This document shows, piece by piece, positions 1 to 64,000 of a stretch of DNA of 64,000 bases. Origin of the DNA: Spiroplasma endosymbiont of Atherix ibis (GTDB lineage: Bacteria; Bacillota_I; Bacilli_A; Mycoplasmatales; Mycoplasmataceae); contig NZ_OZ026474.1 in the NCBI RefSeq assembly GCF_964020005.1, positions 496,001 to 560,000 of the forward strand, given 5' to 3'. The notes below the pieces were generated by a model that saw nothing but the letters and a program-made list of their open reading frames with translations, searched no databases and had not been told where the DNA came from. The translations under genes and the position numbers were made by a program. The number at the start of each line of letters is the position of its first letter. The first letter of the stretch is position 1.

Positions 1-4
1 ACAA

Positions 5-1309
5 ATGAAAAAACTTTTAAGTTTAATATCTACAATAATATTAGAAATTACAACTTCAAATGTTGTAATTTCTTGTAAAATTACTGAAAATAATTAAAGT
101 AAAACAAATTTATCAAATGTTATTTTAGATAAACAGTTGAGAGAAATTCAAAATAATTCTGAAAGTACTATTTTAAAAGCAGTTAAATTAAAAAATAATA
201 ATTTAAAAACAGAGTATGTTCAAGTAACTAATATAACAAAAATAAGTGCTGTTATTACAAGCAAAAATGATAATTATTATATTGGTAGTGTTACAGTTAA
301 TTTTGCTATAAGTGATAAAAAAAATACAGAACAAATAGATAAAGTTTTAGTAGGATATTATTATGATTGAGGGGGAGCAGGACAAGTAAAACCTAGTTTT
401 GATCAACTTGCAAATACAAATTATAATGTAATTGATGTTTCTTTCTTATATTCAAAATCAGCATATGTTATGCCAGTTTATGAACCTGTTAATGCAAATG
501 AAGTAAAACAAGGAATTAAACTATTACATTAAAAAGGAAAAAAAGTTCTTATTTCAATGGGTGGTGCTACTGGAAGTGAAATGAGATTTAGAATTGATCA
601 GAAAGATGAATTAAAAAGAACTATTATTTCAGTTATTAATGAATATGGTTTTGATGGACTTGATATTGATTGAGAAGGTAGTTGTTTGTCTGACAGAATC
701 AGTCAACAAGTAACAATTGATGCTTTAAAAGAAATTAAAGATGCTAATTCTAACTTTATTATAACTATGGCTCCAGAAATGCCATATTTAAAAAATAGCA
801 CAGAAGCAAGTGGAGGAAGCTATATTCCATTTTTAAAGCAATTAGATAAATATTATAATTAAATTAATCCTCAATTTTATAATGGTTGAGGTTTTGGGCC
901 TTATGTTGAACAAAAAGAAGCTAAAAAATTGAATTTACCATATCTAAGTACTATAATAAATGATGATCAAGAACATAGAGCAGAATTTTATTATTTGATG
1001 ACAAAATATATGACAACAACTTATAGTAAAAGCAATGATTTTTATTTAATAAATCCTGATAGATTTGTTTTAGGAGATTCAACAAATGAATTAGCAGGTA
1101 GAGGTGCTGCAACTGAACAGTCAATTAAAAAATCATATCAGTGATTAGCTTAAGATGGAATTTATACAAAAGGTCTTATGACGTGAGCTGTAAATTTTGA
1201 TGCTTATGAAGGAACTTTAACAATAAATAATCAAGTAGTTAATTGAAAAAAATGATCTTATGAATCATGATTTAATGAAACTCATGGAAAAGAAAATAAA
1301 AGTAAATAG
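5..1309 (+). pseudogene. GH18 chitinase-like lipoprotein, broken by four in-frame TAA codons
   Basis: Read with TGA as Trp, one frame runs from ATG at 5 to TAG at 1307. It begins with a lipoprotein leader (MKKLLSLIS, lipobox VVISC). The GH18 catalytic motif FDGLDIDWEG (DxxDxDxE, Glu as proton donor) is intact near nt 650-680, as are SMGGATG and the later WAVNFDAYEG segment. In-frame TAAs lie at 95, 530, 860 and 1151; the surrounding residues suggest each was CAA (Gln). No frameshift is seen. GH18 enzymes hydrolyse beta-1,4-linked GlcNAc, so the intact form would have been a surface chitinase, plausible in an arthropod-associated mollicute. A related bacterial GH18 such as an endoglycosidase is possible. 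The family call is firm; whether product is made is doubtful. Confidence 0.85.
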
Positions 1310-1349
1310 TTCTTATTATTTAGTATATAAATTATGTTAGGTGATATAA

Positions 1350-2219
1350 GTGAAAAGAAAAGAAGCTGAAAGTAAATATAAGTGAAATTTAATTGAGCTT
1401 TACAAAACCGATGAGGAATTTTTTAATGAACTTTAATTATATATTGAAAAAAATAAACAACTATTGAAATATAAAAATAGTTTAAATACAAAAGCAGGCT
1501 TTATTGGTTTATTAAAAGATTCGATAATAGTTGACAGTTACATTTAAAAAATAAATCATTTTTTAAAACTTTTATATGTTGAACAAAAGAATAAAAGATT
1601 AATTAATCTAGAATCAATTTATAATAAAAAAATACAACAATTTGATGGTCAGTTTTCATGAATAAGTGAGGAAATTAAAAATATTGGTGAAAAACAAGTA
1701 ATAGAGTGATTACAAAGTGATGACAAATTAAAATATTATTCAAAAAGTTATAAAGATTTTTTTAAACATATAAAGTATTTACTTCCTCAAAAACAAAGAG
1801 AATTAATTTCTAAAGTATCTAATTCAAGTTCAATAATTTATGAAATGTATGAAATAATGAAATTTAAAGATAATGAAGAAAAAGTACTAAAATATAAAGG
1901 TCAAAAATATATAGTAAATCAAAAATGACTTTCAGATTTATTTTCTCACTCTGATCCAATAAAAGATCAAGAATTAAGAGCTTTATGTAGTTTAAAATAT
2001 AATGAAAATAATTATATTAAAAAACATAGTTTTGCAAAAATTTTTGAATCAATTATAAAAGAGGAAATTGAATCCGCTCAAATTATTGGAATGAAAATTT
2101 TCAAAGAGAATTTTTTTGATGATGATGATTTCTCTTTTCAAGATTTTTTAAACTTACTAAATTTTACTTCTAAAAACTCTAAAGTTTACACTGAGTTTAA
2201 AAAAGTAATCATTAATTAA
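1350..2219 (+). pseudogene. pepF: Oligoendopeptidase F (M3), 5' fragment of split gene
   Basis: GTG start at 1350 with AGGTGA just upstream. The translation KRKEAESKYKWNLIELYKTDEEFF is shown here only as its landmarks: KYKWNLIELY is the usual N-terminal signature of PepF. The frame runs about 290 codons to TAA at 2217, where the phage-like insert begins. Two in-frame TAAs (1434, 1545) sit where Gln is plausible. The 3' half of the gene, with the HExxH zinc site, resumes at about 8581. PepF is a cytosolic zinc peptidase cutting oligopeptides of roughly 7-17 residues. The gene is disrupted both by insertion and by internal stops in both halves, so it is presumably dead. Confidence 0.85.
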
Positions 2220-2225
2220 AAAAAA
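2187..2225 (+). repeat. 39-bp inverted repeat, left copy (insert boundary)
   Basis: Perfect 39-bp match in inverted orientation to 8542-8580. Most of this copy lies inside the pepF 5' coding sequence (it encodes the YTEFKKVIIN end), and its inner end runs into a 16-A tract (2218-2233). The two copies delimit the phage-derived insert exactly where pepF coding stops and resumes. Confidence 0.9.
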
Positions 2226-2231
2226 AAAAAA

Positions 2232-2411
2232 AAGACTATTTGGGTCTATTTTTTATATTTATTTAAAGAAGAATGACCTAGTGTTGATTTATCAACTATA
2301 ACAATAGATTTAGATCTAAATTTAAATACACAAAAAAATGTAAGTAACATAATTGCAAATTTAAACAAAAACAATAAATTAAATGAAGGAGAATTTAGTA
2401 ATGGAAAATAA
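2232..2411 (+). pseudogene. 3' remnant of a phage ORF, open at its 5' end
   Basis: About 60 codons are open from the poly-A/inverted-repeat boundary to TAA at 2409. The translation includes FKEEWPSVDLSTITIDLD. It ends 11 nt inside the next gene, the overlapping stop/start arrangement typical of phage operons. The 5' part is missing, apparently removed when the element boundary formed. No function is recognised. Confidence 0.5.
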
Positions 2412-4461
2412 ACAATTTGACTATTTTAATAATGAACTAGAAGACTTTGATGATTATGAAGAAAGTTTTACTTCGAAGCAAAAATATCGAAAAAATGAAA
2501 ATATTGAAGATTTATTATATTCACAAGAAGAAGTAAGAAAATTTTATATTTACCCTTTATATACTCTAAGAGGAAAAACAGTAACTGATGGTTTAAGAAT
2601 AGCTAAAGATAAAATTACTATTATGGCAACAATGCCTAAAAATGTAATAAAAATTAATGGTTATTTATCTTCAAATGAAGATGACTATGATTTAACTGAA
2701 ACTTATGATCCAGTTAATCCAACTGAACAATTAATGAGAGTAAGTGATACTATTTCATTTAGAACAAATGAAATTAGTGAAGTAGATACTAGTTTTTTGT
2801 ATTTATTAACTAAAGAAAAAATAACAGAAGATAACTTTAAAAGTCTTAAACAATATATTGGAAAGGTTATAACTCCTGATATTGATGGTTCAGGAATACA
2901 AATGAGTTTTTCATCTTTAGAAGAATTTTCATCAAGTTTTAGAACAGCACCCATTAGAATAGTTATTTCAGAGCCTGTAACAAACAAAATTAGTGAAATA
3001 CATGTTACTAGTCCCAAAGGTACTTTAATTGGTAATATAAAGGTTGTTGATGAAGATGGAAGATTTCCAAATTTAATAGCTAGTGAAGGAACTGAAATTT
3101 ATCCCAAATTGTGTTTTCCTTTTCAAACTGAACCTGTATTATCGTTAGTTGATTATTGATCAAGTGATCAAATTATACCTTTAAAAGATATATTTGCCTT
3201 CCTGGACAATCAAAATCATGGAAAAGGAATTAAATACAATGAGTCGTTTAGTTTACAAGATTTCTTACATTTAGGTGATGAGAGTAAAAAAAGTTCAGCT
3301 TTTATTACTAATGTTGAATCTACAGATTATACATACCATGGTTATTTAGAAAAAGGACATTGAACTGGTTTAACATGAATAAGTGAAGGATATGATTATA
3401 GTAAGCTTATTAGTTTTAATAGAACAGAATTTCCTTTAAAAGTTACTGTTTCACCAATTGATGCACCAGATAAACCATCAGGAAGTCCTGGAACTAAATT
3501 ACATTTAGAAGTTGTTTCATGTGATGCAAATACTTTTAGCAAAGATGTTAATAAATCAACAAGTGGTTTTGATACTTTAAAGACAATGTTAACTGAATCG
3601 TTTTGAAAAGATTATGAATTTGAAGGTGCAACAGAAATGAAAAATAAAGATGGGAAATGAATTGAACAAATAAAATACGAAGATATATATAAATTAAGTC
3701 AAAAATATGCAGGTCAAGACAGATATGCAGTAACTACAAATTTATGATTGAGTTGAAAGAGAATTAACCAAGATGAAGTTAATGCAAATTTAACTAAAGT
3801 TAAAAGAATTGAAAATTGTATGGCAATGTTATCAGGTTACATTAAAAGTAATTTTTCAATTAATAAAGGAGATAATGATGATTATAAAATATTATTGCCT
3901 TATTATTTTGAACTGCAAAATAAACTTGATAATCCAAAAAGATTTGTTGAGTATAAAGATATTTATGTTAAGTTAAAATCTAATTACTTTAATTTTAAAG
4001 AAAAAGATTTTGAACCAATAAATAAAAGTATTTCTAAGAATACAGTTCATAAATTAGAATACAACCATTATGCCTTTCCTGAAATGAGAAATAATATAGA
4101 AACTGCTTCAATACCAAGCAGTATGCCTCTTGATCAGCAAACTGCCAATGGCGAATATTCAAAATATCAAGTAAAAACTTTTTCAAATATTGAAAAAAAC
4201 ATTGAAATTTTAAAAAATGAATATGGTAATGGCATAATTGATTTTAATCCACTAGCCAACTCTAAAGTAGCAAATAATGGTAAATTTATATTTGAAAATA
4301 ACTTAAATATAAATATTGGTGAAATTAAATTATCTAGTTTTTTTGGAGCTGGATTGTGAAGAATAACTTTAGTTGATCAAAATAAAAATAATATAAATTT
4401 AGATTTAGATTTATTTGATAAAACCAACTCTACTATTTCTTTTATAAATTTGATATTATAA
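2401..4461 (+). CDS. Phage hypothetical protein, 686 aa, probably structural
   Basis: Start chosen at ATG 2401 because AAGGAG at 2385-2390 is ideally spaced for it; the upstream in-frame ATG at 2383 lies on the Shine-Dalgarno itself. The frame is open for 686 aa with several TGA-Trp codons (e.g. about 3157) and ends TAA 4459. There is no signal peptide or transmembrane helix; the acidic N-terminus (DDYEES) is followed by beta-rich, Ser/Thr/Asn-rich sequence. I recognise no family. Size, position beside a terminase and composition suggest a virion or tail component, but this rests on context only. The frame is intact, unlike the bacterial genes that flank the insert. Confidence 0.75.
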
Positions 4462-4481
4462 AAGAAATAAGGAGACATTTT

Positions 4482-5132
4482 ATGAAAAAAGCTTTAAGTT
4501 TATTAACAGCATTTTCTGGTTTAATACCCGGAGTTGTTGCTATTAAAAATACAATTGGATGTGAGGAGAAAAACAACATGGTAAAAATTTATAGATTACA
4601 AGAAGAGGTATATAATAATAGTTTAAGTTTTTGAAAACCTATAATATATGCTGATTGTTTAATTATTGTATTAGATAAAACTAAGGTTGAAAAATATACA
4701 TTAGAAGATGCTAGTTACAATAAAGATAGAACTCAGATAAAATTTTATTTTAAAGATGGCACTATTAATAATACAGATAACACATATTGAATTGGACCAC
4801 CAGAAGAATATGCTAAATATATAAAATCATTGATTGGTTTTGATCCAACACATTATGATGAATGAATGCCAGTATGGGGAGCTAGGTTTGAAAAAAGAAG
4901 ACCAGATGGAGGATTTTGAGAAAAAGATTATAAAAGTAAAGAAAGTTTTGCTTTAAATCCTAAATTGGTTAATCAGGTTTTTTTAAAAAAACAAAAAGAA
5001 AATATTTTTATTAAAATAGAGTATATTGATGGAAAAATAGAAGAACATTTACAAACCAAAGGTGATTTAAAATATTTTCACGATCAATTTTTATGAAATT
5101 TGAAAATACATATAGAAATTATAGAAGAATAG
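4482..5132 (+). CDS. Phage-borne lipoprotein-like protein, 216 aa
   Basis: ATG 4482 preceded by AAGGAG (4469-4474), 20 nt after the previous stop, so probably one operon. The N-terminus MKKALSLLTAF is a lipoprotein-like leader with a weak lipobox ending NTIGC at about residue 27. The rest is soluble, Trp- and Lys-rich (e.g. YWIGPPEEY, DEWMPVWGARF), with no recognised family. It ends TAG 5130 inside a terminator hairpin. Phage-encoded surface lipoproteins can alter the host surface or exclude superinfection; that role is conjecture here. Confidence 0.7.
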
Positions 5133-5150
5133 CATAGCTATTCTTTTTAT
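5126..5150 (+). terminator. Rho-independent terminator
   Basis: Stem AGAATAGC/GCTATTCT followed by TTTTTAT, overlapping the stop of the lipoprotein-like gene. Confidence 0.75.
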
Positions 5151-5168
5151 TTAATCTTTTTTATAATG

Positions 5169-5345
5169 TTCCGGGCTCAGGTTTTGCGCGAAAAAAAGAT
5201 TTGGTTGACTCCTATTTAAAAGTATTATAGAATATATGTATCATAGGTACGGGTGTAGCCTTACAACAGTACCGGTGTACTGGAATTATAGAATCTATAT
5301 AAACTTTGAATGCGGCCGCAACAAATTTTTTTCCGCATAAAACCT
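5169..5345. other. GC-rich non-coding island, candidate phage packaging or replication site
   Basis: By my count about 37% G+C over 5171-5340, in a region where neighbours are close to 20-25%. Contains the 10-bp palindrome TGCGGCCGCA (5311-5320), direct repeats GTAC(G/C)GGTGTA at 5247-5257 and 5269-5279 (22-bp period), and ATTATAGAAT followed by (A/C)TAT at 5224-5237 and 5285-5298. No ORF fits it. It lies just upstream of terminase, where cos/pac sites often sit. Phage or plasmid origin is the alternative. Confidence 0.45.
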
Positions 5346-5361
5346 TCGCCCAAAATTTTTA

Positions 5362-5386
5362 GAAAAAAACAAGTAGAAATACTTGT
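5362..5386 (-). terminator. Minus-strand terminator
   Basis: Stem ACAAGTA/TACTTGT with a 4-nt loop. On the minus strand it is followed by a T-run (A-run at 5363-5368 on the plus strand). It lies 7 nt after the stop of the 29-aa minus-strand ORF. Confidence 0.65.
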
Positions 5387-5392
5387 TTATAG

Positions 5393-5482
5393 TTAACTTT
5401 TTAAAATAGCATTTTCATGCAGTAATTTCAAAATAACTCTTATAAGTCAATTAATTAATTCTTCATTAGATGAATTATTCAT
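5393..5482 (-). CDS. 29-aa mini-protein of the phage insert
   Basis: Minus-strand ATG at 5482 with GAAGG 9-10 nt upstream, 29 codons including one TGA Trp, and a terminator right after the stop. The peptide MNNSSNEELINWLIRVILKL then ends LHENAILKS: a short amphipathic or hydrophobic helix. Correct signals at both ends argue that it is real. It opposes the phage operon and sits within an inverted repeat region, so a small regulator, toxin or holin-like peptide are all possible; none is demonstrated. Confidence 0.4.
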
Positions 5483-5534
5483 TTTATTACCTTCATTCTA
5501 AAATAAAAATAATTCAATTAATTAATTGACTTAT
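5442..5534. repeat. 19-bp perfect inverted repeat, 55-bp spacing
   Basis: Arms 5442-5460 and 5516-5534 are exact reverse complements (ATAAGTCAATTAATTAATT and its complement). They surround the start of the minus-strand mini-ORF and lie just before terminase, in a good position for an operator or a large cruciform. Confidence 0.75.
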
Positions 5535-5579
5535 TTTTATTTTTTGCTATGTATATATTTAGAATTGGAAAAGTAATAA

Positions 5580-7241
5580 ATGAAATATAAAGATTTAATG
5601 CCTACAAAAAATAATTATAATTTTTCTATAGATGTTTTGTATAAAGTATTTTTAGATAAGCTTAAAAAACCATTTACAACAAAGTCATTATTTATGGTAT
5701 TGTGTGGAGCAAAAGGTTTTGGAAAGTCTTATTTAATTTGTTTGTTAGCTTTATTTTATGTTTGTAATTTTGAAGACTATAATGTAATTCTTTCAAAATA
5801 CACATATAAATCAGCAAGAACAAGTTATACAAAAACATTATCTAAAGTAATAAACGAACTTTGCAAATATGGTGTAACCATAAAAGAAGCTATTGAAAAT
5901 AGAGAAATTAAAAAACATGATTCAGATAATAGATGTGATTTTATTTGACCTAATAAAAGGATAATAAATATAGTAGGTTTTGACAATACTTCAAACTGAG
6001 AAGGTGTTCCTGCTGAAGTTGGTGAATGAGGAATGTTTGCAATTGATGAGGTAATTCCTATTAAAGAAACAATTTTAGATGAGGAAGCTTATATTTATCA
6101 ATTAATAAATATGCTAACTCAAATTGTACGTGATCAGAACTTAACAACAAGTTTAGAAATTTATGAAGAACTTAAATTTAAAGAATGATGAATTTATAAA
6201 AAGCATTTAGTAATTTTTGGTTTTAATAATCATGATGTTAATCATATTATTTATCAATTATTTGTAACTGCCATTGTACCTTTAAATGAAGAGAGAAAAT
6301 TAACATTAGAAAAAAATGCAATGATATATGATGAAGATCCAGAATATATGAATGTTGGAGCAACAGTTGTAAGAGGTACAACAGCAATTAACGAACATAA
6401 TTTAAATCCAAAATTACTAGAATTTGCAGAAGGAATTAAAGAAAAGTTTCCAGAACACTATGAATCATTATTTATGGGTGGTGAACACGAAGGAAGTTTA
6501 GAAACTTACTCTTATCGAAAAGATTTAGTTCAAAATGCTCATTTTTTTAATAAAGAAGAATTTTTTTGAAAAAAAGAAAATAGATTTTGATTTGATGAAA
6601 TAACAATTGGATGTGATTATGCTGATGGTTCAACTTATGGTGATGATGCAATTACAATTTTTTTAGGATTTGAATTTAAAGATGATTTTATAGATACAGT
6701 TTATATTTTAGATGAGTATTCTATATCTACTAAAAAATTTAAAGATATGACTTTAAAAGTTAAATCTATTAGCGAAAACATTGTTCAAATTTCTAAAAAG
6801 TATATGTGTTCAATAAATAAATTACCTTTTGAAGAAAATACTAAATTTAAAATTGGTCAAGATTCAAGAACAGTAAAAGATTTTATTAAATTAATTCTAG
6901 AAACTGATTTTGGCTATATTAAAGAAAATTTAGAAGGATTTAGTATTTTTAAATCTACTGGTAAATATGGATGAAGCATTGCAGATAGACATTACATGTG
7001 AAAAAGATTACTTTCAGAAAATAAATTATTTTTTTCTGATGATTTAGTAGTTTATCAAAATATTAATGGGGAAAACATATTAATAAAGCCACATGGTTAT
7101 TTATATGATCAATTATTTAGATGTAAAAATCATCTTGAAAAAAATTTAAGAGATGAAAGGCCTAAAAAAAATAAATTAGATGCAATTAATGCAGCTGAAC
7201 ATGCTTTAAGTTTTTTTAGGTATAGGTTGTTTAATTGTTAA
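5580..7241 (+). CDS. Phage terminase large subunit
   Basis: 553 aa, intact in code 4. The ATPase domain has a Walker A GAKGFGKS at residues 43-50 and a Walker B with acidic pair in MFAIDEV near 152-157. The C-terminal RNase H-like nuclease domain shows GCDYADGSTYGDDAITIF from about 344 and an Asp-rich C-terminus (KNKLDAINAAEHAL). This is the motor that cuts phage concatemers and packages DNA into proheads. ATG 5580 lacks a strong Shine-Dalgarno (GGAAAAG upstream). No small terminase is seen; the GC-rich island upstream may be its target. It is followed by a terminator at 7263. Family assignment is confident from the paired motifs. Confidence 0.9.
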
Positions 7242-7262
7242 AAATAGTATAATAAACATAAG

Positions 7263-7289
7263 ATTCTTATTTAAATAAGAATTTTTTTG
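7263..7289 (+). terminator. Terminator after terminase
   Basis: Palindromic stem ATTCTTATTTAAATAAGAAT followed by seven T. Confidence 0.8.
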
Positions 7290-7301
7290 TGAGGTGATAT
7301 T

Positions 7302-7661
7302 ATGGCAAAATTAGGACAAAAATTTAATAAATATAGTAAAGAGTTTAGATTATCTATTGTAGAAGAATGTTTAAAAGAAAATGAAAAAGTCAGAACAATA
7401 GCTATTAAATTTGGAATTAATAGAAATACTATTGAATCTTGAATAAGAAGTTATAAATTTGGAAAATTAAATACTAAATCTGGAAGACAACCAGGTAATG
7501 AAGAAGATTTACTTGAATTTTGAAAAAATAAGTGTGAACTTATGGAAAAAGTCTCTTGCTTCTGTAATGAAAAAATAAGAAAAAAAATTGAAGTCATTAA
7601 AAAATGAAGAAAAAAATATAAGATTAATTTATTACTTGAAGCACTTAAAGTCAAAAGATAA
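7302..7661 (+). CDS. IS3-type transposase OrfA (IS-C)
   Basis: 119 aa, ATG 7302 with GAGGTGAT upstream. The helix-turn-helix N-terminus (KYSKEFRLSIVEECLKEN, then IKFGINRNTIESWIR) is typical of IS3-family OrfA, which binds the terminal repeats. It ends at TAA 7659. OrfB follows in the same frame after a second TAA at 7668, rather than in the -1 frame usual for IS3, so either the two TAAs are mutations or a frame change occurred upstream. Confidence 0.75.
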
Positions 7662-7670
7662 AGTTGATAA

Positions 7671-8435
7671 AAGTACAGAAATTTTAAATTTACAGAAGCA
7701 AAACAGTTTAAAAAAGATATGAAATTTCTTGAAAAAGTTCAACAAGTATTTATATGATCAAGATGCCAATTTGGTTATCGAAGAATAGCTAAATATTTAT
7801 GAATATTAATAAATACAAAAGCATCAGAAACTAAAGTTAAAAGAATTATGAAATTTGGAAAATTAAAATCGAAATATGCAATAAGAGCAGAACGTAGAAT
7901 GAAAAGAAGAGCAAGCATTAAAAATAATCCAAGATTTAAGTCAATTGACCATGTTAATCGTCAATTTAATAAATGGACTGCAGAAAATCAATGTTGATAT
8001 ACAGATATCAGTGTACATGCTTATAAAGGTAAAAAATTTTACCAATCTACAATTATAGATGCTTATTCTTTAAATATTATTGATTATAAATTAAGTATGA
8101 AAGAAGATACAAATTTAGTAATTTCTAATTTAAAAGATGCATTGAAAAAAACAAAAAATCCAAATGAAGTGATAATTCATTCGGATAACGGACTTCAATA
8201 CTTTTCAAAACTCTTCATAGAAAAATGTAAAAGTACCAATTTAATTATATCAAAAGGAAACGCATATACATGTGCAGATAATGTAATAATTGAAATTTTT
8301 CATTCACATTTGAAGAAAGGTACTATACATAATAATAATTATGAGTCTATTGAAGAATATTGAAAAGATGTTGAAGAATGAAATGAATTATATATACAAT
8401 ATAAGAATCTAGAAAATAGCTACAGAATTTATTAA
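7671..8435 (+). pseudogene. IS3-type transposase OrfB (IS-C), no separate start
   Basis: About 250 codons in frame with OrfA, containing the integrase-fold DDE residues: CWYTDISVHAY (D1), IIHSDNGLQYFS (D2) and CADNVIIEIFHSHLKKG (E). FGYRRIAKYL precedes the catalytic core. No start codon or Shine-Dalgarno lies at its 5' end; production would need readthrough of two TAAs. It encodes the strand-transfer activity of the element. OrfB of IS-A (13.7-14.4 kb) is related (ADN..IE.(F/Y)HS..KKGTIHNN), so they belong to one IS3 subgroup. Confidence 0.7.
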
Positions 8436-8541
8436 AAAACTTATTAAATGGTAAAAAACATTGTAAATAAAAATAAAACCAGGTTTTGTAATTTTTTACG
8501 TTAGTTTGAAATTTATATGATATTATAAATCTAACGAATGG
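8436..8541. other. 3' end of IS-C / insert boundary with hairpin
   Basis: Non-coding. CGTTAG (about 8499) pairs with CTAACG (about 8531), extended inside by ATTTATA/TATAAAT, and is followed by a T8 run that begins the right inverted repeat. It resembles a terminator closing the insert. No clear IS terminal inverted repeat could be assigned. Confidence 0.4.
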
Positions 8542-8580
8542 TTTTTTTTAATTAATGATTACTTTTTTAAACTCAGTGTA
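8542..8580 (-). repeat. 39-bp inverted repeat, right copy (insert boundary)
   Basis: Exact reverse complement of 2187-2225. pepF coding resumes immediately after it. Because it is an inverted copy of pepF coding sequence, it encodes nothing sensible in the pepF frame here. Confidence 0.9.
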
Positions 8581-9555
8581 GTTTTTTATAGTTATTATCA
8601 AATTATAAAAGATTATTTAAAATTAGAAAAATTTTATGGAACTCATTGTAATTTAGAACTTGGAAAGAACGAAAAAGTAAATTATTTAGTAGAAGATGCA
8701 AAAAACATAATCAGAAATTCATTAAAAGTTTTAGGACAAGAATATATTACTAATTTAGAATATTATTGATCAGATAATAAAATTGATTACTTTGAAGATA
8801 AAAATAAATCTACAGGAGCTTTTACTGTAAATATTTATAGTTATGATTCGCTTATATCAATGAATTTTACAAGTGATATAGATTCTATTTCAACACTTGC
8901 ACACGAAATAGGTCATGCTGTTCATAATTTATTTTCAAAACAAAATCAACCTAAACCATTAAATAGTTTTTCAAATATGATTGCAGAAGTAGCTTCAACA
9001 TTTAATGAGCATTTATTATTTGATTATTTATTAAAAAATGAGAAAAATGAAAATAGAAAATTAAAATTAATTCAAAATAGAATTGAATTTATTTTTAATA
9101 ATTTCTTTTCTGCTGTTGCTGATGCAGAGTTTGAGTTTCAATGTTATGAAGCAAGTGAAAATGGAGAAATATTAACACTTTAAAAAATTTATGAAATTTT
9201 AAAAGAAACTATTAGAAAAATTTTGGGCAAATCAATTTTAGATAAGTTTAATGATGAAAGTTATAAAACAAGTTGAATATCTGTTTCTCATTTTTTTGAT
9301 CAACCATTTTATATTTATAAGTATGCAGTTTCTATTGCTGTTTCATTTAAACTTTACTCTGATTTTAAGAAAACAAATAATCCAAATCAAGTAATTAATT
9401 TTCTTAAATAAGGTGGAAATTTAGAAGTGACTGAATTATTTAAAAAATATGGTTTTAACACTAAAGATGAAAACTCTTATAAAGAAATAATTGAGGAAGT
9501 AAATAATTTAGTTATAGAATTTAAAAAAATATTATTAAAAAACAACTTTAATTAA
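8581..9555 (+). pseudogene. pepF: Oligoendopeptidase F (M3), 3' fragment of split gene
   Basis: Continues the frame with KLEKFYGTHCNLEL, the PepF helical region, then the zinc site TLAHEIGHAVHN (HExxH) and downstream NMIAEVASTFNE supplying the third zinc ligand. It ends KKILLKNNFN, TAA 9553. In-frame TAAs at 9181 and 9409 again sit at Gln-like positions (LKQGGNL is the familiar PepF sequence around the second). Together with 1350-2219 it makes a nearly full PepF, so the insert lies in the N-terminal helical domain. Confidence 0.9.
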
Positions 9556-9567
9556 AGTTGTTTTTTA
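9535..9567. terminator. Bidirectional terminator between pepF and the convergent gene
   Basis: Symmetric stem AACAACTTT/AAAGTTGTT flanked by A-run and T-run. It overlaps the stops of both convergent genes. Confidence 0.8.
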
Positions 9568-10260
9568 ATATACATTAGATAAGAATCTTGAATAATATTG
9601 AATGATAGTATTTGTAAATACTATTATTTCAATTGATAAAACACTAACATCTATAAAATTCTTTTCAGTTATTTTATTTTTTTTCTTTAACATTTTACAA
9701 TATTTCATAATTTCTCGAGCAATAAAATCTATAATTGTAATTGTTTCTTTATTTAAAAAAATCTTTTCTCATAGCAAATCTATATATTCATCTTTTTTTA
9801 CAATTTTTACAATTTCTTTTTTATATATTTCAAAATATTTAATAATACAATTATTAATTAATTCTAATCCATATTTTTGTTTTTTGCTAATATCTTTTTT
9901 TTCTATATCACTAAAATAATTACAAATTAATTCAATTGACTTTGCTCATCCCAATATAGAAACATAGTCTACAATTAATTTATGAAATTTTGATAATAAT
10001 CTTAAATTAGTATTTATTAATTTAAATTTTTGATTATAAAAATTTAAATAATTTTCTATTTGTTGAAAAAAAACAATATATTTATTGTAATCATTTGTAT
10101 ATTCAATTTTAAAGCTTTCCATATTTTTATTAAATTTAATTAATCAAATTCTTAGTTTTTTAACATTTTTATTAACGTTTCTATCTCAATATGGATTAAC
10201 ATTTTTTAAATTATTAATATCATTTTCACTTATTTTAAAAGGTTTAAAATTATTAATCAT
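9565..10260 (-). CDS. Hypothetical protein, 231 aa, half of a divergent pair
   Basis: Minus-strand ATG at 10260, stop at 9565-9567, intact. All-alpha, very Lys/Ile/Asn-rich, no signal peptide. Landmarks: NPYWDRNVNKNVKKLRIW near the N-terminus and YKKEIVKIVKKDEYIDLLW in the C-terminal half. No family is recognised. It stands head-to-head with a 230-aa gene starting at 10331 across a 70-bp shared promoter region; equal length and similar helical layout hint at a diverged duplicate pair. Confidence 0.7.
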
Positions 10261-10330
10261 TTTATCAAACTTTCTATAAATTGATATTTTTATTATATAT
10301 TAATAATATATAAAGAAAAGGAATACTTTT

Positions 10331-11023
10331 ATGTTGGGTAAATATGAGTTTAAAAAAGAAGAAATTGAAGAAGTATTTAATTTTTTTGAACCTGCTGTTC
10401 ATACAATTCAAATTTTATTAGATGAACAATTAAAACTAATGAATCACTATAATTTATTAGATAAGGATTTTTTAAAAATCTTTAATTTCTTTAATAAAAT
10501 GCAATATTTAGATAAATTTAATGAAGGCAAAGATTTAATTGCTTTTTATTATAATGATTATTGAAATATATTATTAAATTTGAATAAAAATCAAATAATT
10601 GATAGACATAAGTTTTGACCTAATATAATTTCAATTTTTCAAATATCAAAATTATTAGATAGATGAATTAAAATTAGTTATGATAATTTAAAAAAAGGTA
10701 AAAAAATATTGAAAATTAATGAATGTTTAAATGATATTAAAAATATTATTACAAATTATTATAAAGAGATAAAAAATATTGAAAAGGATTTATTTTTTAA
10801 TGAAAAGATAAATAATATTTTACATTTATTTGAAAACTCAAGTAACTTTGAAAATACTGAAAAATGTTCAGAATTAATTTTAGAAAGTATAGAAGAAAAA
10901 CAATTAAATAATAGTAAAATTCATAATATTTTTGAACCTAATTCACAAGAATATTGAAATATATTTAATATTCTTAAAAGAATATCTATTTTATCTAGCT
11001 TTGCAATTTTATTAAAAAATTAG
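10331..11023 (+). CDS. Hypothetical protein, 230 aa, half of a divergent pair
   Basis: ATG 10331 after AAAAGGAAT, stop TAG 11021. Intact, soluble, helical, rich in Asn/Lys/Ile (e.g. HKFWPNIISIFQISKLLDRW and IKNIITNYYKEIKNIEKD). No recognisable domain. The facing minus-strand gene is the only obvious relative in the window (both have a Y-K-x-E-I-x-x-I-x-K-D segment in the C-terminal half). A nearby decayed IS begins 20 nt downstream. Confidence 0.7.
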
Positions 11024-11044
11024 AGAGTTTTATATTAATATAAA

Positions 11045-11735
11045 GTAAGTTCAAGTGAGTAGGCGCATTTATATTTATTTTTTTATTTATATAATTATTG
11101 TCCCATAAAATATATCCTTATTTTTTTATTCTATATTTAAAAAACTATTTTAATATTTATGAGACAGTTCTTTTTAAATTTGCCTATATCCTAATTGCTT
11201 TCTATTATCATTAAATACTTTTAAAATATTGTATTTTATATAATTAAATTTATTTTTTTATTTATAAAATAATAATTTTTATATTTATTTCAATTTATTT
11301 TTTTAAATTTAATAATTCAAGTAGTTCCTTAATTATTGTTTTATAGTCACTTGATTTAATGAAATCTATTTTTTTCTCTTTAAAAATGTAACTTCTAATG
11401 AGGCTAAAGATTTTTTTAAGGATTCATATTTCTCCTTTAAATGATTTATTTCAGATTTATCTTGTTTATATTTTGTATTAATGTATAGATTATTATCTTT
11501 TCTATATATTGATTGTTAAATTTCCATTATTTCGATTGAAACATTATATTTTTTATAAGCTTTTGTTAGACAATTTTCAATTGCATAAAGTATTATATTT
11601 ACTTTAAACTCTTCATTATATTTTTAAAAATTTAGACTAAGTTTTGCCATATTTATTTTCCTCTTTTTAAATATTTTACATAAATCTTTAATGCCTATTT
11701 TTTTCAACTAAGTCTAAAATTTTAAAATTTATTTT
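11045..11735 (-). mobile_element. IS-A relic, internally deleted and mutated
   Basis: Closely resembles the minus-strand IS-A copy at 13.62-14.74 kb: the tail (GTGAGTAGGC at about 11055) and the OrfA end (minus-strand start near 11650 reading MAKL) are both recognisable, but about 600 bp of OrfB is missing at a junction near 11150-11165. OrfA carries in-frame TAAs. It cannot encode transposase. It sits directly upstream of the poly-T promoter of lipoprotein 1. Confidence 0.7.
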
Positions 11736-11745
11736 TCGATGTTTA

Positions 11746-11785
11746 TTGCTTTTTTTTTTTTTTTTATATAATCATTGATATCAAT
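11746..11785 (+). promoter_or_regulatory. Poly-T spacer promoter of lipoprotein 1
   Basis: TTGCTT at 11746 as -35, a run of 16 T (11750-11765), TATAAT at 11767-11772 as -10, then the 12-bp palindrome ATTGATATCAAT. The current spacer is 15 bp, shorter than the 17-bp optimum, so change in the T-run would alter promoter strength. A homologous module lies upstream of the 52191 gene. Confidence 0.65.
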
Positions 11786-11832
11786 TTGAATTGTTTATTT
11801 ACTTTTTAAAGATCTTAAAAAAGGAGGAAAAT

Positions 11833-13611
11833 ATGAAAAAGTTATTAAGTGTATTGGCAACAGTAGGGGTTGTTGCTTCATCAACTATTAGTGTGATTGC
11901 GTGTGGTGCAAAATCTGAGAAGAAACCAGAATAATCTAAAAAAGATATTGCTCAGGTTGTTCGAAATTTTGAAAAGGATGTGACAAAGATATGAACACAA
12001 CATTATGAAAAAGAGGTTGCAAGTAATTTGATTACTGTAGAAGATTTAAAGAATGATTATAAATTTTTAAATAAAGAAAATATTCAGAAATTCTCAAAAT
12101 TAGAGAATAAATTAACAGTTGAACACAAAAAAGAGTTGACTAGTGATGTTGAGAAATTATTTCAAATTAAATTGTTAAAACAGAAGTTAAATGAGTTAAA
12201 AAAGGTTAATTAATATAAAATTATTTTAGATGAGGTGTATTCGGTTTTTGAACATGTTGAGTTGCTTTTTAATGATAATTTTGAAATAAATTCAGGAGAA
12301 GTGGTTGAGGGAATTTATATAGGTAATGTGGTAGTTGATTATAATATTGTGACTAATTATAAAGGACTTAATGATGTTGAGAAATTTAAACAATCAGGAA
12401 CATTGAAGTATACTTCAACAGAAAGTGAGTCGTTTAAAAAAGTAGGAGAGGCAATGTATAAAAATATTGCAAAGGATATGTTTATTTCACAAGAAACACA
12501 AAAGTATGTGAATTTTAAGTGAAGTGATATTAAAGGAGAAAAACAAGATTATGAAGCTTATGTAAATTCAAATGTTCAATTAAAAAAATATTATAATAAT
12601 AGTGAAGATTTTCATCAGGCTTTATTGAAGTTACTTAAAGATAAGTATTTTAAAGTTGCTTTTCCAACATTAGATATTAGTTATAGTAAAAGAAGTATAT
12701 ATAGATCAAATGATTTTTTAGCAGAGAATAAAGAGTATTTGATTATGAACAATTTTGATAAAGAAAATGCTATAAAGTTAAAAGAAGGTCAATATACAGA
12801 AACTATATCAAAAATTCTTTTAGGTGATGAAGGGCTAATAAGAGAAACTTTGAAAGTAGTATTTAATTCAAGAGCTTTGCAGAAAAATAGAGTGAAATAT
12901 AGTTCTGCTCAAGATGAGTTTTTAAATAAATTTTTAAGTTCTGTGGAAGTTGAAAATTATAAGGTAACTGATAGTTACTATGATTTAGCAGTGGCTATGG
13001 GTTATGCTGATTTTGTTGGTCCGGTTATTAGAATTGGAGAAGGACAAAATTCTTATATGCATAAGTTACCTGATTTTAAGTTGGCAATTTCTTATTCAAT
13101 GAATGGAGAAAATGATGAGATTAGTGATAGTTTTATAGATTTATCATTGAAATTATTTGGTATTTATAAACAACTTTGAGCTCCTCAAGTAGCAGATAAT
13201 AAAAAATTTTTATTTAATATGAATTATAAAAAAAGAGATAGTATTTGAAAATATATAGGAAATAATGCAATTGCAGAAGATAAAAGCGTTAAAGAAGTAA
13301 ATAGTATCTTGCAGGATTATCAACAGTTTTATTTTATAGAGCTAGAGAAAAGTTTGAGTTTATTGGATATGACAAGAAATGTTTTTAAAAGTTCTAATAT
13401 TTTATATTTAGTAAATACTGATAAAGCTGATGACTTTATATTTAATAACTTATTATTTAGATCATCTGAAACTAATGGATTCTTTAGATTATATGATAGT
13501 CCAAATTATTTTTTTGCAAATATTAATTATTTGACATTTAGTTTATTTGGAATAGTAGAAATGAATATTTATTTTAAAACTAATTATGATAGTAGTAAGA
13601 TTATATTTTAA
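11833..13611 (+). pseudogene. Surface lipoprotein 1 of a paralogous family, two in-frame TAAs
   Basis: ATG 11833 after an ideal AAGGAGGAAAAT. The leader MKKLLSVLATVGVVASSTIS ends in lipobox VIAC. The frame is open to TAA 13609 (592 aa) except for TAA at 11932 (just after the lipobox) and at 12211. The second replaces a GAA present in lipoprotein 2 (LKKVNEYKII). Members share YIGN(V/F) then NYKG.ND.EK, YTSTES and, with lipoprotein 3, HKLPDFKLAISYSMNG and a hydrophobic C-terminal LFGIVEMNIYF. Function is unknown; surface-exposed and probably antigenic by analogy with mollicute lipoprotein families. IS elements flank it on both sides. Confidence 0.8.
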
Positions 13612-13623
13612 GGAAAGGTAAAG

Positions 13624-14740
13624 TGAGTAGGCATAAATATGCCTATTTTTTAATTTATATAGTTATTGTGCCATAAAAGACATCTTTATTTTTTCATTCT
13701 ATATTTAAAAAACTATTTTGAGATTTTCTGGAGTTATATCATTTATCTCATTCAATAACATCAGTTATATAATGTTCAAGTAATTCATATTTATTATTAT
13801 GAATTGTTCCTTTTTTAAATAATGAATGATAACTTTCAATAACAATATTATCTGCACATGTTTTTTTCGCTCCCATTGATATAATTAAATTGTTCGAATC
13901 ACAAACAGTTTTTCACGTTTTGCTTGTGTATTGAACTCCATGATCTGAGTGAATAATTATTCCACTCGGATCTTTTATTTTTTTAATAACATTAATTGCT
14001 CTTTTTAAAGTAGCAATTACAAATTTTGCAGACATTCTATAAGAAATATCTGATGAAATAACTTCTTTTATGAATCTATCAATTATTGTTGATTTATAAG
14101 CTTTCTTTCCTTTTCAAATTAAATAAGTAATATCTGTATATAAAATTTTGTATTTTTCTTTGACAGCACTATATTTTCTTTGAACAAGATCTTGATATTC
14201 TACATTTGAATTTTGTAGTTTTCTTTTATTTGCTTTTTTTAATTGATTTTTAGCAAATCTAGCTATAATTTTATTTTCTCGCATTACTTTTCGAATTATA
14301 TATGTTGAATATTTATGAGATAGTTCTTTTGAAACTTGTCTATATCCAAATTACTTTCTATTATCATTAAATACTTTTAAAATATCGTATTTTATATAAT
14401 CAAATCTATTTTTTCCTCTTTAGACATGTAATTTCTCATGAGGTTAAAGACTTTTTTAAGGATTCATATTTCTCCTTCAAATTTTCTAATTCTGATTTAT
14501 CTTCTTTAGATTTTGTATTAATGCATAAATTATTATCTGTTCTATAGATTGATTGTCAGGTTCCAATTGTTCCCATTGGCACTTTATATTTTTTATAAGC
14601 TTTTGTTACACCGTTTTCATTTGCATAAAGTATTACATTTACTTTAAATTCTTCACTATATTTACTAAATTTTTGACCAAGTTTTGCCATATTTTTTTCT
14701 TCCTTTTAAATATTTTACATAAATTTTAATGCCTACTTTT
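13624..14740 (-). mobile_element. IS-A: IS3-type insertion sequence, degenerate
   Basis: Minus-strand element. OrfA starts at 14690 (MAKLGQKFSKYSEEFKVNVI) and is frameshifted after about 45 codons: relative to the copy at 11.5 kb, 4 bases are missing. OrfB runs to a stop at about 13655 with DDE motifs KILYTDITYLIW, IIHSDHGVQYTS and CADNIVIESYHSLFKKG, and one in-frame TAA before FGYRQVSKEL. Ends carry AGTAGGCAT in inverted orientation (near 13627 and 14727). The transposase set is complete in outline but not translatable as it stands. Confidence 0.75.
13628..13651 (+). terminator. Terminator shared with the IS-A tail
   Basis: TAGGCATA/TATGCCTA stem followed by T6. The same sequence recurs at about 50818-50845, where only this end of IS-A survives, so the hairpin belongs to the element's end and also terminates lipoprotein 1. 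Confidence 0.7.
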
Positions 14741-14751
14741 TTCAACTCAGT

Positions 14752-14812
14752 CTAGAATTAGAATAAATAAAAAATGATAAAAAAAAACATCCCCTCTATA
14801 GGGGGAACCTTC
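14752..14812 (+). mobile_element. IS-B right-end remnant
   Basis: About 60 bp matching the end of the IS-B copies at 39.59-39.65 kb and (inverted) 50.85-50.91 kb: the last OrfB codons (RINKK, TGA, TAA), an A-run, and the terminal CTATAGGGGGAACCTTC. It abuts the IS-A end, so IS-B inserted at or recombined into the IS-A border. Confidence 0.75.
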
Positions 14813-15085
14813 TTACTTATTTTTTTTATAAAATTCTTTAAAAAAAGAAAAAGAATTAAGAAATTACTAAGTGCTTTATTTTAAATAAGAAAATATATCT
14901 GGTTGCTAGAATGGGGTTACTTAGTAAAAAAAACTAGAAAAATATAAATTAAAATTATAAAATACTAAAATATTTATAATTTTAAAAAGAATTTATAAGT
15001 ATAATTATAAATAAAAATAGCATTATAAACACTATTTTTGTGTTAAAATCTTAAAAATTATTAAACACTAGGAGTTGAGAAAGAA
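14813..15085. other. Non-coding gap with a long-range stem; promoter of the next gene
   Basis: TTACTAAGT (14863-14871) pairs with ACTTAGTAA (14919-14927) around a segment less AT-rich than its flanks (GGTTGCTAGAATGGGG). There is no T-run, so it is not an ordinary terminator. TGTTAAAAT near 15040 is a fair -10 and AGGAG near 15071 is the Shine-Dalgarno for 15086. Confidence 0.35.
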
Positions 15086-15775
15086 ATGTTTTCAAAAATT
15101 AAATTATTTAATCAAAAACAATTTTTTTCTTTGCTTGTATCTTATGCTTTAATTTTAGTTTATATATTATTTTTATTAAATTATAAAAGTAATTCTTTTT
15201 TATTTGCAAATAAAATGTTAATTAATAACTTTTTTTTAATTTGTTTATTAATGTATTTATTTGTAAATTTTTTATCAATTCTTATTACTATTAAAAATAA
15301 AAAAATAGATTGATTTAGTTTTATAAAACTTTATAAAAAGAGAACTAGATGTATTTTTCTTTTAAAGCTTATTTTAGTAATAGTTCCTCTAATTATATTC
15401 TTTACAGTTTTCTTTTTTACGAATAAAGAGATAAATGGAAGAAATAATGATCAGTTAATAACTATTTTAGTATTATTTTCAATAAACTTTATTCTAATCA
15501 TAAGTTTGTTAATAATGGCTATTTGCTATAAAATACTTAAAAAAAGAAATTTATTAATTGATTTTGAACCAATTAATTTCTTTATTTTTGATGCTTCACT
15601 TTTTATTATAAAATCAATTAGACTAATTTTTAGAAAAGTAAAAATAAAACTAATTAATCAAATTAAAAAAGTATTTAATTTTTTTATTAATTATTTTGTA
15701 TTTTTTAATTACGTATTTATGAAAAATAAAATTTTATTAATAATTAAAAAGAAAATTGTTATTCCACTTGCTTAA
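15086..15775 (+). CDS. Membrane protein, 229 aa, about four transmembrane helices
   Basis: ATG 15086 with AGGAG upstream. Hydrophobic segments lie at residues about 13-32, 45-67, 92-112 and 125-150, followed by a basic, Phe-rich C-terminal region that may associate with the membrane. No family is recognised. It is the first gene of a tightly spaced cluster (60 nt to the next gene) encoding a repeat surface protein, a giant permease and a lipoprotein, and is the only member without an internal stop. Confidence 0.7.
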
Positions 15776-15834
15776 TTTTTAAAATAAGAATTGTTCTTAT
15801 TTATTTTTAAAAAAATTAAGAAAGAGTGTAAATT

Positions 15835-17922
15835 ATGAAAAAATTACTTATTTTATCAGGGGTTTGTGCAATTGGTTTTTGTGCAGTATTAGCACCTAGT
15901 ATGCTAGTTGTAAAGGGATTTGTTAGAAGTTTAGAACAATACAAACCAAACCTAAATGAAGATGAAGCAAAAAAAGTTGGAGAAGATGTTAAAGAAAGTA
16001 ATCAGGGTTATCAAAGTATAGATGTTTTAAATTTAAATTCAAATTTAGGATCTATATCAGATATAAATGAGCAGGGATTAACTAAAAAAATAAGAGAAGT
16101 TAATCCAATATTAAAAGATAAAAAAATATATATTAAAGCTTTAACTTTGAAAAAAATAAAAATAACTGTAGAAAATTATACAGGAACTTTTGATTTTAAT
16201 TTTAAAATCACAAGTTTAAGTGGATTAATTAAAAATAAAGAACTTGGAAAAATAAAAAATATTAAATCAACAACAATTATTGAAAAAATAAAAGAATTAA
16301 ATCCTAATATTGCTGGAATGGATTTTATTAATGATATTGATTTATAAGTTTCATCATTAAGTTAAATTAAATTAAGATGAGCTAAAAAATCAAGAGAATC
16401 ACAAGAAGAGTTAACTTTAACTTATGAATCAATTTCACTTGATGGAATTTTTATGAACACAGATTTAGGAGGAACAAGTGATATTAGTTCTTTATGAATT
16501 TCAAATAAAATTTTAGAAATAAATAAAGATTGTTCATTTTTATCTAATCAACAATATCAAATAGTAATTTCAGAAACATCAAAACAAACTCCAGAAAATG
16601 CAACTATATCAATAAAACATAATAATCAAATTGTAAATTTCCAAGAAGGAAATACTTTAATTGTTGCTTATAATGTTAGTGATATAGCAGTTTTAATTAA
16701 AAATACAAATTTAGGTATTTTAAATCAACTTAATAAAAATGCAATTTTATCAAAAGTAAAAGAGTTAAATCCTATTTTTGCACAATACAGTCAGGTAAAT
16801 AGTTCTAAAATAGATTTTGATTTAAATTCAGCTATTATTTCAAATCCAAATTTAGCTAATAGATTTAATTTAACTTTTCAAATTGATGATATAAATGTTA
16901 TTGTAAATGAAAAAAGTATTGGAAATATTTCAAATTATAGTGAAGAAACTGAAAAAAGAGATCAACTAATTGTTGAAGCTATTAAAAATTCTAATCCTTT
17001 ATTAAAAAAATTACCTAATTCAGATTTTACTATTAGTAAAGTTCAAATAGGAGAATTTGGATTAAATGATATGTTAATTAAAGATGTAAAATTTGAATTA
17101 CAAATTAAAAATTATAATGGTATTGCAAATTTGAAATTTAATATTAAAAGAGAAAATATTTCGTCTTTAATAATAACAAAAAATTTAGGAAAAATTTATT
17201 GAATTAAGACTTCAGATATAATTCAAAAAATTAAAGATAAAAATGGAACAAACTTTAATGAAAATAGTGTTTATTTTTCTAAACCTACTTATACAAGTAT
17301 AGATTTAAAAGCAAAAGAAAAATCATTAAATTATTTTGGTGAAGTAAAAATAATTTATGAAACAATGTTTAAGAAAATAAATGATTTTGATTTTAAAAAT
17401 GCAGTTAATGGAAACTTAACAGGAGAGTCTTTTGATTCAAAACAAGATGTACCAACAATGTATCAAACTCCAGATAACTCTACTTTTGAATTGCGCTATG
17501 CAATTCCAGATAGTTATGAAAGTTTAATAAATGCTGGTAAAACCAATATTAATTTTAACTTATCAACAAAAGCTAAAAAAATGTCAGCAAAATCAGCTGT
17601 TTCAGCAGCAGATTTAAAAAAATATGATAAAGAAAATATTAATATTTCTTATGATCTTTCACAAGCAAGTCAATCTGGAGAAAAATCTCTTAGAGATTCT
17701 ACTTCTATTCCTGTTTCATTTAAAAGTGGTTTCTTTTGTGGATCAAGTCAAAATATAAGTTTTATAAGTAATTTTTATTACTCAATTAGCAAAATAAGTG
17801 CCAATTCAATTGATTATATTGTAATAAAAATAAAAATATCTTCTAAACTTGAAACATGATCAGGGTGCAGTTCATTTCAATCATCATGATCAATTATTAT
17901 TAATAGTATCGAGGTCTTATAA
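15835..17922 (+). pseudogene. Membrane-anchored surface protein with tandem domains, two in-frame TAAs
   Basis: ATG 15835 after AAAGAGTG. An N-terminal signal-anchor (residues 4-28) is followed by at least six degenerate repeats, each opening with LG.I..I and containing an I..K(I/V).E.NP core (e.g. LGKIKNIKSTTIIEKIKELN and LGILNQLNKNAILSKVKELN). Two TAAs at 16345 and 16363 interrupt an otherwise open 695-codon frame; Gln fits both sites. The C-terminus runs to 2 nt before the permease start. It resembles the repeat-built variable surface proteins of mollicutes; function unknown, presumably partner of the permease. Confidence 0.7.
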
Positions 17923-17924
17923 TA

Positions 17925-20900
17925 ATGAAAAAGAAAAGTAAGATGCTTTTAATAATAAAATCAGGTTTTAAAACAAATATAAAAAATTTAGGACATTTAT
18001 TGGTTTTAAGTTTTTTAGTAACAGTTGCTTTATTTACAGGTATGTCAATATTTGTTGTACAAAATAGAGTCGATAAAAGTTATACTGATTTATTAAATAA
18101 ATCTGTTCAACATGACTTTATAGTTGATGAAGCAAACTCTGCAAGAATTTCTTTTGATGAGCATAATTGAATTGGGGGAGAAGATATTGATAAATTCTCA
18201 AATCAAGATTTATATTCTCAATATTTAATAAATTCTTTATCTAGAAAGGGAATAAAAAACTCACAAGGTGTTGTAACAGGAGATAGTTATTTTAACTGAT
18301 CTAGAACAGAGGGAAGAACTTTTTTAAGTGTCAAGTTAAATAATAAAGATTTAAATATTAAAGCTATAACAAAAACTTCTATTGTAGATGAGAAATTTGA
18401 AGAGACAAAAGAAGAAAAAGTAATGGTAGACAAAATTATTTTAGAAGATGAAACAAAAGATAAATATTTTTCTTCTGATATTAAACTAGCTCCAAGAGAA
18501 GTTATTATTCAATCAAGTTTTGCTAAAAAAATAATATTAAAAGAGGAGATATTATTAGACTTACAAGTGATATTTATGGAAATGAACTATTAGTAAAAAA
18601 TAATATTAATAATTTATCTTTTGGAAATAATGTAAGTATTAATGATTCAAAATTGAGAATTGAAACAAGTGAATATAAAGATCAAGTTTGATTTCAAGTA
18701 ATAGGATTTGGAGCTTAAGCTGATTTTGTCTATCCTGTTACAGAGATTAATTCACTAATTCCTTCTACTAAAAGAAACTTAGTAGTCTATGTTGCTCCTT
18801 CAATTTTTGGTTTAAATAAAGTAAATATTAAATCTGAGCAAGGAAGTAAAATGCAACTTTATCTTTATAATTTTGCAAGCAGTAAATTAAACCCAGAATC
18901 TGAAAAAGATAGAGAAGTCTATTTTTCAGGAAAATTTAAAAGCAAAAGTAATAATTCAGAGTATTATTTAAGAGCTTTTAATCAAGAATGAATTAATTAT
19001 GGAAATTTAAATATTAAAAATGCTAAACTGTTTTATTCTTTAAGAGATGCAGAGTACAAATATTATTTTAGAACTGCAACTTATAGACAAGTAATCTGAG
19101 TTTATTGAATGTTTTCAGCTTTTTTATTAATACTTCTAGTACTAATAAGTTTCTTTATTATTATTTTAATAATTAAAAAACAAATTGAAGAGACAAGAGC
19201 AAAACTTGGAACATTTAAATCTTTGGGATATTCTGACTTTTCACTTTTAATGTTCTTTATATCACCTTCAATAGTTATAAGTTTATTTGGTTTTATCTTT
19301 GCCTATATTCTTACATTGTTACTTCAAAATCAAATTGTAAATTTATTTGCTACATATTTTAATATTCACTTTTTAAAATTTAATCCAGTAATAGGCGAAT
19401 CTATTTTAATATTTACATTTGTATTATTTATAATAATGTCTTTAACTTTATTAATAGCCTATCTTGTTATTAAAGAAAGTGCATTAAAATTATTAGCAGG
19501 TAATCTTGCAAAAACAAATACAAAAGTTGGAAGAGGATTTAAATATCTTTTCAAAAATTCAAATCCAACAATAAAATTACATTCAGCTTTATTGATGAGT
19601 TCAACAGGAAAAATTCTTGCAACTTTTGCAACACTGTTTGTTTCAATAAGTTTAATTTCATCATCTGTAATAGTTCCAATAGTTTTACAAAAAAATAAAA
19701 CTTCAAACTTTACAGGTTTAAATTATAATGATGTAGTTGAATTTAATGAACCAATTTCAAATAATCATTCAACATTTTTAAAAACTTATAATCCTAATAA
19801 AAAAGATAATTGAACTTATAATCAAGAAAACAAAGTAACAGATATTTCAGAAGCTACAAATTCAAAACAAAAGTATATAACATCTTATCCTTTAAAATCG
19901 AATGCTTCTAAAACAGAATATATTTATGATACAGAAAAAATAATTAAAGATTTAATAAGCAATGATATTAGTTCTAATTTTGATTTATACAAAGAAATAG
20001 CGAAGAATAATTATAGTAATTGAAAAAATATGTCTTTAGAATATTTAAAAAAATTAGATGAAGTAACTATTCCTTCTAGAGATACACAAGGAGTTCTTTA
20101 TGATGCAATAGCTTCAATTATTGATCAATGAACTGACTATGCTAACTTAGTTGATGGTGTTGAAAAAATAGCAATAAAATCAATTAAACAAAGTATTGAT
20201 GACAATAAAGAAAATGTTGTAGAGATATCAAAAGAACTTCAAAACTTTTATAAAAAATATGTAAATGCTTTGCCATTAAATATTACTAAAAAATATTTAA
20301 ATGAGAGTCAAAATAAATTAAATGTTGAAGAAATCAAAAAAATTAATTTTGACAATCAATTATTTGAAACTTCAACTAACAGTATTTATTCTGAACAAAA
20401 TGTAAAAACTCCTTTTAAATTAGCTACAAAAGGAAATAATAGATTATTTTATGGATATGATAAAAACTCATCAGATTCAAATGCAAAATGAAACTCAATG
20501 GTTTTAGAATTTGCAGAAAAAAATTTTGAAATGGAAAATAAAAAAGTTTTTTTTAAAGAAAAAGATATTAATTCAATTGATTTAGAAAATGTTAATTGAA
20601 CTGAAGAAGAGTTTAAAACTTTTAATACAAATCTAATTTTATGATATTGAATAAACTTTGAATCTAAAATAGGAACCATGTTAACTGAAGCCACTTATCA
20701 GCAAGCAAATAGTGTTGCTCAACAAAGTATTAAAAAAGCACTATTGGAAGGAACAAATTATAATATTACAACAAATATTGTTCCTTACAATAAACAAATA
20801 GATGAATTGGGAACAATGATAAATGGAACTTATTTTTCAAATAGTAAATTACAAAATATTAAAATTTATGGAATTAATAAAGGTTCAAAAGCAGTAGATC

Positions 20901-23413
20901 TTTTAGATAAAAAAGGAAATGATTTAAGTCAAAATTTATTTAAAAGATTAACAGATGAATATAAACAATATACTCCAATAGTTGTTAATGCAACTATTGC
21001 AGAGAAATTAAATTTAAATGCAAAAGATGTAATAGATATATCAGTTTTAAAAAAAGAATTAGTTGATAAAGAAAATAAAGCAATTAGTTTAGAAAATGTT
21101 AATTGAACTGAAGAAGAGTTTAAAACTTTTAATACAAATCTAATTTTATGATATTGAATAAACTTTGAATCTAAAATAGGAACCATGTTAACTGAAGCCA
21201 CTTATCAGCAAGCAAATAGTGTTGCTCAACAAAGTATTAAAAAAGCACTATTGGAAGGAACAAATTATAATATTACAACAAATATTGTTCCTTACAATAA
21301 ACAAATAGATGAATTGGGAACAATGATAAATGGAACTTATTTTTCAAATAGTAAATTACAAAATATTAAAATTTATGGAATTAATAAAGGTTCAAAAGCA
21401 GTAGATCTTTTAGATAAAAAAGGAAATGATTTAAGTCAAAATTTATTTAAAAGATTAACAGATGAATATAAACAATATACTCCAATAGTTGTTAATGCAA
21501 CTATTGCAGAGAAATTAAATTTAAATGCAAAAGATGTAATAGATATATCAGTTTTAAAAAAAGAATTAGTTGATAAAGAAAATAAAGCAATTAGTTTAGA
21601 AAATGTTAATTGAACTGAAGAAGAGTTTAAAACTTTTAATACAAATCTAATTTTATGATATTGAATAAACTTTGAATCTAAAATAGGAACCATGTTAACT
21701 GAAGCCACTTATCAGCAAGCAAATAGTGTTGCTCAACAAAGTATTAAAAAAGCACTATTGGAAGGAACAAATTATAATATTACAACAAATATTGTTCCTT
21801 ACAATAAACAAATAGATGAATTGGGAACAATGATAAATGGAACTTATTTTTCAAATAGTAAATTACAAAATATTAAAATTTATGGAATTAATAAAGGTTC
21901 AAAAGCAGTAGATCTTTTAGATAAAAAAGGAAATGATTTAAGTCAAAATTTATTTAAAAGATTAACAGATGAATATAAACAATATACTCCAATAGTTGTT
22001 AATGCAACTATTGCAGAGAAATTAAATTTAAATGCAAAAGATGTAATAGATATATCAGTTTTAAAAAAAGAATTAGTTGATAAAGAAAATAAAGCAATTA
22101 GTTTAGAAAATGTTGAAATGGGAATTAAATCAAAATATAATTATGCAACTCAAACTTCAAATGATTATATTTCTGAACATAAAAAAAATTATTTTTCCTA
22201 TAATGATTCAAATAGAAGTTGAGATTCTGAATCGACAATATCAGTGGCTAAAATAAATGGATACAATGTAGCTTCTAATACTTTAGCAGGAATATCTCAA
22301 AAAACAGATATTCAAAAAGCAGCTGATAACTCTGAAATTAAAAAAGCTCAAACAGGAAAAAATCAAAAATTTATTATTGTAGGTATTACTCAAAATTATG
22401 GAGATTCAAAAGCTTGAGTTTCAAATGATAGTGCTAATAAAATTTTAGATTATGATAAAGTTAAAAAATATTTCTTTAATAATTTCTTTTTAAATGAGTG
22501 AAGAGATGGAAAAGCTTTAAAAAATTTCTATGATGAAAGTATTATGGATAAAATTAACAAAAATCAATGAGAAAAATTTGTAAGCTATTATAACAATTTC
22601 TTATTGGTTAAATGAACAAGTGAAGAGAGTGACAAATTTATTACTGGAGCAGATAATCCTTATGATGAATACATTAATATGTTTTTAAAATTATCAGATT
22701 ATTATGATAATCCAAATGGATTTAAGTATGCTTCAAAATATTTGTGACAGTTATTTGAAAATGAATATCCAATATTTAATTACAAATATTCAATAAAAGA
22801 TGATTATAAAGATCAAATTATAAATACTTCTAGAACTCAACCATTTGGTGATTATGGAACAGTTGGTATGATGGGTAAATCTAATTTAGAAACTGATGAA
22901 ACTGGAACTTCTAAAATAACTTATATTCAAGGTTATGGTGAAAATGGATTAAAAAAACTTGATTCATTGAAATTTAAAAGACAATTACTAGATCAAGTTC
23001 AAGCAATTATAGGAGTCATAATTTATTTAGTAACAGTAATTGCTTTAATTATTTCAATTTCTATAATTATTATAACTACTGTGTTAATTATTGGAGAAAA
23101 TACTCAATTTATTGCTACAATGAAAATTTTGGGATACTCTGATAAATATATTATGTGTCAGATTATAAGTATCTATATACTGCCAATTTTTGTAATGTTT
23201 ATATTTGGATTTATTACAGCGTGATTTGCAATAGGGAGAGTAATGAAATATATTTCTTCTAATTATTCATTTGCAATTCATTATCAATTTTTAGGATGAG
23301 ATCCTTTTGCTGTTTTCTCAATTCTAATAGTGATGTATTTAATAACTATATTAATTTCATATAAACAATTTTCAAAAATAATAGCAGTTGATTCGTTGGC
23401 AATTAGCAGTTAG
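17925..23413 (+). pseudogene. Giant FtsX/MacB-like ABC permease with frameshift, TAA and internal triplication
   Basis: ATG 17925. One N-terminal helix (about residues 22-45), a large outside domain, a core of three helices (from MFSAFLLILLVLISFF, about nt 19109; motif LGTFKSLGYSDFSL), a further helix at about 19610, a very large outside domain, then three C-terminal helices with MKILGYSDKYIM. The doubled K.LGYS motif marks two FtsX-type halves. Type VII-like permeases transmit force across the membrane rather than transporting ions. Defects: loss of one A in the A7 run 18525-18531 (restoring A8 gives FAKKNNIKRGDIIRLTSDI), and TAA at 18716. Three exact 169-codon copies lie at 20581-22101. The ATPase is not adjacent. 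Confidence 0.8.
20581..22114 (+). repeat. Exact 507-bp tandem triplication inside the permease gene
   Basis: Copies 20581-21087, 21088-21594 and 21595-22101 look identical base for base and keep frame (507 = 169 x 3). Each begins with the 13-bp TTTAGAAAATGTT, which also follows the last copy (22102-22114), so slippage or unequal crossing-over between this microhomology would produce the array. The unit encodes part of the large extracellular domain (LENVNWTEEEFK to KENKAIS). Confidence 0.95.
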
Positions 23414-23428
23414 AAAGGATAATAAAAA

Positions 23429-25489
23429 ATGAAAAAATTACTTACAGTATTGTCATGTATGACTTTAACTTCTGTTTCAGAACTTTCAGTTATAAGTTGT
23501 ACAAATAAAAACGATTATGAGAGTATATTTGATCAAAATAAATCTCAAGATGAAAATAAAGGTGAGTTTATAGTTAATGGACCTGATCAAATTATAAAAA
23601 AATTAGAAAATATAGTTTCTAAAAAAGTTATTGTAAATGTGTCAGTTAAAAGCACTACAAATAAAGTGCAAAAAAGTAACTTTGATTCAAATGAAACAAT
23701 AATAAAAGAATTAGTCAATAATTTAAAAAAACAAGCTAATATAAGTGAGAAAGGTTTTACAATTACAATTGATTCTAATAATTCATTTTCTCTTCCTTAA
23801 TTAAAGGGAATAGGAAATGATGGAATTAATTTTGGTGAGAATGCTTCGTTAATTGATGGTCAAGCTTTTTTAAGATTAAATTACTTAGATAAAGAAATTT
23901 ATACAAAAGTATTTGATTGAACTATTCCTGAATATGAGGTTATAGAAAATTTAGTTAATATGTTACAAACAAACAGTTATGCAAATGTAGGAGATTATAA
24001 ATCTAAAAAAATTGATATTCCACTTGCTGATTTATCAGGAATGGGAATACCTTTAAAAATAACTTTAGGAACAATTTATACTTTTATATCATTATTAAAT
24101 ATTACAAATTCTTATAGTTCTTCATCAAGTCAAAGTTCATCTGATTGAATGTCAACTCTTTTAAATTCAATTAAAAAAATTGTTAATTTGAATGTTCAAG
24201 AATTAGCTGATGCAAATCCAGATGATTTAAATGGTCAATATATTTACAATGAATTTGATAAAAATTTTAGAAAAAATTTTAAAGATCTTTTTGAAGTACT
24301 TGGAGAAGCTTTAAAAGTAATGGGTGTGCAAGACAATATTAAAATACCTGCAACAGATACAAAACCAGAAACTTTTATAAAAATATCACAATTATTAGAT
24401 ACAAATATATTTGATATTTTTAATTTTGACCCAGACAGTATAGGAATGGATCAAGATTTAGGTGGTGGTTTAAAAATGAAAATGAGTGCTAAAATTGGTT
24501 CAAAAGGTCAAAATAAAAAGCTTTTTTTAGGAGATTTATTAGCAAATGTATCACCTAATATTGTTCATATATTTGCCAAATTCCTAAATCCTAAAACTTA
24601 TGATCCTGAATTTGGTGGAAGTCATAATTTAGTTTATATGTTATTAAAAGAGTTAATAGCAGATATGGATCCGAATTTATTAAAAATAAATGAAAAAAAT
24701 AATCCAGATCATTTAAGCGCAAGTAATGCTAAAAGTGGTATTGATTCATTATTATTTAATTTAATGTTAGATTATAATAAAAATCGCAGAAAAACTGAAA
24801 ACTTAAATTTATATATACATTTAAATTTAGATTTGACTATTCCAATTGAAGGAACAAAAAAGGTTTTTGATGATAATTTATATGAAGTATTACAAGATAT
24901 TAAAGTAGTACCTGGAGAAATGGTTTTAAAAATTATTAATAGATTATTTGATTTTAAAGGAAAAAGTTTTATAGAATTGGATGAATTATTCTTAAGTCCA
25001 AATTTAAATATTAAATTTTTTGAAGATTCTGATATTTATTTAGAAGCAATTGTTGAAAGAATGGATCTTTCTCCAATTGCAAAACCAATAGTTAAAGCAG
25101 CAATTCCGTTAATAAAATCAACAATTACAGATAAGTTAAATGGAGCAATTAATTCATTTTTACCTGAAGTTTCTATGCAAAAAATAATAAATAAATTTCC
25201 TGGAACATTAATTAATGAAATTGGAGTTGATAAAAAATATTTAGATAATTCAGAAGTAACATTTAAAACAGCTAAATTTGTATTTCAGTTTTATTCTCCA
25301 GAAACAAAAGATTGAACTTCTATTATTAGAGGAATAAATTCTAGAACTTTTGAAATTTATAATAGCTTTAAGTTAAAAGTAGTAGATGCTCAATTTCTAG
25401 TAAAAGTTAATACTCAAAATAATAGTTTTGAATATTTAACAAAAAAAGATTTAACTTTTGATATTATTTTTTCAGATCAAAACAAATAA
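23429..25489 (+). pseudogene. Large lipoprotein of the permease cluster, one in-frame TAA
   Basis: ATG 23429 with AAAGGAT, 15 nt after the permease stop. Leader MKKLLTVLSCMTLTS with lipobox VISC at about residue 28. The frame is open for 686 codons apart from TAA at 23798 (in SLP-stop-LKGIG, Gln-compatible). The mature part is alpha-helical with conserved-looking segments DLFEVLGEALKVMG and KIINKFPGTLINEIG. No known family. A terminator follows. Its place at the end of the cluster suggests that it acts with the permease and the repeat protein at the cell surface. Confidence 0.75.
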
Positions 25490-25496
25490 TATAGGC

Positions 25497-25537
25497 AAGT
25501 TATAAAAAGTCCTTAATGATGGGGCTTTTTATAACTT
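25497..25537 (+). terminator. Terminator closing the permease cluster
   Basis: Long stem AAGTTATAAAAAG/CTTTTTATAACTT with a loop containing CCTTAATGATGG; the T-run lies in the 3' arm. Confidence 0.65.
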
Positions 25538-25757
25538 ATAGATAATTAAATTGAATAAATACATAATTAATGAAGAGAAAGACCATTTTAAAATTGTTCT
25601 TTTATCATAAAAGTTAATAAATGATTATTTTTTGATACTTATAAAAATTATATTTTTATGAAGATGTACAGATTATAAAAATATTTCATTTTTTTATTTA
25701 AAAAAACTTATAAATTATAAAAATAGTTTATAATTAATTGAGTAAGGAGAATTTAAT
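25538..25757. other. Non-coding gap and promoter of the S1-domain gene
   Basis: No ORF. TATAAT at 25729-25734 is a good -10, 24 nt before the ATG, with AAGGAG as Shine-Dalgarno. Confidence 0.5.
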
Positions 25758-25994
25758 ATGGGAACAATTGTAAACGTTACTATTACTAAAATAGTTGATT
25801 TTGGGGCATTCTGTGATGCTGAAATTGATGGAAAAATCTACAAAGGTTTAATTCATATATCTGAAATTGCTGACGCTTATGTTACTAATGTAGCTGATTA
25901 TGTAACTGTAGGTCAACAAATGGAAGGTTATGTAATTTCAACTGATGAAAGCAAAGAACAAGCTAAATTATCATTAAAAAGAGTATCAAAATAA
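25758..25994 (+). CDS. S1-domain RNA-binding protein (YugI / GSP13 type)
   Basis: 78 aa, essentially a single S1 (OB-fold) domain: MGTIVNVTITKIVDFGAFCD, then KGLIHISEIADAYV and a VGQQMEGYVI strand, ending LSLKRVSK. This matches the Gram-positive general stress protein 13 / YugI family, which binds RNA and associates with ribosomes. Strong Shine-Dalgarno and its own promoter; monocistronic, with a terminator at 26111. Intact, with ordinary codon use and GCT/GGT-rich stretches suggesting good expression. Confidence 0.85.
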   Translation: MGTIVNVTITKIVDFGAFCDAEIDGKIYKGLIHISEIADAYVTNVADYVTVGQQMEGYVISTDESKEQAKLSLKRVSK

Positions 25995-26110
25995 TAATAT
26001 AGCTGTCATTTTAATTAGAGGTAGAAGTTTTAGTATTATTATTACAAATGTCTTTATGTTAAATTGCTAAATGTTTATTAAAATATTTTTTTAAGAATAA
26101 TTTATAAAAA

Positions 26111-26138
26111 AAACTTCTCTTTTAAAAGAGAAGTTTTT
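26111..26138 (+). terminator. Terminator after the S1-domain gene
   Basis: AACTTCTCTTTT/AAAAGAGAAGTT stem, then T5; about 115 nt after the stop. Confidence 0.8.
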
Positions 26139-26272
26139 GTATTTAGCTTAAAACCATTGAATTTTTTTAAAATTTTGTGTATTATTATATTGAAAGATTT
26201 TTATAAATGTATATAATTTATTAGTACATTTATAAATGATTATTCTTTTAAAGTGTAAGAGGGGGCAAAAAT

Positions 26273-27331
26273 ATGTATTATGTTTTTTCAAATGGGCGAG
26301 TTTTTTATGTTGTAGATAGATTTATGAATGTTATATATAAGTTTATGACACTTGTTGAATCTCAACAAGTAGCGTCATTTTTGAACTATCAAGGTTCTAT
26401 AAATAATTATCTTCCTCCTATGAGATTAAATAACTGTTCACTAGTTAATAATATAAGTAATTTATTGCCTTATGAGAATTATGCAGAAAAAGTAAGAAAC
26501 TTTAATTTACCAATTCCAAATAAAAATATGTATCTAAAACCAGATGAAATGACTTATGAAAATGGCATTAAAAATAATCCAATAATTAATCAAATGGATA
26601 ATATAAAAGATTTCAATAATCAAAAAAATAAAAAAGTAGATAATAATAATAATAATAATGATTTTTGAAAAGCCAAACTTCAAGAATTAGAAACTTCTTT
26701 AAATGAAAAAAACAAGCAACAACAAGAAGAAAATAGTTTAAAAGATCAGGAAGCTTTAGAAGTTAAAATTAAGAAATTAGAAGAAGCTTTAAAAAATCAA
26801 GAACATTTAAGTGATGAAACTGCAGAAGAAGAAAAAAAAGCTTTAAAAGCAAAAATTAAAAAATTGGAAGAGGATTTAGAGGATTTAGAAGCATATAAAG
26901 CAAAAATTAAAAAATTGGAAGAAACTCTTAAAACTCAAGAAAATATAAGAGATGAATTAAGTTCAGAAGAAAAAATAATGTTAAAACAAAAAATAAGAGA
27001 GTTAGAAGCTACTTCTGAAGAACAAGAAGCTTTAAAAGCTAAAATTAAGAAATTAGAAGAGACTTTAAGAAATCAAGAAGATGAAAGTTATGAATTGAAT
27101 TCAGAAGAAAAAAGAGCTTTAAAAGCAAAAATTAGAAAATTAGAAGAAGACTTAGAAGATCAAAAAACTATTGATTTTGAAAATAATCAAGAAGTTGAAA
27201 AATTAAGAACAGAAATTAAAGAACTAAGAGCTAAGAAAACTGAAATAATCTATAGAGATGTAGATGAAGATCCAAATGCGTTCTTAACAACAAGAGAAAT
27301 TAATAACTTTATTCAAGAGATTGAAAAATAA
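26273..27331 (+). CDS. Coiled-coil protein with repeated heptad blocks, 352 aa
   Basis: ATG 26273 after AGAGGGGG. Residues 1-95 are a globular head (YYVFSNGRVFYVVDRFMNVI, NYLPPMRLNN). Residues about 120-130 are an Asn run encoded by an AAT microsatellite (26640-26660). From about residue 135 to 330 there is a strongly charged coiled coil built from variants of KALKAKIKKLEE followed by DLEDQ or TLKNQE, in at least four blocks. No signal peptide, so cytosolic. It looks like a cytoskeletal or scaffold protein; no specific homologue is recognised. Repeat number could vary by recombination. Confidence 0.75.
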
Positions 27332-27387
27332 TATATGCATATAAAAAATAAATAAGTTTTATAATAATAAAATAATTTAAAAAAATT

Positions 27388-27419
27388 AAAACACAGGTTA
27401 TATATAACCTGTGTTTTAA
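27388..27419. terminator. Bidirectional terminator
   Basis: AAAACACAGGTTA/TAACCTGTGTTTT stem between convergent genes. Confidence 0.85.
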
Positions 27420-27433
27420 TTATGTTTATTTTA

Positions 27434-28441
27434 TTATATTTGTAAATTTTGAGCAAAGCTAATAGTAGTTTCTATATAATTTTCAATATTTTTGTGCATA
27501 CTACTTGAATGCTTTGCATTATCATATAATTTTAATTTACTTAATTTAATGTCTTCTGTCATTAACTTTAAATGATACATAGCAACTGAATTTTGATACA
27601 TTATAAAATCATCTTTTTTACCATGAATAAATAGGACTTTTAAATCTCCAATATTTTCAAAACCTAACAATAAGTTAACTTCTTTAATACTTTTTTTTGC
27701 ATATCTTCTAAAATTATAGTTAATTCCTAAAGACATTAGTCATCAAGGAAGTTTCATGTATTTTTTTAAAAAGAATCTAATTTGGGGAACTGCTTGAGCA
27801 AAGGGACAGTCTGCAATCAATCAATCAATCTTATTTAATTCATAATATTTTTTTGCAAAACAAAGAGCACTAGTTGCTCCCATACTTGTGCCAAATACAC
27901 CAATTTCTTCAACATCAAAACTTTTTTTGACTCAACTAATAACTTCATTTAATACTTTTGAGTTGTTTAAACCAAAATCAGAGTATTTTCCATAGGTTAA
28001 ACCGTGTGCAAAAGCATCAAAAGTAACTAAATTATAACCTTGATCATAAAAGTGATAAATTCCTCTTAAACCCATGTATTTATTTCGTTTAAATCCATGA
28101 AGACCAATAACTCATTTTTTACTGTTTTTATTTCTAACCATTAAAGCACTTATTTCTTGTTTAAGTGATCCTATCTTAAAATCTCTTATCTGTTCTTTTT
28201 TTATATTAAAATTACTTATTTTTTTAATTTTCAAATCATAAAGTAGATGTTCATAAGTATTAAATTCTACAACACCTTTATATAAGCCTTTTCTAGGGTA
28301 TTTAAATAAGTAAGGTACAAAGATAATTGCACAAAACATTGATAAAATTAAAACTAAAGGGAATAAAAGTATCATTAGAGTTAAATTAAATCAATTATAG
28401 TAATATTTTTTTAACTTTTTTAGACTTTTTTTGTAATTCAT
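27434..28441 (-). CDS. Membrane-anchored alpha/beta hydrolase
   Basis: 335 aa on the minus strand; ATG at 28441 with AAAGGAATG upstream. One N-terminal membrane helix (about residues 17-45, LTLMILLFPLVLILSMFCAI). The hydrolase domain follows: VIGLHGFKRN (oxyanion-hole HG), nucleophile elbow GVFGTSMGATS (Ser in GxSxG), acid in HGKKDDFI and His in NAKHSSS. This is the complete Ser-Asp-His arrangement of the family, close to BAAT / S9-type lipases and esterases of mollicutes. It probably acts on lipids or esters at the membrane; the substrate is not predictable. Confidence 0.85.
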
Positions 28442-29255
28442 TGTTATCATTCCTTTTAAATTACTCTAAACAATTATAAATTAAATTTCTATTTTTTTTC
28501 ACTAAAATTATTTATAAAATAAATAAAATATATTTTTATTTATTAAAATAATTTGTATTTTGCTCAAAATTACATTTTTTTTCTTTCTTATTGTTAAAAT
28601 AAAAGAGCCTTTTAATTTAAAGGTGGGAATAAAATAACTTTGAATTTAAAAACTGATTGATCTTGGAACTTGGGATTTGAAAAAATAACCGATATTTTTT
28701 TGAAGTATTAGATTAAAATATTATATTATTTTGTTTTTTTTGTTTTATAAAATAATATGATATTGATTTTTAATTATAAATAAGCTTAATACATAAAGAT
28801 TATATTTTTTTACTTAGATTAATCTTAAAATAGTATTAATTTATTAATTTAAGATTAAAATATATAATATTTAAACTAGCTTTTAGCTAGTTTTTTATTA
28901 TAATAAAAGAGGAAAATAATGTTATTTTTTAAAGAAACTAAATATAATCTTATTAAAATAACATGACATGTTATTGTGATATAAAAAGTAAAGAAAATTA
29001 TAAAACTGAAGAATTAATTAATTTATGTTTATAAAAATCAAGTAAATTAGGATTAATTTAATTAAAAACAAATTTATAATACTGATCAATTGTTTTTTAC
29101 ACGAAGTAATTGATGAAATCAATTTTATATTTGTAAATATTTTAAAATATAAAAATTTAAATCAAAGTATTATAGAGTATGATTGTTTATTTATAGATAA
29201 TGAAGAAGAATTTTTAATGGTTTTTAGAAAAATTAATCTAAAAAGGAGATATGAT
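28442..29255. other. Non-coding stretch with a decayed gene remnant
   Basis: 28460-28900 shows no coding signal. From ATG 28920 (after AGAGGAAAA) a short frame and scattered frames to about 29255 read like a broken gene (e.g. DEINFIFVNILKYKNLNQSI then EYDCLFIDNEEEFLMVF) with several TAAs and shifts. No family can be named. Confidence 0.4.
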
Positions 29256-29708
29256 ATGAGTAGAAAAATAGTAGATAATTTATATTTGGGAGATATGCAT
29301 TCAGTTCCAAAAGATTCTGATTTAATTTTAAGTTGTGCTCAAGAGATTTTTCAAGATCAAAGTCCAAAAAAAGGTTTAAATAAGCTTATACAAAATGAAA
29401 AAAAGAGAATACTATATAATTTTGAAGATTATCCATATTTAGAAGATATGGATAAAAATTTAATACTTGATGCAATTCAACAAATTGAAACTAATATTAA
29501 AGATAAAAAAATTTATGTTCATTGTATTTGAGGAGTTAATAGAAGTGCAAGTATAGTATTTATGTATTTAGTTAGAAATAATATAATAAAAGCAGATAAT
29601 TATGAACAAGCACAAAAGGAATATTGAAAAATATATCCTAATCATTCACCAAATCCAGGATGAAAAATCTTTTTAAAATTAAATTTTCCATATAATTTTG
29701 AAAACTAG
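29256..29708 (+). CDS. Dual-specificity protein phosphatase
   Basis: 150 aa. ATG 29256 with AAAAGGAGAT; an upstream ATG at 29217 belongs to the preceding remnant. Contains the phosphatase signature VHCIWGVNRSAS (HCx5RS; Cys 90 nucleophile, Arg 96) and a general-acid region in YNFEDYPYLED. The N-terminal NLYLGDMHSV is typical of compact DSP/VHR-like enzymes. It would dephosphorylate Ser/Thr/Tyr residues or another phospho-substrate in the cytosol. Monocistronic and intact. Such enzymes are infrequent in minimal genomes and may counter a Ser/Thr kinase elsewhere. Confidence 0.85.
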
Positions 29709-30105
29709 TATTTTAAAATTAAAGTTTTAAAACAAGGAAGTCAAAAATAATATATTAATTAAGCACTATAATAATTTGAATTAATTCGAGAATAAATAAA
29801 ATATTAGTTTAATTTAAAAAATATAAGAGAGTTTCTAAAGTTTAAAGAATTTAATAAATTTAAATAGTATTAAATATACCAAAAAAAAAAAAAAACTAAT
29901 TTTTTCAAAACTTAAAAGAAATATAAAAAAATAAAAACAATTTTATGTTAGCATATTATCATTGATTATTTTTATTAATAATTGATAATAATATTTGTAA
30001 GAAGTTGTAAATTAACTTACGAAGATAATAAAAATGTAATTTTAGAAAATAGGGAATAAAAAAAATAGTTAATTAAAGGTATTGATTTTATTAACTTATA
30101 TTAAA
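29709..30105. other. Non-coding, no gene seen
   Basis: AT-rich gap with a 15-A tract (29881-29895). No frame of useful length. TATAAA near 30107 may be the -10 of the structured RNA that follows. Confidence 0.4.
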
Positions 30106-30114
30106 TATAAAATC

Positions 30115-30305
30115 TCCAAGTTTCCAGTTACTTTTAAAAAGTAAAGGGTGTAAGGGTGGGATCAGGAAACTTACAAGTTAATGCTACTTGTAAAAGAGCT
30201 TTGAAAAAAGCAAATAAGTACCTAGAACAATTCAAGTTGTTAAATTTAAAATTATTTTACCCTTAAATAGTTTTAGTCCAGAGTTATATCTCTGGACTTT
30301 TTTTA
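30115..30305 (+). ncRNA. Structured small RNA, unidentified
   Basis: Stem 1: AAGTTTCC (30118-30125) with GGAAACTT (30165-30172), enclosing TACTTT/AAAGTA. Stem 2: TTACAAGT (30171-30178) with ACTTGTAA (30186-30193). Stem 3: GCTTT-GAAA-AAAGC (30199-30212). Then a strong terminator, AGTCCAGAG (30275-30283) with CTCTGGACT (30290-30298) plus T8. Locally less AT-rich (GGGTGTAAGGGTGGGATC) and with no ORF. It does not match the landmarks I know for RNase P RNA, tmRNA, SRP RNA or common riboswitches. It could be a stand-alone sRNA or a cis-regulator of the 30377 gene. Confidence 0.55.
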
Positions 30306-30306
30306 T
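30275..30306 (+). terminator. Terminator of the small RNA
   Basis: 9-bp perfect stem with a 6-nt loop and a T-run. Confidence 0.85.
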
Positions 30307-30376
30307 TCTCGTGTTGTTTTAAAGTGTTATACTTTTAAAGGTTATATATAGTTATTTAAATAATTAATGAGAAATT

Positions 30377-30900
30377 ATGATTAGAGTTTCAAAAACATGA
30401 TCAAATGTGAGTGTATATTTATTATTAATAAATTTAATATCAATTATGGTATTAGGTATTTTTATGATTTCATTAAAATCATTAATGTTAAAAGGATATA
30501 AATCTTTAAGAGAACTAGGTACATGATTACAACAAATAAGTTAATCTAGCTTAGATACTATTAATAAATTTGGTTGAAAAGTTGTAAAAGTTTTTTTAAT
30601 ATTTTATATTATTTTAATTCTTAACTTAATTTTAATTAATTCAAGAAGAGGAATTATACAAAGAATTGGTTATACATTTGGATTAGTAATTGGTTTTTGT
30701 TTATTTTTTCTAGCACTCTTACCATTAACGCTTAGAAGTTCTATTAAAATTGATAAGTTTTTTATTGACTTAGTACTTGGATTATTATTAGCAACTGTGG
30801 AATTAATTTTGTAAAACGAAATTTAAAATTAGCTAAAATTCCTATTTTGGATTCTAAAAAATCTTCATATAATGAACTAATTAGAAAATTAATACATTAA
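30377..30900 (+). pseudogene. Membrane protein, TAA and frameshift
   Basis: ATG 30377 with AATGAGA upstream. Hydrophobic helices at residues about 13-38, 75-90 and 100-118. TAA at 30542 lies after WLQQIS and fits Gln. The frame ends at 30812, but another frame continues convincingly (GINFVKRNLKLAKIPILDSK) to TAA 30898, implying an indel near 30785-30800. Small polytopic membrane protein, family unknown. Confidence 0.6.
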
Positions 30901-30914
30901 ATTTTTAAAATCTA

Positions 30915-31085
30915 TTAAACTGCAAACTTGGCCTCCAAGTTCTTTTTGAGCTAGTATTTATGCTAGCACAAAAATTGCGAATGCTAGCATTTTTTTTGGT
31001 AAAAAACCCTTTAATAAAGGGTTTTCCAAAAAAAGTGATAGTATTCCTTATCCTGTTACCAAAAACTTCATTTTTCGGTAAAAAA
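30915..31085. other. Cluster of stable hairpins, non-coding
   Basis: Successive inverted repeats: AACTTGG/CCAAGTT (about 30925), GCTAG-TATTTAT-GCTAGC region, AATGCTAGCATT palindrome with T8, AAAAACCCTTT/AAAGGGTTTT, and TACCGAA-type repeats around 31060-31080. Richer in G+C than neighbours. Resembles a phage or plasmid intergenic region or a terminator array; no ORF. Confidence 0.45.
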
Positions 31086-31259
31086 AGAAATTTATTTAGT
31101 TTTTTTAAATTATTTATGTTAATATTTTTGTAAAATAAAAAACTCGAAATTTGCAGTTTTTAAATATTTACTTGAATATGGTTTAAATTTGATTAATTCA
31201 AATTAATTAATATGGCCATCACCCCCTTAATATTTCCCACAACTTTTATATACTTAAAC

Positions 31260-31290
31260 TTGATTTTTTTTTTTTTTTATATACAATTAT
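31260..31290 (+). promoter_or_regulatory. Poly-T spacer promoter of lipoprotein 2
   Basis: TTGATT (31260-31265) as -35, 15 T (31264-31278), TATACAAT at 31280 as -10. Downstream TAATTTGAATTGTTTATTTA is shared with the lipoprotein 1 promoter region. Confidence 0.6.
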
Positions 31291-31347
31291 ATAGTAATTT
31301 GAATTGTTTATTTATTTTATAAAATTTTTTAGAAAGATGAAGAAAAT

Positions 31348-33207
31348 ATGAAAAACTTATTAAGTGTATTGGCAACACTAGGTTTTGTTGCTTCAACAAC
31401 TACAAGTCTAGTTGCATGTGTTACAAAACCTAATTCAAAACCAATAGAACCAACAAAAGATATTACTCAAATAGTTAAGGAATTTCAAAAAGATGTAGAG
31501 AAAATTTATAGTGAACATATTAAAAATGAAGTTCTACAAAATCTTATTGGTTTGGAAGAAAATGAGAAAAATTATTTATTTATTAAAAAAGATAATATTT
31601 TAAAATTTTCTAATAAAGAAGCTAATATAACTCAAAAAAATAAAAATGAAATCAATAATGATGAAAGTAAAATTTTAAAATTTGATTTATTAAAACAGAA
31701 ATTAAATGAGTTAAAAAAAGTTAATGAATATAAAATTATTTTAGATGAAGTTGAATCAGTTTATGATGGATTTCAAACTATATTTGATAATAATTTTAAA
31801 ATAAGATCTGGAGTAATAAATACACATGCTTACATTGGAAATTTTATTAATGATTATAAAATAACTGTAAATTATAAAGGCATTAATGATATAGAAAAAT
31901 ATGAAATTAAAGATACATTCAAATATACTTCAACAGAAAGTAAAACTTTTAAAGTATCTTTAGATAATTTAATTAAAAATATTGAAAAAGATATTTTATT
32001 ATCAGATGAAATGAAAGAATTTTCAAATATAGAATGAAAACAAGTTAAAAAAGAGCAAGAACAAATATATATGGGATACTCAGATTTAATTACTAGACAT
32101 GAGTATGGAGATAAATTTTATAATCAAAGTAAAAATAAGCTTAAAATAGTTAATTTTATTAAAAATAATTATTTTAAAGATTTTTTAAATCTAAATATGG
32201 ATTTTTCTAAAAATAAAAGTTTAGAAGTTTCAACAAAAAGAAAAGTTACTTTAGCTAAAATATTTGAACTAAAAGATGCAACTAAGTTTACTACTTTTAA
32301 TAATATTTCAAGTTCAGAAAAAATTTTTAACACTATTTTTAGAATAAGTTCAGAAAATGAAGAAAGTAAAAGAACATTAAAAAATTTGTATTTTAATGAT
32401 AAAAATATAGATCAATGAAATAAAGAATTTTTATTATTTAAAGATAATTATCTAAAAACTAGAAAATTTACAAAATATCAATTAGAAAAAATTAATCAAT
32501 CTAGTGCCTATATTGAAGCAGATGCTATTTTTGAAGTTAATGTTAAAAATCTTTCTATTATAATAGGTAGTGGAGAAAATGAATATAAACATGAATTACC
32601 AAGTTTTAATTTTTTATTTACATATATTGTTACATCAAATTTACAAAAAAAATATGATTTAATTAATGACTATACTTTAAAAGAATTAATTAGTAATTTT
32701 CACAAAGTTTATGGCATAGATAAAAAATATAAATATCCAGATTTTAATTCTGATGATAATTATTTAATGAATATTGGAAATAAAGAAATAATAGAAAGTA
32801 TAAAAAAGAATAAATTTAAAAGTTCTGATAGTGGAGCTGTTTCACATATGTTTCATCGTTTTGTAAATGATCAAATAGAAAATACAAAAGCTAAAAAAAT
32901 ATTTGAGCAATCTAAGTTATGAAATACAATAGATAAGATTAATGATAATTTTTATATATTTGATAATTCTATTAATAATTTTTTTAATTATAAAAATTCA
33001 AGTAATAATGGAATAAAAAATAATATACTAGATTATAAATTAGAAAGTGATGGGCTAAAGTTAATACCTGCAATTAGTGGAAGCAAAAGTAGAGAGTCAG
33101 ATTCTATTACATTTAAATTGGGATATTTAGCAGTTAATTTTAATTATGAGAAATTATTTAAGTTAAAAGAAGAGCAAAAAACAAAAATATTTTTTAAATT
33201 TATTTAA
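31348..33207 (+). CDS. Surface lipoprotein 2, intact paralogue
   Basis: 619 aa, no internal stop: the only fully open member of this family here. Leader MKKLLSVLATLGFVAST-like (MKNLLSVLATLGFVASTTTS) with lipobox LVAC. The N-terminal third aligns with lipoproteins 1 and 3 (DITQIVKEFQKDVEKIY, LKQKLNELKKVNEYKIILDE, YTSTES); the middle diverges, and YKHELPSFNFLFTYIV replaces HKLPDFKLAISY. The Shine-Dalgarno is degraded (GATGAAGAAAAT instead of AAGGAGGAAAAT). Presumed surface antigen. IS-A and IS-B relics follow directly. Confidence 0.85.
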
Positions 33208-33254
33208 ATGTTATTTAAAAAAGTTTAAATAACATTAATTTTTAATAAAGAAAG

Positions 33255-33405
33255 TTAAAGTGAATAGCTGTATTTTCAGCTATTTTTATTTATATAATTT
33301 TGTTTTATAAAATGCTTACTTATTTTTTATTCTATATTTAAAAACTATTTTGAAATTTTCTTGAGTTATATTATTTATCTTATTTAATAAAATCAGTTAG
33401 ATAAT
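33255..33405 (-). mobile_element. IS-A tail relic
   Basis: Degenerate copy of 13622-13745: hairpin (AATAGCTGTATTTTCAGCTATT), TTCTATATTTAAAAACTATT and the end of OrfB. Joined directly to an IS-B relic at about 33405. Confidence 0.6.
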
Positions 33406-33596
33406 ATTTTTTTATATTTGTTAATTATTGTTCCAGTAGTTGAGTTAAATTTTATTGCAAATTCCTTTAGAGAATAACAATTCAAACTTAATTCATTTTT
33501 TTGAGTTCATTTTCTAAACTTTTGTCTTTTTTAGTCATATATTTTTTCCTTTCTATTATTATATAAAAGTGTCTCCTAAAATGGGGGAACCTTCTT
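33406..33596 (-). mobile_element. IS-B OrfA-end relic
   Basis: Matches the OrfA end of the full IS-B (51900-52093), minus strand, with an internal deletion. It ends in the terminal repeat GGGGGAACCTTC at 33585-33596. Poly-T promoter sequence follows 24 bp later. Confidence 0.7.
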
Positions 33597-33614
33597 ATAA
33601 TTTATTAGTTTTTT

Positions 33615-33650
33615 TATTGCTTTTTTTTTTTTTTTTTGTAAAATATTTTT
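33615..33650 (+). promoter_or_regulatory. Poly-T spacer promoter-like element upstream of arcA
   Basis: TTGCTT, 18 T (33621-33638), then GTAAAAT. It has the architecture of the lipoprotein promoters but lies about 205 nt before arcA. It may be a relic of a lost lipoprotein copy, or it may drive the arc operon. Confidence 0.4.
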
Positions 33651-33855
33651 GTAAAATAGTTATAAAAATGGAAAAAATTCCTTTTTTATATAAATTAAGA
33701 TTTTAATTTTTAAATCATAGCTAATAAATTTTAATTTATAGTTAATATTCAAATTTTTAATCTAAAAATTATATTTAACATTTGAATTTAATTAAACTTT
33801 TTACAACTTAACTTATAAATCAATATCAAAAGTAAAAATTTAAGGAGGAAAATAT

Positions 33856-35034
33856 ATGAAAAATAAAATTAATGTGTACTCAGAAATAGAACCTTTAGAA
33901 TCTGTTTTAATCCATAGACCTGGTAAAGAAATAGAAAATTTAACCCCTGATTTACTTGAAAGATTGTTATTTGATGATATACCTTTTTTAAAGGTTGCTC
34001 AAAAGGAACATGATAAATTTGCTGAAGTTCTTAAAAATAATAAAGTACAAGTTTTTTATATTGAAAAACTTGTACAAGAAGCTTTAGATCAAAATCCTGA
34101 TTTAAAGGAAAAATTTGTAAATCAATTTATTGATGAAGCAAAAATTGAAAAAGAATGAAGGACTAGATATAAAGAATTTTTATTAAGTATGTCTAATTTA
34201 GATATGGTAAATGAAATGATAGGAGGTACTAAAAAAATTGATTTAGATTCAAAAGATAGAAGTGATTATCCATTTATATCAGATCCACTTCCAAATTTAT
34301 TATTTCAAAGAGATCCATTTGCTTCTGTAGGAAATGGAATATTTTTAAATAAAATGTGAAGTGTTACAAGAAATAGAGAAACAATATTTGCAGATTTTGT
34401 TTTTAAAAATCATAAAGATTTTAAAAACAAAATTGAAATATTCTATGATAGAAATAATCAATTTCCAATTGAGGGTGGAGATGTTTTAGTTTTAAATAAA
34501 GAAACTTTAATTATAGGTATTTCTCAAAGAACTAGTATTGATGCTGTTAGATTACTTTCTAATAAACTTTTTGAAAATACATCATTTAAAAAAATAATTG
34601 CTATAGATTTGCCAAAAACAAGAAGCTATATGCACCTTGATACAGTCTTTACAAATATTGACTATGATAAATTTATTGTTCACCCTTTAATTTTTGATGA
34701 TATTAATAATTTTAAAATAATTGAAATATCACAAAATGGTGAAAGAGAAATCAAAGAGAGCTTAGTGAAATTTTTAGAAGATATAACAGGTAAAAAAATT
34801 CAATTAATAAAATGTGGTGGAGATGATTCAATTGCAGCAGGAAGAGAACAATGAAATGATGGAACAAATGTTTTAGCAATTGCTCCTGGAGTTGTTATTG
34901 CTTATGAAAGAAATTGAGCAACAATTGAACTTTTAGAAAAAGCAAAAGTGAAAGTTTTAAAAATACCAAGTAGTGAATTATCAAGAGGTAGAGGTGGACC
35001 AAGATGTATGTCTATGCCTATTGTAAGAAATTAA
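33856..35034 (+). CDS. arcA: Arginine deiminase
   Basis: 392 aa, the usual length. Converts L-arginine to citrulline and ammonia, first step of the deiminase pathway. Motifs: N-terminal [20 protein letters not shown], substrate region [36 protein letters not shown] (catalytic His), and [13 protein letters not shown] with nucleophile Cys 384. ATG 33856 after AAGGAGGAAAAT. Heads arcA-arcB-arcD-arcC (31 nt to arcB), so the four are probably co-transcribed. Intact, unlike many neighbours, as expected for a main ATP source. Confidence 0.97.
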
Positions 35035-35065
35035 AAATAATAAAAAGAAATGAGGAATTTTAATA

Positions 35066-36058
35066 ATGATAAATTTAAGAGGAAGAAGTTTGCTAACTGT
35101 ATTAGATTTTTCTAGAAGAGAAATAGAATACTTACTTGATTTAGCAAGAGATTTAAAAAGAGCCAAATATGCTGGTAATGAAATTCAAAGATTAAAAGGT
35201 AAAAACATATGTCTTTTATTTCAAAAAACAAGTACTAGAACAAGATGTGCTTTTGAAGTAGCAGCAATGGATCAAGGAGCAGGTGTCACATATATTGGTT
35301 CTGATGGATCACAAATGGGAATTAAAGAATCAATTTCAGATACTGCTCGTGTTTTAGGAAGAATGTATGATGCTATTGAATTTAGATGTAACAGTCATGA
35401 TGATGTAGTTGAACTTGCAAAATATGCTGGAGTTCCTGTATTTAATGGTTTGTCAGATAAATTTCATCCATCACAAATGATTGCTGATTTTATGACAATT
35501 ATTGAAAAATTTGGAACTTTAAAAGATAAAAAACTTGTTTTTTGTGGTGATGCCAGAAACAATATGGGTAACTCATTAATGGCTTGTTGTGCTAAACTAG
35601 GAGTTTCATTTACAGCAGCTGCACCAAAACAATTATGACCAGATCAAGATTTAATTAAAACTTGTAAAGAAATTGCAAAAGAAACAGGAGCTGTAATTGA
35701 ATTTGAAGAAGATATTAAAAAAGCTGTTGTAGGAGCAGATGTTATTTATACAGATATATGAGTTTCAATGGGAGAACCAGAATCTGTTTGAGAAGAAAGA
35801 ATAAAATTATTAAAACCATATCAAGTTAATATGGAATTGTTTAAATTAGCAAATAAAGATGCTATATTTATGCACTGTCTACCTTCATATCATGATTTAA
35901 ATACAGATATTGGTAAAAAAATTCATGAAAAATATGGTTTAACTGAAATGGAAGTTACAAATGAAGTTTTTGAATCAAAAAAATCATGAGCTTTTGAAGA
36001 AGCAGAAAATAGACTTCATTCTATTAAAGCGATAATGGTTGCAATGATTGGACTTTAA
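35066..36058 (+). CDS. arcB: Ornithine carbamoyltransferase, catabolic
   Basis: 330 aa. Transfers between citrulline plus phosphate and ornithine plus carbamoyl phosphate. Carbamoyl-phosphate site [11 protein letters not shown] (STRTR at residues 56-60), ornithine-site elements [12 protein letters not shown] and WVSMGE, and MHCLPS near residues 269-274. ATG 35066 with GAGGAAT upstream; an unusually conservative sequence for this window. Second gene of the arc operon. Confidence 0.97.
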
Positions 36059-36101
36059 AAAAATACTAATTTAATAATATTAAATTTGTGAAAGGAGTAT
36101 T

Positions 36102-37574
36102 ATGAAAAAAATAAAAGAAAAAAAGAAATTTCAACTACCAACAGCTTTTACTATTCTTTTCTTTATAATTACATTCTTTGTTATTTTATCTTGAATTTTA
36201 AAATGAAGTGGTGTAAGTTATGAAGTTAATAAAGAAAGTTATAATGTACAAGCTTTAGGTATATTGGATATATTTTATTCAATTATTCAAGGATTTCTCT
36301 CTAAAGCTGAAATAATAATTTTTATATTAGTTTTAGGAGGATTTATAAATGTAGTTTTAGAAACAAAAGCTTTAGAAGCTTTTACACAGTCAGTATCTAA
36401 AAAATTAGGTAATAAAGCTATTTGATTAATTCCAATTCTAATGTTATTCTTTAGCTTTTGTGGTTCAACATATGGAATGGCAGAAGAGTCCCTGGGATTT
36501 TATCTAATTATAATTCCTTTAATATTGTCATCGGGATATGATAAATTTACAGGTTTGTTAATAGTATTGTTTGGTGCAGGTGCAGGTGTGATATCTTCTA
36601 CAGTTAATCCATTTGTTATTGCAGCTGCCACTGATGCAACTGGGGGTAAAATTTCAAGTGGAGAAGGTATGGCTTGAAGATGAATAAGTTGAATCTTTAT
36701 TACTTTATTTGCCATTTTATATGTAATGTGATATGCAATTAGAACTAAAAAAAATCCAAATAAATCAGTGACATTTTCAACATTGCAAGAAGATAAAGTA
36801 TTTTTTTTAGGAGAAAGTGTTGAGGAAATTAAATTTAACAAAAGAAGAATTGCAACTTTAATTGTATTTTTAATTACTTTTATAATTATGGTTTTATATT
36901 TAGTAGCTTGAGACTCAATTTTAGGAGGAAATAAATTTGAGTCAGCTGGTAAATGAATGAATAAAAATATTCCATATCTTACTGCTCTTATTCCTGGATT
37001 TGGAATGGGATATTTACCTGAAGTCGCTTTGTTTTTCTTTGTAAGTTCTTTAATAATAGGGGCAATTAATTGAAAAGGTGAAAAAAACTATGTTGAACAA
37101 ATTATAGTTGGTACAAAAGATATGTTAGGAGTGTGTCTTGTAATTGCAACTGCAGCTGGTGTTGGAGTTGTAATGAAAAAATCAGGTATTGAAATTCTAT
37201 TTGTAAATGGACTTTCAAGTGTAATGAAAAATATGAATAAAACTTTATTCATTTTAATATCATTTATTTTATTCTTACCTTTATCTTTTTTAATTCCTTC
37301 AACAAGTGGATTTGCAGCGGCTATATTTCCAATTTGAGGACCATTAGCAATAACAATTGGAGCTGGTTCAGGTAGTGTTCTTGCATTTAGTTTTGCAAGT
37401 GGAGTAATAAATTTATTTACTCCAACTAGTGGAGTTGTAATGGGAGCTTTAGGAATTGCCAAAATAGATTATGCAAGCTTCTTAAAAGAAGTATGAAAAT
37501 TTATTTTAGCAATTACATTAATTTGTTGTTTATTGTTAATTATTGGATCATTTATGTCATCAAATATATTTTAG
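36102..37574 (+). CDS. arcD: Arginine/ornithine antiporter of the YfcC/DcuC-like family
   Basis: 490 aa, about 12 hydrophobic segments. The repeat-like motifs FVILVLGGFINVVLETKALE, FSFCGSTYGMAEE and STVNPFVIAAATDAT, mirrored later by GMGYLPEVALF, LIPSTSGFAAAIFPIWGPLA and NLFTPTSG, identify the YfcC (ion transporter / ArsB-NhaD-like) fold used for arginine-ornithine exchange in mollicute arc operons. The specific substrate is inferred from its position between arcB and arcC. AAAGGAG 8 nt before ATG 36102; TAG stop. Confidence 0.9.
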
Positions 37575-37591
37575 AAATGGAGAAAAAAATT

Positions 37592-38524
37592 ATGTTAAAA
37601 ATTGTTGTTGCTCTTGGGGGAAATGCTTTAGGAAATACGCCAAATGAGCAAAAAGAAATAGTTAAAGAAACAGCTAAGAATTTAGTAGATTTAATTAGTG
37701 TAGGACATAAATTAATTATTGTTCACGGTAATGGACCTCAAGTTGGAATGATAAATCAAGCTTTTAATATTGCAAACACTTATGATAAAAAATCTCCACT
37801 TGTTGATTTTCCAGAATGTGGAAGTATGAGTCAAGGATATATTGGTTATCATTTACAAAATGCTATTAAAAATGAATTTGAAAAAAGAAAAATGAGTACA
37901 AACAATGTTATAACTTTGGTTACTCAAACCAAAGTTAGCAAACAAGATAGTGCTTTTCAAAATCCAACAAAACCAATTGGTGATTTTTATGAAAAAGATG
38001 TTGCTTTAAAACTTAAAGAAAAAAATAATTGAAATATGGTTGAAGATGCAGGTAGAGGATATAGAAGAGTTGTAGCTTCACCAAAACCAATTGATATAGT
38101 TGAAAAAGATATAATTAAATTTCTTTTAGAAAAAAATGTTTGTGTTATTTCAGCAGGGGGGGGTGGAATTCCTGTAATTGAGCAAAACAATCAATTGCAA
38201 GGAGTTGCGTCTGTAATTGACAAAGATTTTGCAGCTGCTAAAATAGCAGAAATAATTGAAGCAGATAAATTAATTATTCTTACAGCAGTTAATAAAGTTC
38301 TTATAAACTATGGTAAGGAAAATCAAAGTGAACTTGATTCAGTTACTTTAAATGAACTTGAAAAATATATTAGTGAACATCATTTTGCTCCAGGAAGTAT
38401 GTTACCTAAAGTTGAAGCTGCAATGGAATTTGTAAAAAATAGTGGTAATCAAGCAATAATAGGCTCACTTTTAGAGACAAAAAATGTAATTGAAGGTAAA
38501 TCTGGAACTATTATTAAAAAATAA
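37592..38524 (+). CDS. arcC: Carbamate kinase
   Basis: 310 aa. Makes ATP from carbamoyl phosphate and ADP, the energy-yielding step. Motifs: KIVVALGGNALGN, IVHGNGPQVGMI, EDAGRGYRRVVASPKP, ISAGGGGIPVI and APGSMLPKVEAA, all typical amino acid kinase-fold residues. Start chosen at ATG 37592 (GGAG upstream, family N-terminus); a longer in-frame extension to 37493 overlaps arcD. Last gene of the operon; a terminator lies at 38597. A decayed second copy of its first third lies at 41588-41829. Confidence 0.97.
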
Positions 38525-38558
38525 ACTTTTAAATAATATAAAATTTCTTTTTATCTTA

Positions 38559-38635
38559 ACTAAGAGCTTATTCAATTTAAAATTAGAATTAAATAAGGTT
38601 GCTTATAAAAGCAGTCTTTTTTTGTATAATACATT
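38559..38635 (+). repeat. Direct repeat copy 1: arc operon 3' region with terminator
   Basis: About 77 bp nearly matching 41831-41910. Contains the terminator GGTTGCTT-ATAA-AAGCAGTC plus T8 (38597-38623). The second copy precedes the 41939 gene, showing that the intervening 3.2 kb was inserted or arose by duplication. Confidence 0.85.
38597..38623 (+). terminator. Terminator of the arc operon
   Basis: 8-bp stem with two G-T pairs and a T8 tail. Confidence 0.75.
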
Positions 38636-38662
38636 TATTATTTTGGCAAAAGTAATAATCCA

Positions 38663-38720
38663 ATTTTTTAGAAATCTTAATTATTTAAGATTTGATTTAT
38701 TTGAAATAGTAAAAAAAATT
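38663..38720 (+). pseudogene. Lipoprotein-family 3' tail relic
   Basis: Strong match to 41385-41445 in lipoprotein 3: KNLNYMRFDLFGIVKINIY there, RNLNYLRFDLFEIVKKI here. Only about 20 codons survive, showing that another family member once stood here. Confidence 0.7.
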
Positions 38721-38756
38721 AAGAATTAAGAATTAATAATTTATAATATTAATAAT

Positions 38757-38857
38757 TCTTACTTAATTCATTTTTTAAATTTTGTTCTTTTTTAGCTATA
38801 TATTTTTTCCTTTCTATTATTGTATAAAAGTGTCTCCTAAAATAGGGGAACCTTCTA
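38757..38857 (-). mobile_element. IS-B OrfA-end relic, inverted
   Basis: Matches 51995-52093 (minus-strand OrfA start region and terminal repeat GGGGAACCTTCT), ending at 38857, directly joined to a plus-oriented OrfB fragment. Confidence 0.7.
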
Positions 38858-39653
38858 TCAATAGAACATCAACATATAAAGAAAATAAAACTTTAATGAA
38901 TTTACTCAATGATACAAGAATTATGAATTTAGTGATTTCAGAAATTGAAAAAAATAATTTTCTTAGTGCTTATAGTGCTAAAAGATGATCTTTATATTTT
39001 AAATTGAATTATATTGACCCTTTTAGGATAAATCACAAAAAATTAGAACGTATATTTAAAAAATTTAATCATATTGCATATTATATTAAGAAACAAACTA
39101 AACATGAAATTAAAAAATATAAAGAAACTATTAGAAAAAATTACCTTAAAGAAGCAAAAGAAATGGGATTTGAAAACATTTGAACTAGTGACATAAATCA
39201 ATTTTCAGTTAAAATAAAAAAAGGCTTATTTGCACAGTTCAAGATAATTTAACTGGAGAAATAATAGGAAAATCTAAAAGAATAGATAATCAAAAAACAA
39301 ATTTTGTGCTTGAAGCTGTAAAAATGGCATATAAAAATAAAAAATATTTAGGTCCAATATTATTACATTCAGATAATGGAAATCAATATACTTCTGAAAA
39401 CTACATAAATTTATGTAATGATTTGCAAATCATTAGAAGTTATTCAAAACCAGGAACACCTCATCATAATGGCAAGCATGAAAGTTTTCATAGTCGTTTA
39501 AAAGATGAAACTATAAGAACATGTCATATTGAAAACATCAATCAATGCTTAAAAATAGCATGAGCATGATTAGATTTTTATAATAATGATAGAATTAGAA
39601 TAAATAAAAAATGATAAAAAAAAAAAAAACGTTCCATCTATAGGGGGAACCTT
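38858..39653 (+). mobile_element. IS-B OrfB fragment with right end
   Basis: Begins in mid OrfB (INRTSTYKENKTLMN) with no OrfA and runs to the right terminal repeat at 39653. DDE D2 is present (ILLHSDNGNQYTS), as are GKHESFHSRLKDE and the end RINKK. One base is lost near 39225 (GGCTTATTTGC versus GGTTATATTTGC in the full copy), giving a frameshift. Its right end stops 21 bp before the ATG of lipoprotein 3, replacing that gene's normal promoter. Confidence 0.8.
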
Positions 39654-39674
39654 CCTTTAAAAAAGGAGGAAAAT

Positions 39675-41483
39675 ATGAAAAAGTTATTAGGTGTATTGGC
39701 AACAGTAGGGGTTGTTGCTTCATCAGCTGTTAGTGTTGTTGTGTGTGGTACAAAAAAAGAAGATAAGGAAGGTTCAAAACCAAAAGATGAATTAACTGAG
39801 GTTATTCAAAATTTTGAACAGGATGTGGCAAAAATATGATCAGAGCATTATTAAAAAGAGGTTGCAAGTAATTTAATTACTTTAGAAGATATGAATAATG
39901 ATTATGAATTTTTAGTTAAATCAAATATTCAATATTATTCAATACCAGAGAATAAAGATAAATTGACAATTGAAGAAAAGAAACAATTCACAAATGATGT
40001 TGAGAAGTTGTTTAAAGTAAAATTATTAACAGAAAAACTAAATAAGTTAAAAAAACTAAACAAGTATAAAGTTATTTTAGATGAGGTGGATTCACTTTTT
40101 GAACATGTTGAGTTGCTTTTTAATGATAATTTTGAAATAAATTCAGGAGAAGTGGTTGAGGGAACTTATATAGGTAATGTGGTAGTGGATTATAATATTG
40201 TGACTAACTATAAAGGGCTTAATGATGTTGAGAAGTTTAAACAATTTGGAGCATTGAAGTATACTTCAACTGAAAGTAAGGCATTTAAAGATTTTGGAGA
40301 TGTAATGTATAAAAATATTGCAAAGGATATGTTTATTTCATTAGAAGCAAAAGAGTATGTTAATTTTAAGTGAAGTAAAGAAGATTATGAAGCTTTTGTA
40401 AATTCAAATGCTCAATTGAAAAAATATTATGATGGAAATAAAGGATTTCAAAAAGCTTTATTAAAAACTATTAATGATAAATATTTTAAGCCACAGTTTT
40501 CTAACTTGGAGATTGCTTATTCTAAGACAAGTATTTATAAGTCAGATAATTTTTTAGAAAAGAATAAAGAGTATTTGATTATGAATAACTTGGGTGAACA
40601 AAATGTTTTAAAATTGAAAGAAATTGATAGTAAGGAAATTATATCAAAAATTTTTTTAGGAGATGAAAAAGTAATATCAAGAAATTTAAAAAATGATGTA
40701 TTTAATTTATTGACTTTAGAAAAAAATAAGAAAAAATATAGAGTTGCTCAGGATAATTTTTTAAATGGGTTTTTAAGTCAAACTGAAGTAGGAGAATATC
40801 AAAAAACTAAGTATTATGACTTAGGTGTGGCTATGGGTTATGCTGATTTTGTTGCTCCTGTTATTGGAATTGGAGTAGCAGGGGGAAGTTCTTATCAGCA
40901 TAAGTTGCCTGATTTTAAGTTGGCGATTTCTTATTCAATGAATGGAAAAGATAATCTTGTTACTAATAAAGCTTTTATAGATTTATCATTGAAATTGTTT
41001 GGTATTTACAAAACACTTTTTAATCCTTCCACATATGAAGATATTGATAAAAAATTTAAATTAAAATTTTATTATCCTGTTAATAATATCAATGAAAAAT
41101 TATGAGCAGGTTACAATTTTAGCAGAGAAAATTGAGATATTATAAATAATTTAGAACCTGAGTTTAGTTTGTTTACTAATTATTATTTTGAGCAATCAGA
41201 TAAAAAATTAAATTTACTGGATATATCAAAAAAAATTTTTAAAAGTTCAAATATCTTATATTCATTTGATGTAAAAGATAAAAAATTAATACATAGTAAT
41301 AGATTAATAAATTGATTTTCTAGCAAAGATACTAGTATCAAACCTACTATTTTTATTTCATCTGATAAAAATGATAATAAAGGTTTTTTTAAAAATCTTA
41401 ATTATATGAGATTTGATTTATTTGGAATAGTAAAAATCAATATTTATTTAGAAAATAATAAAGAAGAAAAAAAATTATTTTAA
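39675..41483 (+). pseudogene. Surface lipoprotein 3, one in-frame TAA and promoter lost to IS-B
   Basis: ATG 39675 after AAAAAAGGAGGAAAAT. Leader MKKLLGVLATVGVVASSAVS with VVVC lipobox. The frame is open for 602 codons except TAA 39852, where lipoprotein 1 has GAA (HYEKEVASNL). Very close to lipoprotein 1 in places (YSVFEHVELLFNDNFEINSG versus DSLFEHVELLFNDNFEINSG), then diverging in the middle. No poly-T tract or TATAAT remains; IS-B sequence lies immediately upstream. Terminator at 41509. Same presumed surface role; likely silent now, or read from IS-B. Confidence 0.8.
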
Positions 41484-41508
41484 AAGAATTAATTATTAGT
41501 ATTTAGAA

Positions 41509-41536
41509 ATATAAGTTTTATAACTTATATTTTTTT
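41509..41536 (+). terminator. Terminator of lipoprotein 3
   Basis: ATATAAGTT/AACTTATAT stem plus T-run. Confidence 0.75.
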
Positions 41537-41587
41537 AATTACTAAGATAATATGCTAATAAATTGTAAAATATTTTATTTTAAAAGA

Positions 41588-41829
41588 AAAAATGTTGTTG
41601 CTTTTGAAGAGAATACTTTAAAAAATATGTCAAATGAGTAAAAAGAAATAGTAAAAGAAACAGTTAAGTATTTAGTATATTTAATTAGTGTAAAACATAA
41701 ATTAGTTATTATTTACAGTAATAGATTTCAAGTTGAAATAATAAATTAATCTTTTAATATTATAAACACTTACGATAAAAAAACTCTATTTATTAATTTT
41801 TTAAAATGTGGAAGTATGAGTCAAGACTT
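41588..41829 (+). pseudogene. arcC: Decayed partial copy of carbamate kinase
   Basis: Aligns codon by codon with arcC residues about 4-81: KEIVKETVKYLVYLISVKHK against KEIVKETAKNLVDLISVGHK, later FNIINTYDKK against FNIANTYDKK, ending at GSMSQ. Two TAAs: both are CAA in the intact gene (NEQKEIV; INQAFN). Conserved glycines are also lost. The remaining two thirds is deleted and the copy joins the duplicated terminator region. Confidence 0.85.
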
Positions 41830-41830
41830 A

Positions 41831-41910
41831 ACTAGGAATTTATTCAATTTAAATTTAGGATTAGATAAGGTTGCTTATAAAAGCAGTCTTTTTTTGATAT
41901 AATATATTTA
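41831..41910 (+). repeat. Direct repeat copy 2: arc 3' region with terminator
   Basis: Counterpart of 38559-38635; terminator stem and T-run at 41869-41895, followed by TATAAT-like sequence of the next gene. Confidence 0.85.
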
Positions 41911-41938
41911 ATATTTTGTATTTTTAGGAGGTTTTTTA

Positions 41939-43582
41939 ATGATAAGACATGGTTTTGAAATTAATAATTATAATTTATCATCATCAATTAGAAAAATAAT
42001 AGATGATTTAATAAATTTAAATTTAAATCCTTCAACAATTAATTTAATTACTGCTGAATTTTCTTCAACAAGTGATGAAATAAAAGAAAATATAGGAAGA
42101 TATATAGCAAACCTTTTAGAAATTGAAAACTTTTTGCTTGAACAAGAATATATAAAAAACAAAGATGCAAATTATGGTTTAAATTTTAAACAAGAATTAA
42201 ATATTAAAAATCGTCAGACAAATCTTTTAAGAATACAACAAATTTTTACAAAAAAAGATAACAATAATGAAATAATTAATTTTTTAAATAATCAAGATAA
42301 TAATCATCATCATGAATATTTAAAAAATTATAAAGAATCTATGTTTATTAAAAATAAAAAAGAAAAAAATAGAAGTTCTAAATTAGAAGAATTAGAAAAT
42401 AAAAAAAGAAGAATAGAGTTAGCAGTTTTAGAAGAACAAGAGAAAATAAAAATTGCTCAAAAACAATATCAAAAAGCAAAACTTGATGATGATGAAATTA
42501 CTCAAGAAATAAAATTGAATATAATTAAATTTGCAAATGAGAGATTAAGAGAAATATCTGAAGCAATTGAAACTTATAAAACAGTTGATAAAATACCAAA
42601 TAAAATTATTGATAATAAAATTTTAAATGTTAAAAATAAAGAGTATTATTATGAAAAAAGTTTAGATGAGGATCTTCTTTTTGATGATAAAGATATTTCA
42701 CAATCATTAGAAATAGATTTAGAAACTTTTTTTGATGTGCCTGGATTTGAAGATGATGATTATGAAGATGAAAATGAAATACAAGAGAAATTAGAAAATA
42801 AAAATGAGTTAGAAATTGAACTTCCTAATATTGATTTAATAAAAAATAAAATAAAAAATTATAAATATAATAAAATAGTTTCAACTAAACAAGAATCAAA
42901 ACAAGATATAAAAATGTTAAAAGAAAATAGTGCTGAAAAAATAATAAAAAAAATTAAAAAGAAAAATAGAGCAAAAGAAAAAGAAATTGAAAAAATTTTA
43001 AAAGAAAAAGAGCAACTTGAAAAAGAATTAATAAAATTAAAAGAAGAAAAAAAAATTATTGAACTTAGAGAATTAGAATCTAAAAAGAAAAAACTAAAAG
43101 ACAATTTTGAAGAAACATTGAAAAAAGAAAAAATAAAATTTAATACTACTCATAAAATTCTTGAAAAAAAATGAAGAGCTGAGTCTATTAATCAAGTATT
43201 AAATTCAAAGAAAAAAGCTTTTAATGCTGTAAAAACTATAAAAGAAAAATCTAATAGTAACATTAAATTAAATAAAAATAATGATTTAAAATCAGTTGAA
43301 GAAGTAAATATGCGTAAAGTTTTATTTGAAGAATTACAAAATTTAAAAGAAAATAAGGAACCAAAAATTTCATTTAAAAATAAAAATAATATTTCAATAG
43401 AAGTGAAGAATCAAAATAAATTTGAAGAAGATGAAAAGAGAATAAGTTCTCTTGAAAGAAAAAAAGCTCTTAATATAATTTCTAAAGAAGAATTAAAAGA
43501 ACTAGAAATTAAAAAAAGAAATAATAATCACAGTTCTTCAAAAGTTAATTTAAAAAAATATAGATTAGTTACAAAAAAATAA
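41939..43582 (+). CDS. Charged coiled-coil protein, 547 aa
   Basis: ATG 41939 with AGGAGG; intact with one TGA Trp (about 43173). Residues about 1-80 form a mixed helical head, 130-210 a coiled coil (LEELENKKRRIELAVLEEQE), 255-285 an acidic stretch (FFDVPGFEDDDYEDENEI), and 320-410 a long Lys/Glu coiled coil (EKEIEKILKEKEQLEKELIK). No signal peptide. No recognised family; a cytosolic structural, adhesion-associated or cell-division scaffold is possible. Promoter lies at TATAAT near 41900 just after the duplicated terminator. Confidence 0.75.
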
Positions 43583-43658
43583 TTTATAAAAAATAAAATT
43601 TAATTTATTTTTTTATTTTTTTTAATATAGAAAAGTAATTTATTAAAGGAAAGTGAAT

Positions 43659-44189
43659 ATGAAAATAAAATTAGTTAAACCTAAAATTGATTATGAGCAA
43701 AAATTAGTAAATGCAATTAAGGAATTTTTTAAAGTTGATAATATAAAAAGTGGTATTGAAGGTAGTTCAAATATTGTTAGTTATGATTCAATACAAAAAT
43801 GATTAGACTTTATTAATAAAAAAGATTTAGATTCGAATTTGGTTCCTTTTATTCAATATTTAGTTATTAATGAATCTGATGATTTAGTAGGATTTGTAAA
43901 TATAAGATTATCTTTAAATAGTTATTTATTAAATTTTGGAGGACATATAGGTTATTCTGTAGTTACTAGTCAAAGACAAAAAGGATATGCAACAGAAATA
44001 CTTAAGCAAGCAATCAAAGAATGTCAAAAAAATAATATATTTGAAATATTAGTAACTTGCAAAAAAGATAATATAATTTCTGAAAAAGTTATTCGTAAAA
44101 ATAATGGAATTTTAGAAGATTTAAGAGAAATTAATCAAATAGAGTATAAAAGATTTTGAATTAATAAAAAAAATGGCAATATTAGTTAG
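43659..44189 (+). CDS. GNAT-family N-acetyltransferase
   Basis: 176 aa; ATG 43659 after AAAGGAAAG. The acetyl-CoA binding motif A is GYSVVTSQRQKGYATEIL (Q/RxxGxG/A pattern QRQKGYA), followed by the NNIFEILVTCKKDN strand and EKVIRKNNGILE, typical of GNATs that acetylate amines. Closest in layout to ribosomal-protein or small-molecule acetyltransferases; substrate unknown. Terminator at 44171 overlaps its last codons. Confidence 0.85.
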
Positions 44190-44209
44190 AATATAAAGCC
44201 ATTTTTTTA
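44171..44209 (+). terminator. Terminator of the acetyltransferase gene
   Basis: AAATGGC/GCCATTT stem with 20-nt loop and T-run. Confidence 0.7.
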
Positions 44210-44240
44210 TGCTAAAATAACATTATGAGGTGTAAAAATA

Positions 44241-46022
44241 ATGCAAGTAGACCAACAACTTTTCAATGGTTTTGATATATCATGATATACAAAAAATAGA
44301 ATGAAAAGCTTTCTTAAAAAAGTTGGATCAAGTTTTGGTTTTGTAATTATTTTAATGCCTATTTTTGGAATTATTTTATCAATAGGAAATGCTACAAATG
44401 TAAGGTTTTTAAAAGAAATAGGAAGTATCTTATTTTCTAATATTGGTATTTGATTTACACTTGCAATAATAATTGGTTTTACTTCAAATAAAGGAGTTGC
44501 AGTTTTTTCTGGAGTTTTATCTTATCTTGTAGTAAATGTTTTTATAGCAGCTTCAATAAATAAAAATAATGAGAGTACTTTTTTTAATATCTGATTTTGA
44601 CATAATCTTTCAGTAAATGCTTATTTATCAAAGTTATTTTTTGGTGGAATAGAAACATTTAATTCTGGAGTAATTGGAGGAATTTTAATAGGAATTTATG
44701 TAACTTATATTTACAATAAGTTTAAAGATACACAACTTCCTAAAGGATTAGATTTTTTTGCTAAAGAGAAACTAGTTATTATTTTATCTGTTATAGTTTC
44801 TTTAATATTTGCTTCACTTTTTATAATCATTTGACCTGTAATTGGTTTTGGTTTAACTACAATTGGAAGTGGAGTTGCTAAAACTTCAATTGGATTAGAT
44901 TCATTTATTTTCAGAACAATTCAAAGAATGCTAATTCCTTTTGGATCAAGTTTATTATGACAATCACCAATGTGATATACACAAATTGGGGGAAGTTTAA
45001 ATGAATATCAACAAGACTTATTAATTCAATATTTATATCGAGTAACATCTCCAGAAAATATTCAAACAATTGATCTATTAGCTTCAATTCCGCAAAAAGG
45101 TCACAGTCAACAAGAAATAATTGATATTTTTTCTAAATATTTAAATGAACATATAATTTATGAGTTATTATTTAATTCAATGAATGAATGATTTAAAAAC
45201 ACAAATAATATTTTTGCAACAAATCCAAGTGGAGATCAAATTATTTGAAATATTGTTTCAACAAATAAATATATAACAGTTGATGATTGTTGAAATTCAG
45301 AATTAAGAATAAGTAGATTCATATCTGGGGGATATGTTAATTCAATTTTTGTTCTTCCAGCATTAAGTTGTTTAATGTTTATAATGACTCCAAAAGGAGA
45401 AAAAAGAGCAAAAGTTGGTATTTATTTAACTGCTGCATTAATTGCAATGCTTGTGGGTGTAACAGAGCCTGTAGAGTACTTATTTTGTTTTACAATGCCT
45501 TTATTTTACTTTTCAATTTATTGTCCGTTTAATGGTTTATTAGCTGCAATTACTTCTTTATTTAAAGTTAAAGTGGGAACTTCTTTTTCAACAGGTTTAT
45601 TTGATTTTACATTAAGTGGAATTGTTCCAACTGTTAATGGAGTGAACACAAGAATATGAATTATTCCATTAATTGGTATTTTCTCAGCAATTGTAATATT
45701 TGCAATAGCATTTTTCTGATTTAAATTTTTTAATAAGAAAGAAAATTTAATTAATATGAATGCAAAAAAATTAAGAAATGATTTGCAATTGTTTATTGAA
45801 GATTTAGGCGGATTTAAAAATGTTAAATATTATCATTTAAAAGATAGTGAAATAGAAATTGTATTTAAAAGTGAACCTGATTTAAAAAAATTATTTAATT
45901 ATTTTAATAAAATTGAAAAAAAAGAAAATAATGTAATACTTTCAATAAAACCAGAAAATGAAGAGGTTATTATTTTATTAGATAAAATATATCAAAATAG
46001 AAAAATTAAAAAAAGACATTAA
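44241..46022 (+). CDS. PTS sugar permease, IIC with degenerate IIB domain
   Basis: 593 aa. The N-terminal EIIC (about residues 20-490) has the glucose/GlcNAc-family layout with 10 or so helices, GFTSNKGVAVFSGVLSYLVV and the sugar-binding GVTEPVEYLF. Residues about 506-593 correspond to an EIIB domain (LGGFKNV at 522), but the phosphocysteine loop normally read as CITRLR is KDSEIE: Cys replaced by Lys near residue 534. No EIIA domain. It would import a hexose or amino sugar with phosphorylation, yet cannot accept phosphate itself; it may borrow a IIB in trans or act as a facilitator or sensor. Overlaps convergent coaBC by 17 nt. Confidence 0.85.
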
Positions 46023-47193
46023 TATAACTATTTATTATGTTTAAAATATTAAAAGCAACTTTATCTTTTTTTAATTTTTCAAATTCAATAACTTTTTTTG
46101 ATTTAGCTAATAATATTTTAATTTCATTGAATTCAGATTCCATTGCATTTGCTAAATTAACAATTAACATATCTAAATTTTTCTCATTTAGCTTATTTCA
46201 TGCTTTTTCTAAGTTGAAATCATTTGCAAGAGAAAAACCCACTAAAAATTGATGAGTTTTTTGTTTTCCAAGTTCTTTTAAAACATCAACAGAAGGTGAC
46301 AAAGAGATAGTCATATCTTCATCTTTTATTGATCTTTTTTCAATTTTTTTATCAATATAATTTTTAACTTCAAAGTCATATAATGCAGCACTACAAATAA
46401 CTACATCATATTTTTCATAATCTTTTAACATTTCTTTTAGCATTTCATTGTTTGTTTTTACATAAATATTATCTTTATCAATATTGTTGGCAACTAAAGT
46501 ATCACCAAATACTGTTTTAAGGTACTTAGAGTTGTTTTTTAAGATATTTTTTAATTCATTACCCATTTTTCCACTACTTGCGTTTGTAATGTATCTAACT
46601 TTATCTATATAACTTCTTGTTTTTCCGAAATTTAGTAAAATAGATTTTTCTTTCAATTTATTAAAGTTATTTAAATAGTTATCTATAACTTCTACAACTT
46701 CTATTGGTTCTAAAGCTCTTCCTATACCTTCATGACCACTTGCTAATTTTCCAAATTTTGGTTCAATTCACTCAACTTTATTGGTAGAAAGCAATATTTC
46801 TTTATTTCTTTGATTTATAGAATTTAAATACATATTTGAATTCATACTTGGAAATAAAATAGTATTATAATTTGAAACAGCAAATATTAAGCTTGCAATA
46901 TCATCAGCTATACCACTAGATATTTTTCCTATATAATTATAGCTTGCAGGATATACTATGTTTAGTGAACTTTTAAAAGCTATTTTTATGTGCTCACCAT
47001 AATGATGGTTGTCATAAAAATCCTTGTCAAAAATATCTTCTAGATGATCAATATCATTTAAATTAATAAATCTTTTAGCATTTTTTGTAGCAATTATTTT
47101 AACTTCAAATTTTTCTCTTAATAAATTGTAAAGTTCTAAGGATTTGCTTGCAGCAATTCCACCTGTAATTATTAAATTTACTTGTTTTTTCAT
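46006..47193 (-). CDS. coaBC: Phosphopantothenoylcysteine decarboxylase / synthetase
   Basis: 395 aa bifunctional enzyme of coenzyme A synthesis. The CoaC flavoprotein half (1 to about 175): NLIITGGIAASKSLELY, YPASYNYIGKISSGIADD and the substrate-clamp motif PSMNSNMY. The CoaB half: GKTRSYIDKVRYITNASSGK (phosphopantothenate/CTP region), VICSAALYDFEVKN and LVGFSLAND. Joins phosphopantothenate to cysteine then decarboxylates it. ATG at 47193, stop 46006-46008, 17-nt convergent overlap with the PTS gene. Intact. Confidence 0.9.
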
Positions 47194-47285
47194 ATTTAAT
47201 GCCCATTTCTTTTATTATTATCTTATTTTTTTTGATTATTTTTATTTTTTTCTTAAAAAATATAGACATAATTAAATTAACAATT

Positions 47286-47307
47286 TATAATAATTTTTGA
47301 CTAGGAG
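47286..47307 (+). promoter_or_regulatory. Promoter -10 and Shine-Dalgarno of rpsU
   Basis: TATAAT at 47286-47291 and AGGAG at 47303-47307. Confidence 0.6.
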
Positions 47308-47315
47308 TTGAAAAA

Positions 47316-47480
47316 ATGGCAAGTGTTGTTGTACGCGAAGGTGAACCAATTGAAAAAACACTAAAACGTTTTCAAAAAGTAGCTGCTTCAAATAAATCAG
47401 AGGCAAGAAAACGTGAATATCATTTAAGTAAAAAAGAAAAACGTATTTACAAACAAAAGCAAAATAAAAAATTTGGATAG
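47316..47480 (+). CDS. rpsU: 30S ribosomal protein S21
   Basis: 54 aa: MASVVVREGEPIEKTLKRFQ then KSEARKREYHLSKKEKRIYK, the S21 signature. Small-subunit platform protein involved in initiation. It uses CGT/CGC arginine codons, unlike its AGA-only neighbours, consistent with high expression. TAG stop; next gene 92 nt on. Confidence 0.95.
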   Translation: MASVVVREGEPIEKTLKRFQKVAASNKSEARKREYHLSKKEKRIYKQKQNKKFG

Positions 47481-47571
47481 TATCCATTTTTTATTTTTTT
47501 GTTATTTGAGTTTCTTATTAACAAATAAGATATAATAACAATGTACTTAATTAATAAACAAGGAGATAACT

Positions 47572-48012
47572 ATGGCAATAAGAAATTCATCATCAGTTGA
47601 AGTTAAAGTTTTAAGACTTGATGCTTTAAGCAAAAAAAATCCAAATCTTAATAAAATTGATAAACAAAAAATTATAATTCCTGATATGACTTCAAAAGTT
47701 GAATTAGTAAAACAAGCTAATAAAGTAGCTTCTTATAAAAACTCAAAAGGTCAAGATTACTTAAGTGATTTACCTGAAGGAGTTAGAAAATCAATTGCAG
47801 AAAAAGAAAGAATTAATTTAGCACTAAATTTAGGTAAAAGTAATGATGCTGAAGAAATTAGAAAAAGACTTTCAATTGAAAAAAAACCGTTAAATAAAAA
47901 AAGAGCTAATGAATTAAGAAATGAAAGAGAAGCATTTTTTAAAGCTAACATTGAAAAAATACAAATGTCAAATATAAACAAAAAAACAAAAACTAAAAAG
48001 ATTAGTAAATAA
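47572..48012 (+). CDS. Hypothetical basic protein, 146 aa
   Basis: ATG 47572 after AAGGAGATAACT. Lys/Asn/Glu-rich, no membrane segment; helical C-terminal half KKRANELRNEREAFFKAN. No family recognised. Close to rpsU and with a strong Shine-Dalgarno, perhaps co-expressed; nucleic-acid binding is plausible from charge but unproven. Confidence 0.7.
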   Translation: MAIRNSSSVEVKVLRLDALSKKNPNLNKIDKQKIIIPDMTSKVELVKQANKVASYKNSKGQDYLSDLPEGVRKSIAEKERINLALNLGKSNDAEEIRKRLSIEKKPLNKKRANELRNEREAFFKANIEKIQMSNINKKTKTKKISK

Positions 48013-48013
48013 T

Positions 48014-48050
48014 AAAAAAATGAAATTTTTTAAAAATTTCATTTTTTTAT
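48014..48050 (+). terminator. Terminator
   Basis: AAATGAAATTTTT/AAAAATTTCATTT stem and T7. Confidence 0.75.
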
Positions 48051-48082
48051 ATTTTAAGTCGATTTTTTAAAAGGGGATTAAT

Positions 48083-48634
48083 ATGTATTATTTAAAATGT
48101 ATAATAAAAGATATTTCAACAGATTTAATAATTGTTGAATCTGCAAATATAGGTTATAAAGGTTTAAAACTTTTTAATGATTTTTTAGAAAAAAATCAAT
48201 AAATAAATTTATATGTAATAAATTATAAAAATGAATTTATTAATGAATTTTTATTTTTTAATAAAAAATAATCAAGAGATCTTTGTGAAATTCTTTTAAA
48301 TATAAAAAATGTAGGAATAACAACTATTAAAAAAATATTTCTAAAAATAAAAAGTGAAGAGTTTATAAAATTATGCAAAGAGCAAAATATTGATCAAATT
48401 ATTTCAAAAACTAAATTATCAGAAACAATTTGTAAAAAAATTGTACAAGAAATTAGAAGTAAAATATTTGATGAAAAATATAGTTTAAAACAAATGAAAA
48501 TCATAAATTCTTTAAACAAATTAGGTTATAAAATTTCAGATATTTATAGATCAATTCAACAAATTGATTTTAATTTAACTGAAGAAATTATTTTAAGAAA
48601 AGCTATTTCAAATTTAAATACTTATGGAAACTAA
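48083..48634 (+). pseudogene. ruvA: Holliday junction protein RuvA, two in-frame TAAs
   Basis: ATG 48083 with GGGGATTA. Weak but recognisable RuvA: N-terminal OB-fold region MYYLKCIIKD, then SRDLCEILLNIKNVGITTIK (helix-hairpin-helix region) and the C-terminal domain NSLNKLGYKISDIYRSI. TAAs at 48200 and 48269 fall in the OB-fold domain. Overlaps ruvB by 11 nt, the usual operon arrangement, which supports the identification. Intact RuvA would hold Holliday junctions for RuvB. Confidence 0.7.
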
Positions 48635-49541
48635 TATTTTTAGATCATCTTGTTTAGAAGAATTTATAGGACAAAAAAATGTAATTTCAAATTTAAATGT
48701 TTTTGTTCAATATGCAAATAAAAGAAATAAAAGTTTAGATCATATTTTAATTCATGGTTCTTCTGGATTAGGCAAAACTAGTTTGGGATACTTAGTATCA
48801 AAAATAATGCAAAAGAAAATATATGTTCTTAATGGTCCAAGTTTGCAAAAACCAAGTGATATTATTTCTCCTTTAACTTCTTTAAAAGAAAATGAAATTT
48901 TATTTATAGATGAAATTCATTCAGTTTCAAAAGAGGTTTTTGAAGTTTTGTATCCAGTTTTAGAAGACAATAAACTAAATATTATTATTGGAAAGGAATA
49001 TAATTCAAAAATTGTAAATATAAAAATTCCAAATTTCACTTTAATAGGAGCTACAACGGAATTAAATAAATTAACTAATACATTTGTAAATAGATTTCCT
49101 ATATGCTTTCATTTTCAGCATTACAGTGATTTTGAAATTTTTCAGATACTTAAAATAAATAGCAAAAAATTAAATATAAACTTAAATGATTAAATATTTA
49201 AGTACATATCTAAATTTTGTCAAAATACACCTAGAGTAGCTATTAATTTACTGAAAAGAATATATGATTATCTAATAATTCTAGATAATAAAAATATAGA
49301 TATAAATTTAATAAAAGATATTTTTAAAAAATTGGAAATTTATGATTCAGGATTAAATTATCAAGAAGTTAGTTACTTAAAATTATTAAACAATTATAAT
49401 TATTTGGGAATTGAAACTATTCAACAAATATTAGGACTTCAACAACAAATAATAATAAAAAATATTGAACCTTTATTAATTAGAAATTTTTTAATTGAAA
49501 AAACTAATAAGGGAAGAGAATGGCTAAAACAAAATTTATAA
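48624..49541 (+). pseudogene. ruvB: Holliday junction helicase RuvB, one in-frame TAA
   Basis: RuvB features in order: SCLEEFIGQKNVISNL, Walker A HGSSGLGKTS (canonical GPPGLGKTT altered), Walker B ILFIDEIHS, sensor-1 LIGATTE, RFPICFHF, and a C-terminal winged helix ending NFLIEKTNKGREWLKQN. A single TAA at 49191 separates the AAA+ core from the lid and winged helix. Branch migration would be lost together with ruvA, pointing to relaxed recombination repair. Confidence 0.85.
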
Positions 49542-49817
49542 ATTTTTATTGTAAACTTAAAAAATCATGTTTGAAAGTTCACTTAATTTTCTTGTAGATA
49601 AATCTGTTATTTAAAATTAAAAAAACAATGAAACCTTTAACATTAAAATAGAATTTTGTTATTAAAAGAAAATTTACAATATTTGTTATAAATTATTAAT
49701 TTATTTATCTATATTTAATTGAAATAAAATAAAATGATTATTATTCTTTATAACCTGGTATTTTTAATTAAAAGTACATATTAAAAGTGATAAAATAATA
49801 TGAGTAAGGAGATAACT
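49542..49817. other. Non-coding gap
   Basis: No gene seen. AAGGAG at 49804-49809 sets the start of the following gene at 49818 rather than at the ATG of 49800. Confidence 0.4.
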
Positions 49818-50669
49818 ATGAAAATAGCTGCATTTAATATAATTGATTGTGTTGAAAAAAATGATATAAGTTATTTTGAAAACTCAATAGAATTCTTTAA
49901 AAATAAGGGTTTTAATGTAATTGTTCCAGAAAATAAAATAGAAAATAATACACAAGAGCTAATTGAAAAGGATTTTGAAAGAATAATCAATAGAAATCCT
50001 TTTATAGCCTTGCCAACTTTTTGTAAAAAAGATGAACTTAATTTTATTAAAAAAGTTAATTGAAAAAAAATAAATAAATCAAAAATAATTTTTTGTGGTA
50101 ACTCTTTTATAACACCGTTTTTAAATGCTATTTTAAAATTTACTTCAAATGAAGTTTTATATGGGCCAAATTTTATAAGTAATTTTAATTTAGAATCTAA
50201 AGATAAAACTTATGTCTCTTTAATTAAAAAAATATCAATTAAAAAAGATATTGAAGAAATAGAATTAAATAATCCTAAATTTTTTGGTAAAAAAATAATT
50301 AAAGGTAATTTAATTGGTGGAGAAATTACTTCTTTTTTAAAAATGTATAAAACAGATTATATTTCAAAAGTAACAAAAAAAGACATTTTATTAATTGATG
50401 GTATTTTTGAAAATAAAGAAGAAGTTAAAAAAATAATATTTATTTTAAAAAGATATAAAATATTAAATAAAGTTAAAGCAATTCTAATTTGTCAATCAAT
50501 TATTGATAATCAAGAAATGATGGAAATATTTTTATCTGAAATGGAAAAAATAAAACACGCTAATATTGTTGTTGGAATAAAAGGTATGATGTCAGATGAA
50601 ATTAATATATTAAAATTAAATAAACAAATATTAATTAACTTTAAAGAATTTAAAGTTTTGCAAATGTAA
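49818..50669 (+). CDS. S66 (LD-carboxypeptidase / MccF-like) family protein
   Basis: 283 aa. ATG 49818 chosen because AAGGAG lies 8 nt upstream. S66 landmarks: IIFCGNSFITPFLNAIL (Ser of the GxSD-type nucleophile elbow, with Phe for the usual Asp), YGPNF, and NLIGGEITSFLKM (GGN/GGE segment). In LD-carboxypeptidases an E-D pair and a late GH motif complete the triad; here the corresponding segments read LLIDGIFENKEE and GIKGMMSDE, apparently lacking the His. Either a non-peptidoglycan acyl-peptide hydrolase or a degenerate pseudo-enzyme. A murein enzyme would be idle in a wall-less cell. Confidence 0.65.
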
Positions 50670-50813
50670 AAGACAAAGATAATAAAAATGGATATTAAAA
50701 TATTTGAATAAATCTTTAAAAAAATACTTTAAAAACTAAAATAATAATTTTAAAATTTTTAATGTCTACATAAGTTGGTATTTTTAACTTAATAATTATT
50801 AATTTTAAACTCT

Positions 50814-50849
50814 AAAGTGAGTAGGCATATTTATGCCTATTTTTTATTT
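50814..50849. mobile_element. IS-A tail remnant
   Basis: AAAGTGAGTAGGCAT with TATGCCTATTTTTT, the same end as at 13622-13651, cut off by the adjoining IS-B. Confidence 0.65.
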
Positions 50850-50887
50850 GAAGGTTCCCCCTATAGAGGGAACGTTTTTTTTTTTTT

Positions 50888-51709
50888 TTATCATTTTTTA
50901 TTTATTCTAATTCTATCATTATTATAAAAATCTAATCATGCTCATGCTATTTTTAAGCATTGATTAATGTTTTCAATATGACATGTTCTTATAGTTTCAT
51001 CTTTTAAACGACTATGAAAACTTTCATGCTTGCCATTATGATGAGGTGTTCCTGGTTTTGAATAACTTCTAATGATTTGCAAATCATTACATAAATTTAT
51101 GTAGTTTTCAGAAGTATATTGATTTCCATTATCTGAATGTAATAATATTGGACCTAAATATTTTTTATTTTTATATGCCATTTTTACAGCTTCAAGCATA
51201 AAATTTGTTTTTTGATTATCTATTCTTTTAGATTTTACTATTATTTCTCCAGTTAAATTATCTTGAACTGTGCAAATATAACCTTTTTTTGTTTTAACTA
51301 AAAATTGAGTTATGTCACTAGTTCAAATTTTTTTAAATCCCATTTCTTTTGCTTCTTTAAGATAATTTTTTCTAATAGTTTCTTTATATTTTTTAATTTC
51401 ATGTTTAGTTTGTTTCTTAATATAATATGCAATATGATTAAATTTTTTAAATATAAGTTCTAATTTTTTGTGATTTATCCTAAAAGGGTCAATATAATTC
51501 AATTTAAAATATAAAGATCATCTTTTAGCACTATAAGCACTAAGAAAATTATTTTTTTCAATTTCTGAAATCACTAAATTCATAATTCTTGTATCATTGA
51601 GGAAATTCATTAAAGTTTTATTTTCTTTATATGTTGATGTTCTATTGATATTTAAAATTTTGCAAATTATTGTTCGATTATATTTCGTATTTATTAATAA
51701 TTCCTGAAT
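50888..51709 (-). CDS. IS-B transposase OrfB (frameshift-dependent)
   Basis: About 273 codons, -1 relative to OrfA, with no own start: begins IQELLINTKYNRTIICKILN. Integrase core with IWTSDITQFLVKTKKGY (D1), PILLHSDNGNQYTS (D2) and HHNGKHESFHSRLKDE (E 35 residues later). Ends RINKKW then TAA. Catalyses strand cutting and joining at the element ends. The frame appears undamaged, so IS-B may still be active. Confidence 0.8.
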
Positions 51710-52038
51710 TATTTATTTTTGGTTTTACCCTTGGAGGCTCATTGCTTTTTTAAAATATTATTCTCCTTAATTAATTCTTTATTATAGTCGAATAGAACTC
51801 CTACAAACAAATCATTTGCCTTTTGAGATATGCTGTAATCTATTTTATAAGGCAAACGAGGTTTTGCTTCACTTATCTTTGCATTTTTATATTTGTTAAT
51901 TATTGTTCCAATTGATCCAGTAGTTGAGTTAAATTTTAATGCTATTTCTTTTAGAGAATAGCAATTCAAACTTAATTCAATAATTTTTTCTTTTTCTTCT
52001 TGAGTTCATTTTCTAAACTTTTGTCCTTTTTTAGCCAT
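51709..52038 (-). CDS. IS-B transposase OrfA
   Basis: 109 aa. ATG at 52038 with AAAGGAAAAA. MAKKGQKFRKWTQEEKEKII and LKEIALKFNSTTGSIGTIIN form the helix-turn-helix of IS3-family OrfA. It ends at an A-rich string just where the OrfB frame (-1) becomes open, so a -1 frameshift is the likely way to make the OrfAB fusion transposase. Confidence 0.8.
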
Positions 52039-52100
52039 ATATTTTTCCTTTCTATTATTATATAAAAGTGTCTCCTAAAATGGGAGAACCTTCAAATTTA

Positions 52101-52146
52101 TTTTTCCGTTTTTTTTTTTTTTTTATAGAATGATTGATATCAATTT
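52101..52146 (+). promoter_or_regulatory. Poly-T spacer promoter of the 52191 membrane gene
   Basis: 16 T (52109-52124), -10 TATAGA/TAGAAT right after it, then the palindrome ATTGATATCAAT and TTGAATT as upstream of lipoprotein 1. The -35 side is now IS-B-proximal sequence (TTTTCC), so the promoter may be weakened. Confidence 0.6.
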
Positions 52147-52190
52147 GAATTATATATTTGTTTTATAAGGGTCTTTAAAAAGGAAAAAAA

Positions 52191-52986
52191 ATGAAAGAAA
52201 AAGTATTATATAAAAATTGACTTTGATATAGTCATCTTGTTTTAGCAGTAGTTTTTTTAGGTTTCTTAATTTGAGGTCTTTATTTGTGTGCTTTTAAAGA
52301 ATTTTGATATATAGATAATTGATCATCTACAACATATTCACTAAAATATTTTACAAATTTTGATATATTAATGAGTTTTTTTTCAGTTCAAGTAAATACA
52401 ATGACAATAGTTTGATTAATCTTTTATGTATTAAATTTTAATAAAAGAAATTATGGTGTTACAAGCACAAGATTTAGAATTACTATTATGAATTTAAATT
52501 TAATTGTATTTATTATTTTTTGAGTTGGAATTATTTATTTTTTTCTCAATTGATCCTAATGAATTGAGCAGATATACAAAAGGACAAATTACCTGTACGA
52601 TAATTACTAATTTTATTGCTCCTTTAACTTTAATTGCTCTATATTGATTTACTATTGGAAAAGAAAAATATAATTATTTAGATTTATGAAAAAGATGAGA
52701 TTTTTGAATAACTATTTTATATTCATTTTTATATATGATTTATATTTATGTAAGAGGAACTATGTATGAAAAAGATTACTTTTTTGCACCTGCATGACCA
52801 TATCAATTTTTAAATTTTAGTAATTTATTTGTTGGAAAATCAGTTGCAGGTTATATGTTGCTGTTGACTTTTATATTTATTATTTGAATTATTTGTCATC
52901 ATTTACTTTTAATTTTTATAAATAATTTAGCTTATAAAAATAAAATTGCTAAAGTAAATAAAATTGATTCTATAAAAGTTAAGTAA
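52191..52986 (+). pseudogene. Polytopic membrane protein, frameshifted in a T7 run
   Basis: ATG 52191 after AAAAAGGAAA. About seven helices over 264 residues: HLVLAVVFLGFLIWGLYLCA, MTIVWLIFYVL, LIVFIIFWVGIIYFF, later ITILYSFLYMIYIYV and MLLLTFIFIIWIICHHLLLI. The frame shifts by one base at the T7 run 52538-52544; with T6 it reads on as FSIDPNELSRYTKGQIT to TAA 52984. Trp-rich; resembles the MAGa/DUF-type integral membrane proteins of Entomoplasmatales, family not certain. Could be phase-variable by slippage or simply an indel error. Confidence 0.7.
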
Positions 52987-53055
52987 TTAGATATATAGTA
53001 ATAGAAAATCTAAGTGCTATAATAATAGTGATTCAATTGTGGAGGTAGTTTCAAA

Positions 53056-53568
53056 ATGGAAAAAAAAATTTATAATTTAAAAAAATCAAGTTTAGGTAAA
53101 GTTTCTTTTCTTGATGGTACAACATTTTGCATGATTCAAGGAACAGCAAATAAAGATCAAGTATTTAAAGAACTTATCATTTACAAAACTGTTGAAGAAG
53201 CTATTAAAAAATTTCCACAATGATGATCAGATGTTATTTATTCAAATATAAATGATAAATTAGCAATTGATAATAAAATAATTGATTGATTAATGCAAGA
53301 ATGACAAAAGGGTATTATTTCATTAAAAAATGAAATGTATGAAAATTATGCTCTTGAAGAATTTAAAAATATGAGTCCAATAGAGTTTATTAAATCTGAA
53401 CCTGAAATGATTGCACTAACATTAGTTCATATTGCAGTTAAGTACACAAATGGCTTTTTAAGTGTACCAATTAATAACATTGAAATTTCAATTAGATTTG
53501 TTGAAAATATATTAACAATTAATTTTTGAGAAGAAGGAAATCCAAAAACTGAAAAACCTCAAATGTAA
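53056..53568 (+). CDS. Hypothetical cytosolic protein, 170 aa
   Basis: ATG 53056 with GGAGGTAGT. Intact; alpha/beta, Trp-rich (KFPQWWSD, WLMQEWQKG), no signal or membrane segment. No family recognised. Terminator at 53693. Codon use normal. Confidence 0.75.
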
Positions 53569-53692
53569 TATAAGACTGCTATTTTATAAAAATAGTCTAA
53601 TTAAGATAACAAAACTTAAGTAGAAGATAATAATATAGATTTTTTAAAAATCTTATTTTATAAATATATTAATATTTCCCACAACCATTATA

Positions 53693-53719
53693 GAGATTAA
53701 ATTCTAATCTCTTTTTTTA
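53693..53719 (+). terminator. Terminator
   Basis: AGAGATTA/TAATCTCT stem and T6, with TATAAT (53725-53730) of the next gene just beyond. Confidence 0.8.
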
Positions 53720-53746
53720 TTTGTTATAATTTAGGTGGTGAAAACA

Positions 53747-54733
53747 TTGAAAAAAATACTAAATTTTTTATCTTCAATAACTTTGATAAGTTATTCAATT
53801 TTAACTGTAACTTCATGTGGGAATCCAAAAACAGGAAGTAGTTTTTATAATACAGATTATAATAAAGCTTTTGGAATTGTATTTTCTACAAAAAGTGAAA
53901 ATCAAAGTATAAATTTTTCAATGTTACCTGATTTAAAAGAAGTTCCAAAACCAAATTCTGAAGTTTTAAGAAATTTAGCTCTTAATTATGCAAATAAAAA
54001 AGTTCAAAAACTTGAATTTAAAAATAATGAAATAAGATTAGATTGTAAAAGTTTTATATGCAATCAGAATAATTCATTTAATGGTAAAGAACTTACAAGA
54101 AATGATTACAATACAACTGATAAAGATAAAATTATTATTCAATATGCAATTGATGATTTAGCTCAATGATTTTTAATTCCTCCAGATTTTAATGAAAGTA
54201 TATTTTATAATTTTAGTAATTTAAATTTGAATGTAAATTATGAAAATAATATTTATTTTTTTAGTAAAAATAATGATGAAAAAAGTGAGGAATTAATTCT
54301 TTGATCAAAGCAAGATTCTATTTATATATCTAGTGATAATAAAAAAATGGATAGTTCTTTTTATTTTTTTGATGAAAATATAAAATTAACAATTGATACT
54401 ATTGATTTAATTTTGAATTCAAAAAATTCAAAAATTGAAGATATTGTAACTATACCTAAAAAGGAAAATGAAAATCAAGGCAAACAATTAATAATTAATT
54501 TTGAAGATATTAATAAGAAAAATGAATTTTTAACAAAGCAAAGTGTAGAAAAATTATTTAACTATTATCAAAATAATTTAAACTTCACAGAGCAAGTAGA
54601 AATTAAAAAAAATAAAAATGATTCAAAAAAAATATATAAATCAGATAATTTAAAATCATTCAAAATAGGCAATGATGAAATTAAAGAAATAGTTATTAAT
54701 ATAAATTTTAAAGTAGAAGAGAAAGGAAATTAA
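53747..54733 (+). CDS. Lipoprotein, 328 aa
   Basis: TTG start at 53747 preferred: AGGTGG lies 9 nt upstream and translation then begins MKKILNFLSSITLISYSILT with lipobox TSC; upstream GTGs fall inside the Shine-Dalgarno. The mature part is soluble and Asn/Lys-rich (FDFSKNND-type). No family recognised. TATAAT at 53725. Three nt separate it from the next lipoprotein gene, so both are one operon. Intact. Confidence 0.75.
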
Positions 54734-54736
54734 GTA

Positions 54737-55543
54737 ATGAAAAAAATTTTTTCAATTTTTTCTTCAATAATTATTATTACACTTGCATCTGCATTAAGTG
54801 TTTCTTGTGAACCAATTGTAACAATTGCATCAAAAAGTTATAAAGGCGGAACAAATGAAATAAATATTTTTTTTAATAATAAAGATGTTATAAAACCTTA
54901 TAATTTAAAATATCTAGAATTTATAAATAATTCATGAGAGCATTTTGGTTTTGATTCTAGTTTATCTTCAAATAAAATTGAAAATAATATAATAATAGTT
55001 AGAACTGAAGAGGAAAAAAAATTTATTAGTGTATTGTCAGAAATTTATAAACCATTAATAATTTCAACTGATAAGTATGATTTTACAGGAATGACAATTA
55101 TAGTTGAAAATATATTTTTAAACTTAGTTGATGTAGAAAGAATTGATGAAAATAACTATAGTACAATTATTGAATCAGAACTTGCTTTAACAATAAAAAA
55201 AGGTTGAAAAGAGCAGGGAAAAATCTTGGCTTCTTTAAGTAATTCAACACCTTTAGATAAAGAAGAAACATTTTTATTTATAAATAAAATTATTAATGGA
55301 ATAGAATTTAATTTAAAAGTTAGTGATGCTATGAAAGAAAATGAAGAAACTAATGAAAAATATTTTGAGATTCAAGGTTCATTATCTGAAGCAGAACAAA
55401 CTCAATTTATTTCTAATTTAATTTATAGAGCAAGTACAGAATTATTTTTGAATTTAACAGATAAAATAATTTTTGATAATCAAAAAAATGAATTAAAAAT
55501 TGATGGTGTTAATTATAAATTTGTTAAAAAAAGCAATGACTAA
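54737..55543 (+). CDS. Lipoprotein, 268 aa
   Basis: ATG 54737, four nt after the previous stop, with GAAAGGAAATT. Leader MKKIFSIFSSIIIITLASAL with lipobox SVSC. The mature part includes SYKGGTNEINIFFNNKDVIK and YKPLIISTDKYDFTGMTIIV, beta-rich. Unknown surface protein, second gene of a two-lipoprotein operon. Its 3' end overlaps a convergent gene by 4 nt; the last codons form a hairpin (GCAATG/CATTGC) with T7 serving as terminator. Confidence 0.8.
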
Positions 55544-56364
55544 ACATTGCTTTTTTTAAATAAATTGCTATTTTGATAAATTTGATTTATAAGTTCAATT
55601 TTTCCTCTTAACTCTTCACTAATCATTATTCCTTTATTAAAAACTATTATTTTAGAGTTTTCGTTAATTTTTTCAACATTAATTTCACTAATTTCATTTT
55701 CATTAATTTCTTGACTAATTATATTTTCAAAATAGTGTTCTATAATCTTGCTAGCTTCTCTTTTTTTATCAAAATCAGGATCATTTTCAACTATTTTCAT
55801 TTCCTCTTTGTAAAAATCACTTTGCTTTTGATTTTCTATATTTCAAATTTTAAATTTTTTTAATGTTTTTTTCAGATTTACTTCTAAAATATATTTTAAA
55901 TCTTCATATTCAATTTCATCTAATAAGGTATCTTCACCAAGTTTGCTCATTAAATTATCAACTATATTTAGAGATTTACTTAAATTTTTTATTATATTAT
56001 TTATTTGCATTTTAATAACTAATTCAGTTATTTTTTCTTGAATATTGTTTGGATTTTTTTGAATAATTTCAAATAATTCCAATTGAGCAGCTCCTCCAAT
56101 ATTTTTCATATCGTCACTATTTTTAATATTTAAACTATATTTTTCAATGAAATTTTTTATTTCGTTATATTCTTTAATTTCTTCAATATCAGATTTAATA
56201 TTATTTAATATATACGAAGTAACATTTATATCTGGAGAAAAACTGCCAAAACCTGGATCATTGTCATCTAAAAAACTAGATTTAAAATTATCTATTTTTT
56301 GTATTATAAATTTTTTAAATCAATCTACAGAAATCTTATCTATATATTCTTTTAAATTTTTCAC
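55540..56364 (-). CDS. Hypothetical helical protein, 274 aa
   Basis: Minus strand; GTG start at 56364 with AAAGGTGAT. One TGA Trp in mid-gene joins two open halves. All-alpha, acidic, soluble: DDNDPGFGSFSPDINV, then NIGGAAQLELFEIIQKNPNN. No family recognised. Convergent with the lipoprotein operon and divergent from the exonuclease-like gene at 56454. Confidence 0.7.
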
Positions 56365-56453
56365 TGTTATCACCTTTATATATATTATATTATATTGCTT
56401 ACTTTTTGAACTTAAAAATATGATATTATTTATTTAAAAGTAGGTACATTATT

Positions 56454-57389
56454 ATGAAAAAAAATTCAATAAAAATTATCGATGAGGGATGTTTTTTATT
56501 AAATGAAAATCAAAATTTCAGATTTGATAGAGAAGCATCTAAAAAAATTCTTGAAAACATTCAATTTCCAATAATAGTTTTAGATACAGAGTTTTTTAAT
56601 CATTCTCATGATATTGGAATTAATAATAATAAATTGTATAATGAAACTAATAAAGATTTAGTTTATGTTATTCAATATTCATTTGCAAAATCTTTAAAAG
56701 AAATTTCTAATAGAGATAATAAAAAAGCTATAAAATCAATAACAATAAAAAGAAATTTTAATGATAAAACATATGATTTTTTTGATCAATATTCAAAAAT
56801 GATAGTTTCGTTTTTAAATATGTGTAGAAACAAAGAAATTAGAACAATTGTTTGTGCAGGGGCCAGCAATGATATTAAAATTATTAATCAATGAATTAAT
56901 GAAAATAAAAAATTATTTGCAAGAAAAACTTTGAAAATGGCTTTTTATAATAAAGAGTCAAAAGAATTAAATGCAAATTATTTTGATATTTATGATATTT
57001 TAGAAAAAACCTTTTCTTTTTCAAATACTACTAAAACAGGAGAAGAATTTTGAAAAAGAGAAAATTTACCTAAAGGAAAGCAAAATGAAGAAATGATTGC
57101 TTTAACAGGAACTAAAAAGTTTTTTGATTGATTTGAGGAAATAAATCAAAATTTATTAAAAGATGAAAAAGAAGATATTTATTCAATGTGTTGTAATGCT
57201 TACTCATTTTTATCAAAATCAAAAGATGCCAAAATTGATTTTGAAGAGTATAAACAAATGAATAAAAATATAAAAAAAGTTATAGAACATTGTTACAATG
57301 ATGTTCTAAAGGTTTTGGAATTTTTATCATTTGTTTATGAATTTACTCATGTATCTTATTCAAAAAATGTATATATAAAAAAATATTAG
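56454..57389 (+). CDS. DEDD-type 3'-5' exonuclease-like protein
   Basis: 311 aa. Exo I-like PIIVLDTEFFNHS (D-x-E metal ligands, residues about 43-46), a candidate Exo II Asp in VCAGASNDIKIINQ, and Exo III-like EHCYNDVLKVLEFL (Hx4D) near the C-terminus: the order and spacing of a DEDDh RNase H-fold nuclease. Substrate (RNA or DNA) unknown. ATG 56454, AGTAGGTAC upstream, intact. Placed before yqeG-yqeH, perhaps in a ribosome or RNA-quality context. Confidence 0.65.
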
Positions 57390-57451
57390 TTTTCCAAAAA
57401 AAGTAAATTCCAATAATATTGGTATAATTATAGTTGATTAGAGGTGTAAAA

Positions 57452-58036
57452 ATGGCGAAAAAAAAGAGAACTAATTTCTTATTATTAAACTATTTTAAAC
57501 CATCAATTTATTTAGAAAGTTATGAAAAAGTTAATTTAGATTCACTTAAAAATAGTGGAATTAAGCTTATAATGTGTGATATGGACAATACGTTAATAGG
57601 ATGAAATGAAAGAATACCATCAATTGATGTTATAAACTTTGTAAAAAATGTTTATTCTCATAATATGGAATTTGTATTATTTTCAAATAATATCAGAAGA
57701 AGAGTTGAAAATTTTGCAAAAAAAGCAGGTATAAAAAATTATTTTTGAGATTGTAAAAAGCCTTTTTCAGGAAAAATGAAAATTGTAAAAAAATTATTTA
57801 AATATAAAGAAGAAGAAATAATTTTAATAGGTGATCAATTAGTAACTGATGTTCTTGTTGCAAATAGAGCTCATATTAAAAGTATTTTAGTTTCACCTTT
57901 AAGTAGAAATAAAGAAGAAAGCAAAATTATTCAATTTTTAGAAAAACATATATTAAAAAAATTATCACAAAAAAATATTTTACACGAAGGTTTTTATAAC
58001 GAAGGAGAAATAGGGGGCAATTATGAAATTCTCTAA
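57452..58036 (+). CDS. yqeG: YqeG family HAD IIIA-type phosphatase
   Basis: 194 aa. HAD motif I LIMCDMDNTLIGW (nucleophile Asp), motif II VLFSNN, Lys of motif III in KKPFSGKM, and motif IV LIGDQLVTDV. The gene order yqeG-yqeH with 14-nt overlap matches the conserved Firmicutes cluster linked to 30S ribosome assembly. GAGGTG precedes ATG 57452. Substrate unknown. Confidence 0.93.
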
Positions 58037-59297
58037 TAAAGTTAAATTAGATGAAAATGTTCAAGATAAATCATTAAAAGTAGAAACTAATTCAAATACC
58101 AAAATTAAACAAAAAAGTAAAGTTAGATTAATTGAATCAACTCCAGGTATTGGAAATACAACAAATTTTAATTCTAATGAACCAAAAAAATGTATTGGTT
58201 GTGGAAAACAGTTTCAAAATACTAATGATAAACAACCAGGATTTAGTTTAAATATTGAAAAACAAGATTTATGCTTGAGATGTTTTAAAATTAAATATTA
58301 TAACAAACTTGTAGAACAAGAAATTAATGATCAAGATTTTATTAATATAATTGATGAAATAAATTCAACAACTAAAAAAATAAGATATTACTATGTTGTA
58401 GATATTTTTGATTTACCTGGAAGTAGATTAACTTGATTAGAAAAATTAATTTCTAAAAAAGAAGTTGTTATACTTGTAAATAAAATTGATTTATTTCCTA
58501 AATCTGTTAAAAAGTTGAAAATATTTAATTATATTAATAAATTTTTTGAAGATTCACCAATTCGAAATTCAAAAATAATTTTGACAAGTTCAATTAAACA
58601 AGATTATGTTTATTCTCTTGTAAATGAATTAAAATCAGTAGAATATGATCAATATATTGTTGGTATTTCAAATGCTGGAAAATCAAGTTTAATTAATGCT
58701 TGTTTAAAATTAAATAAACAAATTCCTTCAATAATTACTTCAAAGTATGTAAATACTACTTTGGATAAAATTAAAATTAATTTTACAGAGAATAATTTTG
58801 TTTATGATACACCAGGACTTGTAAAACACAATCATATTGCTATTGCAACAGCTCCAAATTATTGATATTTCTTTTTCTTTCAAAAAGAAATTAAACAAGT
58901 CACTTATCAGTTAAATGCTGGTCAATCAATATTTTATGGAGGACTTGCATGATTTACTTTTGAACAGGGACAAGTTTTTAGCGAAAAAAATGGAAAAGAA
59001 ATTAAGACCAATTTTCACTTATATGTAAATAAGCAAATGCCTTTACACAGAACAAAAGCGATAAATGCTCAGATTTATTTTAAAAAGAATCGTCATTTGC
59101 TTGTTCCAAGATTATTGAACAGTGATATAACTTTTGAAACTAAAGTATTTGATTATGACAGTGAAAGAAAAGTTAATTTACACATTTCTGGTTTAGGATG
59201 AATTACTTTTAAAACTTATAAAGGTTTAAAAGTATCAGTAACAGTTCCAAAAACAGAATATGGAATTAAAGTATCAGAATTAGATGCTTTAATATAA
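58023..59297 (+). CDS. yqeH: Ribosome assembly GTPase YqeH
   Basis: 424 aa circularly permuted GTPase. N-terminal zinc finger KKCIGCGKQFQ with later LCLRCFKIKYYN; then G4 VNKIDLF, G5 TSSIK, G1 GISNAGKSSLINA and G3 YDTPG in the permuted order. The C-terminal RNA-binding domain includes FHLYVNKQMPLHRTKA. Acts in 30S subunit maturation. ATG 58023 with GGGGGC/GGAGAAAT upstream, overlapping yqeG. Terminator at 59328. Confidence 0.96.
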
Positions 59298-59327
59298 ATT
59301 AAAAATATAAAAAATTTAATTATTACT

Positions 59328-59361
59328 AAGTATTTTACATTTTTTAGTAAAATACTTTTTG
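59328..59361 (+). terminator. Terminator of yqeG-yqeH
   Basis: AAGTATTTTAC/GTAAAATACTT stem with T-run. Confidence 0.8.
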
Positions 59362-59451
59362 CATAAAAAGAATAAAATATTATAAAATTTGCTATTATTA
59401 AATACTTAAAAATTTTATATTTATATTAATCAATCTTGGGGAGGACTATTA

Positions 59452-60414
59452 ATGAAATTAGTTTTAGCCGTTGAAATAGGCATTACATCATCAAAAGTGG
59501 GTTTGGTTAATCAATATGGAGATTTACAAGCTAAATTTTTAGTTGACCATAATTTAGATAATTTACTGCCAAATTTATATAATAAAATAATAGAAGGTTT
59601 AGAAACTATTGGTATAAGTTATGAAAATGAAGTAGAAAAAGTAGGTATAGCAATGGGTGGTTATGTTGATCACATTCTTGGTATAATAAAATATTCTGCA
59701 AATTTACAAATAAAAAACTATAATGTAAAAGAAGAAGCTGAAAAATTGTTTAAGAAACAAATTTTTGTAGTTAATGATGCAAACGCAAGTGCATTGGGCG
59801 AATTTTGAATTGGTGTTGCAAAACAATTTGATTCTATTATTTTTTACTATATTGACAAAGGAATTGGTGGAACTATTATAACTGAAGGAAAATTAGCACC
59901 AGGATCTAGAGGATTTGCAGGAGAATTTGGACATGGTGGAGGTATTTTTCAAACAAAATATCATTGTCCTTGTGGGTTAAAAGGATGTATTGAACCATTG
60001 TCATCAACTTCAGGAATTGAAAATCATTTTAAAACATATTTTAAAAATAAAAGAAATCATCCAGCAGCTAAATTCTTTAAAAATAAAGAAGAAATTACAT
60101 TTAATGAAATAGTTGAAGTTTTTAAAAAAGAAGATTATCCTGTTGAAATAAAAGATTTATTAGAAGAGGCACTTGAACCAATTATTATGCATATGGCTTC
60201 AATGATAAATGCCTTAGATCCTGAAGCAATTGTTTTAAGTGGAGCATTGACTTTATTGGGAGATAAATTAATTGAAATTATCAAAACAAAAATTAAAAAA
60301 TATATAATTGATATGTTTTTAGAAGAATTAACTATTGAATTTGCTGAACTTGGAAATGATTCAACAATAATAGGTAGTGCATACTATGCTTTAAATGATT
60401 GAAAAATATTCTAA
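59452..60414 (+). CDS. glcK: ROK-family sugar kinase, probably glucokinase
   Basis: 320 aa. N-terminal phosphate site VLAVEIGITSSKVGLVN (DxGxT-like, with Glu for Asp), VVNDANASALGEFW (catalytic Asp in NDAN), IDKGIGGTII, and ROK zinc motif EFGHGGG then CPCGLKGCIE. Phosphorylates glucose or a related hexose with ATP. It would handle sugars released inside the cell, complementing PTS uptake. GGGGAGG before ATG 59452. Followed 34 nt later by a DUF896 gene. Confidence 0.88.
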
Positions 60415-60448
60415 TTTTCAATCATTTTTTATGAAAGGATTTTAATTT

Positions 60449-60649
60449 ATGGAACATTTATTAAAAAGAATCAATGAATTAGCTGCTATTGCAAAAAAAA
60501 GAAATTTAACTCAAGAAGAATTAAAAGAAAGAGATAAGTTAAGACAAGAGTATATTAAATTATTTAGATCAGGATTTGAACAACAACTTGAAAATTTAAT
60601 TGTTGTTGATGAAGATGGCAATGAAATAAAAAGAAATATTAAGAAATAA
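60449..60649 (+). CDS. DUF896 (YnzC) family protein
   Basis: 66 aa, the full family length: LLKRINELAAIAKKRNLTQE then RDKLRQEYIKLFRSGFEQQL. A short helical hairpin protein, probably cytosolic; the B. subtilis members are SOS- or stress-related but the biochemical role is unknown. AAAGGAT before ATG 60449. Confidence 0.9.
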   Translation: MEHLLKRINELAAIAKKRNLTQEELKERDKLRQEYIKLFRSGFEQQLENLIVVDEDGNEIKRNIKK

Positions 60650-60689
60650 AAGTAAGTTATTTAAATAAAATATTTTAGTTGTATAAAAA

Positions 60690-60722
60690 GCATTTTATGT
60701 TTTTTTTTTTTTTTTATAGCAA
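60690..60722 (+). promoter_or_regulatory. Poly-T spacer promoter of the GH85 lipoprotein
   Basis: 16 T (60700-60715) followed by TATAGC as -10 and preceded by TTTATG as a poor -35. Sequence outside the T-run differs from the other modules, so it is an independent instance of the same architecture. Confidence 0.5.
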
Positions 60723-60760
60723 ATCGTAATAATCATATAATTCCTATAAGGGAAATGAAA

Positions 60761-63325
60761 ATGAAAAAGTTATTAAGTGTATTGGCAATAGTTGGTATTG
60801 TGTCTTCATCAACTGTTAGTACTGTTGCATGTGGGAGAAAAACATTTGGAACAGATTTATCAAAGTTGAGTGATTATAACTGAACTAAAGAAGAACCATA
60901 TTTTAAAAATTATGATGGAATATCAACAATAGATGCTCCAGAAGAATTTAAAAACTTAGGAAAAATAGATGTTTTAAATAAAGCGGAGTTTTTTGATTTG
61001 TCAAAAAATAATACAGGATTTAAAACAGAAAATGAAATAGCAAAACAAGCAACAACAGGAGTACCTTTAAATAGTAAATTTTTACCTAATGGAGGAAGAC
61101 TTTCTGATGTGCAATTAATTCAAAAAAAAGATTATTATCAAAGAATTAATAAATTAGTTGATTGAAAATTTGATCAAGATTTAGATGCAAAATATAATAA
61201 ATCAAGAATTGAATTACAAGATAGTGAAAAGCTAAAAAATAATTGAGTAGATACACAAGACAAAAATGTTAAAGAAATGAATATGTCTACTATAGTTGAA
61301 TCAACTTCAAATGAAAATACAATTATTGGACAAAATAGAACTTATGAGAGATCATTTAATAATTATCAATACAATGATGTATTAGTGAGTTGAGCAGGAG
61401 CAATTGATGAGGGAATAATTGTACCTCCAGCAAAAAATCAAGTTGAAAAAGCTCATATTAATGGAACTAAAATTTTAGGAAATATTTTTTTAGACGGATA
61501 TCATGGTTTAACAAAAGAGAATGTAAGTGGTTTCTTAGAAAAAGATAATTCTGGAAATTATTTAGTAGTAGATGTTTTAATTAATATGGCAATTAATTTA
61601 GGATTTGATGGGTGATTCTGAAACAATGAACCTAATGGCTCAAATCCAAATGGATTTGTTATGGATTATACAATATCTATAGAAATTATGAAACAGTTGA
61701 AAGAAAAAATTAAAAAAAGTCGAGATTCAAAAATTCAAAATTTATTTGTTATAGGATATAAAAACTATGGAAGTCTATCAGTAGATAAAAATGGTATTGC
61801 TTCAGATAAAGAAGTAGAACAAATTTATAACAACACTAATCAATTTTTAAATGATTTTTATGTTTTTCCAAATGAAGTTAAATCATTTGTTGATGCAAAA
61901 AATTTAAATGAAACTGAAAAATTTGAAATTTATAACATGTTTAATTCAGGAGGATGAGTTGGGGGAAAAATTTGAATTGACAGCAATAAAATTGGAACAA
62001 GAGATTTTAGAGATTTAACTCATCTTTTATTAGATGAAAATGATCAACCTTTTGATTCAACTAATCCAAAGAGTATGGAAAAACTAGTAAATAATTATAA
62101 AAATGGAAAAATAAAATATAAAAATAAAGGTAGTGAACATGGAGGAGCTCAAAACTCTATGGCTTTATTTGCAGGACATGTCCCTTATGATATAGCAACT
62201 CAAGAAATGGATAGTATATCTAAAGAAAAAAGTATGGATTTAGATACTTATGGTATTGTTGCTGCAAATAATTATGATGATATTTTATATACTGGAAAGA
62301 AAAAATCTCTTTCAAACAATGATATAGGTCTTTCTTATTTTCCAAGTTCAAAATTTGATGAAGAGATAAAAAATAATCCAGAAAAATATAGCTCAGGTGT
62401 AGGAAATATAGTTTCAGAAAAAACTACTTTAATTGATAAAAATAAAAACTTTATAACTAATTTTTCTACAGGACAAGGAAATAGATTTGCAAGTTATAGT
62501 AATTCATCTAAGTATGAAGTAGTTAAAAATTATCCATGAAGCAATACAAATATTGCAGATGTTCAACAAACATATAAATGAATGATAAATCAAGGAGAAG
62601 AACAAATTTCAGCTTTTGATAAAATTAGTGGTTATTATGATTACTATGATCCTTATTTAAAAGGTAATTCAATTGCTTTAGGATCAGGATATGATAATAA
62701 AGGACAAATTCAAGAAGCAACTTGAAAAAAAGATGAAAACTATGATTGAACAATAATGGGATCTAACTATTTAACAAATGATAATAAAGAAATTGAAATT
62801 ATTTTTAAAGCTCCACAAGAAGTTGCAAAGACAGTTCAATTATCTTTAAAAGATCAAAATAATACAAAAATTACAACAACAAGTACACCAACTAAATTAG
62901 AGAATGGCTGATTTTCAATTAAACAAGATGTTGCTAATTCAGTTTCTAAAATAGGTATTAATTTTAAAGCTACTCAAGAAAAATTTAAAATTAATGTTGG
63001 TCAAATTTCAGTAGTTAAAAAAGAATCTCAAAATAGTGTAAAAAAAGAAACTAAAACTGATCAAACAAAAATTCAAAGCGAGTTAGAAATTGCAAGATGA
63101 AATTTAAAAAACTTAAGATTAAATTTTGAAAATTTAATTGATGAAAATATATATAGCTATTATGAAATTTATAAAAAAAATACAAATAATAAATTAACTA
63201 TGATAGGTATGTCTAATTCAGATAATTATTTTATTAAAAATATTAATCAAAATACAAATGAGTTTTATTTAAAAGCTACAAATAACTTAACTAAAAAAAT
63301 AGAATGAATTAAATTTGAAATTTAG
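60761..63325 (+). CDS. GH85 endo-beta-N-acetylglucosaminidase lipoprotein
   Basis: 854 aa, intact, with many TGA Trp. Leader MKKLLSVLAIVGIVSSSTVS with lipobox VAC, so anchored outside the membrane. The GH85 core has VSWAGAIDEGIIVPPA, LGNIFLDGYHG, and catalytic VLINMAINLGFDGWFWNNE near residue 270-292 (N-x-E, Glu as acid, Asn assisting the 2-acetamido group), then WVGGKIWIDSNK. Beta-rich accessory domains follow. ENGases cleave between the two GlcNAc residues of N-glycans, so this would deglycosylate host glycoproteins. Strong Shine-Dalgarno AAGGGAAA. Adjacent ABC ATPase 12 nt on. Confidence 0.9.
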
Positions 63326-63336
63326 GGTGAAAAAAA

Positions 63337-64000
63337 GTGATACAAATTAATAATGTTTCAAAAAGTTTTGGTAAAAAAGAAGTTTTAAAAAATATTTCCT
63401 TAGAAATTAAAGATGGAGAAGTTTTTGGTTTATTAGGATCAAATGGTAGTGGTAAAACTACTTTAATGGAAATTTTAGTTGGACAGTTAAAACCTAGCTC
63501 AGGAGAAATTTTAGTTGATAATAATAGAAATGGATATAAAAATATAGGTATTCAATTTCAAGAAGGATTTTGACCAAAAGGTGTAACTTCCTCTTTAATA
63601 ATTAATTATTTCAAAAAAAATTCTAAAGCTGTAAAAAGTAAAGAAGTTCAAGAGTTAATTAATATTTTTGAAATTGAAGATTTTTTAAAAAAAGATTTAA
63701 ATAGTTTAAGTGGTGGACAAAAACAGAGATTAAATACTCTCTTATCTGTTATAAATGATCCTAAATATATTTGTCTTGATGAAATGATAACTGGATTAGA
63801 TTTAAAAATGCAATTTAAATTAATAGATTATTTTGAAAAGATGAAAGAAAAAGGCAAAACGATAGTTATTATTTCTCACATTCCTGAAGAAATTGAAAAG
63901 TTATGTGATAGATTTGTAATTTTAAAAGATTGAGAATTATTTTATAGTGCAGAGGTAAAAAAAGCTGTTAAAGAATTTGGTTCAATAAGAAATTTAATGA
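63337..64000 (+). CDS. ABC transporter ATP-binding protein, 3' end beyond window
   Basis: GTG start at 63337, GGGTGAAAA upstream, 11 nt after the GH85 stop. Walker A GLLGSNGSGKTTLM, Q-loop GIQFQEGFWP, signature NSLSGGQKQRL, Walker B YICLDEM (Met instead of the common Pro), H-loop VIISHIPEE. One ABC domain with the CcmA/drug-type layout; the permease presumably follows outside. Operon with GH85 suggests export or uptake of glycan products, or an antimicrobial-type exporter. At least 221 aa visible. Confidence 0.92.

Follow-up and report, generated by a model that had tools for sequence, protein, structure and literature searches.

The stretch of DNA considered here, a 64,000-nucleotide segment from a Spiroplasma endosymbiont that is referred to throughout as the window, carries at 30118-30305 on the forward strand a compact, stand-alone non-coding gene that ends in its own terminator. 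An internal segment of the RNA, the guide, is complementary to messenger RNAs encoded elsewhere to an extent that exceeds chance, in a set of leaders that are paralogous to one another. As the complementarity falls at the starts of many surface-lipoprotein messengers, the RNA probably controls the proteins of the cell surface, and with a probability of roughly two in three we consider it to be a trans-acting, base-pairing small RNA that controls a lipoprotein family. It is best read as a new small RNA family of a known kind. The conserved RNA and some 30 lipoprotein-type leaders in two species represent a pair that is directly testable; were the reading true, a small RNA would be tied to the spiroplasma surface coat, acting atop promoters that look phase-variable, and a new RNA family would be added.

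The preliminary description of this DNA had placed a structured RNA with its own terminator at 30115-30306, and this is borne out with the extent refined to about 30118-30305. The gene and its parts are as follows.

30118-30305, plus strand: RNA gene, from alignments, fold and terminator, with both ends estimated
30075-30117, plus strand: presumed promoter, a conserved block ahead of the gene that has TTGATT- and TATAAA-like elements
30118-30125, plus strand: 5' strand of P1, from hand-chosen arms whose pairing is kept in all 11 copies despite sequence changes
30128-30144, plus strand: P2 hairpin, variable in sequence with compensatory changes
30151-30162, plus strand: G-rich core, predicted from energies as the 5' strand of a possible P6
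30165-30172, plus strand: 3' strand of P1, from the same hand-chosen arms
30171-30193, plus strand: P3 hairpin, nearly invariant, overlapping P1 by two bases
30184-30245, plus strand: guide, made up of P4 (30198-30211), a linker and P5 (30226-30241), antisense to lipoprotein-type leaders
30254-30265, plus strand: 3' strand of the possible P6, predicted from energies
30275-30305, plus strand: intrinsic terminator, its stem with compensatory changes

The region 30109-30306 folds on the plus strand with an energy of -47.7 kcal/mol (z -3.45), a value equalled by one of 200 shuffled sequences, while the minus strand of the RNA region gives z -2.77 (two of 200). Without the terminator the fold signal, taken over 30118-30275, is weaker (z -2.03; six of 200 as good). 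The terminator stands out at 30275-30298, with two terminator-like sites detected over 29700-31400 against 0.2 expected. The structure consists of the stems P1 to P5, a possible long-range pairing, P6, and the strong terminator; the stems and terminator recognised earlier are recovered, with the closing stem P1 and the possible P6 added to them. Changes on both sides of a pair are seen in at least one sequence for 10 of the 53 RNAalifold pairs, seven in P2 and three in the terminator stem, and P3, P4 and P5 are nearly invariant across the aligned copies. P1 lies outside the RNAalifold structure and its arms were picked by hand, such that their consistent pairing represents support rather than a blind test. 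P6 displays no covariation, includes three G-U pairs and loses two pairs in one relative (G005) and one each in G002 and G009; in combination with P1 it would form a possible pseudoknot. A G-quadruplex within the G-rich core was set aside, a fourth G run being missing from a second copy of the RNA found in G005.

The gene is present as a single copy in the window's genome (G000). Its relatives differ by single-nucleotide insertions and deletions within an otherwise near-invariant sequence, which shift the frames in the alignments, and as some of these changes fall between P3 and P4 one conserved reading frame is excluded. A coding gene was therefore rejected: a frame of 21-29 codons (code 4) is open by eye in some relatives and is broken by one-nucleotide indels in others. 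The preliminary description had also called the RNA less AT-rich than its surroundings, which holds mainly for the upstream flank, where three windows covering 29700-30079 have a G+C content of 0.11-0.14 against 0.25 over 30080-30269; downstream, the values of 0.17-0.26 overlap with that of the RNA. The upstream block at 30075-30117 is kept in nine of ten aligned sequences and is weaker in G005. A simple consensus scan of 29700-31400 lists no promoter site in this block, and for that reason the promoter of the RNA is described as presumed. On the 3' side of the RNA, the membrane-protein gene at 30377-30905 is interrupted, with its relative in the sister genome (G019) being an intact open reading frame of 182 amino acids. 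Further along, at 30925-31025, between the interrupted gene and a lipoprotein gene, there are hairpin-like sequences followed by T runs, one of which is listed as a terminator.

To which family does such an RNA belong? A covariance-model search against Rfam 15, as had been suggested, gives no family at gathering score anywhere in the 64-kb window, and a relaxed search returns four matches (E 0.31-1.5), all of which include the terminator hairpin. The absence of an Rfam match, together with the strong conservation described below, supports the original view of a structured RNA that is unassigned. A tmRNA or tRNA was rejected as ARAGORN detects no tRNA-like domain, reporting no tRNA or tmRNA gene in the whole window, and a Cas9 tracrRNA was rejected because cas9 is missing from the window's genome. 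Within the genus cas9 is found in nine of 20 genomes, comprising two of the ten that carry the RNA and seven of the ten that do not. The sequence AGGGUGGGAUC has what we take to be a likeness to the T-box motif; despite this, the T-box family is not reported by cmscan up to E 5, and a riboswitch or T-box leader is further disfavoured by the absence of a constant regulated gene family downstream across the subclades.

The conservation of the RNA in relatives, which had been proposed as a check, is strong. By BLASTN at E 1e-5 it is found in ten of the 20 genomes of the genus, at one place in each, and a covariance model of the RNA core, R1, identifies the same ten genomes and no other among 320 in the order, in a search that scored ten candidates per genome and can thus miss diverged copies. 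A relaxed search of 37 genomes with up to 92 candidates each gives nothing new better than E 0.74, with the second G005 copy scoring E 6.4. Two sequence patterns searched for in genome_contigs and viral_contigs gave no match, though these collections may omit records close to this genome. In a YqeH tree the ten RNA-bearing genomes form one side of a branch with support of 98/96. The RNA core shares 96-99% DNA identity with the window in eight relatives and 85% in G005; for the YqeH protein, identity of the window to these nine RNA-bearing relatives is 70-85%. In all ten genomes the RNA is found downstream of a gene of the same strand whose motif suggests a dual-specificity phosphatase, and the next genes differ between subclades. 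The phosphatase gene is also present in the ten RNA-free genomes, where a filterless cmsearch of the ten phosphatase loci for diverged homologues gave a best E of 0.17, judged to be chance.

One genome, G005, has a second copy of the RNA in tandem, which has diverged strongly (L017 1890-2105). This copy still has P1 and P2, a G-rich core, a terminator and the invariant UUACCCUUAAAUAGUUUUA, and the P4-P5 sequence is gone. Such a pattern suggests, from sequence, an RNA composed of a scaffold with a changeable guide, and may equally reflect decay. When the guide region of the second copy was compared with five G005 leaders, 0 of 100 shuffles did as well for one leader and 17-35 of 100 for the other four, which is not convincing.

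A genome search with the RNA gave two 24-nt matches of 96% identity that lie antisense within the leaders of lipoprotein-like genes. The antisense pattern, TTGAATTGTN{0,12}TTATTTG, occurs at five places in the window's genome, at 16 in the sister genome and at 12 in ten other genomes (seven of the 12 being the RNA itself), with the reversed control pattern having one place in 20 genomes. The five places in the window's genome correspond to three lipoprotein-type leaders, the RNA itself and one other site. In the sister genome the RNA and one other site leave 14, of which 11 were read, all of them lying before an MKKLLS/MKKILS-type start; by eye one of these starts is GTG, and one frame departs from the lipoprotein after a few codons. 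Within the leaders the parts are ordered as the complement of P5, then of the linker, then of P4, which points to a true antisense match rather than a by-product of the palindromic stems. Inspection of 24 other matches revealed nine copies of a transposase gene and several isolated coding sites, and most of 20 weaker matches in other genomes are in or beside unrelated genes, with G010:304735 being a lipoprotein leader. In the window itself the leader motif, with up to three mismatches allowed, has three occurrences against 0.20 expected:

11782-11801, plus strand: leader complementary to the guide (L289), before an MKKLLS lipoprotein-like gene at 11833
31295-31314, plus strand: guide-complementary leader of the lipoprotein-like gene 31348-33207, outside the set of 80 leaders described below
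52141-52160, plus strand: guide-complementary leader of the membrane-protein-like gene 52191-52559

The lipoprotein-like gene at 11833-12300 holds two in-frame stops under code 4.

The specificity of the pairing was assessed with 80 leaders from 14 of the 20 genomes, chosen by a GGAG site before an MKKLLS/MKKILS-type start, the term lipoprotein being based here on how the protein begins, with not all of the 80 read further. A leader passed when no more than one of 150 shuffled guides paired as well, the window guide being used for all leaders. Passes were recorded for 13 of 14 leaders in the window's genome and 14 of 18 in G019, where three more lie at 2-4/150, for one of four in G010 and one of six in G004, and for none in G001 (0/5), G005 (0/5) and G009 (0/1). 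No leader passed in the RNA-free genomes (G014 0/10, G003 0/8, G008 0/5, G016 0/4), the best being 3/150. With the genome's own guide and new shuffles the outcome is 13/14 in the window's genome, 15/18 in G019, 1/4 in G010, 2/6 in G004 and 0/11 for G001, G005 and G009 together. The lipoprotein gene pattern identifies no such gene in G007, G017 and G002. These significance values are not independent because the leaders are paralogous, with 32 of the 42 leaders of four genomes linking at 65% identity. Seven further species have a guide that has hardly changed (81% in G005), yet few leaders match there, which weighs against the proposal.

Leaders of other genes behave differently. Among 118 from the window and nine RNA-bearing loci, a gene list that omits the window genes at 11833 and 31348, three beat all 100 shuffles, namely two lipoproteins of G019 and the window gene at 52191, and at the RNA-free loci none of 94 did so. 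In G009 and G007 a membrane-protein gene close to the RNA was considered as a target and rejected, its leaders being beaten by one or two of 100 shuffles, which is background (four of the 94 at two or fewer). Sliding windows of 20 nt locate the pairing effect in 30184-30245. For the comparisons that follow, the 30 target leaders come from G000 and G019 and leave out the non-pairing L285 and L301. The longest exact complementary run has a median of 10 nt in these targets, against 6 in 21 further leaders from RNA-bearing genomes and 7 in 27 RNA-free leaders, among which the longest such run is 12. When intramolecular folding is counted, the mean binding energy is -13.6 kcal/mol for the 30 leaders versus -4.6 for the 27 controls, in distributions that overlap (weakest target -4.2, best control -10.1).

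In the mechanism proposed, the RNA would be transcribed from its own gene, with P1, P2, the G-rich core and the terminator forming an outer scaffold and P4-linker-P5 (30184-30245) serving as the guide. The guide would form a duplex in the cell with the short 5' leaders of surface-lipoprotein messengers, along most of their length as far as the Shine-Dalgarno sequence, and P4 and P5 would have to open before this pairing. Folding is predicted to mask the Shine-Dalgarno partly in many leaders; with the guide bound it would be released and translation activated, perhaps with protection of the messenger 5' end as well. In 32 leaders (the 30 with one each from G010 and G004) the pairing site begins somewhere from -58 to -45; the duplex ends upstream of the Shine-Dalgarno in 29 of these and includes it in the other three. 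Accessibility of the Shine-Dalgarno is 0.32 in the 30 targets versus 0.52 in the 27 RNA-free controls (Mann-Whitney p 0.003), with 0.46 in 19 other leaders of RNA-bearing genomes. Blocking -55 to -15 raises it to 0.90 in the targets, with the controls rising too, to 0.77 (RNA-free) and 0.81 (other RNA-bearing). Activation is favoured over repression since a hidden Shine-Dalgarno would be freed by occupation of the site, and these modelled accessibilities support it modestly.

The promoters of the target leaders display a layout of their own, in which 13-15 T separate a TTGACT-like -35 from a TATAAT-like -10 element in 27 of the 30. By genome this layout is found in 12/14 leaders of G000, 15/18 of G019, 2/6 of G004, 1/4 of G010 and 0/27 of the RNA-free genomes. 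In the window it is seen as follows.

About 11747-11833: T-run promoter, upstream of a lipoprotein-type gene
About 31260-31348: T-run promoter, upstream of a lipoprotein-type gene

The arrangement suggests phase variation by slippage and a leader that would start near the pairing site. On this basis the RNA may tentatively, and with considerable doubt, be pictured as a master post-transcriptional switch over a phase-variable lipoprotein family, built from a modular scaffold and an exchangeable guide. Each gene would flicker alone at the level of transcription, and the RNA would decide, via the Shine-Dalgarno, on the translation of those leaders that are switched on.

Three other explanations have to be weighed against regulation in trans. 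An unlikely one is that the RNA is structural or binds a protein, for example by sequestering or scaffolding it, with the resemblance to the leaders being secondary. The G-rich core and UUACCCUUAAAUAGUUUUA do rank with the best-conserved parts, persisting even in the diverged G005 copy, and the guide is kept in species where no matching leaders are known, but such a role leaves unexplained why the antisense matches are concentrated in lipoprotein leaders and involve the P4-P5 segment only. Shared ancestry without function would have the leader family derived from an inverted copy of a piece of the RNA gene, or the RNA gene from the leaders, with the complementarity left over from that origin. 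It would fit with the leaders being a single family of paralogues found mostly in two sister genomes. It is nevertheless very unlikely, as leaders that are unlike each other (for example L280 in G010, and L288 and L302 in G000 and G019) pair with different parts of the guide and match linker bases that are missing from the common leader type, and as the guide stays nearly invariant across species.

Equally improbable is action in cis, with the RNA as a leader (riboswitch or attenuator) that governs the following gene through its terminator. A protein gene follows the RNA on the same strand in ten of ten genomes and starts 104-238 nt past the 3' core in nine of them; in G005 only the second copy has a gene within about 230 nt, and this is an interrupted frame. 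However, nearly all genes after the RNA share its strand anyway, the downstream genes belong to different families in different subclades, and no antiterminator is seen by eye.

Regulation in trans by base pairing has parallels in well-studied bacteria. In Gram-positive organisms FasX (ska), VR-RNA (colA) and RNAIII (hla) are small RNAs that pair near the 5' end of a messenger and activate or stabilise it. The present RNA is similar in being structured and antisense to a 5' leader, where a hidden ribosome site could be freed, and differs in that one predicted guide matches a whole paralogous lipoprotein family; we know of no sequence kinship between it and these three. The enterobacterial envelope RNAs MicA and RybB repress many surface-protein messengers through a short seed and with Hfq. 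Here too one RNA has many candidate surface-protein targets with pairing near the ribosome site, but the guide is long and internal, and activation is the likelier sign. Within the Mollicutes, Mycoplasma capricolum has the MCS series of small RNAs, some of unclear function, and the preliminary description had guessed at a kinship with them. Both are small Mollicutes RNAs, but the guess finds no support, as R1, with ten candidates scored per genome, matches ten of 320 genomes of the order, all of them in one genus.

RNA regulation in the Mollicutes is otherwise little understood, and full-text literature searches brought up no regulatory RNA of Spiroplasma that has a set of targets, or lipoproteins among them. 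For M. hyopneumoniae, M. flocculare and M. hyorhinis, trans-encoded small RNAs have been predicted with computed targets that include some lipoproteins and, for two of the RNAs, interaction energies of about -10 kcal/mol; the accessible part of that report does not mention Spiroplasma (PMC5088518). The likeness lies in a predicted Mollicutes small RNA with lipoproteins among its computed targets, and the difference in the repeated leader target described here, of which none is seen in the accessible part for those RNAs. In RNA-seq of S. diminutum and S. taiwanense, with calls made from intergenic reads at a coverage cut-off of 400, only tmRNA and rnpB are named as highly expressed non-coding RNAs in the accessible text (PMC5726471). 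That the present RNA is unnamed there counts against the proposal, though it may reflect weak expression, loss during library preparation or the cut-off.

Finally, elsewhere in the window, a large permease-like open reading frame at 18851-23413 contains a segment beginning ENVNWTEEEFKTFNTN three times in tandem, almost unchanged.
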